Shown here in pieces: positions 1-64,000 of a stretch of DNA of 64,000 nucleotides. How positions within the stretch are numbered: the stretch's first letter is position 1; every line of letters begins with the position of its first letter. The notes beneath the pieces were generated by a model, which worked only from the letters and a program-made list of their open reading frames with translations, did no database searches and was not told the origin of the DNA. The stretch is from assembly GCA_029945945.1 (NCBI GenBank), contig JAQSDM010000011.1, positions 248,001 to 312,000 of the forward strand, in the 5' to 3' direction. A program made the translations under genes and the position numbers. This DNA is from Algoriphagus sp. (GTDB lineage Bacteria; Bacteroidota; Bacteroidia; Cytophagales; Cyclobacteriaceae).

Positions 1-725
1 AATACATGTGGGCTGCGCTTGGATGTCTGCGCAAAAAGATCCAAATAATGCCTGACAGTACGATAAATCATCATTGGGTAACTCTGCTTTCCTTGATTAC
101 TCACAATAAAATAGTCACTTTGACCAAGTTTTGAAAACCTTTCTTCAAATACTTTTTTATACAGCAATATATTCCGCGACAGCCCTTTTGTGAGTGGGAT
201 TATTCTTTCTTTTTTCCTTTTTCCCAACACTTTTACTGTGTCTTCATTCAGATCTATAGACTCCCATTTCAAGCCGATCAGTTCAGCCAATCGAACTCCG
301 GTGAGATACAAAAACTCAATCACCATCCGATCCCGCTGTCCTTCAAATGAAGGTTCATAAACGCTCTCTTCCAAAACGGCCTCAATGGTGAGTTCTTGTA
401 CAAACTCCGGCAGTTTTTTAGGATTTTTAAGAGACCTCAGTTTATACGTAGGATCTTTTGAAATCATTCTGGATCGGAGGAGAAATTTGTAAAAAGATCT
501 CAAAGTCGCCATTTTTCGGTTAACCGACGTCGTACTCAGCTCTTGCTCAACGAGGTCAATCACCCATGCACGGATTTCGGAGTGACCGGCTTCCGAGATG
601 TCATTCAACTCAAATGAAGTCGTGGCAAACTCCTGAAACTGCTCCAGATCGGTGCGATAAGCAATCACAGTATGCGGACTGCTTTTCTTCTCGTACTCCA
701 GATAATTGATGAAAGATTCGACCAT
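1..725 (-). CDS. xerC: tyrosine recombinase XerC/XerD family, C-terminus cut by window edge
   Basis: Reverse-strand translation from ATG at 725: MVESFINYLEYEKKSSPHTVIAYRTDLEQF..., a typical XerC/D SAM-like N-terminal domain; frame is open to the window edge. Confidence 0.85.
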   Translation of the reverse strand, partial: MVESFINYLEYEKKSSPHTVIAYRTDLEQFQEFATTSFELNDISEAGHSEIRAWVIDLVEQELSTTSVNRKMATLRSFYKFLLRSRMISKDPTYKLRSLKNPKKLPEFVQELTIEAVLEESVYEPSFEGQRDRMVIEFLYLTGVRLAELIGLKWESIDLNEDTVKVLGKRKKERIIPLTKGLSRNILLYKKVFEERFSKLGQSDYFIVSNQGKQSYPMMIYRTVRHYLDLFAQTSKRSPHV

Positions 726-846
726 GAGTTTTACTAATCCTCAAATAAGATAGTCCAAAAAATTGGAATTGGTGAGTGCCATTTAGCACAAAAAAAAAGC
801 GCAACTGCTCGTGGCAATTGCGCTTAATATTGTAAATCAAAAATGA

Positions 847-1041
847 TTACTTCATTACTTCTTCCTGAAGTTTTTGCTTGTAAGCAGCTTTGATGACCTG
901 AGCTCTTCTTTTGATGGAAGGTTTGGTAAACGCTTGCCTCGCTCTAAGTTCTCTGACCGCACCGGTCTTGTCAAACTTCTTCTTAAAACGCTTCAGCGCT
1001 TTTTCGATTGATTCGTTCTCTTTTACGTTAACAATGATCAT
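847..1041 (-). CDS. rpsU: 30S ribosomal protein S21
   Basis: MIIVNVKENESIEKALKRFKKKFDKTGAVRELRARQAFTKPSIKRRAQ; ATG at 1041 preferred over the track's upstream start. Confidence 0.93.
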   Translation of the reverse strand: MIIVNVKENESIEKALKRFKKKFDKTGAVRELRARQAFTKPSIKRRAQVIKAAYKQKLQEEVMK

Positions 1042-1335
1042 AGTATACACCCCCTTTCGTGGCTGCAAAAGTAGGGAATAAATCTGAAAAGCAACACCAA
1101 GACACCAAATATTTGGGGAAATGCAGGATACTTGCTGTAAAATGGATAGGCGAGCAGAAAATCAAAGCTCCGGTTCTGCTGGATGGCGCAAAAAACGAAT
1201 TTTGGAATCAAGCCGGGCAAGTGCCAAATATGTCTGTTCTAGTTTCAGCAGATGGCGTAGTGATTTTTTAAGCAGCCTTGGTTTGAAGGGAAAGAGCTGG
1301 AAGTGGCTATTATTGAAGAAGGAGGTCTATAAACA

Positions 1336-1370
1336 AAAAGTCCAACCCGTTTCCGAGTTGGACTTTTCTT
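1336..1370. terminator. rho-independent terminator-like hairpin downstream of atpC
   Basis: AAAAAGTCCAACcCGTTTCCGaGTTGGACTTTT, stem AGTCCAAC/GTTGGACT flanked by A and T runs. Confidence 0.75.
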
Positions 1371-1388
1371 TATGATTACAACTGGCGA

Positions 1389-1634
1389 TTACCCGATTAC
1401 TTTCTCGGCCAATACCACAATTACATTGTCTTTTACTTCAACAACTCCGCCTTCCACAATCATGGACTGCTTGCCCTCCGTAGTGGTAAAGGAAACTGCT
1501 CCTTTGGCCAAAGCTGCGACGATCGGAGCGTGATTATTCAGAACCTGAAAAGATCCTCCTGCACCAGGAAAACTGGCTTCGGACACTTCGCCCTGAAATA
1601 TTTTTTTCTCTGGTGTGACGATTTCTAATTGCAT
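1389..1634 (-). CDS. atpC: F0F1 ATP synthase subunit epsilon
   Basis: MQLEIVTPEKKIFQGEVSEASFPGAGGSFQVLNNHAPIVAAL; adjacent to atpD. Confidence 0.93.
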   Translation of the reverse strand: MQLEIVTPEKKIFQGEVSEASFPGAGGSFQVLNNHAPIVAALAKGAVSFTTTEGKQSMIVEGGVVEVKDNVIVVLAEKVIG

Positions 1635-1723
1635 TCGATAGAATAGTTAGTAGTTATTGGTTATTGAGTTATTAGAAGGTCATCCGCTTTGGAGACAATA
1701 ACTAATTCCCAATAACTTTCCCC

Positions 1724-3277
<1,554 letters not shown>

Positions 3278-3383
3278 TTATATCAAGAAAGCCTAATACC
3301 AAAGGATATTTGGAAAATAAAAAACTCCGCTCAAATTATACCAACTGCCTGACAGCTAATTCCCCTTTCAAGCCGAAAGGAAG

Positions 3384-3887
3384 CTATTCCAGGACCCGCT
3401 TGGCAAAAAGAAAAGCATTAGCCCAATACTTGCTGCTGAGATAATCCTCTGTGACACCGAGAGATGTGGAAGAATGAATAAATCGAACCTCACCATCCTG
3501 AACCTCCGTCACAATTCCAGAGTGAGTCACCTGATTTTTCTTCTTGCTTGTCGCAAAAAAAACCAAATCGCCCTGGCGGATATCTTTGACAGGAACTTTC
3601 TCTCCCACTTGACTTTGATCATTGGATGTTCGAGGCATGTTAATTCCGATTGAATAATAGGAGTGAAAGACCAAAGCGGAGCAATCCATGCCTGAGCGGG
3701 TAGTTCCTCCATATTTATAAGGAGTGCCCTGATAGGACTTCGCTGTGGCGATGACTTTGAAAGCGGGATCGTCCTTGGAAATTTTCTTTGACTTACATCC
3801 GCCCAGCGAAAAAACGCCTAATAGCAGGAAAGCGAAACAAACTTGTAGAAATTGTACTTTGAAATAGTTGGCAGAGATGCTCTTCAT
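3384..3887 (-). CDS. NlpC/P60 (C40) family cysteine peptidase lipoprotein
   Basis: Lipobox-like LGGCKS; YKYGGTTRSGMDCSALV and HSGIVTE motifs; the ATG at 3887 gives a better signal peptide than the track start at 3923. Confidence 0.85.
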   Translation of the reverse strand: MKSISANYFKVQFLQVCFAFLLLGVFSLGGCKSKKISKDDPAFKVIATAKSYQGTPYKYGGTTRSGMDCSALVFHSYYSIGINMPRTSNDQSQVGEKVPVKDIRQGDLVFFATSKKKNQVTHSGIVTEVQDGEVRFIHSSTSLGVTEDYLSSKYWANAFLFAKRVLE

Positions 3888-4061
3888 GTCCTCAATTTTA
3901 CCGGAAGATTGGAATGATTCCAACCATTTTCCGGTTTTTGAGATCAGATTGAGTCAAATTAGCTTTCCGGCATCAGAACCTTAAGTGATTATGATCACCA
4001 AGAGCTCCCCGATCAGCCCTTTATCTTTGTAGCACTAAATCAGAAACAAAAAAATACAACC

Positions 4062-5408
4062 ATGCATATTCAACAGTTTTATGACGAAGGCTTGGCTCAT
4101 GCAAGCTATGCCATCTTAAGTGAAGGAAAAGTGGCCTTGGTCGATCCGGGAAGAAATCCTCAGGCTTATTATGATTACGCTGAAGCAAATTCCGCAAAAA
4201 TCGTTGCGGTTTTCGAAACGCATCCCCATGCAGATTTCGTGAGTTCTCACCTTGAATTTCACAAAAATGAAAATGCCACCATCTACGTGAGTAAGTTGGT
4301 TGGGGCAGAATATCCGCATACCGCTTTTGATCAGGGAGATTCAGTGCAAATGGGCAAAGTGACTTTCAAGTCTTTGCACACACCGGGTCATTCACCTGAC
4401 AGTATCAGCATCTTGCTGGTGGACGAAAACGGAAAAGATAATGCGCTTTTCTCAGGTGATACACTTTTTATCGGGGATGTCGGAAGACCTGACCTTAGAG
4501 AAAAAGCCGGTAACCTGAAGGCACAGAGAGAAGACCTTGCAAAAATGATGTTCACAACGGTTCAGGAAAAACTGAAGCCTTTGGCAGATGATGTTCTCGT
4601 ATTTCCGGCACACGGAGCGGGTTCACTTTGCGGAAAAAATCTAAGCGATGCTCGTCAAAGCACTATCGGTGAGCAGAGAGCTACCAACTGGGCTTTCGGT
4701 GACATCGATGAAAAAACCTTCGTGGATTCACTTCTTCAGGGTCAGCCATACATTCCAAAATACTTTGGATACGACGTGGACATGAATAAAAAAGGCGCCC
4801 CATCTTACCAGAGATCAATCTCTGCGGTGAGCATGTGGCCGGAAGGCGCAACCCTCCCAGCTGGAGCTTTAATAATCGATGTGAGAAAGCAGGATGCATT
4901 TGCAGCCGGACATATCCCGGGAGCTATCAACATCATGAATGGTGGCAAATTCGAAACCTGGTTGGGATCAATCGTCGGATCGGATGAGAAATTCTTCCTC
5001 GTTGCTGATTCTGAGGCTGAATTGGAAATCGTCATCTTCAAATCTGCAAAAATCGGCTACGAACAATTGATCAAAGGCGCTGTAGTCAATCCCTCGGGAA
5101 TGACCGAAAAAGGAGCATCCTTCGATTTGGAAGCCTTCAAAGAAAATAAAGACGCTTATACAATCGTGGATATCAGAAGTGCGGATGAGGCTAAAAACGA
5201 GCCGATCTTCGCAGGAAGTTTGAATATTCCACTTCAGCAATTGAGAGAAAGAGCTGGTGAAGTTCCTACGGAAAAGCCCGTAGTGGTGCATTGCGCAGGT
5301 GGTTACAGATCAGCTGCAGGAACAAGCATTTTGGCGGCAGCGCTGAAAGGTGCCGAAGTCCTGGACATGAGCGAAGCCATCAAAGAATTTCAATTAGTAG
5401 CACATTAA
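4062..5408 (+). CDS. MBL-fold metallohydrolase fused to rhodanese-like domains (persulfide dioxygenase-like)
   Basis: N-terminal ETHPHADFVSSH and HTPGHSPDS, FSGDTLFIGDVGRPD; C-terminal rhodanese motif VVVHCAGGYRSAAGTSIL. Confidence 0.88.
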   Translation: MHIQQFYDEGLAHASYAILSEGKVALVDPGRNPQAYYDYAEANSAKIVAVFETHPHADFVSSHLEFHKNENATIYVSKLVGAEYPHTAFDQGDSVQMGKVTFKSLHTPGHSPDSISILLVDENGKDNALFSGDTLFIGDVGRPDLREKAGNLKAQREDLAKMMFTTVQEKLKPLADDVLVFPAHGAGSLCGKNLSDARQSTIGEQRATNWAFGDIDEKTFVDSLLQGQPYIPKYFGYDVDMNKKGAPSYQRSISAVSMWPEGATLPAGALIIDVRKQDAFAAGHIPGAINIMNGGKFETWLGSIVGSDEKFFLVADSEAELEIVIFKSAKIGYEQLIKGAVVNPSGMTEKGASFDLEAFKENKDAYTIVDIRSADEAKNEPIFAGSLNIPLQQLRERAGEVPTEKPVVVHCAGGYRSAAGTSILAAALKGAEVLDMSEAIKEFQLVAH

Positions 5409-5427
5409 TTTAGGTTTGTTGAATATT

Positions 5428-5460
5428 CACCCCCGTCCTTGAAAGGGCGGGGGTGTTTTT
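5428..5460 (+). terminator. rho-independent terminator after MBL-rhodanese gene
   Basis: CACCCCCGtCCttgaaaGGgCGGGGGTG followed by TTTTTGTTTTT. Confidence 0.85.
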
Positions 5461-5565
5461 GTTTTTAGGAAAATAGATCCCCTCAAAATCAGCAACCTGA
5501 TCAATTGGCTCAGATTTTTCCGAACCAATTTACTTATATTGATGTCTGTGTTTTGAGAGAAGAAT

Positions 5566-5805
5566 ATGAGCCGGGAAGATTTCATCCAATTGCCAATCCA
5601 TCAAAAAATCAAAACCCTCTACATGGAGGGTTCATTCGTTGTGGCTATCCGATATTATGGACACAAGGTGAATCTCTATTTACTTGAGAATGAATACATC
5701 GAGGTATTCTACAATCATAAGCTGGACAAAATCGACAAGATTGATTTTTTGCCAAGGGACCACACCCGAATGAAGTTTTATTTGGACCAAATCAGGATCG
5801 CATAA
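5566..5805 (+). CDS. hypothetical protein (79 aa)
   Basis: Open frame MSREDFIQLPIHQKIKTLYMEGSFVVAIRYYGHKVNLYLL followed directly by a terminator-like hairpin. Confidence 0.65.
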   Translation: MSREDFIQLPIHQKIKTLYMEGSFVVAIRYYGHKVNLYLLENEYIEVFYNHKLDKIDKIDFLPRDHTRMKFYLDQIRIA

Positions 5806-5832
5806 AAAAAGCAGGCCAAAAGCCTGCTTTTT
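5804..5832. terminator. bidirectional terminator-like hairpin
   Basis: AAAAAAAGCAGGCcaaaaGCCTGCTTTTT between convergent genes. Confidence 0.85.
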
Positions 5833-5835
5833 CAT

Positions 5836-8022
5836 TTAAAGTTTTCTCTTCAGAAAATCTGTCATCTGCGTGTACAAATGCCATGTTGTATTTCCACCGG
5901 ATATCCCGTGATTTTTGTTTGGGTAGTAGAATGACTCAAACTGTTTGTCTGCAGCGATCAATGCGTTGACCAGATCCACTGAATTCTGGAAATGAACGTT
6001 GTCATCGCCTGTTCCATGGATCAAAAGCAGGTTTCCCTTCAGCTTATTCACATGTGTAATCGGGCTGTTGTCGTCATATCCGGATGGATTGAGTTGCGGA
6101 GTCTGCAGGAATCGCTCCGTATAGATCGTATCATAATATCTCCATGTCGTCACCGGGGCAACTGCAATTGCTGTTTTGAACACATCATTGCCGATCATCA
6201 ACGCCAGCGATGACATGTAACCACCATAAGACCAACCCCAGATTCCGATTCTCGCCGGATCTACAAAAGGCATTTTAGCAAAATACTTCGCCCCTTCTAT
6301 CTGATCGATCGTTTCAAGTTTTCCAAGATTTGCATAGGTCGAATGTTTGAAGTCCCGTCCGCGTGCTCCTGTACCGCGATTGTCCACACATGCCACGATG
6401 ATTCCCTCTGCTGCCAATTGCTGATGCCAGAAATCACGCGTTCCTCCCCAGCTGTTCAGCACATTTTGCGAACCCGGGCCACCATATACATACATGAGCA
6501 CAGGATATTTTTTGTTCGGATCGAAGTCTGCGGGCTTGATGATGTAGGCATTCAACTCAGTGCCATCCACAGTCGGAAAGGTGAAAAACTCCTTTTTCCC
6601 CAGTGCAAATCCTGTCAATCGATCTTTCAACGCTTGGTTATCCTCCAATACTTTCAGCTCCGTGCCTGATGCCACATTCAAACTCACTCGCACCGGAGTA
6701 TCAGCAGTTGAATAATAATCGATGAAGAATTTATTATCCGGGCTCATGTTAATGGTGTGCGTTCCTTTAGCTGGTGTGAGGACTTTTTTACCTTTTCCGT
6801 CCAGGTTGATCACATAGAAATTTCTTTCCAAAGGAGACATTTCTGTGGACACGAAATAGACCTTCTTTGCTTTTTCATCCACGCCAACCAGCGAACTTAC
6901 TTCCCAGGCTCCCGTGGTAATCTGACGGATTAGTTTTCCGTCTATTGCGTGATGGTAAATATGCTTGAAACCATCTTGCTCGGAAGTTCGGATAAACGAT
7001 TTCCCATCGGAGAGGTATTCTAAGTTATCGTTGTTGTCCAGATCGACATAGGTTTTGGAGACATCGGAAATAATCAAACTGCTCGTGCCGGTACTTGCAT
7101 TTGCATGAAAAAGGTCCATCTGATTTTGAAGACGATTCAGGCGAATGAAGGCCAGCGTATTTGCGTCTTTGGTCCAGTAGATTCTTGGAAGATAAATATC
7201 TGTTTCAGTTCCGGCGTCGATTTTCTGAGTTTTCGCAGTGGCCAAATCATAGACATGAATGCTTACAAGCGCATTTTTCTCTCCGGCTTTTGGATATTTG
7301 AATTTGTAATCCTTCGGATAAAGCGGTCCCCAAAGCTGCATATTAAACTCAGGAACGGCTGATTCATCGAAGCGGATAAAAGAGATTTTCTTTCCGTCTG
7401 GTGCCCATTGGAAAGCCTGCGCCATCGAAAATTCTTCCTCATAAACCCAATCAGCAGAACCGTTGATGACTTTGTTCCATTCCCCGTCTGTTGTGATTTG
7501 GGTTAGTTTGTTATTCGCCAATTCAACCATGTACAGGTTGTTTTCTTTGACAAAAGCTACTTTGTCATTGTCAGGCGAAAGGGTGGCGTAGGAGATTTTC
7601 TCTCCGTTCATCAACTGCTGCTTTTGGCCAGTAGCCATGTCAACCACATAGAAAATCCCTTTCGAAGATCGGCGATAAATCGACTCCACGTCAGATGCTA
7701 TCAGGGCTTTCGTTTCGTCAGGGTTAAAAGAATAGCTTGAAAAATTCACTCCAAGCGCTCTGCCATCCAATAAAACCGCTTCCTCAGCTCCGGTCGAAAT
7801 ATTTATTTTTACTACTACAGGAGCTCCCATTCGATTGATTTGGGAACTGTAATACTGCCCGTCTTTCATCCAATTGATGCCATTGACGGATTTTTGGGCG
7901 AAAGTGCCTTTTTTGAAGACATCCTCGAGCGTCACTTTTTTCAGGGCTTGAGCTTGCAAACTGACAATCATTCCCAAAGCCAGGCTCAATGACAGAGCCA
8001 GCACTTTCCAATTTCTAATCAT
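5836..8022 (-). CDS. S9 family peptidase (dipeptidyl peptidase IV-like)
   Basis: GIWGWSYGGYMS nucleophile motif; DPP-IV N-terminal propeller; C-terminal HGTGDDNVHFQNS; signal peptide from ATG at 8022. Confidence 0.92.
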   Translation of the reverse strand: MIRNWKVLALSLSLALGMIVSLQAQALKKVTLEDVFKKGTFAQKSVNGINWMKDGQYYSSQINRMGAPVVVKINISTGAEEAVLLDGRALGVNFSSYSFNPDETKALIASDVESIYRRSSKGIFYVVDMATGQKQQLMNGEKISYATLSPDNDKVAFVKENNLYMVELANNKLTQITTDGEWNKVINGSADWVYEEEFSMAQAFQWAPDGKKISFIRFDESAVPEFNMQLWGPLYPKDYKFKYPKAGEKNALVSIHVYDLATAKTQKIDAGTETDIYLPRIYWTKDANTLAFIRLNRLQNQMDLFHANASTGTSSLIISDVSKTYVDLDNNDNLEYLSDGKSFIRTSEQDGFKHIYHHAIDGKLIRQITTGAWEVSSLVGVDEKAKKVYFVSTEMSPLERNFYVINLDGKGKKVLTPAKGTHTINMSPDNKFFIDYYSTADTPVRVSLNVASGTELKVLEDNQALKDRLTGFALGKKEFFTFPTVDGTELNAYIIKPADFDPNKKYPVLMYVYGGPGSQNVLNSWGGTRDFWHQQLAAEGIIVACVDNRGTGARGRDFKHSTYANLGKLETIDQIEGAKYFAKMPFVDPARIGIWGWSYGGYMSSLALMIGNDVFKTAIAVAPVTTWRYYDTIYTERFLQTPQLNPSGYDDNSPITHVNKLKGNLLLIHGTGDDNVHFQNSVDLVNALIAADKQFESFYYPNKNHGISGGNTTWHLYTQMTDFLKRKL

Positions 8023-8231
8023 CTTATTATTAATTTGGGTAAACAAAGCTTGGGTTTAAGGTGGCGAATATAGAAAAAATGCCAAGTCAGGCTTTCAGGA
8101 ATCTGGTGAACGGTCATTCAAATCCGTGTTTTTAATCCTAAAATATCTAAATCAAGAAAAACTTCCGGGAGCATTCACTTCTCCCTTACCCAAAAAATCA
8201 GCTAATTCGCATACCTAAGCTAGCCCGGCAA

Positions 8232-9218
8232 ATGAATAAAAAAATAGCCCTTGTAACAGGCGGATTCACTGGTGAATCCGTGATTTCTCTGAAGAGTGCC
8301 GCAGTCGTGGAGCGTACCATCGATCGCGAGCGGTACGATGTCTACAAAATCCTCATTTACCCAAATGATTGGCATTATATGAGTGCTTCCGGTGAAAAAA
8401 TTCCGGTGGATCTGAATGATTTCAGCATCAGTCTGGGCGATGAAAAAATCAAATTTGACGGAGTTTTCAATATTCTGCATGGTTCACCCGGTGAGGATGG
8501 AAAGCTTGCAGGCTATTTTGATATGCTGGGAATTCCGTACACAACCTGCGATCAGCTGACTTCCGCTATCACGATGAATAAAGGCTACACCAAAGCAATT
8601 GTGCAGGATATTCCTGAATTGAACGTGGCAAAATCCCTTCAACTTTTTGAAAACACGGTTGAAAACCTGCAAAAAATCGAGTCTGAATTAGTTCTTCCGC
8701 TTTTTATCAAACCGAATAACGGCGGAAGTTCCATCGGAATGACGAAAGTGAAAACATGGGCAGATCTTCCGAAAGCGGTGGACAAAGCTTTCGCAGAAGA
8801 TAAGCAAGTGCTCGTGGAAGAGTTTGTGTCGGGAAGGGAGTTTTCGATCGGCGTTTACAAAGGAAAAGGCGAGATCACCGTACTTCCTGCCACTGAGATT
8901 GTAAGCAGTAAAGAGTTTTTTGACTACGAAGCAAAGTACACTCCCGGCGTGGCGGAGGAAATCACCCCGGGAAGAATGACCGAAGAAGAAAAGTCGCGAG
9001 TCGATCGAATCGTCTATAAAGTCTATGAAAAACTGAACTGCAAAGGAGCTGTGCGAGTGGACTACTTCCTACAACACGAAACTGGAAAATTCTTCTTTAT
9101 CGAAATAAACACTGTTCCCGGACAAACAGAAACCAGCTTGATTTCCCAACAAGTAAAAGTGGCAGGAAAAGATGTGAAAGAGTTTTACTCAGAATTGATT
9201 GAAGAGATGTTTTCTTAA
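8232..9218 (+). CDS. ddl: D-alanine--D-alanine ligase
   Basis: LHGSPGEDGKLAGYFDMLGIPYT, KPNNGGSSIGMTKV, FIEINTVPGQTETSL. Confidence 0.95.
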   Translation: MNKKIALVTGGFTGESVISLKSAAVVERTIDRERYDVYKILIYPNDWHYMSASGEKIPVDLNDFSISLGDEKIKFDGVFNILHGSPGEDGKLAGYFDMLGIPYTTCDQLTSAITMNKGYTKAIVQDIPELNVAKSLQLFENTVENLQKIESELVLPLFIKPNNGGSSIGMTKVKTWADLPKAVDKAFAEDKQVLVEEFVSGREFSIGVYKGKGEITVLPATEIVSSKEFFDYEAKYTPGVAEEITPGRMTEEEKSRVDRIVYKVYEKLNCKGAVRVDYFLQHETGKFFFIEINTVPGQTETSLISQQVKVAGKDVKEFYSELIEEMFS

Positions 9219-9290
9219 GAACCTAGAAAACAGAACCAAGAATCAAGATTTTCCTGTCTCTTGCCTCTTGCTTCTTGCTTCTTGTCTCAT

Positions 9291-9316
9291 AAAAAAAGCC
9301 CCTTTCGGGGCTTTTT
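9291..9316. terminator. bidirectional terminator-like hairpin between ddl and metK
   Basis: AAAAAAAGCCCCtttcGGGGCTTTTT. Confidence 0.88.
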
Positions 9317-9318
9317 GC

Positions 9319-10572
9319 TTATAACTCAAATACTGTTTTGATTCGGTCTACAAAGTCCAGCTTTTCCCAGGTGAAGAGCTCAACTTCTTTGGTCACAGGT
9401 GATCTGTAAGGAGAATAGAAAGTCTTGGTTACCAATTCGTTCTTTCTTCCCATGTGACCATAAGCTGCTGTTTCCTCATAGATTGGATTTCTCAGCTTCA
9501 ATCGCTGCTCGATCGCATAAGGACGCATATCGAATAGTTCTTCAATCTTTTTGGCTATTTCTCCATCGTGCATGTCCACGTTGGAAGTACCATAAGTATT
9601 TACATAGATTCCCATTGGCTTGGCAACCCCGATTGCATAGGAGACCTGAACCAGCATTTCGTCAGCAACACCCGCAGCCACCATATTTTTGGCAATATGG
9701 CGAGTTGCGTAAGCTGCAGAGCGGTCAACTTTCGAAGGATCTTTTCCGGAGAAAGCTCCTCCACCGTGAGCACCTTTTCCACCGTACGTATCCACGATGA
9801 TTTTTCTTCCGGTCAAACCTGTATCACCGTGAGGACCACCGATGACGAACTTACCTGTTGGGTTGATGTGATAAACGATTTCGTCCGTGAATAACTTCTG
9901 AAGCTCAGGCTTCAATTGAGCTTTCACTCTTGGAATTAGAATAGTAATGATGTCAGATTTGATCTTTGCAAGCATCACTTCCTCCTGATCAAAATCGTCA
10001 TGCTGGGTAGAAACCACAATTGCGTCGATTCGCTGTGGTACATTCTCATCACTATATTCGATTGTCACCTGAGATTTAGAATCCGGTCTCAGGTAGGTAA
10101 TGTCTTTATTTTCTCTTCTCAAAGCTGCCAATTCCTTCAGGATCATATGTGACAGATCCAATGCAAGCGGCATGTAGTTTTCAGTTTCGTTTGTGGCATA
10201 GCCAAACATCATTCCCTGATCTCCGGCGCCTTGTTCCTCGGGATTCTTGCGCTCCACACCTTGATTGATGTCAGCAGATTGCTCATGAATCGCAGAAAGA
10301 ATCCCGCAGGAATTACCCTCAAACATGTATTCACTCTTGGTGTATCCGATTCTGTTGATTACGTCACGGGCGATTTTCTGAACATCTAAATAAGTGTCAG
10401 ACTTCACCTCACCGGCAAGAAATACCTGCCCGGTGGTTACAAGAGTTTCACAAGCTACTTTGGAATTCGGATCAAATGCCAAAAAGTTATCGATCAGAGC
10501 GTCGGAAATTTGGTCAGCGATTTTATCCGGATGACCTTCAGAAACCGACTCTGAAGTAAATAAATATGCCAT
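9319..10572 (-). CDS. metK: S-adenosylmethionine synthetase
   Basis: [56 protein letters not shown]. Confidence 0.98.
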
Positions 10573-10788
10573 AAATATTAATTATTGGTGCGTTTCTGTT
10601 TGGAAGCCCAAAAATAGGTTAACTGGGGGAAATAAAAAACCCAAACGAGATAGATGGTTCGAAATCGAAATTAACTAACAATTGAATTCAACAATTGGAA
10701 AAACGCATCCTCTGATGAAATCCACTGTCTCATTTTGCATGATGTGAGTCAACCTTCTATATTTCTATGAATTATCTCACACCTTCCT

Positions 10789-12441
10789 ATGCGGTCAAAT
10801 TTCCTTTTCCTCCTAAAACTAAGCTGCTTTCTCTTCCTTTGCTTCTTAGGCTTACCCGCCAATTCTTCCCACCTATCTAAAACTCCTTCAACCCACGCAG
10901 ACTTAGTGATCCTTTTTGAAGAATGGAGAAATTTTGAAAATCCTCCATTGCATGAGGGTGCTCCGGACTACAGAAAGGTCACCTTTGATCAGCGGATGGA
11001 GGTATTTAAAACACTTCAGGCTAAACTTCTCAGCATGGATACTGCCGGTTGGTCCATCCCTGAGCAAGTAGATTGGCGGATTGTCCAAGCCGAGATGAAT
11101 GGTTTTGATTTTAACTATCGCATACTCAAACCTTGGGAGAGGGACCCTGCTTTTTACAAATCCATCTGGATGGAGCGAAGCGATGTCCCTGCACACGAAG
11201 GTCCAACTCATCACGGAGTTGCGGAAGTCTGGCAGTTTTCATTCCCTTTGAATGAATCATCAAAGCCTAAGTTTTTGAGAAAAATTCAAGCCATAACTCC
11301 TTTGAACACTCAGGCTAAAGAAAATCTGACAGGGAAAGCCAAAGAACTATGGGCAGCTGGAATTCCAACCATCCAACAACAAGTCGAGGACTTGGAAGCC
11401 ATTTTGGAATTCCCGGGAGTAAAGGAAGATACAGCAATGACCCAGGCAATTCAATCCGCCATCGCTTCCACAGGTGACTTGGTCAAGTGGCTCGAACAGG
11501 AAGCTCCAAAAAAGACTGGCTCCTCAGGAATCGGTAAAGAAAACTATACCTGGTATCTGCAAAATGTTCACCTGGTGCCATTAACTTGGGAGGATGAGGT
11601 GATGATTCTGAAAAGGGAACTTGCCCGAGCATGGACTTCGCTGAAATTAGAAGAACATCAAAACCGAAATCTGCCACCTCTTCAGGAAGCTAATACTGCG
11701 GAAGAATTCGAAAACCTTACAGAAGAATCAATTCAGGAGTTCATGAGGTTTCTTCAAAATCAAGAAATAGTAACTGTAAAGGACTACTTTGAACCTGCAC
11801 TGAGGATGCATCGCGGGGACTTTATCCCAAAAGAAAAGCGAAATTTCTTTACCATAGGGATGCACTTGGATCCTTTACCTCTGTACTCTCATTTCTATCA
11901 TTGGTTCGAGTTGGCCATCATGGACAATGAACCTCATGCCAGCGCTATTCGAAAAGGCCCTTTACTCTACAACATTTTCGACTCCAGAAATGAAGGCACA
12001 GCCACCGCTGTCGAGGAAATGTTTTTGGATGCAGGACTCTATCAAAATTCGCCAAGATCCAGGGAAATCGTGTACATCATGATCGCTCAGCGGGCAGCAA
12101 GAGGATTAGGATCACTTTATGCCCAGGCAAATGAAATGACCATGGTAGAAGCCGGTGGCATTCATTCCGATTACACCCCGAGAGGCTGGATGAAAACAGA
12201 GAAAGAGTTGCTTCTTTTTGAGCAGCATCTATACATGCGTCAGCCGGGCTATGGAAGCAGCTACATTACCGGAAAGTATTTATTGGAAAATGCGCTGGCA
12301 GATTTTGCCCGGATCAAAGAAGTAAAAGGTGAAGAATTTAAGCTGAGAGATTTCTTTGATCATTTGAATGCAATAGGAGGAATTCCAATTTCTCTGGGGC
12401 ATTGGGAAATGACGGGAGTCGATCAGCAAATGAAAAAGTAG
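10789..12441 (+). CDS. DUF885-like secreted protein
   Basis: N-terminal signal peptide; helical protein with [18 protein letters not shown] resembling the DUF885 EGWAxYxExLxxExGxY segment; C-terminal [14 protein letters not shown]. Confidence 0.6.
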
Positions 12442-12517
12442 GATTTGGTCTGCTGCATCCTCTGACGACCTTCGAAGTTTTGAAAAACTCAAAGGACAAA
12501 ATTTCTAATTTTAGCCT

Positions 12518-13099
12518 TCAGCTTTCTGCCTTCTTCACCAATCCTTCAGTAATCTCATTCATCGCTTTGACCTTGAATTCAAAGTCTCCTTTGAGAGTTT
12601 CCCGGTAGGCATTTAGATTTAGTAGAAGGTCGTCGATTTCTTCCGGGAGAACTTCCTCTAAAAGTTGACGAAGTCGCTTGGCTGTGGTTGGGGATTTTCC
12701 ATTGGTGCTGATTGCGATTTTCAGGTTGCCTTTGGTGACAATACCTCCTAAATAAAAGTCGCACAATTCTGGCGTATCGGCAATATTGACTAATAGAAAG
12801 CGCTCTTTGGATTCATCCCGGATTTGCCGATTGACAGCTTTATTGTCAGTTGCACCGATCACAAGATGTTTTCCCCCAAGATACTTTTCATGGTAACTGT
12901 CCTCTATTAAAGTCACCGTATCTGACTTCTCAGCTACTTCCAAAAATTCCGGTCTGAACTCTTTAGAAACGACCGTCACTTGAGCCAATGGGCTGGATTT
13001 GAGCAGAAATTCCAGCTTTTCAGTGGCCACAAAACCTCCACCGACTAGCAGTATGTTAAGCTCGTGAACTTTGAGGAAGATGGGATAGAGATGGTTCAT
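12518..13099 (-). CDS. precorrin-2 dehydrogenase / sirohydrochlorin ferrochelatase-like (CysG N-domain, Met8p-like)
   Basis: MNHLYPIFLKVHELNILLVGGGFVATEKLEFLL; NIADTPELCDFYLGGIVTKGNLKIAISTNGKSPTTAKRLRQ. Confidence 0.9.
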   Translation of the reverse strand: MNHLYPIFLKVHELNILLVGGGFVATEKLEFLLKSSPLAQVTVVSKEFRPEFLEVAEKSDTVTLIEDSYHEKYLGGKHLVIGATDNKAVNRQIRDESKERFLLVNIADTPELCDFYLGGIVTKGNLKIAISTNGKSPTTAKRLRQLLEEVLPEEIDDLLLNLNAYRETLKGDFEFKVKAMNEITEGLVKKAES

Positions 13100-13244
13100 T
13101 TTATGGGAAACAAGATGTTAGAGACAAGAATCAAGATGTAAGTTGGAAATTTATAAGGTAGTAAAGTTAGCTCCAATCCAACAGCTGCTGAAACTGCAAG
13201 CCGCTTCCTGGCTTCTGCTACTGCCAACTGACACTGCAAACTGC

Positions 13245-14018
13245 TTACTGCCTACTGATCAATACCGCTTCCCTGAAAACCTCCGCCAACTTCGTACTTT
13301 CCCTCACCACTTCCCCCACAATAATTATCGCGGGAGCTTCGGTTTGAGCGTCTTTTGCTTTTTGCTCAATATCTGAAATATAACCTGCCACGATCTTTTC
13401 CTCGCGTGTTGTACCACTTTGGATGATGGCTATCGGCAGATCATTTTTTCCAAACTTCCGATATACTTGTACGATTTCTCCCAGCTTTTTGGTTCCCATC
13501 AAGACGACCACCGTCGCGGTTGATTGCGCAGCCAAAGCCAGATCCTTCGAAAGTTCTCCGGCAGACGTCGTACCTGTCACCACCCAAAAACTCTCAGAAA
13601 TCCCTCTTTTGGTCACAGGAATTCCAGCCGAAGCCGGAACTGCAATCGCCGAAGTAATTCCTGGAACCAATTCAGTCGGGATTCCGAAAGCCTCGATGTA
13701 TTCGATTTCCTCAGCACCCCGACCAAATACAAACGGATCTCCGCCTTTCAGTCGGACCACATGTCCATGCTTTTTGGCAAGGCTGACGCAAAGTTGATTT
13801 GTGTCTTCCTGGGGCTGAGAATGCTTCCCAACTCGCTTTCCGACAAATATTTTCAAGGCCGTTTCCGGCGCGTGTTTCAGCAAAACCGGATCAATCAAGG
13901 CATCATACAACACCACATCCGCTTTGTTCAAGGCAAAAACTGCCTTTAGCGTGATCAGTTCCGGATCTCCCGGGCCCGCTCCAACCAGCGTGACTTTTGG
14001 GTTCACATTATTTCTCAT
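13245..14018 (-). CDS. cobA: uroporphyrinogen-III C-methyltransferase
   Basis: VTLVGAGPGDPELITLKAV, RLKGGDPFVFGRGAEE, LVPGITSAIAVPASAGIPVTKRG. Confidence 0.95.
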   Translation of the reverse strand: MRNNVNPKVTLVGAGPGDPELITLKAVFALNKADVVLYDALIDPVLLKHAPETALKIFVGKRVGKHSQPQEDTNQLCVSLAKKHGHVVRLKGGDPFVFGRGAEEIEYIEAFGIPTELVPGITSAIAVPASAGIPVTKRGISESFWVVTGTTSAGELSKDLALAAQSTATVVVLMGTKKLGEIVQVYRKFGKNDLPIAIIQSGTTREEKIVAGYISDIEQKAKDAQTEAPAIIIVGEVVRESTKLAEVFREAVLISRQ

Positions 14019-16114
14019 GCCTCAACCTCCTCTTCCCGATACGTTTTCAGCAAACTGTAAACTTCCATCGCTTGCTTTGCATAGGCATTTGCAAACTCTT
14101 CTGTAGGTTCATGCTTGTTGATTTGGTAGACTTTATCTGCGAAAGTTCCGCCAAGATTGATCTTCGCGCTTGCGACAAACGTCTCGTCAAATTGAGAAAT
14201 GATGTTTGCGTAGGAATTGGTGCTGATGTCTTCACTAAGTAAAAGTGCTTTCGCAGCATTGATCAAGCCTGCATAATGATGGTAAATACTATCTGACCAG
14301 CGACCTTGCTCCAACGCTTCCTGTCCTGAATCAAGTTTCTCCAGTGATTCCAAAAGCAAAGTTGCTACCAGGTCAATCATAGCGCCGGCGCATTCTCCTA
14401 CACCCACTGCCACTTCATAGGCATCATTATGGCCCCAATCGACAGAATCAGATTCTGTCACTGTCGAGGCATCACCCAGTTCTTTTAGCAATTCATAGAA
14501 ATAGATTTGCCCTTTCTGATCGTAATAGCTGAGGAAATCAAGTCCGTTGGCATTCTGAACAAAATCATTGAGCAAAACCCGCAAAGCCTGAGGTCCGCGA
14601 CGACTTGGAACTTTGGTTACTTTGTCTGCAAATCTTCCGTTTCCGTCACCGAGATTTCCTCCGCCAAGCAAAACCTGAAGTGCTGGAATCACCATTTTCC
14701 CGGCTTTCATGGACATCCCCTGAAAACCAATATGAGCCATATTATGCTGGCCACAGGCATTCATACATCCCGAGATTTTAATCACCAACTCCTGATTTTT
14801 CAGGTATTGAGGATATTCCTCCAGAATGATTTTTTCCAATTCATGGGCAATTCCCGTTGAGCTGGCAATCCCGAGATTACAGGTATCGGTTCCTGGACAA
14901 GCGGTGATATCACCAAGGGAATTGTATCCACGCTCACCCAACCCTATTTTTTTGAGTTCCTGATAGAAGAACGGGGCCAAATCTTCTCGTACGTCCCTGA
15001 TCAGGAAGTTTTGGCGAAGGGTAAATCGAACTTCATCATTGGCATACTTCTCCACCAAATCTGCCAACGCTCTGGCTTGATCGATATAAAAATCACCCAA
15101 AGCCACTTTCACTCCAATAGAAACATAGCCGGATTGCTTTTGAGGCAAAATATTGGTCAGTTTCCAAAGTTCGTAATCAAGTCCCGGATCGCTTTCCAGT
15201 TGGAAAGTAGGAGGGTTTGGTAAAGTTTTTCCAGCATCGTAGGTCTCGAAATCCAGCGGATAGCTTGTAAACGGAAGTGCTTTTCTCTCCAATTCTACCA
15301 ATTCCAGGAAAGCTTCCAAACCCAGATCTTTCACCAGAAACTTCATTCTTGCCTTATTTCTTCTGGCTCTTTCTCCATGTCGATCAAAGATCCGAAGGAC
15401 AGATTCGATCAATGGAATCACCTGATCTGTTGCAAGAAACTCTGAAATCAAATCCGCATGACGAGGCTGAGAACCCAGACCGCCACCCAGCAAAACTTTG
15501 AATCCGCGAACTTCCTTTCCATCTACGATTTTCAGTTTTGGGATAAACCCCAGATCGTGCAAATAGCTTAATGCCGTGTCTTCGTCCGAGGAGGAAAAGG
15601 ACATTTTGATCTTGCGACCCATTTCCTGGCAAACAGGATTTCTTAAAAAATAACGATACGTCGCATCCGCATAGGGAGTCACGTCAAATGGCTCATTCGG
15701 ATCAATTCCGGCTGTTTCGGAAGCAGTCACATTTCGAACTGTATTGCCACAGGCTTCACGCAATGTCACATCATCCCGTTCCAGTTCCGCCCAAAGCTCA
15801 GGAGTCCGATCCAAACTCACGTAGTGAATCTGAATGTCCTGGCGAGTAGTGATGTGCAGTCTGCCGGTGGAATATTCCTCGGAAACTTTGCAAATCCTGC
15901 GAAGCTGAGCCGAACTCACGCGCCCGTAAGGAAGCTTGATTCGGATCATCTGAACTCCTTGCTGCCGCTGTCCATAGACACCACGGGCAAGACGAAGACT
16001 TCGAAATTTTTCCTCGTCAATCTTTCCCTCTCGGAAAAGCGCGATTTTCCGCTCAAGCTCGATGATATCGCGCTCTACAATCGGATTTTCTAGTTCGGTT
16101 CTGAAGCTTTGCAT
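14015..16114 (-). CDS. nitrite/sulfite reductase (sirohaem, 4Fe-4S) with C-terminal HEPN-like helical extension
   Basis: TGRLHITTRQDIQIHYV; ACPGTDTCNLGIASS...ISGCMNACGQH Cys motifs; C-terminal ALEQGRWSDSIYHHYAGLINAAKALLLSEDI. Confidence 0.92.
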   Translation of the reverse strand: MQSFRTELENPIVERDIIELERKIALFREGKIDEEKFRSLRLARGVYGQRQQGVQMIRIKLPYGRVSSAQLRRICKVSEEYSTGRLHITTRQDIQIHYVSLDRTPELWAELERDDVTLREACGNTVRNVTASETAGIDPNEPFDVTPYADATYRYFLRNPVCQEMGRKIKMSFSSSDEDTALSYLHDLGFIPKLKIVDGKEVRGFKVLLGGGLGSQPRHADLISEFLATDQVIPLIESVLRIFDRHGERARRNKARMKFLVKDLGLEAFLELVELERKALPFTSYPLDFETYDAGKTLPNPPTFQLESDPGLDYELWKLTNILPQKQSGYVSIGVKVALGDFYIDQARALADLVEKYANDEVRFTLRQNFLIRDVREDLAPFFYQELKKIGLGERGYNSLGDITACPGTDTCNLGIASSTGIAHELEKIILEEYPQYLKNQELVIKISGCMNACGQHNMAHIGFQGMSMKAGKMVIPALQVLLGGGNLGDGNGRFADKVTKVPSRRGPQALRVLLNDFVQNANGLDFLSYYDQKGQIYFYELLKELGDASTVTESDSVDWGHNDAYEVAVGVGECAGAMIDLVATLLLESLEKLDSGQEALEQGRWSDSIYHHYAGLINAAKALLLSEDISTNSYANIISQFDETFVASAKINLGGTFADKVYQINKHEPTEEFANAYAKQAMEVYSLLKTYREEEVEA

Positions 16115-16305
16115 TTGCGTAATAGTTTTTCCCTATAGGGAAAGTTAGGTTTGATATATTTTTTTAGGAGTTGAAAATTGAAAAGTTGGAAAGTGGTAAA
16201 GTTTGCTCCACTTTCCTTTTTGGTTGAGATCAACCCTTTCCAAGTTCAATTCCTAAAATTTTTGAATTTTAAACTTCGAAGTTTTCAGCCTTCAGCTTTC
16301 AAACT

Positions 16306-17568
16306 TCATCCTTCAATAAACCCGACACTCACCGTATCAAAACTCCCCTCATCAATCAAAATGAAGGTTCCGTTTGATTTGTTGGTATCGTACGTATCGA
16401 AATGGATAGGCTTGCTCAGACGGAAATGAACCCGACCGATATCGTTTAGCTTGAGTTGATCGACTTCTTCCGTTCCGGTAAAGTCAGTATGAATCCTGGA
16501 TTCTATCTGATCCACTTTTGCCATCACCCGGTTGATTCCGTGCTGAAGGATGTATTTCCCCCCAACTTTTAATGCTTTGTTATTCACCTGGCAAATGGTC
16601 GCCGTGAGTTGCTTTTCGCTTTTCGGCACTTCCGAACTTTTCACCATCATATCGCCTCTGCTCAGATCCACTTCCGTTTCCAGCGTGATTACGATTGAAC
16701 TTCCCGGAGCGGCAGCTTCGATTTCCTTGTCAAAGAAGTGAATGCTTTTGATTTTCGAAGTATTTAAAGAAGGAAGCACTGTGACCTCATCTCCAACTCT
16801 CAAAATTCCTCCGTACAGTTTGCCTGAGAAACCTCTGAAATCGTGAAATGCTTCAGTCTTGGGACGGATTACATATTGCACCGGGAATCGGGCAACTGAG
16901 CTTTCCTGCAAGTCAGACGGCTCCAGTACCTCGAGATGATCCAATAGCGTATTTCCAACATACCAAGGCATCTCTTCAGAATGCCTCGCGATGTTTTCGC
17001 CTTTCAAAGCAGATACCGGAATGAAGGTGATCTGCTCCTGACGGAAATCACTTTTCTCAACCAAAGCGTCGAAGTCAGCCTTTATTTTCAGATAAATATC
17101 TTCGCTGTACCCCACCAAATCCATCTTGTTGATCGCTACCACCACATGGGAAATGCGGAGGAGATTGGCGATGAAAAAGTGGCGATAGGTCTGCTCAATT
17201 ACACCCTTTCGTGCATCGATCAGGATGATGGCCACCTGAGAAGTGGATGCACCTGTCACCATATTTCGCGTATATTCCACATGTCCCGGAGTATCCGCGA
17301 TGATGAAATTGGTCTTGGCGGTAGAAAAATAAATATGCGCCACATCGATGGTGATGCCTTGTTCACGCTCCGCCACCAAACCATCCGTAGCCAGAGAAAA
17401 ATCCAGGTAATCGTATCCTCGCTGCTTGCTGCTTTTCTCGATTGCTTCGATTTTATCCGTCGTGAGTGACTTGGTATCGTAAAGCAATCGACCGATCAGC
17501 GTGCTTTTTCCGTCATCGACAGAGCCGGCAGTTGCGATTTGGATGAGTTTTCTGTTTTGTATGTCCAT
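16306..17568 (-). CDS. cysN: sulfate adenylyltransferase subunit 1 (GTPase)
   Basis: IATAGSVDDGKSTLIGRLLYDTK, DTPGHVEYTRNMVTGAS, NKMDLVGY; ATG at 17568 preferred over the track start at 17667. Confidence 0.96.
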   Translation of the reverse strand: MDIQNRKLIQIATAGSVDDGKSTLIGRLLYDTKSLTTDKIEAIEKSSKQRGYDYLDFSLATDGLVAEREQGITIDVAHIYFSTAKTNFIIADTPGHVEYTRNMVTGASTSQVAIILIDARKGVIEQTYRHFFIANLLRISHVVVAINKMDLVGYSEDIYLKIKADFDALVEKSDFRQEQITFIPVSALKGENIARHSEEMPWYVGNTLLDHLEVLEPSDLQESSVARFPVQYVIRPKTEAFHDFRGFSGKLYGGILRVGDEVTVLPSLNTSKIKSIHFFDKEIEAAAPGSSIVITLETEVDLSRGDMMVKSSEVPKSEKQLTATICQVNNKALKVGGKYILQHGINRVMAKVDQIESRIHTDFTGTEEVDQLKLNDIGRVHFRLSKPIHFDTYDTNKSNGTFILIDEGSFDTVSVGFIEG

Positions 17569-17663
17569 TTTGGTCTTCTTTTTAGTCAATAGTCCATAGA
17601 CGATAGTCCATAGAAGATTTGAGTTGAGAGTTACTTGGTACTTTGTACTTCGTACATTGTAAA

Positions 17664-18563
17664 TCAAAAATATCCCACTTTCTTCCTCGTCTCCATCGCT
17701 GCTTCGGATCGTTTATCATCGATTCGAGCGCCACGCTCAGAGATGGTTGAATCGCGGATTTCTCCGACTACATCATCCAGGGAAACAGCTTCGGAAAGCA
17801 CCGCAGCGGTACAAGTCATATCGCCAACCGTTCTGAAACGTACCATTCGCTCCTCAACAATTTCATGGGATTCCCTGAAAACATGCTCATTGGCTGTCCA
17901 GATCATCCCGTCACGGAAGAAAACTTCTCGCTTATGCGCGAAATAGATCGATGGAATTTCAATGTCTTCGGTTCTGATATATTCCCAGACATCCAGTTCG
18001 GTCCAGTTGGAAATAGGAAAAACACGTACGTTTTGACCTACGTGAATTTTTCCATTCAGCATGTCAAAAAGCTCAGGTCGCTGATTTTTTTCGTCCCACT
18101 GACCGAAGTCATCACGGACGGAAAAGACTCGTTCTTTTGCTCGGGCTTTCTCCTCGTCTCTTCTCGCACCGCCGATACAAGCGTCGAACTTGAATTCTTC
18201 GATCGCATCGAGTAAAGTCGTGGTTTGAAGTGTGTTTCTGCTGGCATAGCGGCCGCGCTCTTCTCGCACTTTTCCCTGATCAATGGAATCCTGAACATTT
18301 CTCACGATCAAGTCCAATCCCAATTCTGCAACCAATTTGTCGCGGAATTCGATGGTCTCCGGGAAGTTGTGTCCGGTGTCTACATGGAGTAGTGGAAAAG
18401 GAATCTTAGCAGGATAAAAAGCCTTTTGAGCTAATCTAACCAGGGTTATTGAATCTTTTCCTCCGGAAAAAAGCAAAACCGGACGCTCAAACTGCGCCGC
18501 CACCTCCCGAAGGATATGGATCGATTCTGCTTCTTTTGGATTTGGTATAAATAGGTTTGACAT
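17664..18563 (-). CDS. cysD: sulfate adenylyltransferase subunit 2
   Basis: LLFSGGKDSITLVRLAQKAFYPAKIPFPLLHVDTGHNFPE; GGARRDEEKARAKERVFS. Confidence 0.97.
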   Translation of the reverse strand: MSNLFIPNPKEAESIHILREVAAQFERPVLLFSGGKDSITLVRLAQKAFYPAKIPFPLLHVDTGHNFPETIEFRDKLVAELGLDLIVRNVQDSIDQGKVREERGRYASRNTLQTTTLLDAIEEFKFDACIGGARRDEEKARAKERVFSVRDDFGQWDEKNQRPELFDMLNGKIHVGQNVRVFPISNWTELDVWEYIRTEDIEIPSIYFAHKREVFFRDGMIWTANEHVFRESHEIVEERMVRFRTVGDMTCTAAVLSEAVSLDDVVGEIRDSTISERGARIDDKRSEAAMETRKKVGYF

Positions 18564-18713
18564 GTGCTTTTAAAATTTTTGATTTACTACTTACCTTACT
18601 TCGTTATTCAATATTCAGCATTCGGTGTTCGATACTTAAATTTCGAATTCCGAACATCGAATCTCGAATGATGAAGTATAGTGTCTTGCTTCCTGTCTCT
18701 TGCTTCTTGCATC

Positions 18714-19418
18714 TCATTTCGCATGCAACCCACATTCTTTCTTTGAATCTTCCCACCACCAGCGACCTGCGCGGGCGTCTTCTCCGGGTTCGATGGCTCG
18801 GGTACAAGGGGCACAACCAATGCTGATAAAACCTTTGTTGTGAAGTGGATTATAGGGAATATTTTTCTCGTTGATGTAGGCGATCATCTGGTCAAAAGTC
18901 CAGTCCAACAACGGATTATATTTGATGATTTGGTTGGCTTCGTCCCATTCGATGCGCTTCATGTCGCTTCGATTGGCACTTTGCTCGGCTCTAAGTCCGG
19001 TGACCCAAACTTCGTTTCCTGCCAATGCCCGCTTCAGAGGTTCAACTTTTCGGACGAAGCAGCAGGATTTGCGATTTTCGACAGAGTCGTAGAAACCGTT
19101 GATCCCTATCTCATTTACCAGCTTTTCAACCGAGGAAGTGGTTGGATAGTAAACCTGAATTTTGGTTTTGTATTTGGCATCTGTACGGGACAACAAATCC
19201 AGCGTCTCTCCGAATAAGCGACCTGTGTCCAGGGAGAAAATGGAAATGGGAAGTGTTTGGGTAGCAATCAGCTGAGTGATCACTTGATCTTCCTGTCCCA
19301 AAGAAGTGGAAAAAACAACTTTCCCCGGGAAAAGCTCCGCAACCAAAGCCAAACCCTCTCCTGCACTCAGGCTATCCAACCGGGATTCAAGATCTGACAA
19401 GTTCAGTTTCTGGCTCAT
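18714..19418 (-). CDS. cysH: phosphoadenylyl/adenylyl-sulfate reductase family, APS-reductase type
   Basis: SIFSLDTGRLFGETLDLL; RKSCCFVRKVEPLKRAL plus IGCAPCTRAI (CC...CxxC Fe-S motif); WVTGLRAEQS. Confidence 0.93.
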   Translation of the reverse strand: MSQKLNLSDLESRLDSLSAGEGLALVAELFPGKVVFSTSLGQEDQVITQLIATQTLPISIFSLDTGRLFGETLDLLSRTDAKYKTKIQVYYPTTSSVEKLVNEIGINGFYDSVENRKSCCFVRKVEPLKRALAGNEVWVTGLRAEQSANRSDMKRIEWDEANQIIKYNPLLDWTFDQMIAYINEKNIPYNPLHNKGFISIGCAPCTRAIEPGEDARAGRWWWEDSKKECGLHAK

Positions 19419-19665
19419 TGGTTTTTACTTTAGTTGCATTTTCCCAAACCCGCTCGTGCAGGTAATACAGAATGATTTTGGAAACCACCTCCACCGAACC
19501 GATGGAAACAGCCATCACCAATTGGCCCGTGACCAAATAGGAAATGATTATGGTATCGATTGTTCCGACAATTCTCCAGGAAATTGACTTGAGCAAACTC
19601 TTGGCGCTGCTGTCTTTTCCAGGCTTGCTGGCAAATACTTTTTTGAGTGGCTGGTCTAAAATCAT
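19387..19665 (-). CDS. DUF2061-like small membrane protein
   Basis: SLLKSISWRIVGTIDTIIISYLVTGQLVMAVSIGSVEVVSKIILYYLHERVW; overlaps cysH start by about 32 bp. Confidence 0.85.
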   Translation of the reverse strand: MILDQPLKKVFASKPGKDSSAKSLLKSISWRIVGTIDTIIISYLVTGQLVMAVSIGSVEVVSKIILYYLHERVWENATKVKTNEPETELVRS

Positions 19666-19740
19666 ACTTCTGTCAAACGGGGAAGATTGACAAAAGTATA
19701 TAAACCCTATTTATTTTATAGACTTTATTCCAAAAAAATT

Positions 19741-20157
19741 TTATTCGTTCGTCAAAATGTCTTCCAGGGTCTTGTTTTCCAATATTTTAAGTGTCTCATC
19801 GCGCACTTCAGCCATCACTTTTTTGATCCCGCAAGCAGCCTCACTTTTGCATTCCGCGCAAGGTTCATAGTAGTTGATGCTGACACAGGGAAGCAAGGCA
19901 ATCGGACCGTCGAGCAGACGGATTACTTTAGAAAGTGGAATGTCTTTTGGTTCCTTTATCAGGTAATAGCCGCCACCCTTTCCTTTTTTGCTACCGAGCA
20001 AACCGGCTTTTTTGAGTTCAAGGAGAATATTTTCGAGAAACTTATGGGATATCCCATGCTCCTCAGCGATGTCATGAATCAAAACAGTCTTGGAGTCCCT
20101 ATGCTTGCCCAGATAAGTGAGCGCATGAAGGGCATATTTGGTCTTTTTGGATAGCAT
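19741..20157 (-). CDS. Rrf2 family transcriptional regulator
   Basis: MLSKKTKYALHALTYLGKHRD...HGISHKFLENILLELKKAGLLGSKKGKGGGYYL; C-terminal Cys triad CVSINYYEPCAECKSEAACGI. Confidence 0.92.
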   Translation of the reverse strand: MLSKKTKYALHALTYLGKHRDSKTVLIHDIAEEHGISHKFLENILLELKKAGLLGSKKGKGGGYYLIKEPKDIPLSKVIRLLDGPIALLPCVSINYYEPCAECKSEAACGIKKVMAEVRDETLKILENKTLEDILTNE

Positions 20158-20207
20158 ACTCAAAAATAGAAGAAAATTCTGATTAGCCTAGTTCGGGGGT
20201 GGGGAAT

Positions 20208-20237
20208 GAAAAAATCCCCGACGCTGGCCGGGGATTT
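20208..20237 (-). terminator. terminator-like hairpin downstream of htpG
   Basis: AAATCCCCG acgctggc CGGGGATTT with T-run on the minus strand. Confidence 0.7.
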
Positions 20238-20244
20238 AGATTTT

Positions 20245-20278
20245 AACCTTTGGGTGCGCCGCGGCGTACCCGAAGGTT
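20245..20278. repeat. 34-nt near-perfect inverted repeat (REP-like hairpin)
   Basis: AACCTTTGGGTGCGCCG/CGGCGTACCCGAAGGTT; 15 of 17 positions complementary, the other two G.T pairs. Confidence 0.8.
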
Positions 20279-20330
20279 TTAAATTGTACAAAACCTTCGA
20301 TCCCGAAATCTCTGGATCAAAGATCTCACA

Positions 20331-22217
20331 TTACATCATCTCCACACTTCTCTTCACAAAGGCTGTCAGGTCTTTGCCTGTCAACAGTCCTTGGGAAAGT
20401 AGCGCTAAGTCAAAAGCTTGCTTTGCCAATCGGGTTTTTTCCTCTTCAGTTTCAGCTTTCAAGACTTTATCGACTACCGGGTGATTTCCATTGATCGCGA
20501 CTTTGTAGTGATCCGGAAGCGAACCGTAGAAGCTCATCGCTCCTCCACCTGTCTGCGCCATGTCTTTCATTCTGCGCATGAATTCCTCCATCGTGATCGT
20601 CACCGGCATTTCCTCCGGACTCAATCCTTCCACTTCCACGCTATAATTGGTGTTGGAAATCGCCTTTTCGAAGATCTCCTTTACAGACTTGGATTGCTCT
20701 TCGGTCAGGAGGTTAGCGTAAGTATCGTCTTTTTGGATCAGCTTTTCAGCCACGTCCGCATCCACGCGCTTGAGTTGAGTTTTCTCCAACTTGGACTCAA
20801 GATTCTGGATAAAGTGACTGTCGATCGGTGAATCCATCACCAGCACATCATAGCCTTTCTTATTCGCAGACTGGATAAAGCTGTCCTGCTTATTCAAATC
20901 CGTTGCATACAAGAAGATCGTTTGCTCATTTTTGTCGGTTTGAACCGGCTTCACCTTAGACTGATATTCTTCGATGGTGAAGTACTCGTTATTTGTGTTT
21001 TTCAGCAGGGCGAAATCTTTTCCTTTCTCGTAGAATTTCTCCTCGCTGATCATTCCGTATTTTACGAACAGCCCGATGTCATTCCACTTTTCTTCGTAGG
21101 CTTTTCGGTCTTTTTTGTACAACTCACCCAGCTTGTCAGCCACCTTCTTGGTAATGTAGCTGTTGATTTTCTTCACGTTGCTGTCAGCTTGCAGGAAGCT
21201 TCGGGACACGTTCAGAGGAATATCTGGAGAGTCGATCACTCCATGAAGCAGCATCAAGAATTCCGGAACGATGTCCTTCACTTCGTCGGTGATAAATACC
21301 TGACGGCTGAAAAGCTTGATCTTGTTTCTCTGAAGTTCGAACTCGTTTTTCACCTTGGGAAAATAAAGAACTCCAGTCAGGTTGAAAGGATAATCCACAT
21401 TCAGGTGAATCCAGAAAAGCGGATCCTCGCTCATCGGGTAAAGCTCCTTGTAGAATTTAAGATAGTCTTCATCTGTCAGATCGCTTGGCGACTTGGTCCA
21501 GATGGGAGCTGTGGTGTTGACGATATTGTCAATTTCGACAGACTTCCACTTTTTGTCGCCTTTTTCGTCCACTCCGTCTTCTACGCTTTCGCTCTTGGTG
21601 CCAAACTTGATCGGAACCGGAAGGAATTTGCAGTATTTATCCAGGATTCCCTGAAGCTTCCACTTGTCAAGGAATTCTTCTGAGTCTTTGTTGATATGTA
21701 GGATGATATCAGTTCCGCGGTCTTTGCGCTTGCCTTTGCTGATTTCAAATTCGGTCGAACCGTCGCAAGTCCACTTCGCCGCTTCTGATCCTTCCTGATA
21801 AGAAAGCGTATGGATCTCTACTTTGTCTGCAACCATAAAGGCTGAGTAGAAGCCAAGACCAAACTTTCCGATAATTTCATTGGCGTCTTTGGCATCCTTG
21901 AATTTCTCCACGAACTCCTCTGCACCGGAGAAAGCTACCTGATTGATGTACTTTTTGATTTCCTCAGCCGTCATCCCCAGACCGCGATCCGAGATGGTGA
22001 TGGTTTTCTTTTTCTCGTCGAAAGCAACTTCGACTGTAACATCTCCGAGTTCGCCGGTGTACTGACCTAATGTCGCAAGACGCTTGATTTTCTGCGTCGC
22101 ATCGACAGCATTGGAGACGAGTTCCCGAAGGAAAATCTCATTGTCAGAATAGAGGAATTTCTTGATAATCGGGAAAATGTTCTCGGTATGGATCGAGATC
22201 GTACCTTTTTCCTGCAT
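20331..22217 (-). CDS. htpG: molecular chaperone HtpG (Hsp90)
   Basis: KFLYSDNEIFLRELVSNAVDATQKIK, DRGLGMTAEEIKKYINQVAFSGAEEF, GKFGLGFYSAFMVAD. Confidence 0.98.
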   Translation of the reverse strand: MQEKGTISIHTENIFPIIKKFLYSDNEIFLRELVSNAVDATQKIKRLATLGQYTGELGDVTVEVAFDEKKKTITISDRGLGMTAEEIKKYINQVAFSGAEEFVEKFKDAKDANEIIGKFGLGFYSAFMVADKVEIHTLSYQEGSEAAKWTCDGSTEFEISKGKRKDRGTDIILHINKDSEEFLDKWKLQGILDKYCKFLPVPIKFGTKSESVEDGVDEKGDKKWKSVEIDNIVNTTAPIWTKSPSDLTDEDYLKFYKELYPMSEDPLFWIHLNVDYPFNLTGVLYFPKVKNEFELQRNKIKLFSRQVFITDEVKDIVPEFLMLLHGVIDSPDIPLNVSRSFLQADSNVKKINSYITKKVADKLGELYKKDRKAYEEKWNDIGLFVKYGMISEEKFYEKGKDFALLKNTNNEYFTIEEYQSKVKPVQTDKNEQTIFLYATDLNKQDSFIQSANKKGYDVLVMDSPIDSHFIQNLESKLEKTQLKRVDADVAEKLIQKDDTYANLLTEEQSKSVKEIFEKAISNTNYSVEVEGLSPEEMPVTITMEEFMRRMKDMAQTGGGAMSFYGSLPDHYKVAINGNHPVVDKVLKAETEEEKTRLAKQAFDLALLSQGLLTGKDLTAFVKRSVEMM

Positions 22218-22317
22218 GGTTATAAATCGGTTTAGTTGAAAACGTGATTACTTACACTCCTCTTATCAAGGGTCGTTCCAGTGTTGTTTGCGGTGCCATT
22301 TTGGCAGTTTGGATTTA

Positions 22318-22390
22318 TGATTTATGACCTGGGATGTATGATTTTGGTCAAATCATAGGTCATACATCTTAAATCATAAATTTCTGGTTC
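22318..22390. repeat. imperfect inverted, word-like intergenic repeat
   Basis: ATTTATGATTTATGACCTGGGATGTATGATTTTGG facing TCAAATCATAGGTCATACATCTTAAATCATAAAT. Confidence 0.6.
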
Positions 22391-22417
22391 GAATCCTTAT
22401 TCGTTTAACTTTGCGAA

Positions 22418-23083
22418 ATGTGGAAAGAAATCTCCGTCTTAATTCATAAGGAAATGACGCTGGAATGGCGTCAGAAATATGCGCTGAATGGGATTTTGCT
22501 TTACGTGGTTTCGGCGGTTTTCATCACTTATTTGAGTGTAGGCGCCAAAACCGGCAACCTTTCCATCCCCACCTGGAATGCTCTTTACTGGATCATTATT
22601 CTTTTTTCGGCGGTGAATGCCGTGGCCAAAAGCTTTGTGCAGGAGCATCAGGGACGCCAACTCTATTATTATATGATCGCTTCTCCTGAGGCGATTATCC
22701 TTTCCAAAATGATCTATAATACTGGTTTGACGCTGATTTTGGCTTTGCTGGGTTATGGGGTTTTCTCAGTGATTTTGGGAAATCCGGTTGAGGATCAAGG
22801 ATTGTTTCTTCTGAATCTTGTGCTTGGAGCTATGGGCTTTTCCGCAAGTTTGACCATGGTAAGCGGGATCGCTTCCAAAGCGGGGAACAACGCGACGCTG
22901 ATGGCGATTTTGAGTTTCCCTGTCATCATCCCGATTCTGATGATGGCCATCCGAATCTCCAAAAATGCACTTGACGGATTGGACTGGAGTGTGAGCGTGG
23001 ACAAGCTTTTGACCTTACTCGCCATCAATGCAATAGTAGCAGTAACCGGCTATATTTTGTTTCCTTATTTGTGGAAATCCTGA
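22418..23083 (+). CDS. ccmB: haem exporter protein CcmB
   Basis: MWKEISVLIHKEMTLEWRQKYALNGILLYVVSAVFITYLS; multi-TM; ccmC follows. Confidence 0.9.
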   Translation: MWKEISVLIHKEMTLEWRQKYALNGILLYVVSAVFITYLSVGAKTGNLSIPTWNALYWIIILFSAVNAVAKSFVQEHQGRQLYYYMIASPEAIILSKMIYNTGLTLILALLGYGVFSVILGNPVEDQGLFLLNLVLGAMGFSASLTMVSGIASKAGNNATLMAILSFPVIIPILMMAIRISKNALDGLDWSVSVDKLLTLLAINAIVAVTGYILFPYLWKS

Positions 23084-23262
23084 TTGGAATTCAAGATTTC
23101 AGATTTACGATTTCGGATTTTTCTTGCTCCGGATGAGGACAATTCATTTCCATTTTCAATCTGTTGACACAGCATTCCTGATTACACTGCCTTTTATCAG
23201 AAAAACCACCGGAATCAGGAACTTATGACTTATTTTTGCGCTTGAAAAAGCAAATAGACCCT

Positions 23263-23937
23263 ATGCGCCAATCCTGGTGGAAAATCCTTGCAATAGCCCT
23301 GCTGCTGTACACACTCATTGCAGGCTTGCTGATGGATGTACCTCGACTTCCAATTCTGAATGAGACCATTCGTGCCCTTCATTTCCATGTCACAATGTGG
23401 TTTGGAATGATCCTGATGCTGGTGATTTCTGTCGTTTACAGCGTTAAATATTTGCGAAGCAATGATCTGAAACACGATGATATTGCAATCGAATTCACCA
23501 ATGCAGCTATTCTATTTGGAGTTCTTGGAATCGTAACCGGAATGCTTTGGGCCAAATTCACTTGGGGAGATTACTGGAGCGGAGATCCCAAGCAGAATGC
23601 CACAGCCATCGGAATCCTAATGTATTTCGCTTATCTGATTTTGAGAAATTCCCTGACGGATTCGCAGCAAAGAGCCCGAATTGGAGCCATTTACAGCATT
23701 TTTGCTTTCGCAGCATTTATCCCCTTGATCTTTGTACTTCCAAGATTGACGGACAGTTTACACCCTGGAAACGGAGGAAACCCAGGTTTCAATGCCTACG
23801 ATATGGATTCAAAACTCAGAATGGTATTCTATCCGGCAGTAATTGGGTGGACTCTTTTTGGAAGTTGGATTGCAACGATAAGAGTGAGAATGCGTAGAGT
23901 GGAAAGAACGCTGGAAGACCAAATAATTAATTCCTGA
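23263..23937 (+). CDS. ccmC: cytochrome c biogenesis protein CcmC
   Basis: HVTMWFGMILMLVISVVYS; TWGDYWSGDPKQNATAIGILMYFAYL Trp-rich motif; ATG at 23263 preferred over TTG at 23236. Confidence 0.92.
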   Translation: MRQSWWKILAIALLLYTLIAGLLMDVPRLPILNETIRALHFHVTMWFGMILMLVISVVYSVKYLRSNDLKHDDIAIEFTNAAILFGVLGIVTGMLWAKFTWGDYWSGDPKQNATAIGILMYFAYLILRNSLTDSQQRARIGAIYSIFAFAAFIPLIFVLPRLTDSLHPGNGGNPGFNAYDMDSKLRMVFYPAVIGWTLFGSWIATIRVRMRRVERTLEDQIINS

Positions 23938-23940
23938 TCG

Positions 23941-24186
23941 ATGAAAAAAATACTTACAATAGCCCTTTTGATTTTCAGCTTGAGTGCTTTTGCACAAGAG
24001 AAAATTCCAGTAACTGAGTCTGATTATTCCAACAATTCTGTAGAAATGGCGGACACCATGAGAGCAGATGGAAAAATTTACGTGTTGGTTGGCATCATCG
24101 CAATCGTTTTTGCCGGAATTACTGTTTACCTGATAAGTACAGATCGCAAGATCAGCAAACTTGAAAAAAATCTTCCTCCTGATTAA
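23941..24186 (+). CDS. CcmD-like small membrane protein
   Basis: 81 aa with signal/TM segments (IYVLVGIIAIVFAGITVYLISTDRKISKLEK) between ccmC and ccmE. Confidence 0.7.
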   Translation: MKKILTIALLIFSLSAFAQEKIPVTESDYSNNSVEMADTMRADGKIYVLVGIIAIVFAGITVYLISTDRKISKLEKNLPPD

Positions 24187-24193
24187 ATACACC

Positions 24194-24610
24194 ATGAAAA
24201 AAGGACATATCATCGGATTAGGAATTATTGCCATCGCCATCGTGATTATCATGACTTCGATCGGTGATGCCAGCAGCTACGAAAGCTTTGAAACTGCTTT
24301 GGAGATGAAGCAGGACGGAGAAAATAAAGCCATCCACGTAGTTGGACATCTGAAGAAAGATGCAAAAGGAGAAGTAACCGGTCTTAATGTCCGCGAAGAT
24401 AAAACCTCATTCACCTTTCTTTTGGTGGACAATGACGGAACAGAACAAGAAGTATTTTACAACGAACCAGTACCAGCCGATTTCACCCGATCAGAATCAG
24501 TAGTCGTAATCGGCGCTTATAAAAACGATGAAATCTTCGTAGCAGATAAAATCCTGATGAAGTGCCCATCCAAGTATCAGGAAACAACCGTGCAGGCAGC
24601 AGGAATGTGA
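24194..24610 (+). CDS. ccmE: cytochrome c maturation protein CcmE
   Basis: MKKGHIIGLGIIAIAIVIIMTSI membrane anchor then OB-like domain; C-terminal MKCPSKYQE; syntenic with ccmF. Confidence 0.9.
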   Translation: MKKGHIIGLGIIAIAIVIIMTSIGDASSYESFETALEMKQDGENKAIHVVGHLKKDAKGEVTGLNVREDKTSFTFLLVDNDGTEQEVFYNEPVPADFTRSESVVVIGAYKNDEIFVADKILMKCPSKYQETTVQAAGM

Positions 24611-24638
24611 GAGTGAGCACAGCTAGAAAAACAAATCC

Positions 24639-27158
24639 ATGATTAATACCTTTATCGGTAACCTGGGCCACTTCATGACGATAGTGGCTTTTGTGAGTGC
24701 TTTGGTTACGGCATACGCATACATCCAATATTTCCAAGCAAACGAAATCGAAAAAGCAAGCTGGAAAAGATTCAGCAGAATCAGCTTTTACATTCACGGT
24801 GCATCAAGCGTCATGATTGCTTTTTCTCTGTTTGAGATTATCTACAATCACCGCTTCGAATATTTTTACGCCTATTCTCACAGTTCCAAAGCGCTTCCTG
24901 TTCACTACATGATCTCCAGTTTCTGGGAAGGTCAGGAGGGAGCTTTTATCCTTTGGATTTTCTGGAATGTGGTTTTGGGAGCAATTTTGATCAATACCAA
25001 TAAGTTCTGGGAAGCACCGGTTATGGTAGTTTTTGCCTTGGTGCAAGCCTTCCTTGTTTCCATGATTATGGGTGTGGTGATCGGAGATTTGAAGTTGGGA
25101 AGCTCTCCTTTTATCCTTTTGAGGGATGCGACTGCAGCACCGATTTTCCAGATGAATCCGGACTTTGTGCCTGAAGACGGTACAGGTCTCAACCCACTTT
25201 TGCAAAATATCTGGATGGTGATTCATCCTCCGACGCTCTTCCTTGGCTATGCCTCTACGCTTGTTCCGTTTGCATTTTTGATCGGCGGATTGGTCACCAA
25301 AAAATACTCTGAGTGGATTCGTCCAGCTTTGCCTTGGGCGATTTTCTCTGCGATGATCCTCGGAATGGGAATCATCATGGGTGCCTATTGGGCATATGTG
25401 ACGCTGAACTTTGGAGGATATTGGAACTGGGATCCGGTGGAAAATGCAGTCTACGTTCCATGGCTGATTCTGGTCGCCTCGATCCACACGATGATCACTT
25501 TCAAGAAAAGTAGCACAGCGCTGAAAACCTCGATTGTATTGGTGATCATGACGTTCATCCTGGTCCTTTATGCAACTTTCCTGGTAAGGTCAGGGGTTTT
25601 GGGAGATGCATCTGTGCACTCGTTTACGGATTTGGGACTTTCCGGGCAACTCTTGATCTACATGCTATTCTTCCTGTTCATTGCGATTTTCCTCGCAGCA
25701 AGAGCATGGAAGCATATCCCGACTTCTGAAAAAGAAGCTTCTGTTTACTCTCGTGAATTCTGGGTTTTCATCGGTGCCACTACATTAGCATTAATGGCTT
25801 TCCAGGTGATTCTTCCTACTTCCATTCCTGTTTGGAATGCGCTCGTGGAGAGTTTCGGAGGGATTTCTAACATGGCTCCACCAGCTGATCAGATCGAATT
25901 CTACACCAAGTTTCAACTTTGGTTTGCTGTTGTTCTCGCCTTGCTTACAGCAGTTGGGCAGTTTTTCTGGTGGCAAAAAATTGATAAAAAGGCATTGAAA
26001 GATGCTTTGCTTACCCCGTATATTATTTCTGTTTTGCTATCAGCAGCGATTATCGTTTTCGCCAAAGTCTATGACTGGAAATACATCATCGTGGTCTTGG
26101 CAGGTACATTCACGATCGTTGCCAACTCAGTTATTTTGGCGAAAATCTTAAAGAAATCTACTTTCAAGCTCGCCGGTGGATCCCTGGCACATATTGGTTT
26201 GGGAATGGTCCTGATCGGAATCATGTTCAGCTCGGGCTATTCGGACGTAATCTCGATCAACATGTCAGGGCTTACTTACAGCAACAGCTGGGAAGATGAA
26301 TTGAACAAAGAGCACGTTTTGCTTTGGATCAATAAGCCAACTCAGATGAAAGACTACACGGTAATTTATCGTGGACGTCAGAAGAAGGTGGTCGGAGTGC
26401 CTGAGTACGTTCCTGCAAAAATCCTCGAATCTACAGGCGTTATCAATGAGGCGATTGCATTGGAAGATTACAAAGATCATTTCAAAAAGGGGGAAACTGT
26501 CAAGATTGTCCTGGAGGAAAATGATTACTTCAAGATCGATTACATGCAGAATGAAGTCATGCAGTTCTCCTTGAATCCAATGTCTCAGTTCAACGAGGGA
26601 ATGGGAGGATTGATCTCTTCACCTGATTCAAAAATCTACCTCGACAAAGATTTGTACACCTACGTGGCTGCAATGAATGATCACTCCGATCCTGACTGGA
26701 AAGAAGATGAGATGTATGAAGTCGCTCCCGGGGAACAATTCCACGTAGCTGATTTCGTGACTTACTTCGACGGGGCTGAGGTTTTGAAAGAACTGGAAGG
26801 ATACACACTTCAGGAAGGTGATGTTGCGGTGAAAGCTAAATTGAGAATCCTTGATTACGATGTAGAAAAAGTGATGGAGCCAACCTTCATCATCCGAAAT
26901 AACCAAGTGGGTAAAATGCCTGTCGTGGATGAAGAACTAGGCCTGAAAATCAGTCTGGAGAATATCCTTCCCGAGCAAAACAAGTTTGTCTTCAAAGTCA
27001 ATCAATACCAAAAAGACTACGTGGTGATGAAAGCGATCGTGAAGCCATACATCAACGTGCTTTGGATCGGAACGATCATTATGCTCACCGGATTTACGGT
27101 TGCCATCTTCCGCAGATTCGACGAGTTTAAGAAAATGAGAGATAAAGGCCTTGAGTAA
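24639..27158 (+). CDS. ccmF: cytochrome c biogenesis haem lyase CcmF
   Basis: SSFWEGQEGAFILW, WMVIHPPTLFLGYAS, GGYWNWDPVENAVYVPWL (WWD motif). Confidence 0.95.
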   Translation: MINTFIGNLGHFMTIVAFVSALVTAYAYIQYFQANEIEKASWKRFSRISFYIHGASSVMIAFSLFEIIYNHRFEYFYAYSHSSKALPVHYMISSFWEGQEGAFILWIFWNVVLGAILINTNKFWEAPVMVVFALVQAFLVSMIMGVVIGDLKLGSSPFILLRDATAAPIFQMNPDFVPEDGTGLNPLLQNIWMVIHPPTLFLGYASTLVPFAFLIGGLVTKKYSEWIRPALPWAIFSAMILGMGIIMGAYWAYVTLNFGGYWNWDPVENAVYVPWLILVASIHTMITFKKSSTALKTSIVLVIMTFILVLYATFLVRSGVLGDASVHSFTDLGLSGQLLIYMLFFLFIAIFLAARAWKHIPTSEKEASVYSREFWVFIGATTLALMAFQVILPTSIPVWNALVESFGGISNMAPPADQIEFYTKFQLWFAVVLALLTAVGQFFWWQKIDKKALKDALLTPYIISVLLSAAIIVFAKVYDWKYIIVVLAGTFTIVANSVILAKILKKSTFKLAGGSLAHIGLGMVLIGIMFSSGYSDVISINMSGLTYSNSWEDELNKEHVLLWINKPTQMKDYTVIYRGRQKKVVGVPEYVPAKILESTGVINEAIALEDYKDHFKKGETVKIVLEENDYFKIDYMQNEVMQFSLNPMSQFNEGMGGLISSPDSKIYLDKDLYTYVAAMNDHSDPDWKEDEMYEVAPGEQFHVADFVTYFDGAEVLKELEGYTLQEGDVAVKAKLRILDYDVEKVMEPTFIIRNNQVGKMPVVDEELGLKISLENILPEQNKFVFKVNQYQKDYVVMKAIVKPYINVLWIGTIIMLTGFTVAIFRRFDEFKKMRDKGLE

Positions 27159-27198
27159 GTTTGAAGGATTAAAGCTGAAAGTTGAAAAACATAAAAAT

Positions 27199-27224
27199 AG
27201 CCTGGTGGAAGCCGGGCTTTTTTT
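27199..27224 (+). terminator. terminator-like hairpin after ccmF
   Basis: AGCCTGG tggaag CCGGGCT followed by TTTTTTT. Confidence 0.7.
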
Positions 27225-27302
27225 ATGGGCGATTTTTGCTTTTGGAGATCAAAGGTGAAATGGGATAAGTCCTGCTTCAGGAGAAACTGGACAACTCTAA
27301 AA

Positions 27303-27332
27303 CAAAAAAGCCCGGCTTAAACCTGGCTCTTT
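27303..27332 (-). terminator. terminator-like hairpin downstream of pheS
   Basis: Minus strand AGCCAGGtttaagCCGGGCTTTTTT (one mismatch in stem). Confidence 0.6.
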
Positions 27333-27358
27333 CAGACTTCATATTTCTGATTTCAGAC

Positions 27359-28387
27359 TTAAAGCAAGGGAGTAAACTGCTTCAGGAATCGGACATCATT
27401 CTCGGTAAACAATCTCAAATCTTTGATCTGATACTTCAGCATCGCGATCCGCTCGATTCCCATTCCGAAGGCAAACCCTGTGTATTTCTGAGAATCAATT
27501 CCACAATTCTCCAGCACATTCGGATCAACCATTCCTGACCCTCCGATCTCTACCCAGCCGCTTCCTTTGCAGACATTGCAGCCCTTTCCACCACAGATCA
27601 GGCACGAAATATCAATCTCAGCGCTTGGCTCAGTGAAAGGAAAAAAGGATGGACGGAAGCGCACTTTGGTTTCCTTGCCAAACATCTCCTTGGCAAAGTG
27701 ATAAAGGGTATTCTTCAAATCCGCAAAACCAACATTCTCATCCACATACAAGCCCTCAACCTGATGGAAGATGCAATGCGCACGAGCTGAGATCGCCTCG
27801 TTTCTGTAAACTCTTCCCGGAGAAAGGGTACGAATTGGTGGCTTTTGGTTTTCCATCACTCGCACCTGCACGGATGAAGTATGCGTACGAAGTGCGATAT
27901 CCGGATTTTTCTCAATGAAAAAAGTATCCTGCATTTCCCTTGCCGGGTGATTTTCAGGGAAGTTCAATGCGGTGAAGTTATGCCAGTCATCTTCGATCTC
28001 AGGTCCTTCGGAAAGATTAAAACCAATCCGCTCGAAGATCTCAATGATCCGCTGACGAGTGGCTGTAAGCGGGTGAATCCCACCCAACCCCTGATTGCCA
28101 GGAGGAAGTGTCAAGTCAATTCCGGCAGATTTTGATTTTTTATTCGCCTGAGCGACTTTCTCGATCAGCTCTTGAAACTTCTCCTCCGCGAGTTGCTTCA
28201 CGCTATTAACAACCTGACCATATGCCTTTTTCTCCTCATTTGGAATTTGACCCATGGCCGCAAAAAGCTCCCCTACAACGCTTTTCTTGGAGATAAACTC
28301 CATTCTGTAAGCTTCAAGTTGGTCCGGTGTTTTGGCGTCTGCTGCTGCGATGGAAGCTTTGATCGCTTCAATTTTCTCCTGATACAT
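27359..28387 (-). CDS. pheS: phenylalanine--tRNA ligase subunit alpha
   Basis: GGIHPLTATRQRIIEIFERIGF, GPEIEDDWHNFTALNFPENHPAREMQDTFF, FRPSFFPFTEPSAEIDI. Confidence 0.97.
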   Translation of the reverse strand: MYQEKIEAIKASIAAADAKTPDQLEAYRMEFISKKSVVGELFAAMGQIPNEEKKAYGQVVNSVKQLAEEKFQELIEKVAQANKKSKSAGIDLTLPPGNQGLGGIHPLTATRQRIIEIFERIGFNLSEGPEIEDDWHNFTALNFPENHPAREMQDTFFIEKNPDIALRTHTSSVQVRVMENQKPPIRTLSPGRVYRNEAISARAHCIFHQVEGLYVDENVGFADLKNTLYHFAKEMFGKETKVRFRPSFFPFTEPSAEIDISCLICGGKGCNVCKGSGWVEIGGSGMVDPNVLENCGIDSQKYTGFAFGMGIERIAMLKYQIKDLRLFTENDVRFLKQFTPLL

Positions 28388-28640
28388 GAGATGGAAATTA
28401 TTCGAAACGCAAAGCTAAGAGTTTTGAGGTTTTTTGGGTAAAGAAAAAGCAGGGAATGAATTTGTCTCTTCCGATGAAGTTGATCTGCTTATCCAGAAGC
28501 AGAATTAGGAAAAAAATCTAATCCAGGAAGTTCCGATCCGTTTACCGAAAGTTTCGAACTCTGAAAAAAAAAATCTACTCCACTAAATCCAGTATCTCAA
28601 ACCTCCTCGTATCTCCATCCAAATACAAAACAACAAAACC

Positions 28641-29207
28641 ATGAACGTTAACAATTTCTTCAAAGTGGCTATTGCAGCCTTCATTTTCTTGTCAGCAAAC
28701 GTAGCTTTTGCTCAAATGGAAAAAACAGTAACAGTCGGTGGCGCACCGATGTACCCTTCCAAAAACATCGTGGAAAACGCAGTAAACTCTGCTGATCACA
28801 CGACATTGGTTGCAGCAGTGAAAGCAGCAGGTTTGGTGGAGACACTTCAGTCAAAAGGACCTTTCACCGTATTCGCTCCTGAGAATTCAGCTTTCGCAAA
28901 GCTTCCTGCCGGAACAGTTGAAACTCTTCTGAAGCCTGAAAACAAAGGCCAGTTGACTTCAGTCCTGACTTACCATGTAGTAGCAGGCAGAATGGGATCG
29001 AAAGAAATCGCTGAAGCAATCAAAAAAGGAAATGGCAAAGCTGTGCTGACAACAGTACAAGGCGGAACTCTGACTGCCTGGATGCAGGGAAAAGATCTTT
29101 ACATCACAGATGCAAACGGTGGCAAATCTAAAGTGACAATCGCCGATGTATTCCAGTCTAACGGTGTGATTCACTCTGTTGACACAGTGGTACTTCCTAA
29201 GATGTAA
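28641..29207 (+). CDS. fasciclin domain-containing secreted protein
   Basis: Signal peptide; DHTTLVAAVKAAGLVETLQSKGPFTVFAPENSAFAKLP...LTYHVVAGRM...VIHSVDTVVLP. Confidence 0.93.
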   Translation: MNVNNFFKVAIAAFIFLSANVAFAQMEKTVTVGGAPMYPSKNIVENAVNSADHTTLVAAVKAAGLVETLQSKGPFTVFAPENSAFAKLPAGTVETLLKPENKGQLTSVLTYHVVAGRMGSKEIAEAIKKGNGKAVLTTVQGGTLTAWMQGKDLYITDANGGKSKVTIADVFQSNGVIHSVDTVVLPKM

Positions 29208-29242
29208 TTGGAAGCTTGAAGTCGATAGACCATAGCAGAAAG

Positions 29243-29280
29243 AAAAAAAGAGCTGGCCAATAATGGTCAGCTCTTTTTTT
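29243..29280. terminator. bidirectional terminator-like hairpin
   Basis: AAAAAAAGAGCTGgCCAataaTGGtCAGCTCTTTTTTT. Confidence 0.88.
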
Positions 29281-29304
29281 CTTTTTAGACTTCATATTTC
29301 TGAA

Positions 29305-32184
29305 TTACCAGGTTCTTCCCCCCGGAGGTCTTCCCATTTGCCAAGGCTGCTGCGGTTCCGCTGCCGGCTGTTTGAAGTTGCCGATGATGTAGGTGAAGGT
29401 CAGCATGGCGTAGCGAGTTAGCACATTGGTATAAACGTCCGTCACTGATACATCCGAAATGGTTCTGCTGATGCTGTTGTTTTCATTTAGCAAGTCAAAG
29501 ATCACCACCTTCAGTTCTGCCTTGTTGTTTTTTGCAAAGCGATATCCACCTTCGATATTCCAAAGCCAGAAATTCTGATTGAAGCCTTCAGTCAATCCAG
29601 TATATAACGTGTGATTCAAATTATTTCCGATAAAAAGTTTCCCATTATTCGGAGAGAAATAGAGTCTCAAGTTGGATTCCTGATAGTAATAATTATTGTC
29701 CTGAGTTGTATTCAGACTACTGTTTACAATGTTGTAAGTTCCTGTGCTACTAAGGGTGAAATCAAAGTTCTTGCTCACGTTACTGGTGAAAGTCAGTCCC
29801 TGACTCAAAGCAAGGTTATCATTCAGGTTTTTCTCCCCATTGATGATCCCCGGAATCCTATTGAAATTCACTCGGGAATTTAAATTAAAGTTGGTTTTGA
29901 TCCCTTTGATCGGTGCACCGTAGGTCAGGAAAAAACTGGTTCGGAAATTTCCATCCAGGTTGATCGGCTGAGAGATTTGTCCTCCCGGACGAAGCAGGAT
30001 TTCATCATTGATAAGCGTGTCCTTAGCTGTAATAAACGTATTGCTACCGATGTAATTGCTGGTTCCTGAGTAATTCAGGAACAGGAAAAGCGTTCTGGAT
30101 TTCTCCAGATTTACTTTACTGACGTTTGCGAAAATGTTATGATTGAAGCTTTGTCCAAGATTCGGATTACCCACACTTAGGTTTAGGGGATTTGAGTTAT
30201 TAACTACATTCTGCAATTCTCTCACACTTGGTTCGTCGGTGTCGGTACGATATCTGAATCGATAGCTTAGCCCTGATTCGGTATTTCTGTAATTCACATT
30301 CGCACTTGGCAGGATGTTGTTAAAATCCCTGACAAAGACCCCTTCCGTTGGGAAAAAAGCCTCATTGTCCAATCTCGAGTTTTGGTAATCCAGGTTAAAA
30401 TTCAAATTCCAGCCTGCATTGTTATATGCATATCCTGATCTCAATCGGTGAGTAATAAATTTATTATCGAACTCATTACTCAAGGCAGAGTCAAGTTCGA
30501 AAAGACCCGGAGTTTCACCCAGAACATATACTTTTTGATCAGAAGAAGTTTTATTATTCCCGACCTGATATCCGAATGTTCCAATCGCCTTTTCTCCCAA
30601 TGGTTCGGTCCAGGTCAGATTTACCCGATAATTAAATCCATCCGAAAGCGCGTCAGTTTCCTGAATTGTCGTGTCAAGTCTGACTCTGTTGTAATCGATA
30701 CTGGCAGCCAGAAGATCTGAGAATTGGTCCCGCTTGGTCCAGGCAGTAAATACATCTGTAGAAAGTGTCCTTCCCTTCTTTTCAAATTTGTACCGGTACG
30801 TAAGGTTATTTGAAATATTGTATGACTTGGTCTCAGCATCCGAAACAGATCTCAAAGCACTCAGCGAATCGCCGGTACTTGCTAAAGTCAAGGCATCCCG
30901 GTCACTGAAAGTGTTGTTTGTCTGGAATGAAATATTTGGAGTGACAATGATGGAGTTCTTCGCGTTCAAATCTGCCTCAATTCGGGCATTCACCCGATGA
31001 TTCGAATTATCTGCAGTATTGGTCAGATTTTCCTGATAGATCTGGCTGATGGATTCATTGACAACCGTCTCACGATTGGTGACTTGCTGAAGCGTGTTTG
31101 CAGTATTGTTGAAGAAATAGCTTCCTGAGAAATTCACTTTCTTTCCCCATTTGTCACTATAGTTAAGTCCCAAGGCATTGGTATCGGTGATTCCACCTGA
31201 GTTACCTACGAAGAAATTATTACCTCCTCCACCGCCAAATTGATTACCTCCACCTCCCGGGCGTCTTCCTCCTCCTCCTCCGGCACCGGCAACGGCACTG
31301 ACACCAGCCAGATCCTGGCTTGAGAAATTTTGCTGATTGATATTATTAAACAAACCCAAAATTGAGATTTTCTGATCTCCTTTAAACAGGTTGATGCTTC
31401 CTCCCGCGGAATAGCGATCGTCAGTTCCGTATCCGGCGTAAGCCCTTCCGAATTGACCATTTTTACTGTTTTCTTTCAGAATTATGTTGATGGTTTTGGT
31501 ATAGTTGCCATCATCAAAACCTGTCAATCGGCTTTGATCTGAGCGCTGATCCAATACCTCCACGCGATCAATTGCGTCAGCCGGAAGATTTCGAAGTGCA
31601 ATGCTTGGGTCAGAACCGAAGAATTCACGACCATCAACCAGTATTTTTTGAACTTGCTCTCCCTGAGCTTGAACCTGGCCATTTTGAAAAGTCACACCCG
31701 GTAGCTTTCGTATCAAATCTTCTGCCTGCGCATTTTCCTGAGTTTTAAAAGCGCTTGCATTGAAGGAAGTCGTATCGCCTTTCATTTCTCCCACCGGAGA
31801 TTGTCCTTCAATCACCACTTCACCCAAGAGTTTGGTATCTTCCAACAGGATGAATTCGCCCAGTACTACCGGCTCACGCATTTCATGAATTCTGGTAATG
31901 GTTTGATAGCCAATAAATTTTATCTCAATTTTTACTGAAGGAATATTTGGCCTGACTACTTCAAATTTTCCTTGTGCATCCGTGACGGTCCCAATCAAAA
32001 GCGAGTCTGTGACGGTTTTGATGAGCACATTTGCTCCAATCATTGGAGTTTTGGAAACCCCATCCATTACGGTTCCGGTAAATTTCCGCTCGGGTCGAGC
32101 CTCACCAGCTGGTCTTTGTCCGTAAACTGAAAAAACCAGGAAAAAACTAAAAAACAAAGTTAAAACAGGGTAGATCTTTTTCAT
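29305..32184 (-). CDS. TonB-dependent receptor-like outer membrane beta-barrel protein with carboxypeptidase-regulatory N-domain
   Basis: TGTVMDGVSKTPMIGANVLIKTV; plug-like LIRKLPGVTFQNGQVQAQGEQVQKILVDGREFFGSDPSIALRNLPADAIDRVEVLDQRS; long beta-strand C-terminus. Confidence 0.9.
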   Translation of the reverse strand: MKKIYPVLTLFFSFFLVFSVYGQRPAGEARPERKFTGTVMDGVSKTPMIGANVLIKTVTDSLLIGTVTDAQGKFEVVRPNIPSVKIEIKFIGYQTITRIHEMREPVVLGEFILLEDTKLLGEVVIEGQSPVGEMKGDTTSFNASAFKTQENAQAEDLIRKLPGVTFQNGQVQAQGEQVQKILVDGREFFGSDPSIALRNLPADAIDRVEVLDQRSDQSRLTGFDDGNYTKTINIILKENSKNGQFGRAYAGYGTDDRYSAGGSINLFKGDQKISILGLFNNINQQNFSSQDLAGVSAVAGAGGGGGRRPGGGGNQFGGGGGNNFFVGNSGGITDTNALGLNYSDKWGKKVNFSGSYFFNNTANTLQQVTNRETVVNESISQIYQENLTNTADNSNHRVNARIEADLNAKNSIIVTPNISFQTNNTFSDRDALTLASTGDSLSALRSVSDAETKSYNISNNLTYRYKFEKKGRTLSTDVFTAWTKRDQFSDLLAASIDYNRVRLDTTIQETDALSDGFNYRVNLTWTEPLGEKAIGTFGYQVGNNKTSSDQKVYVLGETPGLFELDSALSNEFDNKFITHRLRSGYAYNNAGWNLNFNLDYQNSRLDNEAFFPTEGVFVRDFNNILPSANVNYRNTESGLSYRFRYRTDTDEPSVRELQNVVNNSNPLNLSVGNPNLGQSFNHNIFANVSKVNLEKSRTLFLFLNYSGTSNYIGSNTFITAKDTLINDEILLRPGGQISQPINLDGNFRTSFFLTYGAPIKGIKTNFNLNSRVNFNRIPGIINGEKNLNDNLALSQGLTFTSNVSKNFDFTLSSTGTYNIVNSSLNTTQDNNYYYQESNLRLYFSPNNGKLFIGNNLNHTLYTGLTEGFNQNFWLWNIEGGYRFAKNNKAELKVVIFDLLNENNSISRTISDVSVTDVYTNVLTRYAMLTFTYIIGNFKQPAAEPQQPWQMGRPPGGRTW

Positions 32185-32298
32185 ATCAGTGCAAATGTCT
32201 GATACTTTGACTGATCTCGAAAGTAAAGGTTTATCCTAATCTGACTAAAAATTAGAATGGATAAAGGAACGGATAAATGGTCTGTAACTGATTTAGAA

Positions 32299-32634
32299 TT
32301 AAATCATTGACATGATCTCAGGATAAGAAATTCCATAGTGACTATTGTCGTAGACAGCAGTTCTGTTCTTGATGAGAATTACCTGAGGAGATTCATGAGG
32401 CACTCCAAATTCACTGGCGACTAGGTCGGAAATATCCCGATCGGCAATCAGATCCAGAAAATAGACCGTCACCTTCTCATCATCCCCAACTTTCCAGTTG
32501 CGGCGCACCCGATCCAAAGACATGCTGCTGATAGAGCATCTTGTACTATGCTTGAATATCAATACCGGCCGCTCTTCGCTCACGCTTTTGATTTCTTCAA
32601 TTTGGGATGCCTGAATAAGTTTATTCCAATTCAT
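32299..32634 (-). CDS. YtxJ-like monothiol bacilliredoxin
   Basis: VLIFKHSTRCSISSMSLDRV thioredoxin-fold CS motif; FGVPHESPQVILIKNRTAVYDNSHYGIS. Confidence 0.88.
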   Translation of the reverse strand: MNWNKLIQASQIEEIKSVSEERPVLIFKHSTRCSISSMSLDRVRRNWKVGDDEKVTVYFLDLIADRDISDLVASEFGVPHESPQVILIKNRTAVYDNSHYGISYPEIMSMI

Positions 32635-32706
32635 TTTTGAGATTTTTTACCTTTAGGGCAATAGATCCGGGGACAAATAAGTTCCCTGTCTAACGATTCC
32701 TTTCAA

Positions 32707-34110
32707 ATGATGAAAATACATTTCCTGCACGACTTGAAAAAATACCTGGTTGTCATTCTTTTTTCTCCCTTTCTTATTTCTTCCTGCAAAAGTTTGAACC
32801 CGGCTGTCGTACCGCCGCCGGTGTCAGCGCCTGTTTCCTTTTCGACGGCAAATGTGCCTCTGTCGATTCCAAAACAGACATTAGACAATCTTCTCAACCA
32901 GCAAATCCCCAGAACTCTCCTGGAAGAAAAAGGATTGGATATGGGAAATGGGATTCAGGGGGACCTGACTTTTACCAGAAATGGCGCAGCATCCTGGAGA
33001 AGTTTGGACGGCCAGCAGATTGAAATCACGATTCCTATCAGAATCCAGGGTGAATTGGGACTTAAAAAAGGCGGGCTGGGCAGTTTCTTCCAATCTAAAG
33101 TTCCTCTGGACAAATCCTTTAAACCGGTTTTTGTTGTCAATCCTGAGATTAATTCGGATTGGGGTCTGGAGATCCGTGATTTTGAATTAATCGATTTGGG
33201 CGGAAAAATCGAGTTGAGCGTATTGGGAATGGATCTGGATCTCAGTGGAATCGTGAGGAAAGAAATCCGAAACTGGGCATCGATAAAATTCGGCCCCGGA
33301 AAAACGCTCGCCAGTTTCAAACCTTTCATTAATTCCGCCTGGGATCAGATAGGAAAACCATTTATGGTTGATTTTGGCGCTGGAAAAACTGCATTTTCCA
33401 TTCAGCCGGATTCAATCAAATTGAAAGAGTTTTTTGACTCCAGCCAAAATTATAACCTTTGGCTCGGCCTAAACGGAAAGGTAAATTCTCATCCGGCAGA
33501 GGCTGTACCTTCCCGGGCGTTCCCGCTTCCAGGCTTAAGCCCTAACGAAAATTCTGAAAATAAGCTTGAAATCATTCTTCCGCTGACTTTAAGCTATGCT
33601 CAGCTAAACGAGCTTTTGGGTGAAAATCTGAATGGAAAAACTTTCAAAGTTGACAAGAAGACAAGCCTGACACCGTCCGATATTCAGAGCAGCGCTTTCG
33701 GAGATTTATTGGCAATAAGTATGGATTTTTTTGCAGAGCAGACCGGTGGAAAAAGCCTTAAAGGAAAGCTTTTCGTTGTGGGAAAACCGGCTTACGATCC
33801 CATGACTCAAAGCCTGATTTTACAGGACCTCAATTTCAAAATTGAAAGTGGAAATCTTGGAGCTCAAACCGGCATTGGTCTTAAAAAGGGAAAAATCATT
33901 CGTCAGATTGAGAAGCGGGCAGTTTTCCCAATCGGAAACACCCTTCAGGAAAGCCTGGGAGGAATTCAAAATCGACTTGCCCTGGATACACCTTATGCAA
34001 ATCTCAAAGTCAGAGGAGTTACGATCGTACCCGGGGAATTTTATCCGACGGCAAACGGACTTTTGGTTCAGCTTAAAGCCACCGGAAAAGTTGACGTAAG
34101 CTGGAAATAA
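32707..34110 (+). CDS. DUF4403-like lipoprotein
   Basis: Lipobox ISSC; LSIPKQTLDNLLNQQIPRTLLEEKGL and repeated lipid-binding-like beta segments. Confidence 0.75.
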   Translation: MMKIHFLHDLKKYLVVILFSPFLISSCKSLNPAVVPPPVSAPVSFSTANVPLSIPKQTLDNLLNQQIPRTLLEEKGLDMGNGIQGDLTFTRNGAASWRSLDGQQIEITIPIRIQGELGLKKGGLGSFFQSKVPLDKSFKPVFVVNPEINSDWGLEIRDFELIDLGGKIELSVLGMDLDLSGIVRKEIRNWASIKFGPGKTLASFKPFINSAWDQIGKPFMVDFGAGKTAFSIQPDSIKLKEFFDSSQNYNLWLGLNGKVNSHPAEAVPSRAFPLPGLSPNENSENKLEIILPLTLSYAQLNELLGENLNGKTFKVDKKTSLTPSDIQSSAFGDLLAISMDFFAEQTGGKSLKGKLFVVGKPAYDPMTQSLILQDLNFKIESGNLGAQTGIGLKKGKIIRQIEKRAVFPIGNTLQESLGGIQNRLALDTPYANLKVRGVTIVPGEFYPTANGLLVQLKATGKVDVSWK

Positions 34111-34139
34111 AAAAGGACCGTCGATTTGACGATCCTTTT
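34111..34139. terminator. bidirectional terminator-like hairpin
   Basis: AAAAGGAccGTCgatttGACgaTCCTTTTC between convergent genes. Confidence 0.75.
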
Positions 34140-34156
34140 CCTTCACTTGATTTGGT

Positions 34157-34642
34157 TCACTTGATCTTCTTCAAAACATCCAATGCTGCCGATTTGACTT
34201 CCTCATCAAAAAAGGTCTTGGAAATTTTGTCGATTTTAGGTTGAAGGTTTTTTCCCAGCTTCATCGCTGTTGCCGACCTGAGCGCAAATTTCACCACGGA
34301 TGCATCCGAATCTTCCAAAGATCTTTGGAGGATTCTTTCTGCAACAGCTGCACTTTTCTTTTGAGCTCCGTAGGCTGCTGCAATCCTCACCGGCGCGATT
34401 CCCTGATTAGCTGCTTTTTCCAAAATCGGATTCGCAGCTTCATCATCGATAAAACCCAGAAGATATGCTGCTTTGATGGCGAGATTCTCATCGCTTCCTT
34501 CCACCAACTCCCCCAAAATCGGGATTGCAGCCTTGCCAAACTTGGCAGCGCCGGCCGGGTAGTCTAATTCATCCTGTCTAAGGAAATCCAGGAGATCTTG
34601 TATTTCAAAAGCCTTTGTGGCTGTACTTCTTGATTGTGCCAT
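34157..34642 (-). CDS. HEAT-repeat protein
   Basis: Alpha-helical repeats AIPILGELVEGSDENLAIKAAYLLGFIDDEAANPILEKAANQGIAPVRIAAAYG. Confidence 0.75.
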   Translation of the reverse strand: MAQSRSTATKAFEIQDLLDFLRQDELDYPAGAAKFGKAAIPILGELVEGSDENLAIKAAYLLGFIDDEAANPILEKAANQGIAPVRIAAAYGAQKKSAAVAERILQRSLEDSDASVVKFALRSATAMKLGKNLQPKIDKISKTFFDEEVKSAALDVLKKIK

Positions 34643-34666
34643 AATTTTAAAAATTTAGAGTGGACA

Positions 34667-35905
34667 TTATAGGACGGTACTTAGTGCTGATGCTCTCATC
34701 GTACCTGATTCTGTAGATGTCAAATCAGGTGGCGGATTGGTAATGTTAAACGTACCATTTCCTGTCATCAAACGGTTATTATCATTTACGTGACTTAACC
34801 CCAAAACGTGTCCAAACTCATGACCCAATGTCCATCTGCTGGCAGATCTCACCACGACACAGCCCGGCCTTCCGGCAGGGTGAGCCGCACAGCCATTATA
34901 TCCCGGAACTGTGCTTCGTACATAATAGACAACTACATCATTTGCACCGACGAAATTACGCTGGCCAAAAAGGGTGATTTGTTCCGCTGTAACACTTCCC
35001 ATCGTGCAACCTCCAACGTCTACATCATTCAACGACGGGATGGAAAGATTCTCTGTGGTCGCCCAATCCACTCGTATTCCCGCAATAGCATAGACTTCCT
35101 GCATGGCTGCGAATTGTTGATTGAGTGTAAATGAGGTGGGGTTTTCCAGGATTTTCACATGAACCCGAACTCGCTCACGCAATACCCTTACTCCCGCTGT
35201 CGGTGACCAATAAATACTTCCTCTCTGGAAATGGGAAATACGTCCATCTCCTCCGAAAACCACGAGTTCATCCGATATCGGATAACCTAGAATGCTTCTT
35301 TCCCAACCAATAGAAGCCCAATGAGAACGGATCAGTCCATGAACCTCAAATGCACCTGTTCCCGGAGACCAGTAAATACTTCCATGCTGAAAGTGATTAT
35401 ACCGGCCGATTCCGTCAGGAGTGGTCGTTTCATTTGTAAGTGGATAACCCAAAAAACTTCGCTCCCAGCCTAAACTGGAATACTTGCCACGAATAGCACC
35501 GTGAACCTCCCAAGCCCCTGAGGCCGGACTCCAATAAATACTCCCTCCCTGGAAATGATTGTACCTGCCGACGCCATCGGGTGTCGCAGTCTCATCAGTC
35601 AAAGGATAGCCCAAAAAACTTCGCTCCCAACCGAGCGATTGCCAGCGAGCCCGAATCAATCCATGTACCTCATGCGCTCCGGTCGAAGGATGATAGTAAA
35701 TGGAACCATTGACATAATGTTGGTAAGAACCAATATTGTCAGGACACTTGGTAATAGGTGTGATGGCCACACCCAACCAACCGCCTGCACCACCCAGCGC
35801 CCGGTACTTTGCCGTAATCGGATGCTGGTACAACAGGAGATCTTCAATCGAGGCGATGTTGAGATCCCTGCTAACAATTTGGGGGTCAATTTTGAATTTT
35901 GACAT
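34667..35905 (-). CDS. LGFP-repeat protein with C-terminal matrixin-type zinc metalloprotease domain
   Basis: Repeated HGxIRxxWxSLGWERSFLGYPLTxET...GRYxHFQxGSIYWSP; HEFGHVLGLSH zinc motif; ATG at 35905. Confidence 0.85.
   Translation of the reverse strand: MSKFKIDPQIVSRDLNIASIEDLLLYQHPITAKYRALGGAGGWLGVAITPITKCPDNIGSYQHYVNGSIYYHPSTGAHEVHGLIRARWQSLGWERSFLGYPLTDETATPDGVGRYNHFQGGSIYWSPASGAWEVHGAIRGKYSSLGWERSFLGYPLTNETTTPDGIGRYNHFQHGSIYWSPGTGAFEVHGLIRSHWASIGWERSILGYPISDELVVFGGDGRISHFQRGSIYWSPTAGVRVLRERVRVHVKILENPTSFTLNQQFAAMQEVYAIAGIRVDWATTENLSIPSLNDVDVGGCTMGSVTAEQITLFGQRNFVGANDVVVYYVRSTVPGYNGCAAHPAGRPGCVVVRSASRWTLGHEFGHVLGLSHVNDNNRLMTGNGTFNITNPPPDLTSTESGTMRASALSTVL
35195..35720. repeat. internal in-gene tandem repeats encoding LGFP units
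   Basis: Several copies of a unit containing CCAATAAATACTtCC...GGATAxCCxAxAAxxCTTCGCTCCCA, matching the protein repeats. Confidence 0.8.
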
Positions 35906-36045
35906 AGAATAGTAGGTTAAAAATTGTGAGAAAAATATCAAATAAATCTAATCATAAACTACTGAAAACAAGCACTTTATATAGATTTTTTGGCACTTAA
36001 AAAAGTGTATTTCCCATGTAAAAAAATTACAATTATTTTATCCCC

Positions 36046-36723
36046 TTACCAGGGTTTACTCAGGCTGGCGAAATCCTTAATTCCCTTCTTTTTGGCAACA
36101 ACCAATAATTTCAATAACAATTGAGCAGTCAAAAAAGCATCCCCGGCAGCAGTATGCCGATCGTCTTTCGTAATTCCATATCGATCGCAAAGTGAATCCA
36201 GACCATATTCTTCCGATTTAATTTGGTGCCGGTCGGCATTTGGCCCGTGCTCCAGCCGGATTGCCAAATTCATCGTATCGATACATGGATTAGGAAAATC
36301 TTCCAATCCAAATGGCTTGCAGGTCTTTAACAACATCTCAAGATCAAAACCCAAATGATGACCAACCAAAATTGAACTTCCTAAATACGAAAGCAGATTT
36401 GGTACAAAGTCGGCTATCTGAACTGGAGTTTTTGATTCCAACAACCCATGAATTGCGGCTGTAGCTTTTCCATTTTTAGGAGAAACGGGATACCACTCCA
36501 CCGCAGTACTAACCTGAATTGTCATTTGCGAGATTTTGACCGCACCAAAAGACAGGATAAAATCCTCGGCGGGATTTAGACCGGTAGTCTCGGTATCCAG
36601 AACTGTAAAATTCAGTTGGTCAATGGCTCTTATTCCAGGAATGGATGTCTTGGCCAACTCCAGAAACGAGGCGACAAAATCAGCTTTTTCACCTCTGGCT
36701 TTCCAAAATTCCCACCAACTCAT
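36046..36723 (-). CDS. DnaQ-like DEDDh 3'-5' exonuclease
   Basis: LDTETTGLNPAEDFILSFGAV, LVGHHLGFDLEML, DRHTAAGDAFLTAQLL. Confidence 0.9.
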   Translation of the reverse strand: MSWWEFWKARGEKADFVASFLELAKTSIPGIRAIDQLNFTVLDTETTGLNPAEDFILSFGAVKISQMTIQVSTAVEWYPVSPKNGKATAAIHGLLESKTPVQIADFVPNLLSYLGSSILVGHHLGFDLEMLLKTCKPFGLEDFPNPCIDTMNLAIRLEHGPNADRHQIKSEEYGLDSLCDRYGITKDDRHTAAGDAFLTAQLLLKLLVVAKKKGIKDFASLSKPW

Positions 36724-38666
36724 TTCCTGAAATAGTCAAGTTGAAACCTGATCCGTACAATTTCCTGAAGTTCAGAAATTGGTGAAAACGCATTTTTAAG
36801 CAATTGCCGTTGAAGTTTTCCCAGGCTTTCCGGACTTATGTACCGACCGCTGTTGTCATGTTGCAAACCTTCCAAAGCCCGCATCCGCATCAGAATCTCA
36901 TACGCTTTTCCAGCTTGAATGAACAAGGCTTCATTTGTCGGTTCCAACTCTGCCAATCTCTCAAATCGCTTGAATGTATTATTCACTCCAACAACTCCAT
37001 GGCTCAGGACCAGCAATCTTGCCAAGTCAGTCAGTGGCATCATTGCCCGGGCTTTGATATCAAATTGGTCCCGATGTTCACCGGATTTTTCCACTACAAA
37101 GTCTCTGAAAAACCCCAAAGGAGCAGGGTTCATCAAGGCATTAAGTGCCAAAAAGTTGAGGAATACTTCTTTGCTTTTGATCTCCTCATAGATATGCATG
37201 CTCAGTTCTTCTGCCAATCCACTGCTACCGGTCACTGGTCGAAAATCAAAAAAGATGGAAGCTTTGAGCAATGCTTCCTGAGTTGGGGTTAGAATCCAAT
37301 GCGAAAAACAGGTTTTCCATTTGCTTAATGGCTGCACCCATTCTGGATTGCTAGCCATGATTTTACCCGGACAGGAAGCAAAACCGCAAGACAAAAGAAC
37401 CTCCACGATTGCAGTCCCGATTTTGAGAAAATACTCAGCTGCTTTTTCTATCAATTCCTCCGGAACATCTTCATAAACCAGCGCATTGTCCTGATCTGTT
37501 CTGAGTAATTGTTCCTCGCGGCCCTCGCTTCCCATAGACAAAAAGCAATAGCGAACCTCAGCCAATTCCGGATAATCTTTGGAATAACTCGCCTCTGCAA
37601 TACGACTTGCCTGTCGGATGATGACATCATTTATCTCCGTCATGACCGAAGCCACAAAATCCATGGCTACTTCATTTTCGAGGTAATAGCGAAGCATTTG
37701 CTCTGCCCGATCCCGGATTGATTTCATTTCCTTTACATCCAGTGTATTCATCAGGCCATGAATCAAAACTGCCGGACTATTTCCCATGGAAAGCAAAATA
37801 TCATGGTCTGAAATAATCCCGGAAACCGGAGTTTGATCGGTTCCATCTTCTGTTAAAATCAAGTGATGGAGCCTATTCTTGATCATGGTGAGGTAGAGGT
37901 CAGAAAATCCGGCAGTCTTCTTTCTGGTAATCACCCTTGGAGTCATAATTTCTTTTACCGATACCTCCGTAGAAATTGATCTGACAATTACCCGAGATCT
38001 GAGGTCTTTGTCCGTAACGATTCCGATTGGCCTGTTTTCCTCATCTACAATGACGATGCTGCTGACCTGAGCTTCAGTCATCTTTTGGGCTGCGGTTCGG
38101 ATACTTTGAGATCCTGAGCAAGTGAGGACTTTTTCAGAGATTTTGATTTCGGATTGATCGGAAAAAATGAGCAGAGAAAGATCCCTGGATTCGCTTCGAA
38201 ATAAACCCCGGGCTTTTTGCCCCTGAGACAAATCCTGCCTGATCACCATTTGACCGGAGGCAAAACCTGCTGCAAAATATAAAGCTACTCTGCTGTTTTG
38301 CTCCAGCATTTGCTCGAAAACAGAAACAGGAATTGCATAGATCAACGAGTTCTCCACGACTTTAGCATTGAGCAAATAGGGTCTTTTTCCAAGTAATGCC
38401 AATACCCCAAACACATCGCCTTCGTCACAATATTCCCGGATTTGTTCGGACTCCTGCTGAGATTCTGTCAATTGGATTGATCCCTCTTTCAATACAAAAA
38501 AATGAGGTTGAGCGTCTTGTCCCTGTCTGAAAAGGACTTCGCCTTTTTCCAGGTAGCGGATTTCCACAGCGGTTGACACCTTCTCCAGATCCTCTTTTGA
38601 AAGGAAGGAAAAAGGCGGAAAACGCTTCAGAAATTCCGCTACTCGGTTGACTATGACATTGGCCAT
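36720..38666 (-). CDS. DUF294 nucleotidyltransferase-like protein with cNMP-binding and paired CBS domains
   Basis: LEKGEVLFRQGQDAQPHFFVLKEGSIQL (cNBD); IVIVDEENRPIGIVTDKDLRSRV (CBS); LSMGSEGREEQLLRTDQDNALVYED (NTase). Confidence 0.9.
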   Translation of the reverse strand: MANVIVNRVAEFLKRFPPFSFLSKEDLEKVSTAVEIRYLEKGEVLFRQGQDAQPHFFVLKEGSIQLTESQQESEQIREYCDEGDVFGVLALLGKRPYLLNAKVVENSLIYAIPVSVFEQMLEQNSRVALYFAAGFASGQMVIRQDLSQGQKARGLFRSESRDLSLLIFSDQSEIKISEKVLTCSGSQSIRTAAQKMTEAQVSSIVIVDEENRPIGIVTDKDLRSRVIVRSISTEVSVKEIMTPRVITRKKTAGFSDLYLTMIKNRLHHLILTEDGTDQTPVSGIISDHDILLSMGNSPAVLIHGLMNTLDVKEMKSIRDRAEQMLRYYLENEVAMDFVASVMTEINDVIIRQASRIAEASYSKDYPELAEVRYCFLSMGSEGREEQLLRTDQDNALVYEDVPEELIEKAAEYFLKIGTAIVEVLLSCGFASCPGKIMASNPEWVQPLSKWKTCFSHWILTPTQEALLKASIFFDFRPVTGSSGLAEELSMHIYEEIKSKEVFLNFLALNALMNPAPLGFFRDFVVEKSGEHRDQFDIKARAMMPLTDLARLLVLSHGVVGVNNTFKRFERLAELEPTNEALFIQAGKAYEILMRMRALEGLQHDNSGRYISPESLGKLQRQLLKNAFSPISELQEIVRIRFQLDYFRK

Positions 38667-38811
38667 TTTTTTAGAATCAAGATTCAAGACAACAGATTAA
38701 AGCCTTTGCTTTTTGCTCATAAAATATAAACCCACACAAAACTCAGTCAATCTGACAGTCTATTTTTTTAGGAATGTAAATTGCTCAATCCAAAAGATTA
38801 AATTCCTGATT

Positions 38812-38985
38812 ATGAAGCTTTTTTTCTCAATTTACAGTCTGCTAAGAAGACTCATTTGGGCCTTGATTGTAGCTTTTATGCTGGGAGTTCATAATTTCTA
38901 CAAGCAAGAAACCAAGTCCCCTCAGGACATCGTCTTCACCATCGAGCAAGATTCTGATGAGGAAAACGCCGCCCCGAAAGACTAA
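38812..38985 (+). CDS. small single-TM hypothetical protein (57 aa)
   Basis: MKLFFSIYSLLRRLIWALIVAFMLGVHNFYKQETKSPQDIVFTIEQDSDEENAAPKD. Confidence 0.55.
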   Translation: MKLFFSIYSLLRRLIWALIVAFMLGVHNFYKQETKSPQDIVFTIEQDSDEENAAPKD

Positions 38986-39020
38986 ATCTTGCTACTTAAG
39001 ATTAAGTCTGTTCCTTCAAC

Positions 39021-40913
39021 TTATTTTCTTCCTGCGATAATCTGATCCAACACCTCAGGATCAAGCAAGGTGCTGGTGTCACCCATACTATCAAGGCTTC
39101 CTTCTGCTACTTTGCGAAGGATTCGGCGCATGATCTTTCCTGAACGGGTTTTTGGAAGTCCGGGAACGATTTGAATTTTATCCGGTCTGGCTATTGGTCC
39201 GATGATTTTGGAAACCATTTCTTTGATTTCGTTGATCAGGTTTTCTTCAGTACGATGCGTCATATCACAGATGACATACGCATAGATTCCCTGCCCTTTT
39301 ACTTCGTGAGGATAGCCGACCACCGCAGATTCGATCACCAACGGATGTTCGTTGATCGCATTTTCCACTTCGGCAGTTCCCATTCTATGACCTGAAACGT
39401 TGATCACATCATCCACTCGACCGAGGATTCTATAGTAACCATCGTGGTCACGCTTTACACCGTCACCTGTGAAATACATTCCTTTATAGGTCGAGAAATA
39501 GGTTTGCTTGCAGCGCTCATGATCTCCATATGTTGTCCGGATCATAGATGGCCAAGGGAATTTGATACAAAGATTCCCCTCCACTGAGTTTCCGGTTAGT
39601 TCTTTTCCATCAGCATCAACTATGCAGAGTTGAATTCCAGGTAAGGGCAAAGTGGCATAAGCCGGTTTGGTCGGGGTGATTCCTGCCAAAGGTGACACCA
39701 GGATTCCTCCAGTTTCGGTCTGCCACCAGGTATCTACGATCGGGCATCTTCCTCCACCTATGTGAGTATGGTACCAATGCCAGGCTTCTTCGTTGATTGG
39801 TTCGCCAACTGAGCCAAGTACTTTCAACGAACTCAGATCATGACCCTGGATCGGATCTGTTCCAAACGCCTGCAAAGCTCTAATTGCCGTCGGTGCCGTG
39901 TAAAATACATTCACTTTATGCTTCGCAATCACAGCCCAAAAACGGCTCGGATCCGGATATGTCGGTACTCCCTCAAACATCAAAGTTGTCGCACCCGCTA
40001 AAAGTGGTCCGTAAACTATGTAGGAGTGACCTGTGATCCAGCCAATATCGGCCGTACACCAGAATACATCTCCTGCTGAATATTGGAATACATTATCAAA
40101 AGAATACTTGGTGTAAACCATATAGCCACCAGTTGTGTGAACCACACCTTTTGGCTTGCCCGTAGAGCCTGAGGTATAAAGAATGAAAAGCATATCCTCG
40201 CTGTCCATTTCCTCGGCTACATTGGTATCAGCTTCACCTTCGATGACCTCATGCCACCAGAAATCTCTCCCCGGCTTCATGGTCACTTCCTGATCAGTTC
40301 GCTTATAGACGATTACCGTTTCAACGCTTGACTTTTCCAACGCCTCATCGACCACTGATTTAATTCCGATTTTCTTATTGCCACGGTAGTTTCCGTCTGT
40401 GGTCAAAACAGCTTTTGCATCGCAATCGATGATTCGATCCGCAAGCGAGGTACTCGAAAAACCTGCGAAAACCACAGAATGGATTGCTCCGATTCTGGCG
40501 CAAGCCAGCATTGCAATCGCTGCCTCCGGTACCATCGGCATGTAGATCATCACCCGATCACCTTTTCCGATACCCTTGCTTTTTAATGCATTGGAAAATT
40601 TACAAACGTCGTGATACAATTCCCGATACGTGATGGTCCTTGTTGCCTCATTTGGCTCATTTGGCTCCCAGATGATTGCCGGACGATCGCCAATAGTATA
40701 GAGATGGCTTTCAAAAATATTCTCGGTAATATTCAACTTCGCATTGACAAACCACTTTACATCCGGCTCCTCAAAATTCCATTTCAGGACATTGGTCCAG
40801 CGCTTTCTCCAGTGAAACGAATCAGCAATCCTTGCCCAAAACTCTTCGGGCTGGGCGATGCTTTTTTGATATTCGTACAGGTATCCGCTGAGGGTATGTA
40901 ATCGGTCACTCAT
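39021..40913 (-). CDS. acs: acetate--CoA ligase
   Basis: YTSGSTGKPKGVVHTTGGY, DTWWQTETGGILVSPL, TGDGVKRDHDGYYRILGRVDDVINVSGHRMGTAEVE, PKTRSGKIMRR. Confidence 0.97.
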   Translation of the reverse strand: MSDRLHTLSGYLYEYQKSIAQPEEFWARIADSFHWRKRWTNVLKWNFEEPDVKWFVNAKLNITENIFESHLYTIGDRPAIIWEPNEPNEATRTITYRELYHDVCKFSNALKSKGIGKGDRVMIYMPMVPEAAIAMLACARIGAIHSVVFAGFSSTSLADRIIDCDAKAVLTTDGNYRGNKKIGIKSVVDEALEKSSVETVIVYKRTDQEVTMKPGRDFWWHEVIEGEADTNVAEEMDSEDMLFILYTSGSTGKPKGVVHTTGGYMVYTKYSFDNVFQYSAGDVFWCTADIGWITGHSYIVYGPLLAGATTLMFEGVPTYPDPSRFWAVIAKHKVNVFYTAPTAIRALQAFGTDPIQGHDLSSLKVLGSVGEPINEEAWHWYHTHIGGGRCPIVDTWWQTETGGILVSPLAGITPTKPAYATLPLPGIQLCIVDADGKELTGNSVEGNLCIKFPWPSMIRTTYGDHERCKQTYFSTYKGMYFTGDGVKRDHDGYYRILGRVDDVINVSGHRMGTAEVENAINEHPLVIESAVVGYPHEVKGQGIYAYVICDMTHRTEENLINEIKEMVSKIIGPIARPDKIQIVPGLPKTRSGKIMRRILRKVAEGSLDSMGDTSTLLDPEVLDQIIAGRK

Positions 40914-40964
40914 GATCTTGTTGGTTTATTTTAACTGGTAATTATTCGTTATTAGTAATGCCTT

Positions 40965-42650
40965 TTAATGATCATGTGCAGTTCCGGCACCCTTTGGAAT
41001 CCGGATTTCCTGGATCATATCTTGTACATGCTGAGGCGGAGGAGGCGTGGCCATGGATACAAAATAGCATACGACAAAGTTTATCATCATACCTATAGAG
41101 CCGATTCCTTCAGGGGAAATCCCAAACCACCAATGTTCTGCAGAATTCAACTCCGGGCTCATAAGTTTGAAATAGATAATGTAACCCATCGTGAATATCA
41201 ATCCGGAAATCATCCCAGAGATAGCTCCCTCCTTGTTGATTCGTGTGGAAAAGATTCCCATAATGATAACGGGGAAAAAGGAAGCGGCTGCTAGACCAAA
41301 AGCAAAAGCCACCACTTCAGCTACAAAACCGGGAGGATTTACTCCAAAATAACCTGCCAAAACCACCGCTCCTGCAGCAGCCAATCGGGCGATTCGGAGT
41401 TCTTTTTTCTCCGTAATTTCAGGATTGAAGGTCTTTACCAAATCTCTTGAAACTGACGTCGAAATCACTAATAATAACCCCGCAGCGGTCGAAAGTGCAG
41501 CTGCCATTGCTCCGGCAGCGACTAAACCAACAACCCAATTGGGAAGCTTGGCAATCTCAGAACTAGCAAGAACCATAATGTCTTTGTCGATGGTCAATTC
41601 ATTGGTCTCTGGATCCGGAAGATATTGCACCTTTCCGTCACCATTTTTATCATCAACTTTTATCAGATTCGTTTTTTGCCAGTTATTTACCCAGGATGGA
41701 AGCTCAGAAATATTCTTTTCCGAGGTACTGTCGATAGCATTGTAGATTCCAAAAGCTGCTACGGCCGGTGCGGTTGTGTAAAGAATCGCAATAAAAATCA
41801 AGGCATATCCTGCAGAAAGTCGGGCATCTTTCACCTTTGGCACAGTGAAAAATCGGACGATCACGTGGGGTAAACCTGCCGTACCGACCATCAAGGCAAG
41901 GGTAATCATAAACATGTCAGTCATTCCCTTCCTCCCGGAAGTGTACTCAGCAAAACCCAAATCAGACAAGATTCCATCCAACTTGTCCAGCAAACCAGTG
42001 CCATCAGCGACTTCTCCTCCAAGACCCAATTGCGGAATGGGATTGCCGGTCAGCTGCATAGAAACAAAAATCGCAGGAACCATGTAAGCGAAAATCAATA
42101 CGCAATATTGAGCGACCTGAGTGTAAGTAATGCCTTTCATGCCACCCAAAACTGCATAGAAAAACACGATGCACATTCCAATTACCACACCCCACTCGAT
42201 CGGTATTTCCAGATACCTGGAAAAAACAATTCCCACACCGCGCATCTGCCCTGCTACATAAGTGAATGAAATGAAGAGCGCACAAATCACTGCCACAACC
42301 CTTGCTGTATTTGAATAGTAGCGATCTCCCACAAAGTCCGGAACAGTAAACTTCCCGAATTTCCGCAGGTATGGAGCAAGTAAAAGCGCCAGTAAAACGT
42401 ACCCACCAGTCCAGCCCATCAGGTAAACCGATCCGTCATATCCTGAGAAAGAAATAATCCCTGCCATCGAAATAAATGAAGCGGCAGACATCCAGTCAGC
42501 AGCAGTCGCCATGCCGTTGGCCAAAGGAGAAACTCCGCCACCGGCTACATAAAATTCTTTGGTCGAGCCTGCTCGTGTCCAAAAAGCAATTCCAAGATAA
42601 AGCGCAAAAGAAGCGCCGACTAGTATATAGGTCCAGGTAAGAATATCCAT
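40965..42650 (-). CDS. sodium:solute symporter family (acetate permease-like)
   Basis: FYVAGGGVSPLANGMATAADWMSAASFISMAG; GTAGLPHVIVRFFTVPKVKDAR. Confidence 0.93.
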   Translation of the reverse strand: MDILTWTYILVGASFALYLGIAFWTRAGSTKEFYVAGGGVSPLANGMATAADWMSAASFISMAGIISFSGYDGSVYLMGWTGGYVLLALLLAPYLRKFGKFTVPDFVGDRYYSNTARVVAVICALFISFTYVAGQMRGVGIVFSRYLEIPIEWGVVIGMCIVFFYAVLGGMKGITYTQVAQYCVLIFAYMVPAIFVSMQLTGNPIPQLGLGGEVADGTGLLDKLDGILSDLGFAEYTSGRKGMTDMFMITLALMVGTAGLPHVIVRFFTVPKVKDARLSAGYALIFIAILYTTAPAVAAFGIYNAIDSTSEKNISELPSWVNNWQKTNLIKVDDKNGDGKVQYLPDPETNELTIDKDIMVLASSEIAKLPNWVVGLVAAGAMAAALSTAAGLLLVISTSVSRDLVKTFNPEITEKKELRIARLAAAGAVVLAGYFGVNPPGFVAEVVAFAFGLAAASFFPVIIMGIFSTRINKEGAISGMISGLIFTMGYIIYFKLMSPELNSAEHWWFGISPEGIGSIGMMINFVVCYFVSMATPPPPQHVQDMIQEIRIPKGAGTAHDH

Positions 42651-42674
42651 AAGGTATTTTGGGGGTTGGGCGGA

Positions 42675-42938
42675 TTAATCTTCGTTGACGTCAAATTCTT
42701 TGTCCAGCTTGTTCATTCGAACCACATAGACAAATATCAGGATCACAAAAGCGTAGATTGAACCTTGCTGAGCAAACCAAAAACCAAGCTTGTAACCTCC
42801 CAGTCGGAATTCATTGAGTTGCTCAACGAGGAGGATTCCGAATCCGAATGAAACAATGAACCAAATCAGCAAAAGGATCAAAAGAGTCTGGAGATTTTTC
42901 CTCCAATAAGCTTTCATTTTTTCAGGTTGGGAAGGCAT
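42675..42938 (-). CDS. DUF4212 symporter small accessory protein
   Basis: YWRKNLQTLLILLLIWFIVSFGFGILLVEQLNEFRLGGYKLGFWFAQQGSIYAFVILIFVYVVRMNKLD. Confidence 0.92.
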   Translation of the reverse strand: MPSQPEKMKAYWRKNLQTLLILLLIWFIVSFGFGILLVEQLNEFRLGGYKLGFWFAQQGSIYAFVILIFVYVVRMNKLDKEFDVNED

Positions 42939-43125
42939 GGGTTTGTGGATCAGGATGTAAAAAGAGTTCCGGGTATGAAGCTACTTATAGCAAGCTGTAG
43001 AAACCAAGCTGTTTTCCACGAATTAATCAAACTTTTTTGGGAATTGCCCCAAAACACCTCATTATCTTCTGCAATCGACTGATTGAGCAGGAAGAAAATA
43101 CCAAACAGTAAATAGAATTTATTCC

Positions 43126-43878
43126 CTAAAAAAGGTACTCCGAAGCCATCGCCAGACCCGCGGCCGCAAAACTTACGATCAACTTATTCATCTGGAATTT
43201 GTGGTGAGGACTACTCTCAAAAAAGATGGTTGTAGAAATATGCAAAAATCCTCCGGTCACCAATCCGTAGAGAATTCCGACACCCTCTTTCTGAAGGATT
43301 CCCTGCTCAAAAAGAAAAGCACTGGAAAGCATTCCCATCGGGGATGCCAATGCAAAAATCGTCAAAAGTATCAGGGTCCACTTTTTACTCAATGAGGCAG
43401 AAAGAACTGCCGCCAAAGCAAATGCTGCAGGCCCTTTATGAAGAATAATCCCCATTAAAACCGTGTTGTTGTTATGCAAATGGGAGGGATCAACAGCCCC
43501 TTCGGTAATCACACTTCCGTGGGAAAGTAAAGTTCCTTCCAGAAAAGCATGGATAAAAAGACCCAGCATCAAAGTAAAAACTCCCTTGGAAGTTTCGGAT
43601 TGATGTTTGTGAATATGGCCATGCTCCACTCCACTCGACCAAAACTCCAATAACTGCTGAAGCAAAAAGCCTATGAGAATATAAAGTCCCATCCGGCTGC
43701 TGTTGTAGCCGCTGTCAAAAAGCTCCGGGATAATGTGAAGAATCGTGATCGAAAAAAGGTAAGATCCTGCAAAAACAAGAACCATCTTAAAGTACTTATC
43801 CCGGAAATTCGGTGCGAAAAACACCAATAATCCGGAAATAAAAGCTGTAAGAAAAAGAAGGATAAAGTTTATTTGCAT
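43126..43878 (-). CDS. ZIP family metal transporter
   Basis: Multi-TM; LFIHAFLEGTLLSHG, IILHKGPAAFALAAVLSAS, His-rich VEHGHIHKHQ. Confidence 0.88.
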   Translation of the reverse strand: MQINFILLFLTAFISGLLVFFAPNFRDKYFKMVLVFAGSYLFSITILHIIPELFDSGYNSSRMGLYILIGFLLQQLLEFWSSGVEHGHIHKHQSETSKGVFTLMLGLFIHAFLEGTLLSHGSVITEGAVDPSHLHNNNTVLMGIILHKGPAAFALAAVLSASLSKKWTLILLTIFALASPMGMLSSAFLFEQGILQKEGVGILYGLVTGGFLHISTTIFFESSPHHKFQMNKLIVSFAAAGLAMASEYLF

Positions 43879-43934
43879 GATTTGAACGGGCTTTTCTCTA
43901 CTCTTTTGGGTAAAAGCCTAGAGAAACAACCATG

Positions 43935-43942
43935 CAAAGGTA
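43935..43942 (-). promoter_or_regulatory. putative Bacteroidota -7 element for ZIP gene
   Basis: Minus strand TACCTTTG (TAnnTTTG) next to the tandem 23-bp repeat; no clear -33. Confidence 0.45.
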
Positions 43943-43945
43943 AGA

Positions 43946-43991
43946 AAATTCAATAATGTTGCATTTAGAAATTCAATAATGTTGCATTTAG
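43946..43991. repeat. perfect tandem 23-bp duplication upstream of ZIP gene
   Basis: (AAATTCAATAATGTTGCATTTAG)x2 at 43946-43968 and 43969-43991. Confidence 0.95.
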
Positions 43992-43995
43992 CTTC

Positions 43996-45060
43996 CTATT
44001 CCTGGACAAAGGACAGGAATGGCTTCAGGCTCTCGCTGGCATAGGTTTTAAATCCGCCAGTTGCATCACTGTAAATCAGAAAAACTTCTATCTCTTTCAA
44101 AGCAGAATCCAACGCAATTCCCTTCTCCGTTCCCATTACCATTATCGCAGTTGCATAAGCATCAGCAGTCATGCAATCTTTGGCCAAAACGGTAGCGCTT
44201 AGCAGATTATGATTGACGGGATAGCCAGTTGCAGGATTGATGGTATGGGAGATTTTCACCGAATCCTTCACATAATAATTGCGGTAATTGCCTGACGTTG
44301 CCATTCCCCGATCCTGAAGGGCGATGATACCGATTAAATCCGTTGCATTGGCTGACTCTACGGGACGATTGACTCCGACTTTCCAGAGTTCGCCTTTTTC
44401 ATTTACCCCACTTGCCACCAATTCACCACCGATTTCTATCAGGAAATTCTCAATTCCTTTGGCTTTCAAAAATTCACCTACTACGTCCACTCCGTAGCCT
44501 TTTGCAATCGCGCTGAAATCGAGGTAAATGCCCGGTACTTTTTTGCGAAGCTGTTTCTCATCAAACTCAATTTTATCAAAACCTACCAGTTTAAGAAGGA
44601 GATTAATATCTGTGCTGTCTTTCAATTCAGGGCCTCCCGGACCAAATCCCCAGACATTGACCAAAGGCCCAACGGTCGGATCAAAAGCCCCTCCTGATTT
44701 CTCAAAGACTGTTTTCGAGGCCTTCAGAACCGGTAAGAAATACGGCAATTTAAAATCGAGTGTATCACCGATATTGAATTTGCTCAATTCCGAATCCGGA
44801 ACGTAGGTAGAAAGGCTTTGATTGAAAACCACCAACAAAGAATCGATTGAAGTCTGGAAATCGCGATTCTCCTCATCCAGGTACACGATATTGTAAGTCG
44901 TGCCCATGGTTTTCCCGGCCAAAGTGAGTTTTCCAGTCGTAACCTCAACTTCCTCCGTTACTGCTTCGCCAGCTTTATTGCTTCTCCAGAAATAAACGGC
45001 CATGATCGCAATCAGAAGAACTGCGGAATAAATAATATTTTTTCGAGCGTTTGTAGTCAT
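43996..45060 (-). CDS. apbE: FAD:protein FMN transferase
   Basis: GKTMGTTYNIVYLDEE; GGAFDPTVGPLVNVWGFGP; YLDFSAIAKGYGVD; SHTINPATGYPV. Confidence 0.94.
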   Translation of the reverse strand: MTTNARKNIIYSAVLLIAIMAVYFWRSNKAGEAVTEEVEVTTGKLTLAGKTMGTTYNIVYLDEENRDFQTSIDSLLVVFNQSLSTYVPDSELSKFNIGDTLDFKLPYFLPVLKASKTVFEKSGGAFDPTVGPLVNVWGFGPGGPELKDSTDINLLLKLVGFDKIEFDEKQLRKKVPGIYLDFSAIAKGYGVDVVGEFLKAKGIENFLIEIGGELVASGVNEKGELWKVGVNRPVESANATDLIGIIALQDRGMATSGNYRNYYVKDSVKISHTINPATGYPVNHNLLSATVLAKDCMTADAYATAIMVMGTEKGIALDSALKEIEVFLIYSDATGGFKTYASESLKPFLSFVQE

Positions 45061-45156
45061 GATCCAATTGATTGATGCGCGAATTTAAAGCTTATTTTTC
45101 GGTTTAAACGGAAACCTGAGTCCTCAAAAATCCGGACGATGGGACAGGTATTTTTC

Positions 45157-45164
45157 TATATTTG
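45157..45164 (+). promoter_or_regulatory. putative -7 element upstream of ruvB
   Basis: TATATTTG (TAnnTTTG), 18 bp before the ATG at 45183. Confidence 0.5.
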
Positions 45165-45182
45165 TGGGAGCACCCTACCGAT

Positions 45183-46214
45183 ATGAGAGAAGATTACCTG
45201 AAAGGAGACGAAGAAAACCTAAGCCCGAAAGACAAGGAATTTGAGAAGGCTTTGCGCCCCTTGAGCTTTGAGGATTTTACCGGACAGGCCAAGATTCTTG
45301 AAAATCTGCGCGTGTTTGTAATGGCTGCAAAAGGCCGGAATGAACCCTTGGATCACGTCCTTTTGCACGGACCTCCGGGTTTGGGTAAGACTACCCTCAG
45401 CTATATTATCGCCAACGAACTTCAGGCAGGAATCAAAATCACTTCAGGTCCGGTGCTCGATAAGCCATCAGATTTGGCGGGTTTGCTTACAAATCTGGAA
45501 GAAGGCGATGTACTTTTCATCGATGAGATACACCGATTAAATCCGATTGTGGAGGAATATCTCTATTCCGCAATGGAGGATTTCAGGATTGACATCATGC
45601 TGGATTCGGGTCCAAATGCCCGATCCGTACAGATTTCACTCAGTCCTTTTACGTTGATTGGTGCGACTACCCGCTCGGGTTTGCTGACTTCTCCGCTTCG
45701 GGCCAGATTCGGGATCAATTCCCGATTGGAATACTACGATGCCAAGTTGCTTACCGATATCGTCACCCGATCAGCCGGCATTTTGCAAACTCCTATTGAC
45801 GAAGTTGCGGCCTTTGAAATCGCTCGAAGAAGCCGGGGAACACCAAGAATCGCCAATAATTTGCTTCGTCGGACCCGGGATTTTGCTGAGGTAAAAGGAA
45901 ACGGAACGATCACCCTGGAAATAGCCAAAATTGCGTTAAATGCACTTGATGTGGATGAAAACGGGCTGGATGAAATGGACAACAGGATTTTGCTCACTAT
46001 CATCGAGAAATTCAAAGGCGGGCCGGTGGGACTCAGCACAATTGCGACAGCATGCAGTGAAGAATCCGAAACGATAGAGGAAGTGTATGAGCCTTTTCTG
46101 ATTCAGGAAGGATATTTGAAACGCACTGCCCGCGGAAGAATGGCAACGGAACTAGCCTACAAACATCTGAAAATCAAGCCGACTCCAGGAAGCGGCAGCT
46201 TGTTTGATTTATGA
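45183..46214 (+). CDS. ruvB: Holliday junction branch migration helicase RuvB
   Basis: [66 protein letters not shown]. Confidence 0.97.
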
Positions 46215-46243
46215 GTTGAGTAAAGATCTGGATTTCTCCATTT

Positions 46244-46987
46244 TCAAATCCCTACATACCAAGCCCATCCGGTATCTCCCATGTCTACAAATTCATCGGT
46301 AACAACAATGCGCTGTAGATACTTCATGCTCTTGTAGCCAATTTGAGTTTCTATTCTCAGTCGAACAGGTGCACCATGGGGAATTGGCAGGTCGCGCCCG
46401 TTCATGCCATAAGCGAGAATTGTCTGCGGATGAAAGGCATCAAGCAAATCTATGCTGTCCACATACCCATCATAGGCATAGAAATTCACAAACCGCGCGC
46501 TCGGCAGAATTCCAACACTTTGAAGAATCGTGCTCAGAGGAACTCCGGTCCACTCAGCGATTGCAGTCCAGCCTTCTTCGCACGTGTGCCGGGTAATGTG
46601 AGTCCGAGGCGGGAATTTTTGTAGATCTGAGAGAGAATAAGACCCTGGTCTTGCTACTTTTCCTTCGATTGACAAGCCCCAGTTGGCAAATCCAGCTCTT
46701 TTTAAAATATCATATTCTTCACTGTAAGATTCTAATGAAGTATCAGCAGGATTGACAGTTCCGGTGGCAGGAAATGAAGAAATATCGCTGTGACTGTATT
46801 CTTTGGCAAGTGACTGTCCCGGCAACAATGCCCGATGAGCCACATAGGTAAGGTTATCACCCATCCGCAGAATATTCCCATAAGTTGGAGGCAAAGTCTT
46901 GGAACATCCGGGCAAAAGCAGTCCGCCAATGGCGGCAGCTCCGGTAATTATTGCATTGCGCCTGGTGATGAGTGATTTCTTTTTCAT
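46244..46987 (-). CDS. molybdopterin-dependent oxidoreductase (sulfite oxidase/YedY-like fold), predicted Tat lipoprotein
   Basis: TRRNAIITGAAAIGGLLLPGC; ITRHTCEEGWTAIAEWTGVPLSTIL; VRLRIETQIGYKSMKYLQRI. Confidence 0.88.
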   Translation of the reverse strand: MKKKSLITRRNAIITGAAAIGGLLLPGCSKTLPPTYGNILRMGDNLTYVAHRALLPGQSLAKEYSHSDISSFPATGTVNPADTSLESYSEEYDILKRAGFANWGLSIEGKVARPGSYSLSDLQKFPPRTHITRHTCEEGWTAIAEWTGVPLSTILQSVGILPSARFVNFYAYDGYVDSIDLLDAFHPQTILAYGMNGRDLPIPHGAPVRLRIETQIGYKSMKYLQRIVVTDEFVDMGDTGWAWYVGI

Positions 46988-47072
46988 GTTAAGGTTCAAT
47001 TTTTTTGGTCATTTGAATGGACTTACTCAACTGTCATCCTAAAGATTGATTGAAGAACTTGCCTATTTCACC

Positions 47073-47831
47073 TTATTTCCCAATGGTCATTCCGCGGATC
47101 TGTTTTTTGAATCCTGACTTGATCACCATCACCAGATGAATAATAAGAAACAAGGACAGCGCAGCTGAAGCAATAAAGTGAATGGTACGGGCGGATTGTG
47201 CTCCAAAGAATATTGTTAAAAGAAATGGGTAGGCTGCGGTAATAGCGGGTGACATTGTGAGCCCGGTCATCACCATCAAAGGCATCAGAAAGAAGATCAC
47301 CATCAGGTAAGTTGATTTTTGAAGGAGACCATAATTCGGTCCATCGGTTGCCAGGGGAATCTGCATTCGTAAATGGCTGATCACGTCACGCATGTACAAT
47401 TTCAGAGAGAACTCCTTTGCCCCAGGTACTAAATTCCTCCGAAAGTGCCCGGTGAAAATACCAGCAAATAGATAAACCAAGCCTGCAATCACAAGGAACC
47501 AACCTCCCAGAAAGTGGAGACTTCGTCCCCAGCCATTCTGATTGAAAATATCAAAAGTCCGACTGGCACTCACTGGCGAACCGGCTTCATCGAAAAAAGG
47601 GACACTTTCATCCCATCCGCCATGCTCGTAGTTTCTGCTTACAGGAAGCTGAAATAGTGCCGGGGTCAGATCATTTCCAACTTCCCCCCAATAAAATCGC
47701 GGATGAACCATCGTCATCTCAATTCCGGTAACGAGGAGCACAAAAAAACTCACCGTGATGATCCAGTGAGAGCTTTTCACCCAGCGCTTATGGTGCGAGT
47801 TTCCCGTTTTCGAAGCAGTGTAAGGAGCCAT
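47073..47831 (-). CDS. cytochrome b/b6 domain membrane protein
   Basis: HHKRWVKSSHWIITVSFFVLLVTGIEM; SLHFLGGWFLVIAGLVYLFAG; RTIHFIASAALSLFLIIHLVMV haem-ligand-like His residues. Confidence 0.87.
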   Translation of the reverse strand: MAPYTASKTGNSHHKRWVKSSHWIITVSFFVLLVTGIEMTMVHPRFYWGEVGNDLTPALFQLPVSRNYEHGGWDESVPFFDEAGSPVSASRTFDIFNQNGWGRSLHFLGGWFLVIAGLVYLFAGIFTGHFRRNLVPGAKEFSLKLYMRDVISHLRMQIPLATDGPNYGLLQKSTYLMVIFFLMPLMVMTGLTMSPAITAAYPFLLTIFFGAQSARTIHFIASAALSLFLIIHLVMVIKSGFKKQIRGMTIGK

Positions 47832-48119
47832 AATAGGGAGCACGATTAGTTTTTAAAATTGACTTAGCTTCTAAATGTACAATTTTTTTCAAGCGATTTC
47901 CACCTGGATATTATCTCATTTTGTAGGATGAAGCACTGATATCCAAAAAGTTAAAAACTGAAATGGAAGGGAGGAAGACAAGAATCCCTCTGAATAATAA
48001 ATAGGCTTTATCAAGGAAAAATACGAATCCTTGGAATTCGCAAAGACAAAGTGGAGTCGTGGAGATCGGAATTATAGTTACTTCCGGAAATGAGTAATTT
48101 TAAAATCAGTCGGATTAAA

Positions 48120-48623
48120 TCAGCCTACCTTCAGCCTCAACTCACCCTGACGTTTGACAACTTTGAGTTCGAAGTGCTGGTTGATAAATGCTTTGCAGTG
48201 ATTTTCAGCCCATTCGGCACGGGTTTCAGTATCAAAAAGTAAGGTCATTCTGAGCATGGTTTTCACGTATTGCTCGTGGATTCCCAATTCCTGAACATAT
48301 ACAACCAAGGCATCCGACCAGTCTTCCTGAAATTTTTCGAAGTGGGTTCTACCGTCAAAAAGCAATTCCAATTGATTATCTCCATGCTTGTAGCGGTAGA
48401 TACCGCATAGTTGACGATAAATCAGGCGGGCTCTTTCACGAGGAAAATCGTATGTATCCAGAATCTGCGAATAGGTCTGATCCATCAGGCGAAGCGGATT
48501 GTATAAAAAAGTGTAGGATCGCTTCAATTCAAAAACCATCCGGTCGATCATTTCCTCCTCCAGCACTGACTGAGCCTGTCGAAGGATGTAATTTTTGTCA
48601 AGCGGAAATAGCTTTTGAATCAT
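48120..48623 (-). CDS. hypothetical protein (167 aa)
   Basis: Open frame MIQKLFPLDKNYILRQAQSVLEEEMIDRMVFELKRSYTFLYNPLRLMDQTYSQIL; no recognised domain. Confidence 0.65.
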   Translation of the reverse strand: MIQKLFPLDKNYILRQAQSVLEEEMIDRMVFELKRSYTFLYNPLRLMDQTYSQILDTYDFPRERARLIYRQLCGIYRYKHGDNQLELLFDGRTHFEKFQEDWSDALVVYVQELGIHEQYVKTMLRMTLLFDTETRAEWAENHCKAFINQHFELKVVKRQGELRLKVG

Positions 48624-48726
48624 CAGGGTCTGATTTGATTGTCAAAAGTACGAAAGATATTCTAATCACACTTTTGATCTTTTCTTTTTTAGCTTCGGTC
48701 TTCGGATTTCCAACATCCAGCATTTT

Positions 48727-49290
48727 TCACCAATCTGCCGGTCTTCTCGCTTGATAGGCAGCCATTTGATCCAGCAAGTCAACAGGATCGTCTGAGATGA
48801 TCAGCATTTCTTCTTGCTCCGGATAGAGGAACCCTGCTTCCATTGCATGATTCAGAAAATCGATCAGCTTATCAAAATATCCATTCACATTATACAAAGC
48901 GAGTGGTTTTTGAATGTAATGAAGCTGATTTAGTGTCATGATTTCAAAAAGTTCTTCAAGGGTACCGATTCCTCCCGGCATGGCGATGAATCCATCTCCT
49001 CGCTCAGCCATCAGCCATTTGCGATCGCGCATCGTCTCGACTATGATCAGTTCGGTACAGCCTGTATGTGCTACTTCCCGATCAACGAGCTTTTGAGGGA
49101 TAATTCCCAAAACTTCCTTTCCGGCGGAAAGCATCTCATCCGCGATCACGCCCATCAACCCTACTCTTCCGGCACCATAAACAAGAGAATGATCGCGCTT
49201 AATCATCTCCTGAGCTAAAGCTCTTGCCCCTGCTTCGTAGACTCCGGAATTTCCTTTTTTGGAACCGCAATAGATCGTTATTTTTTTCAT
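48727..49290 (-). CDS. TIGR00730 / LOG family protein (cytokinin riboside monophosphate phosphoribohydrolase-like)
   Basis: YCGSKKGNSGVYEAGARALAQEM; VYGAGRVGLMGVIADEML; MRDRKWLMAERGDGFIAMPGGIGTLEELFE. Confidence 0.93.
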   Translation of the reverse strand: MKKITIYCGSKKGNSGVYEAGARALAQEMIKRDHSLVYGAGRVGLMGVIADEMLSAGKEVLGIIPQKLVDREVAHTGCTELIIVETMRDRKWLMAERGDGFIAMPGGIGTLEELFEIMTLNQLHYIQKPLALYNVNGYFDKLIDFLNHAMEAGFLYPEQEEMLIISDDPVDLLDQMAAYQARRPADW

Positions 49291-49506
49291 GATGCCCGAA
49301 AATACAGAAAGAATTTATTTAACTGGAAAGGCCACAAAGGAACAAAAAGAGTTGTCAAACTCATCGATTTCTTCGAAGGATAGATCAAGTTTAATAAGAG
49401 AAAAGAGATTTGATTTTTGATAAAGTCTTTAACGAAACCCCTCAGACTTTACGGTTTTTTCGAACCTACTCTCAATTTACTTGTCCGGAATAAATAACTT
49501 TCCAAC

Positions 49507-50088
49507 ATGAAAATCTGCTTCGCAACTAACAACTCCAAGAAAATCGAAGAAGTGAAAGCCGCTTTGGGTTCGAACTTCGAAATCGTCTCATTACAAGACA
49601 TCGGTTGCCATGAAGAACTTCCCGAAACAGGAAATACTCTGAATCACAATGCCTTTCAGAAAGCACGATTTGTGAAAGAAAACTACGGTGTGGATTGCTT
49701 TGCAGATGATACAGGTTTGGAAGTGGAAACTTTGAATGGAACTCCGGGTGTTTATTCAGGCAGATATGCCGGCGAACCGAGAAGCGATGAGCGGAATATT
49801 GACTTGCTTTTGAAAAATCTAAAAGGAAAAGAAGACAGAAAAGCCCGCTTCCGAACTGTGATTGCGCTGATTTTGGATGGAAAGGAATATGATTTCGAAG
49901 GAATCGCATCCGGAGAAATCATCGAAGAAAAAATTGGCGGGGGTGGTTTTGGTTACGATCCGATTTTCAGACCGGATGGTTTTTCAAGGACTTTTGCGGA
50001 GCTAACCATGGAGGAGAAAAATGAAATCAGCCATCGTGGCAAGGCAGTGAAGGCATTAATTGAGTTTCTGAGCAATAGAAAATTCTGA
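49507..50088 (+). CDS. rdgB: XTP/dITP diphosphatase (non-canonical purine NTPase)
   Basis: [61 protein letters not shown]. Confidence 0.95.
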
Positions 50089-50119
50089 TTAACGCCCAAA
50101 ATTGCTTTAACTTTGGCTC

Positions 50120-50740
50120 ATGAAGAAACCATTCATCGTCGGGATCACGGGAGGTTCGGCCTCAGGAAAAACCTTATTTTTAGAGCGATTGCTCAGTTCC
50201 TTCGATCCCGGGGAAGTTTGTCTGATTTCTCAGGACAACTATTACAAGCCCAGGCACATGCAGCCGATCGATCCTCAGGGTGTTCTTAATTTTGACACGC
50301 CATTCAGCATCGACTTCGAGCAATACGCTGCTGATATCCGAAAAATCCAGTCGGGGGAAACTGTTTTCAGAGAGGAATACACGTTTAACAACGCTTCAAA
50401 AAAGCCTAAAATGCTGACATTTGCTTCTGCTCCGGTGGTGGTAGTGGAAGGGATTTTTGTTTTGTATTATCCGGAATTGACAGATTTATTGGATTTGAAA
50501 ATTTTCCTCGACGCAAAAGATCATATTAAACTCAAGAGGAGAATCATCCGGGATAAAGTTGAGCGAGGGTATGATCTGGACGATGTCTTATATCGCTACG
50601 AAATGCACGTAATGCCGACTTATGAGAAATACATTGAGCCCTTCAAAAACGAAGCTGATCTGATCATCCCTAATAATCACAACTTTGACAGAGCTTTGGA
50701 TGTGATTCGAACCTATCTGAGAGCCAGATCAGTAAAGTAG
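50120..50740 (+). CDS. udk: uridine kinase
   Basis: VGITGGSASGKTLFLERLL; LISQDNYYKPRHMQPIDPQGVLNFDTP; VVVEGIFVLYYPEL. Confidence 0.93.
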   Translation: MKKPFIVGITGGSASGKTLFLERLLSSFDPGEVCLISQDNYYKPRHMQPIDPQGVLNFDTPFSIDFEQYAADIRKIQSGETVFREEYTFNNASKKPKMLTFASAPVVVVEGIFVLYYPELTDLLDLKIFLDAKDHIKLKRRIIRDKVERGYDLDDVLYRYEMHVMPTYEKYIEPFKNEADLIIPNNHNFDRALDVIRTYLRARSVK

Positions 50741-50799
50741 CTTTTAAAAAATCCTCTCGAAAATGGGTGGATTTCAAATAATATCTATATTTGAGCCGC

Positions 50800-51153
50800 A
50801 TGAAAAGTCAGAAACATACAAGCAATCTCTTCCAGCAGCGTATCACGCTGATGTTGGCGATGTTGCTTTGCCTTTTTGTGTCGAGTCTGGAATACCTTCC
50901 TGAGACCAAATCTCTGAAAGTTGAAAATCAGCAAAATCCGGTTTCAGATGATCAAAACCAAACTTTTTTAGATGTTGCTGTGGACGCTGTTGTCCCGTTT
51001 GTTGTTTCAGTTTCTCACATTGCACTCTATTTCGTTTCTAAAATCTTCCATTTCGAGGGTCGAATATTCAGCCCTGAGACATTTTCATTTTTTTATTCGA
51101 ATCAGCTCATAGAGATTCTCTTTAAACAGATTATTTCCACCAAAGGCCCTTAA
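50800..51153 (+). CDS. hypothetical protein with N-terminal TM/signal segment
   Basis: MKSQKHTSNLFQQRITLMLAMLLCLFVSSLEYLPETKSL; lies between udk and secDF; ATG at 50800 preferred over the track TTG at 50791. Confidence 0.6.
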   Translation: MKSQKHTSNLFQQRITLMLAMLLCLFVSSLEYLPETKSLKVENQQNPVSDDQNQTFLDVAVDAVVPFVVSVSHIALYFVSKIFHFEGRIFSPETFSFFYSNQLIEILFKQIISTKGP

Positions 51154-51245
51154 TCCCAAAACTTTTTTATTGAAATCAAATCGCTGTTCACATTTGTGAC
51201 CCAGCATACTAATCGTATTTATCAATTAATTAATTCTTAAACCTT

Positions 51246-54212
51246 ATGCAAAACAAAGGTGTCATTGTGTTTTTGACAGTCCTTATTACAGGTCTCTGCC
51301 TGTACTACCTGTCATTCACATTTGTATCAAACAACGTTCAGAAAAAAGCTGATGCTTATGCAACTGACGCAAGCGGCAAAGTCGATTTTGTCAAAAGAAG
51401 AACCTATTTGGACTCTGTCTGGAGACAGCCGGTTTACAACTTCCTTGGAGCCGATTTTACCTATCAGGAAATAAAGGAAACTGAACTGGGTCTTGGTCTT
51501 GACCTTCAGGGCGGGATGCATGTGACGTTGGCTGTTTCTCCTGTGGAAATCGTCAAAGGTCTTGCTGGTAATCCAAAAGACGAAGGCTTTAACAAATCAG
51601 TGGATGAAGCAAAAGAACTTGCCAAGACTTCCAATGATAAGTATGTAAATCTGTTTTACGCTTCCTGGAAGAAAAACAATCCGGGCAAAAACCTGAGCAC
51701 TGTTTTCGCTACGGCAGCTAACAGAGGCAGAATTTCTTTGGAATCTACAGATTCAGAAATCCTCGACATCATCGATACAGAAGTTGAAAATGCCATCGAG
51801 CGTTCATTCAACATCCTGAGAACTCGTATTGACCGTTTCGGAACTTCACAGCCAAACATCCAGAGAATCCAGGGTTCAGGTCGTATTCAGATCGAACTTC
51901 CGGGTGTAGACAATCAGGAGCGTGTAAGAAACTTGCTTCAGGGAGTTGCAAAGCTTCAATTCTGGGAAGTTGCTGAATTGAATGAGATTGGCGGTTCTTT
52001 GGAAGCGATCAATACTGCATGGCTGGCTGAGCAAGCTAATACGCCTGCAGCTGCAGATACTACTTCAACTGAAATCCTTACTACTGAGGATTCTCTAAGA
52101 AATGCCCTTGAGAAGCAGTTGGAACAGATCGATCCTACTAATCCAAATGCAGGAACTTCGCCTATTTTCTCTCTGATCCGATCAGATTACGGTTTGGCTT
52201 ACGATATCAAGGATACTTTGGCAATCAACAGAATCCTTAACAGAGATGATTACAAGGCATTTTTACCAAAAGACATCAAGTTACTTTGGGGTGTTAAGCC
52301 GGTAAAAGCAACCGACGGAGCTGAAATCCTGGAGCTTTATGCTATCAAAACTAACAGAGGAACTGATCAGGCTCCTTTGGAAGGTGATGTAGTGACAGAT
52401 GCTCGTCAGACGTTGGATCAAACTTCTCGACCAGCTGTATCCATGCAAATGAATGCAGAAGGTGCAAGAAAATGGAGAAAACTTACTGCAGACAACACAG
52501 GCCGAAGAATCGCTGTAGTTCTTGATGACTATGTTTACACAGCCCCTGTTGTAAACGGAGAAATCCCTACAGGTCAGTCTGAAATTTCAGGAAACTTCAC
52601 TCTTCTGGAAGCTCAGGATTTGGCCAATATTCTGAAATCAGGTTCACTTCCTGCCCCAACTCAAATCGTAGAAGAAAGCATCATCGGCCCAACTTTGGGT
52701 AAAGAAGCTCAAAGCCAGGGTATCTTTTCCATGATTGCAGGTTTGCTGATCGTGGTAGTATTCATGGTAGCATATTATGCTAAAGGTGGTTTGATCGCTA
52801 CTGCTGCATTGATATTTAACATCTTCTTCATCCTTGGTATTTTGGCCCAGCTGACTACCGCATTGACCTTGCCTGGTATTGCAGGTATCGTATTGACTAT
52901 GGGTATGTCGATTGATGCGAACGTTCTGATTTTCGAACGTATCAGAGAAGAACTTCGAAATGGAATGGGCCTTTTGAATGCCATCCATGCGGGTTATGAC
53001 AGAGCATTCAGTGCGATTTTGGATGGTAACGTGACCACATTCCTGGTAGGTGCGATCTTATTTGCACTAGGTCAGGGTCCTGTCAAGGGCTTTGCGATCG
53101 TATTGATGATCGGTATTGCTTCATCCTTCTTCACAGCGGTATTTATTACAAGAGTAATCTTGTCATGGATGACAGCTAAAAAGGGAGATGCAAGCTCCGT
53201 AAGCTTCGAAACTCCATTTGCAAGAAATGGTCTTAGCTCTTTGAGCATCGATTTCTTGGGAAAAAGAAAAATCGCTTACATAATCTCAACCAGTATTATT
53301 GTAATTGGACTTGCTATTGGCGCAGTCAATGGATTGAAATTCGGTGTAGACTTCACCGGTGGACGTTCCTACATCGTCGCTTTTGACCAGCCTGTAGTTG
53401 CATCCGATCTTAAAGTTGGACTGGACAATGAATTTGAAGGATCCGTGGAAGTGAAAACGTACGGTGGAAACAACGTCATGAAGGTCACTACTTCTTACCT
53501 GATCAATGAAGATGATGATGCGTCCAACAAAGAAGTTGAAGCCAAAGTAAAAGAAGGAATCGCTTCTGTTACCGGTTTTGCATTATCAGAAGACCCGGCA
53601 ACCATAGGTGCAAATCAATTTGCGATCACAGGTTCATCTAAAGTAGGCGCAACCGTGGCAGATGACATAAAGGCGTCTTCATTGGAAGCAATGATTGTAG
53701 CGCTAATTGCCATCTTCTTGTACATCCTTGCGAGATTCAGAAACTGGAGATTCTCTTTGGCCGCCATCGTAGCCTTGGTTCACGATACCTTGTTTGTGGT
53801 TGCAGCGTTTGCGATTGCCAGCTTGTTCGGAGCAAATTTCGAGATCGACCAGGTGTTCATCGCAGCGATATTGACTGTAATCGGTTATTCAATCAATGAC
53901 ACGGTAATCATCTTTGACCGTATCAGAGAAAACATCCAAAACCGAGGAACTCATAAACTGCTAAAAGTATTCAATGATGCAATCAATGAAACATTGAGCA
54001 GAACCCTGATCACATCTTTTACTACATTAATCGTGGTGATTGTATTGTTGTTCTTTGGGGGTGAAGTATTGAGAGGTTTCTCTTTTGCGCTGTTTGTTGG
54101 TATTGGTGTGGGTACTTATTCATCAATCTACATCGCTACACCGATTGTGGTGGATTTGATGAAGAAGGAATTGGAGCACGAAGCTACACTGGTAGCTGAA
54201 GCAAAAAAATAA
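51246..54212 (+). CDS. secDF: fused protein translocase subunit SecDF
   Basis: ELGLGLDLQGGMHVTLAV; MSIDANVLIFERIREELRNG; GVDFTGGRSYIVAF; SINDTVIIFDRIRENI. Confidence 0.97.
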   Translation: MQNKGVIVFLTVLITGLCLYYLSFTFVSNNVQKKADAYATDASGKVDFVKRRTYLDSVWRQPVYNFLGADFTYQEIKETELGLGLDLQGGMHVTLAVSPVEIVKGLAGNPKDEGFNKSVDEAKELAKTSNDKYVNLFYASWKKNNPGKNLSTVFATAANRGRISLESTDSEILDIIDTEVENAIERSFNILRTRIDRFGTSQPNIQRIQGSGRIQIELPGVDNQERVRNLLQGVAKLQFWEVAELNEIGGSLEAINTAWLAEQANTPAAADTTSTEILTTEDSLRNALEKQLEQIDPTNPNAGTSPIFSLIRSDYGLAYDIKDTLAINRILNRDDYKAFLPKDIKLLWGVKPVKATDGAEILELYAIKTNRGTDQAPLEGDVVTDARQTLDQTSRPAVSMQMNAEGARKWRKLTADNTGRRIAVVLDDYVYTAPVVNGEIPTGQSEISGNFTLLEAQDLANILKSGSLPAPTQIVEESIIGPTLGKEAQSQGIFSMIAGLLIVVVFMVAYYAKGGLIATAALIFNIFFILGILAQLTTALTLPGIAGIVLTMGMSIDANVLIFERIREELRNGMGLLNAIHAGYDRAFSAILDGNVTTFLVGAILFALGQGPVKGFAIVLMIGIASSFFTAVFITRVILSWMTAKKGDASSVSFETPFARNGLSSLSIDFLGKRKIAYIISTSIIVIGLAIGAVNGLKFGVDFTGGRSYIVAFDQPVVASDLKVGLDNEFEGSVEVKTYGGNNVMKVTTSYLINEDDDASNKEVEAKVKEGIASVTGFALSEDPATIGANQFAITGSSKVGATVADDIKASSLEAMIVALIAIFLYILARFRNWRFSLAAIVALVHDTLFVVAAFAIASLFGANFEIDQVFIAAILTVIGYSINDTVIIFDRIRENIQNRGTHKLLKVFNDAINETLSRTLITSFTTLIVVIVLLFFGGEVLRGFSFALFVGIGVGTYSSIYIATPIVVDLMKKELEHEATLVAEAKK

Positions 54213-54235
54213 GCTGATCTTTTTCTTAATTATTG

Positions 54236-54269
54236 AAAGAGGCGGGAGTAATCTCGCCTCTTTTTTTTT
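54236..54269 (+). terminator. rho-independent terminator after secDF
   Basis: GAGGCGggagtaatctCGCCTC followed by a T-run. Confidence 0.85.
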
Positions 54270-54347
54270 CTGTAATTGGGAAAAAACCTATCTTTTCAGA
54301 CAATACTTAATTTTTAAAATCTCACATTTTAAACCACCTTTTAAAAA

Positions 54348-54722
54348 ATGAAAATCAGCAAGCAAGATTTCCTGGACATGCAGGCCAAGTACATGAAAGA
54401 AGTGAAAAAGGGGAAACCCGGAAAAAACAAAACAACCGATATAACCGATCAGACAGATTGGATTTTTTTTGACCGGGAAACACTCGAAAATATCCTGGCA
54501 CAAGCAGATAAGGATCCAAAAAAAGGAGGAATCAAGTTTTATTTGACGGAGTACACTGAAGAAACAGCCTCCACAATTCACCCTGAAAATCCTGAAACAT
54601 ATGTTGGACGATTGGCCTTGGTACTTTCTCCCGTTACCTCAGAAAGTGTAGAAATCACTGGAGCGGATGGAGATGGAAACTATTACAATAAAGGTGTTGC
54701 TTGCCCGCCAACTTGTCAGTAA
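54348..54722 (+). CDS. small hypothetical protein with C-terminal CxxxC tail (ACPPTCQ)
   Basis: MKISKQDFLDMQAKYMKEVKKGKPGKNKTTDITDQTDWIFFDRETLENILAQ...DGDGNYYNKGVACPPTCQ; AT-rich leader upstream. Confidence 0.75.
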   Translation: MKISKQDFLDMQAKYMKEVKKGKPGKNKTTDITDQTDWIFFDRETLENILAQADKDPKKGGIKFYLTEYTEETASTIHPENPETYVGRLALVLSPVTSESVEITGADGDGNYYNKGVACPPTCQ

Positions 54723-55495
54723 ACCGACTGAATGTGCTAATTGAATACTTTCAAAAGACTTTAAATCTTCCTTATTTCATTCTGATAAATCTTTTGGGGA
54801 TTTTGGTTTTGATTGCCTTTCTAGCTTTGCCTAAAGAGAAAAAGAAAAAACCAGAATTCCTTTTAGCTTTTGTATTTGTGATACTTTTAACTTTTTACGA
54901 AAATTTTGCCTATTATCTTATTGTAGATAAAAAGCTCAATGAGTTTTTTCACGGACTGATCACCGATACACCTTTTCAGGGATGGAATCTCTGGGTTTTC
55001 AATCTATTCAACGATCAGCTTTCCAAAATCCTTTTGCTCATGGTTATTTTGGTTAATGTCTACGGAAAGACTCGCAGGCTGGCATTAAAAATAACTATTT
55101 TATTATTCTGCCTATCCTGCTTTTTTCTTCAACTTTTGGGGATAGAGCCCCTTTACAGTTTCCAAACAATAATTTATTTAATTGGGAATTCTGCTTTAAT
55201 TGTGGCTTGTGGATTATACTTCGTCGATCTGCTCTCACATGAGAAGCACCTTGACACTAACCCACTGAAGTCCTGGAGCTTCTGGTCCATTACCCTAATC
55301 CTATTCGAAAGTACGGTGGTTTTCCTGGCTGACATAGCCTATTCCTACCTGGCTTTCAATAATGTGGAATTATATAATTTTTTTAATTTAGTTTCCCAAG
55401 TTCTTTATGTCCTATTGATTATAGTGTTGGTATTTACAATTGTCTCAGAAATATTTTTTGAATTCTTTAAAGCCAAACTAGACCATGACACCTGA
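54701..55495 (+). CDS. multi-TM membrane protein of unknown function (start uncertain; GTG at 54734 possible)
   Basis: Many hydrophobic segments (LPYFILINLLGILVLIAFLALP..., PEFLLAFVFVILLTFYENFAYYLIV...); overlaps downstream kinase gene by 11 bp. Confidence 0.75.
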   Translation: MPANLSVNRLNVLIEYFQKTLNLPYFILINLLGILVLIAFLALPKEKKKKPEFLLAFVFVILLTFYENFAYYLIVDKKLNEFFHGLITDTPFQGWNLWVFNLFNDQLSKILLLMVILVNVYGKTRRLALKITILLFCLSCFFLQLLGIEPLYSFQTIIYLIGNSALIVACGLYFVDLLSHEKHLDTNPLKSWSFWSITLILFESTVVFLADIAYSYLAFNNVELYNFFNLVSQVLYVLLIIVLVFTIVSEIFFEFFKAKLDHDT

Positions 55496-56240
55496 GGAAA
55501 ACCAAATCACTTTTATTTTATTTGCAGGTGCTTTTTTAGCAGCACTTATGGGGGTATTCGTTGTGGCAATGGTTGTGCTCCATCGTCAACGGCAAATCCA
55601 AAACCGCCAGAAACTGGATCAAATAAAAACCGAACATGAGAAAACCTTGCTCAATATCGAAAATGAAATTCAGCAGGAAACCCTCTCTCACATTGGAAGA
55701 GAACTACATGATAACATTGGCCAATTACTATCGCTTGCCAAATTGAACTTTGGTTCGGCCAAGCCCGAAAAACAATCTGAAGGCAAAGTAATCCTCAATC
55801 AAATCATCAAAGAAGTTCGCGGACTTTCCAAAACACTTAATATCGACTGGGTGGAATCAATCTCCCTCGATGACTTTTTCAATCAGGAATTAGGAAAAAT
55901 ACAAGCTACCGGATTTTGCAAAACCTCTTTGGAAAATAACTTGGAAGATTTCGACCTCACCAAAGATCAAAAACTGGTTTTAATCCGGGTCACTCAGGAA
56001 TGTCTCAATAATGCCCTCAAACACGCTTCTCCTGAAAAGATAGAAGTGAAAATCTACCAGAATGGAAAAGGAAAGGTCATCCGGATAATCGATGACGGAA
56101 AAGGATTTGATCAAACTGTCCAATCAACTGGAAGCGGCATGACAAATCTGAAAAAACGAATGGAAACCATCGGAGGTGAGTTCCAACTGACATCTGTCGT
56201 CGGAAAAGGAACGGATATCAAACTCTTATTGCCAATCTGA
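55485..56240 (+). CDS. sensor histidine kinase (HisKA_3/HATPase type)
   Basis: Single N-terminal TM; HIGRELHDNIGQLLSLAKLNF; VTQECLNNALKHA; IIDDGKGFD; GSGMTNLKKRMETIGG. Confidence 0.94.
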   Translation: MTPEENQITFILFAGAFLAALMGVFVVAMVVLHRQRQIQNRQKLDQIKTEHEKTLLNIENEIQQETLSHIGRELHDNIGQLLSLAKLNFGSAKPEKQSEGKVILNQIIKEVRGLSKTLNIDWVESISLDDFFNQELGKIQATGFCKTSLENNLEDFDLTKDQKLVLIRVTQECLNNALKHASPEKIEVKIYQNGKGKVIRIIDDGKGFDQTVQSTGSGMTNLKKRMETIGGEFQLTSVVGKGTDIKLLLPI

Positions 56241-56278
56241 TATTTAGCATTTACTTTAGATTTCATTCACCACCTACC

Positions 56279-56905
56279 ATGATCCGAATAGCCCTTGCCG
56301 ATGACCACACCCTTTTTGCAAAAGGCATCGAGGGTATTCTTGAGGAACATGAAGATTTACAGATTCTCGGCCTGTTCCCGAATGGAAAGGAATTAATCGA
56401 TTTCCTGCCAGGAAACGATGTAGATGTGGTCCTGACCGATCTCAATATGCCGATTTTAGATGGTTTTGGGGTTTTGGATACCTGCAAAAAGAATTTCCCC
56501 CAAGTCAAATTAGTCGTGCTTTCTATGTACGATGATGAGAAAATCTACAGGAATTGTCTTCAGAAAGGTGCCGACGCTTTTATCCTTAAAGATGCTGATC
56601 CGGATGAATTAGTCTTTACCATTCATGAAGTTTTCGAAGGAAGGCACGTCCAGAATTTTGCCCGGGTTATTCAGCAAGCCAATCAGGATAATTTTTACGA
56701 TTCTTTCCGGGTCAAATACAAGCTTTCCCGCAGGGAGGTAGAAATCATGCGAATGATCAAGGATGGAATCCTCAACAAAGACATCGCCAAAGAGCTTAGT
56801 CTCAGCATCCAAACGGTGGAAACACACCGAAAAAACATCTACCTTAAATTACAAATCTCTTCCCGCATTGAGCTGGTCAATAAGGCCAATGAAATGAACT
56901 TTTGA
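56279..56905 (+). CDS. NarL/LuxR-family response regulator
   Basis: IRIALADDHTLFAKGIEGIL; DVVLTDLNMPILDGFGVL; LSRREVEIMRMIKDGILNKDIAKELSLSIQTVETHRKNIYLKL. Confidence 0.96.
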   Translation: MIRIALADDHTLFAKGIEGILEEHEDLQILGLFPNGKELIDFLPGNDVDVVLTDLNMPILDGFGVLDTCKKNFPQVKLVVLSMYDDEKIYRNCLQKGADAFILKDADPDELVFTIHEVFEGRHVQNFARVIQQANQDNFYDSFRVKYKLSRREVEIMRMIKDGILNKDIAKELSLSIQTVETHRKNIYLKLQISSRIELVNKANEMNF

Positions 56906-56909
56906 CCCC

Positions 56910-57956
56910 ATGAAAACTCCCATTCGCACCGCGCTCGTAGGCTACGGATCAGTCGCCGAAAAAATGCATGCCCCTTTGATTGATGTTTGTCCGGATCTGG
57001 ATTTTATCGGAGTGGTGGAGCGAAATGGCAATCGCTGTCAGGATAAATATTCGGGCGTCACAACTTTTCGAAGTCTGGATGAATTGCTAGAAGCTGATGT
57101 AGCAGATTTGATTGCCATCACTACGCCAAATGAGTTTCATTTTCCCATGGCAAAGCAATGCCTGCTTGCAGGAAAACACATTGTGGTGGATAAGCCGGTA
57201 ACTATTTTCTCCCGTGAAGCGGAAGAATTGGAATCCTTGGCGAAAGAGAAAAATCTGATCTGTTCGGTATTTCATAATCGGAGATACGATGGCGATATCA
57301 TGACATTGCAGCAACTGATCGCGGAAAACACCCTGGGTGATCTGGTTTATCTCGAGTCGCATTTTGATCGGTTCAGACCAATTGTATCTGAAAACTGGAG
57401 AGAAAAGGAAGTTCCCGGAAATGGGATCACTTACGATCTCGGATCTCATCTGATCGATCAGGTGGTTTTACTTTTTGGTGTGCCCGACTCTATACTGGCA
57501 GACATTCGGAAACAGCGCAAAGGCGCAGTTGCAGACGATCATTTCGATATTATCCTTTTTTATCCCGGGTTCAAGGCGAGATTAACCGCCGGAGTTTTGG
57601 TTAATGCTCCGACTCCGAAGTATTTGCTTTTGGGAGAAAAAGGTTCCTATCAGAAGTTTGGCCTGGATGTACAGGAGCAAGCTTTTAAGGATGGCAAAAG
57701 ACCGGAAGGAGAAAACTGGGGTGTGGAACCTGCGGAAAATTGGGGGAAATTATTCCTCAGTTCTGAGACTGTTCCCTATCCGACTTTGAATGGAGATTAC
57801 CGGATTTTTTATCAAAATGTAGCCGATGCCATTTCAAAAGGCTCTCCGCTCGAGGTTACTATAGATCAGACCATTACCGTTTTGAAGTTGATTGAGGCTG
57901 CATTTCTGAGTAACAAACTGGGGAGAAAAATCCTGAGACCGGAAGGAAATTGGTAA
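56910..57956 (+). CDS. Gfo/Idh/MocA family oxidoreductase
   Basis: RTALVGYGSVAEKMHAPLID; ITTPNEFHFPMAKQCLLAGKHIVVDKPVTI. Confidence 0.93.
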   Translation: MKTPIRTALVGYGSVAEKMHAPLIDVCPDLDFIGVVERNGNRCQDKYSGVTTFRSLDELLEADVADLIAITTPNEFHFPMAKQCLLAGKHIVVDKPVTIFSREAEELESLAKEKNLICSVFHNRRYDGDIMTLQQLIAENTLGDLVYLESHFDRFRPIVSENWREKEVPGNGITYDLGSHLIDQVVLLFGVPDSILADIRKQRKGAVADDHFDIILFYPGFKARLTAGVLVNAPTPKYLLLGEKGSYQKFGLDVQEQAFKDGKRPEGENWGVEPAENWGKLFLSSETVPYPTLNGDYRIFYQNVADAISKGSPLEVTIDQTITVLKLIEAAFLSNKLGRKILRPEGNW

Positions 57957-58017
57957 TTCAGGGGAATTCTGGCCTCAGATTTGGTTGGTAATGAGCAAAA
58001 CCAACAAGTTTACTATC

Positions 58018-58458
58018 ATGAAAAAAGTATTATTGATTGCCCTTTTTCTAGTAGGGGGTATAACCGTCTCTCAAGCTCAAGTCAGTGCAGGTATTAATTT
58101 TCAAAATACTCGAACTTTCATCACTGTCGGTACCGATCCGGATAAAGAATTCTTTGGAGAAGGTCGATTGGGTCTAGGAAGCAACATAGGATTGGAATTG
58201 ATGGGTGGATATAATTTTGTCAGGAAGAGTGAAGTCAACGCCTATGTCGGGGCAGCTCTTGGCCTTTTTGGAGACTATAACCGGAATAAAGACTATGACC
58301 ACGATGATGATGTTTATTTTGCAATTCCTTTTGGTGTGCTGATCAAACCTTTCAGTACGAAAAACTTTGGATTTTTGATTGAAGCAGCCCCGGTTTTCGC
58401 CAGTAATCACGATAGCTACCTTCGAGGTGGAATAGGATTTAAGTACACATTCAGGTAA
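58018..58458 (+). CDS. outer membrane beta-barrel-like secreted protein
   Basis: Signal peptide MKKVLLIALFLVGGITVSQAQ; amphipathic beta segments ending GGIGFKYTFR. Confidence 0.7.
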   Translation: MKKVLLIALFLVGGITVSQAQVSAGINFQNTRTFITVGTDPDKEFFGEGRLGLGSNIGLELMGGYNFVRKSEVNAYVGAALGLFGDYNRNKDYDHDDDVYFAIPFGVLIKPFSTKNFGFLIEAAPVFASNHDSYLRGGIGFKYTFR

Positions 58459-58480
58459 TTCAATACATAAATTATTATCC

Positions 58481-58517
58481 AAGCCATATTTCCTCTCCGG
58501 AAGTATGGCTTTTTTGT
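58481..58517 (+). terminator. rho-independent terminator
   Basis: AAGCCATAtTTCCtctccGGAAgTATGGCTTTTTTG. Confidence 0.85.
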
Positions 58518-58601
58518 TTTCGGATATAAAAGCCCCGATTTTGAATGAATTAGCTATTTTCATTCCCTCTCATATCAATTTGTTTCTTTAATTTTGCCGC
58601 C

Positions 58602-60068
58602 ATGGCAAAAACTGAAACTCCTGCGGAAAACGCGCAACTGAAAGATATTATTTCCCATGCCAAAGAGTATGGCTTTGTGTACCCAAGTTCTGAAATCTAT
58701 GATGGCCTTCAGGCGGTTTATGATTACGGAGCGTATGGCGTAGAATTGAAAAACAACCTCAAGCGTCTTTGGTGGGAAACCATGACTCGCGTACAAGACA
58801 ATATCGTGGGAATAGATGCAGCAATTTTTATGCATCCTACGACGTGGAAAGCGTCAGGGCACGTGGACAGTTTCAACGATCCGATGATCGATAACAAAGA
58901 CAGCAAAAAGCGCTACCGTGCTGATGTATTGGTGGAAGAACACGCTGCAGTTATTGAAAGAGCCGGAGATCTCGAAAGAGCAAAATCCCTGACAGCTGCC
59001 CTTGCCAGAATGTTGGAAGCCGAAGACCTCGATGGCGTTCGCGATCTGATCACCAACGAAGGCATCAAATGCCCGATCAGCGGTACCAGCAACTGGACCG
59101 ATGTACGCCAATTTAACCTCATGTTTTCCACTCAGGTAGGTTCTGTCGCAGAAGATTCCTCCACGATTTACTTGCGCCCTGAGACAGCTCAGGGAATTTT
59201 TGTCAACTTCCTGAATATCCAGAAAACAGCCAGAATGAAGGTTCCTTTCGGAATCGCCCAGATTGGAAAAGCTTTCAGAAATGAAATCGTGGCGCGTCAG
59301 TTTATCTTCAGAATGCGGGAATTTGAACAGATGGAGATGCAATTCTTCATCCGTCCCGGCACTGAGATGGATTGGTATAAGTACTGGTCCGAAACCCGAA
59401 TGAAATGGCACTTGGCGCTGGGAACTCCGCCTGAAAAACTCAGAAAGCACGATCACGAGAAGCTTGCCCATTATGCCAATGCGGCAATGGATATCGAGTT
59501 TGACTTCCCGTTTGGATTCAAAGAAGTGGAAGGAATACACTCCAGAACTGACTTTGACCTAAAAAGCCACCAGGAATTCTCCAAGAAAAAGCAGCAATAC
59601 TTCGATCCGGAGATCAACCAGAATTACATCCCGTATGTAGTCGAGACCTCAATCGGTGCAGATCGTTTGTTCTTATTGACGCTTTGCAACGCATACACTG
59701 TAGAGGAAACTGAAGAGAAAAGCAGAACATTCCTGAAGCTTCACCCGGCAGTAGCCCCTGTGAAAGCTGCCATTCTTCCGATTGTGAAGAAGGACGGCTT
59801 GCCTGAGAAAGCACAGGAGATCGTACAAGCATTGAAGTACGATTTCAACATTATCTACGAAGATTCAGGATCTATCGGAAAGCGATATACCCGTCAGGAT
59901 CTGATCGGAACACCTTTCTGTATTGCAGTTGACCATCAGACGCTTGAAGACAACATGGTGACCATCCGTCACCGGGATACCACAGAGCAAGAGCGAGTTC
60001 CAATTTCAGAACTTCATGGAAGAATCACCGAGGCGACAAGCTTCAGAAGGATTTTCGAAAAGCTTTGA
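58602..60068 (+). CDS. glyS: glycine--tRNA ligase
   Basis: YGFVYPSSEIYDGLQAVYDYGAYGVELKNNLKRLWWE; YLRPETAQGIFVNF; FGIAQIGKAFRNEI. Confidence 0.97.
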   Translation: MAKTETPAENAQLKDIISHAKEYGFVYPSSEIYDGLQAVYDYGAYGVELKNNLKRLWWETMTRVQDNIVGIDAAIFMHPTTWKASGHVDSFNDPMIDNKDSKKRYRADVLVEEHAAVIERAGDLERAKSLTAALARMLEAEDLDGVRDLITNEGIKCPISGTSNWTDVRQFNLMFSTQVGSVAEDSSTIYLRPETAQGIFVNFLNIQKTARMKVPFGIAQIGKAFRNEIVARQFIFRMREFEQMEMQFFIRPGTEMDWYKYWSETRMKWHLALGTPPEKLRKHDHEKLAHYANAAMDIEFDFPFGFKEVEGIHSRTDFDLKSHQEFSKKKQQYFDPEINQNYIPYVVETSIGADRLFLLTLCNAYTVEETEEKSRTFLKLHPAVAPVKAAILPIVKKDGLPEKAQEIVQALKYDFNIIYEDSGSIGKRYTRQDLIGTPFCIAVDHQTLEDNMVTIRHRDTTEQERVPISELHGRITEATSFRRIFEKL

Positions 60069-60145
60069 TGTTTTAGGTTGGAGGACCGATGTTAGATTCC
60101 TGTAACAATAGAGTAAAATAATTTTCTTTCGAAACCAAAAAATCC

Positions 60146-60175
60146 AGCCGGAAGCATTCACTGCCGGCTTTTTTA
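60146..60175 (+). terminator. terminator-like hairpin after glyS
   Basis: AGCCGG aagcattcactg CCGGCT TTTTT. Confidence 0.8.
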
Positions 60176-60189
60176 TGTCTCTTCTCTTC

Positions 60190-60296
60190 GGGATTGGAAA
60201 TCCTACGATATAACCTCGGAATTGCAAATTCCGAGGAGAGGGGTCTTGCTGGCGCACCTGTGACACTGTTATTCAGAATTTGCAATTCCCGCTAGT
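60190..60296. repeat. REP-like intergenic element, copy 1
   Basis: GGATTGGAAATCCTACGATATAACCTCGGAATTGCAAATTCCGAG plus GCTGGCGCACCTGTGACAC...AGAATTTGCAATTCC; diverged copy at 61153-61366. Confidence 0.65.
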
Positions 60297-60414
60297 GAGT
60301 CAAATTTGGTTATGTAAATAAACCACTCCAGTAATAACTCTTATATTTATCCAGTTGCTTCTTAAGTCATATCTCTGAAAGCACTTTAATTTTCAACTCT
60401 AAAACTTCAACTTT

Positions 60415-61140
60415 ATGAAATCACACCCCTTTAATTTCGCCTTTTTAGTCGCCTTAATTTTTCTGATGGGTGCATGCACCATTTCAACAGATAAATCTAC
60501 TAAGGGTGATGACCTTGCAACCGAAGACCGATCCATTTCTGAATTTTCTCAGCTTTCTGTACACGGTGTTTTCAACTTGTACCTGTCTCAGGGAGATAAA
60601 GAATCTCTTCGGATAGAGGCTGATGAACAGACTATGGATAAAATCATCATCAAGAATGTTGGTGAGAAGCTGATCATCGAGCTTGAAGAAGGCGTGGAGC
60701 TTTTTGACAGGGAACAGATTAACATTTATTTGACGATTAAAGACATTGATAGCTTTGAGTTTGAAGGCGTGGGGAATATCAAAACGGAGGAGGTATTGCG
60801 ACTGAATGATCTGGATTTAAAAGGTGATGGTGTGGGAAATACCAAGCTGGAACTTGAAGCGGATCGGATCGATGCTGAGTTTAACATCGTTGGGAATGTG
60901 ACTTTGAGCGGGAAAGTTGAAACGATCGACCTGAAAAACAATGGCTTGGGGAATGTGGATGCCTCAGATCTGAAAACCCAGTATATGACCCTGAACAGCA
61001 ATGGTATTGGCAATGTGGAAGTGTATTGCGAGAAAGAGATTTCTATCACCGCAAACGGTATCGGAAAAGTGACTTATTCCGGAGATCCGGAAGTGAAGAA
61101 ACTGGATCGCAGCGGAATCGGGAAAGTGGAGAAGAAGTAG
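60415..61140 (+). CDS. head GIN domain (DUF2807) lipoprotein
   Basis: Lipobox MGAC; ISEFSQLSVHGVFNLYLSQGDKESLRIEAD; repeated GxGN strands. Confidence 0.88.
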   Translation: MKSHPFNFAFLVALIFLMGACTISTDKSTKGDDLATEDRSISEFSQLSVHGVFNLYLSQGDKESLRIEADEQTMDKIIIKNVGEKLIIELEEGVELFDREQINIYLTIKDIDSFEFEGVGNIKTEEVLRLNDLDLKGDGVGNTKLELEADRIDAEFNIVGNVTLSGKVETIDLKNNGLGNVDASDLKTQYMTLNSNGIGNVEVYCEKEISITANGIGKVTYSGDPEVKKLDRSGIGKVEKK

Positions 61141-61152
61141 GCTGTTTCAAAG

Positions 61153-61366
61153 GCTGGCGCGCGCGTGTCGCGCGTGACACATTTCAATAGGTTGTTCGGA
61201 ATTTTCAATTCCGAACCCAGATCGTAGGTCGCACCATTGGGATTGAATGCGTTAAATCGCGCCCTTTTTGCGATAACCATCGGAAAATAATGCGCCAAAA
61301 ACCCGAGAATTAATAACAAGTCGGATTTGAAATCCTGCGATAGAACCTCGGAATCGCAAATTCTGA
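61153..61366. repeat. REP-like intergenic element, copy 2
   Basis: GCTGGCGCGCGCGTGTCGCGCGTGACAC...CGGAATTTTCAATTCCG and CGGATTTGAAATCCTGCGATAGAACCTCGGAATCGCAAATTCTGA. Confidence 0.65.
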
Positions 61367-61393
61367 AAAGAGAAAAAACCAAAAATAAAAGGC

Positions 61394-61426
61394 AAAAAAA
61401 ATCCCCCGAGGTTGATCTCGGAGGAT
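61394..61426 (-). terminator. terminator of 61451-62701 gene
   Basis: Minus strand ATCCtCCGAGatcaacCTCGGgGGATTTTTTTT. Confidence 0.85.
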
Positions 61427-61450
61427 TGTATATCAATTTTTTGTATTGAC

Positions 61451-62701
61451 TTATTTTGGACAATCAAACTTAATAATAGGGTTTGTTTCGGAAATATTCT
61501 TTTTAGATATACTATTTACTTTGAAGTCAGTCCAAAGGTTAGCAAAACCACCTTCGTTTTGCTCGCAATCTGGAGTAAATAATAAAGTGAATGTAATCGG
61601 AGTACAGGCAGTAATATCACCAACCCAAGTCGAAACTGTTGGACTTCCTTGACCATTACCAGGATTTACTGCGTAAGTTTTAATATCTCCTGATGTTACC
61701 TCTGTTACCTGTGGACTAGTGAATTTAACTTCAGCTCCTGTGATGTCAACCTCACTTTTATAAGTGAAAGTATATGAACCATCCTGATTCTCAACATAGC
61801 TAAAGCTTTCAGTACAAGCAACTACACAATTAACTGCTTCCACTGTAATGTCAGATGAAACGCTATTATTATAGCCATTGCTTCCTGTACCATCGTAAGC
61901 AGCACGGAATGTATAAGTACCTGATACGGAAGGATCGAATGCATATACAAGAATCCCATCGCCAACAGCTTCTGATGCCACATCTACATATGATACTCCA
62001 TTGAATTGCTGGATTTTGATATTACCACCTGTGAAGGTTCCGAAAGATGTTACTGTGCCTGTCAAATTTACAGTTCCATCTTCAATACAAACAGATGTTT
62101 CAGAATCTTTTGCAATAGTTGTAGTAGTACAAATACCAATTAGGCTATAGGAAACATTTCCCAGTTCAACAGGTGCTCCTCCTCCAGTTTGCCTCCATTG
62201 TTCAGTGATAACTTGACATTTTGTCCATGCTGCTGGCAATGGTCTGGAAACAACTTTTACGACACCTGGTACCAAATCACCAATATTTACCCAAAGTTGT
62301 GTTGCTTCATCAAAATACTGGAGGTTAGAGCCTGGAATACTCCCAAGATTTGAAATAAGAGTAAACCTATATTCAATTGTTGTTAAAGTATTCCACACTT
62401 TTACACTTAGCGTTTTGGAATTATTATTCTGATTTGGCCCACCCCAAGTAACTGGAGCGGAAGTAGTTGTTACAGCAAACTGATCTGCGGAGGTATCAGT
62501 AATACAAGAGTTGTTACAATCCAGCACAATAGCATTCTCATTTCCTCCAGTTCCATAAGGAGTCAGGTTGAATCCGTTTTTAGCAGCGGCTACTTCTTCA
62601 GGAGTTACATCCGCTTGCTCGTACGTGGCCATTTGGCTACATGAAGCCAATACCATCACTGAGAGGGCAAGTCCCAGAAAATTTGTGAATAATTTTTTCA
62701 T
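61451..62701 (-). CDS. secreted lipoprotein of unknown function with Ig/adhesin-like beta-rich body
   Basis: Signal and lipobox MKKLFTNFLGLALSVMVLASC; Thr/Ser/Asn-rich beta segments (GTYTFRAAYDGTGSNGYNNSVSSDITVEAV). Confidence 0.75.
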   Translation of the reverse strand: MKKLFTNFLGLALSVMVLASCSQMATYEQADVTPEEVAAAKNGFNLTPYGTGGNENAIVLDCNNSCITDTSADQFAVTTTSAPVTWGGPNQNNNSKTLSVKVWNTLTTIEYRFTLISNLGSIPGSNLQYFDEATQLWVNIGDLVPGVVKVVSRPLPAAWTKCQVITEQWRQTGGGAPVELGNVSYSLIGICTTTTIAKDSETSVCIEDGTVNLTGTVTSFGTFTGGNIKIQQFNGVSYVDVASEAVGDGILVYAFDPSVSGTYTFRAAYDGTGSNGYNNSVSSDITVEAVNCVVACTESFSYVENQDGSYTFTYKSEVDITGAEVKFTSPQVTEVTSGDIKTYAVNPGNGQGSPTVSTWVGDITACTPITFTLLFTPDCEQNEGGFANLWTDFKVNSISKKNISETNPIIKFDCPK

Positions 62702-62764
62702 TTTAGTAAAATTTGGTTTAAAATTTCATGTCTAGATTTCAAATATAAAATTGTTTCATTGACA

Positions 62765-62812
62765 AAAAAATGTATTTGAAATTTTTTTTATTGTATTTCA
62801 AATACATTTTTT
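62765..62812. promoter_or_regulatory. 18-bp perfect inverted repeat between divergent lipoprotein gene and crtI
   Basis: AAAAAATGTATTTGAAAT-(12 nt)-ATTTCAAATACATTTTTT. Confidence 0.8.
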
Positions 62813-62909
62813 GAAAAATTCCATTTCCATAGATTCATCTCCTCAAATGGTGAAAAAAAATTATCACTTCGGGGAATATAATTTAAAATCGGCCCGAGAT
62901 TTTAAACCA

Positions 62910-62938
62910 TTTGAAATAAAAATCTCTTTTTACCTTAG
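62910..62938 (+). promoter_or_regulatory. putative Bacteroidota promoter for crtI
   Basis: TTTG (ending 62913)-N17-TACCTTAG (62931-62938), 24 bp before the ATG. Confidence 0.5.
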
Positions 62939-62962
62939 AAAAATATTTAGACTAAGAGAAAA

Positions 62963-64000
62963 ATGGTCATCATCATCGGCTCCGGAATCGCCGGATTAGC
63001 AGCTTCCATCCGACTTGCATTGAAGGGTCACGCTGTAGAAGTCTTCGAAGCCAATTCCTACCCCGGAGGTAAACTTTCAGAAATCGAAATCAGCGGATAC
63101 CGATTTGACGCAGGGCCTTCCCTGTTTACACTTCCCGAGCAGGTTGAAGAGCTTTTCAGGCTTGCGGGAAGAAATCCTGCCGATCACTTCGAATACCTTC
63201 GCCTTCCAGTGGCTTGTCATTATTTTTGGGAGGACGGAAAGCGCCTGAAAGCCTATTCTGATCTCGATGCTTTTGCAGGTGAAGTCGAATCTGTTTTTGG
63301 TGAACCTTCTTCTCACGTCCGTGAAGCTCTCCGAAAATCGGCATTCATCTACGACCACCTGGCTCCGCTTTTTATGCATCGCTCGCTGCATAAACTTGGC
63401 ACCTGGACCAATCCTCAGGCGTTGGGCTCGTATCTGAAAATGGGAAAACTTGGAATTTTCTCCACTATGAACGGAGCCAACGAATCCCAATTCCGCCACC
63501 CAAAACTAGTTCAGCTTTTCAATCGCTATGCGACTTACAACGGTTCAAATCCCTACGAAACACCGGGTACGCTGAATATCATCCCTCATCTCGAGTTTAA
63601 CATCGGCGCCTTTTTCCCAAAAAAAGGAATGCACGACATCACGCAAAGTCTTTACAAACTCTCCAAGGAACTCGGAGTGAAGTATCATTTTGGGGAAAAA
63701 GTCGATGAAATCCTGGTGGAAAACAGGAAAACGACCGGAATCCGAATCGGCGAGAAAACGTATCCGGCAGATTTGGTCGTCACGAATATGGATATGGTCA
63801 ATGCCTACAAGACCATCCTTCGAAAGCAGAAACAACCTAAGCTGCTTCTCGAACAGCCAAAATCGAGTTCCGCACTTATTTTCTACTGGGGCATCAAGCG
63901 TAACTTTCCCGAACTGGACCTTCACAACATCCTTTTCTCCGACAATTACCTGGAAGAGTTTGAGCATATTTTCAAGAAAGGCACGATCACTCAGGATCCG
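62963..64000 (+). CDS. crtI: phytoene desaturase (CrtI family), C-terminus cut by window edge
   Basis: MVIIIGSGIAGLAASIRLALKGHAVEVFEANSYPGGKLSEIEISGYRFDAGPSLFTLPE. Confidence 0.93.
   Translation, partial: MVIIIGSGIAGLAASIRLALKGHAVEVFEANSYPGGKLSEIEISGYRFDAGPSLFTLPEQVEELFRLAGRNPADHFEYLRLPVACHYFWEDGKRLKAYSDLDAFAGEVESVFGEPSSHVREALRKSAFIYDHLAPLFMHRSLHKLGTWTNPQALGSYLKMGKLGIFSTMNGANESQFRHPKLVQLFNRYATYNGSNPYETPGTLNIIPHLEFNIGAFFPKKGMHDITQSLYKLSKELGVKYHFGEKVDEILVENRKTTGIRIGEKTYPADLVVTNMDMVNAYKTILRKQKQPKLLLEQPKSSSALIFYWGIKRNFPELDLHNILFSDNYLEEFEHIFKKGTITQDP

Follow-up and report, generated by a model that had tools for sequence, protein, structure and literature searches.

The window, by which we mean the whole 64,000-nucleotide stretch of Algoriphagus DNA analysed here, carries downstream of secDF four genes on one strand that we refer to as P1, P2, HK and RR. 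Their ORFs lie at the positions and on the strand given in the earlier note, which had been made from the sequence alone, and the secDF terminator that it placed upstream of them is present. The features of the locus are:

54235..54264, + strand: intrinsic terminator of the upstream secDF gene, a stem-loop with a T run that separates the module from secDF
54282..54297, + strand: promoter-like block AAAAACCTATCTTTTC, resembling the Bacteroidota -7 box TAnnTTTG; likely the operon start
54348..54722, + strand: P1, putative tailed input protein of 124 aa with no signal peptide, matching no Pfam or NCBIfam family
54687..54716, + strand: P1 tail motif N114-x-G116-x-x-C119-P-P-x-C123, (nearly) invariant in Cyclobacteriaceae-like and more distant members
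54734..55495, + strand: P2, putative 7TM receptor of 253 aa from GTG 54734 (from the alignment of starts, an AF2 model and membership of one homologous family)
55485..56240, + strand: HK, HisKA_3/HATPase_c kinase with one TM near its start and no sensor domain (Pfam)
55707-55709, + strand: phosphorylatable His75 of HK
56279..56905, + strand: RR, LuxR/NarL-type response regulator with receiver Asp54 in the motif LTDLNMP (Response_reg and GerE matches)

In the ORF list P2 runs from 54701 to 55495, beginning at a TTG that the earlier note had doubted in favour of the GTG at 54734. The doubt was right: the starts of all seven Algoriphagus orthologues fall at the residue equivalent to GTG 54734, so that P2 would be 253 aa long and start 11 bp past the P1 stop codon. 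Judged by this alignment, a start at TTG 54701 is unlikely and the overlap between P1 and P2 is probably not real. The 11-bp overlap of the HK gene with the P2 gene is present as had been claimed, and the RR gene starts 38 bp after the HK gene. Orthologous loci have similar stem-loops at the position equivalent to the secDF terminator, and most of 18 Algoriphagus loci keep a TATCTTTTG-like block between the terminator and P1. The pattern alone is not rarer than chance; its conservation upstream of P1 in the orthologues suggests one promoter for the whole unit. The gene spacing, together with this block upstream of P1 as the sole conserved promoter-like element, suggests that the four genes form one operon. 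No separate promoter for the kinase pair, which the earlier note had set against its own proposal, was found. A Gfo/Idh-type oxidoreductase gene (window 56910-57956) begins 4 bp past the RR stop codon and may lie on the transcript of the module; many loci of the family have a gene of like size and start (MKKIRVALVGYGSVGEK...) after RR.

The two distal genes encode a two-component system. HK consists of HisKA_3 and HATPase_c behind one TM, and RR of Response_reg and GerE, with all four domains above the Pfam cut-offs; the description of a sensor-less kinase with one TM and a LuxR-type regulator as the fourth gene is thus borne out. H75 and the ATPase motifs are invariant in 12 diverse kinases. 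HK has no match to a HAMP domain, and its single hydrophobic segment lies at its start. Sensor-less kinases pose the question of what is sensed, and here the kinase is accompanied, across several families of Bacteroidota, by a dedicated 7TM protein and a putative input protein with a tail.

P1 has the length, the C-terminal GVACPPTCQ and the lack of a signal peptide that had been ascribed to it. Among named records the window P1 matches only Algoriphagus proteins, at 55-59% identity. Alignment of the C-termini of 24 Algoriphagus homologues confirmed the conservation of the tail, with C119, P120 and C123 invariant, as are M1, W38, G61 and G87. Among 502 further ORFs from the retrieved neighbourhoods, no CPPxC tail occurs and a loose CP..C tail occurs twice; by these sequence counts the P1 tail is beyond chance. 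The tail consensus N-x-G-x-x-C-P-P-x-C is nearly constant, follows a variable and often acidic linker, and is carried by proteins whose remainder ranges from 72 to more than 300 residues. It is not always terminal, since up to about 25 residues may come after it (loci L109, L110, L112, L137).

The two cysteines, invariant in most families, had led the earlier note to consider P1 as a redox- or metal-responsive element, and a Cys pair acting as a switch that reports to HK would be the corresponding reading of the module. This did not hold up. P1 proteins of f48 (Flavobacterium-like) and f17 have lost both cysteines and kept the prolines (NYGNIGRPPSLIY, NFGGMGHPPKMEY, NSGTLIPPSPP), in loci whose module is otherwise the same (L116, L118, L119, L121, L123), which argues against any general use of the Cys pair in redox or metal responses. 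The spacing of the second cysteine also varies (CPPxC, CPPPxxC, CPPLPVQVC). We consider such a switch very unlikely.

We had also considered that the tailed proteins might have mutually unrelated front parts. This was in part rejected: an iterated profile, tested against 2326 tailless ORFs, joined 69 tailed proteins and took up no tailless one, indicating a single, divergent core common to most of them. The shortest proteins (72-84 aa) and some of the long ones (240-330 aa) stayed outside the profile. The AF2 model of P1, built from eight Algoriphagus sequences, has a pLDDT of 43, too low to give a usable fold, and the P1 profile matched no PDB sequence below an E-value of 0.2. By simple hydropathy and lipobox rules, 21 of 94 P1 rows (which include repeat fetches of one gene) are lipoproteins or membrane-anchored and 73 have no export signal; the lipoprotein and membrane-anchored forms occur in several families and bear the same tail. 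Locus L120 encodes a 310-aa lipoprotein P1 in which the core domain seemingly occurs twice before one tail, together with two short kinases in tandem, and L159, L185, L189 and L219 resemble it by eye.

We assessed how widely these genes occur together. Of 26 good Algoriphagus genomes sampled, 25 carry P1. In the Algoriphagus P1 loci fetched, a P2 match accompanies P1, and HK is seen too, save in loci whose fetched flank is taken up by another P1 or P2 copy; several species have P1 and/or P2 in tandem. Across the family the P1 profile hits 59 of 196 genomes (25 of 77 genera), and a widened search found members in several other families of the class. We chose 40 neighbourhoods from P1 profile matches, ignoring the neighbours. 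All 40 hold P1, HK and RR on one strand and at least one P2-family gene, so that the homologues do co-occur next to NarL-type kinases, a point that the earlier note had wanted checked; in this count the P1 ORF of L136, missed by ORF picking, was placed by the P1 profile search, and L137 has another P1 copy on the opposite strand. No fifth gene is common to all 40.

The reverse test used a profile of the module kinases on 30 genomes without a P1 profile match. It yielded 36 one-TM kinases shorter than 350 aa with enough upstream sequence, repeats having been removed. A P2-family gene accompanies 27 of the 36, RR accompanies 33, and in 25 a protein encoded upstream ends in a CPx(1-6)C tail (for example KPCPPYC, SPCPPTCQ, GPCPPNCPD and GCPRPPGCP), compared with the 2 of 502 background ORFs given above. 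In nine whole genomes, 30 of 32 P2-family genes lie directly upstream of a one-TM kinase, as seen by comparing P2-profile coordinates with kinase matches by eye. Two of these nine genomes have eight P2 genes each, and module copies range from one to eight per genome.

The neighbourhoods differ in composition. Many Cyclobacteriaceae-like loci have two or three P2-family genes per single P1, and six of them (L124, L129, L131, L137, L138, L139) have at least three with one or two P1; multiple P2-family genes in a locus might encode receptor heteromers. In three loci of one genus (L107, L111, L113), RR is followed by a gene for a small protein (MKIKDLTKAEEQIMQVLWQLEKAFVKEV), which we take to be BlaI-like, and one for a membrane protein of roughly 650 aa; it is possible that this pair is regulated by or linked to the module. 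In L104 (6481-11999) and L106 (3-5223), opposite-strand genes adjoin the module; one product, of about 179 aa, is phage-collar-like (MEP..GEI..FAG.FAP.GW), and the other is very long, at about 1500 aa.

An alternative reading is that P1 gives rise to a peptide signal, its tail being cleaved, perhaps ring-closed through the cysteines, exported and read by P2 and HK as a signal of density or of neighbours. A small protein, a membrane protein, a kinase and a regulator share one operon, a short constant C-terminal segment lies behind a variable acidic linker, and P1 and P2 occur in tandem copies in several species, all of which would suit such a precursor. However, the tail is nearly invariant across families and would thus give no strain specificity as a peptide signal; it is often trailed by up to about 25 residues, and some lineages lack both cysteines. 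No protease or exporter gene is common to the loci, and P2 has no Pfam match, so that no AgrB-type peptidase is recognised. We regard a peptide precursor as unlikely. A RiPP precursor would have a conserved leader, a variable core and a modifying enzyme encoded close by; P1 has a variable front and a constant tail, opposite to this pattern, and no additional gene is common to the loci, whose flanking genes were identified in part.

The earlier note had recognised no family for the multi-TM protein P2, and P2 indeed matches neither Pfam nor NCBIfam. Its homologues can be joined: BLAST at 1e-6 connects 73 of 77, and separate subgroups reach 95-99% hhalign probability, so by sequence comparison the P2 homologues are one family. 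The AF2 model of the window protein predicts seven long helices (pLDDT 82, pTM 0.80). K+R counts over the 77 sequences are 1.7-3.0 for the inner loops and C-terminus versus 0.6-1.1 for the outer loops and N-terminus, from which we predict an N-out/C-in orientation. A microbial rhodopsin or GPCR-like fold was considered and set aside, as the Foldseek comparison with the PDB gave only weak matches, none significant (best E-value 0.047, TM-score about 0.5, rmsd about 7 Å), and no conserved Lys of the retinal-binding kind is found in TM7 among the 77 homologues. P2 is the fastest-changing part of the module, with 34-40% identity among eight sequences compared to 55-60% for P1 and roughly 65-70% for HK and RR. 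Differences in P2 between Cys-containing and Cys-less lineages are present but track kinship. The predicted outer half of P2 holds its conserved polar residues (E56 in TM2, the NN of loop 2 and a Y/N where TM3 begins), and an F-W pair at the cytoplasmic start of TM6 is conserved at 88% and 86%.

Building on the observed gene order, the two-way co-occurrence, the conserved tail and 7TM family, and the intact domains of kinase and regulator, we propose a four-component signal transduction unit in which P1 binds P2 by its tail and P2 in turn acts on the sensor-less HK and, through it, RR. We judge the chances of this mechanism to be evenly balanced. P2 would be the receptor and would pair in the membrane with the one-TM HK. 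P1 would be a dedicated input protein whose core domain carries or senses some input, and its tail N-x-G-x-x-CPPxC, stiffened by prolines and perhaps by a Cys-Cys loop, would dock, most likely on the outer side of the membrane, into a polar pocket of P2. Binding or release of the tail would alter P2, P2 would alter HK via membrane helices, and HK would phosphorylate or dephosphorylate the LuxR-type RR. We infer the contact of the P1 tail with P2, its membrane side and the contact of P2 with HK from the following. A sensor-less kinase beside a 7TM protein of its own most readily suggests an output enzyme and its receptor, and the suggestion that the membrane protein serves as the sensor for the kinase gains support from the position of P2 genes directly upstream of one-TM kinases, with P1 belonging to the unit too. 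Since the most constant feature of P1 is a stiff polar tail, and its gene adjoins that of a 7TM protein, a receptor ligand or plug is the best reading of P1. An outer contact is suggested by the predicted position of the conserved P2 pocket and by the lipoprotein and membrane-anchored forms of P1, whose tails would lie on that side. Against a four-component unit, 9 of the 36 reverse-test kinases lack P2 and 11 lack a tail by the pattern used. No P2-kinase fusion, which would be Rosetta-stone evidence, was seen among the ORFs gathered.

Docking from outside does not fit the lack of an export signal in most P1 proteins, that of the window included. This is what would be expected if P1 acted in the cytoplasm as a sensor or anti-sensor, its tail contacting P2 from the inner side or binding HK directly, and the most conserved feature of P2, the FW pair, is at its cytoplasmic face. 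However, the presence of the same tail on lipoprotein and membrane-anchored P1 of several families, and the location of the conserved polar residues of P2 in the outer half, argue against it, and we think a cytoplasmic site of action improbable.

We return to the four-component unit with outer docking of the tail. Since neither P1 nor P2 belongs to a named family, and the module is spread, with its gene order kept, over several Bacteroidota families, it looks like a widespread Bacteroidota sensing system that is not yet described. A literature search for CPPxC, for three-component and peptide signalling in Bacteroidetes, and for orphan kinase-7TM pairs found no description of the unit, which is weak evidence given thin coverage of subscription journals. 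More tentatively, and with considerable doubt, the module could be a phylum-wide bacterial counterpart of ligand/7TM-receptor pairs, in which a self-made protein acts through its constant Cys-Pro tail on an enzyme-less 7TM protein and this on a separate sensor-less kinase, with as many as eight copies in a genome. Should the 7TM protein indeed have the tail as its ligand, a major phylum would harbour a large receptor class that has gone unstudied.

The module shares traits with several known systems. In UhpC-UhpB-UhpA, a separate polytopic receptor signals to a HisKA_3 kinase and a LuxR-type regulator, an arrangement similar to that of P2, HK and RR, and UhpB is among the nearest NCBIfam kinase models for HK. 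UhpC is large and homologous to transporters, UhpB contributes a multi-TM part of its own, and the system has no tailed protein, whereas P2 is a predicted 7TM protein of about 215-250 aa with no transporter (major facilitator) match, HK has one TM, and tailed P1 is present. Agr-type quorum sensing employs the AgrB peptidase, an HPK10-type kinase and a LytTR regulator. As in the module, a small protein, a membrane protein, a kinase and a regulator are encoded within one operon; unlike Agr, the module has no AgrB match in P2, a HisKA_3 rather than an HPK10 kinase, a GerE/LuxR rather than a LytTR regulator, and a tail that is constant across families.

In the LiaF-LiaS-LiaR system of the Firmicutes intramembrane-sensing kinases, an accessory membrane protein from the same operon sets kinase activity (PMC7191749). 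The module resembles it in having a kinase with little or no outer sensor part, a LuxR-type regulator and a co-operonic accessory membrane protein (PMC7191749). By analogy, the step from P2 to HK likely runs via TM helices, as has been proposed for accessory-protein-dependent kinases such as LiaS (PMC7191749). However, intramembrane-sensing kinases of the LiaS type combine two TM, a very short outer linker and HAMP, whereas HK shows a single TM and matches no HAMP domain; a tailed fourth component is absent from LiaFSR, and P2, having no Pfam or NCBIfam match, is not recognisable as a LiaF homologue. The kinase QseE is activated by QseG, an accessory lipoprotein encoded with it (PMC12691602). 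Some P1 are likewise lipoproteins encoded with a kinase, while most are not, and QseG is described as acting on QseE without a 7TM partner (PMC12691602). Because the defining features of LiaFSR, UhpABC and Agr were tested and are not those of the module, we keep it apart from all three and class it as a two-component system extended by two new accessory components.
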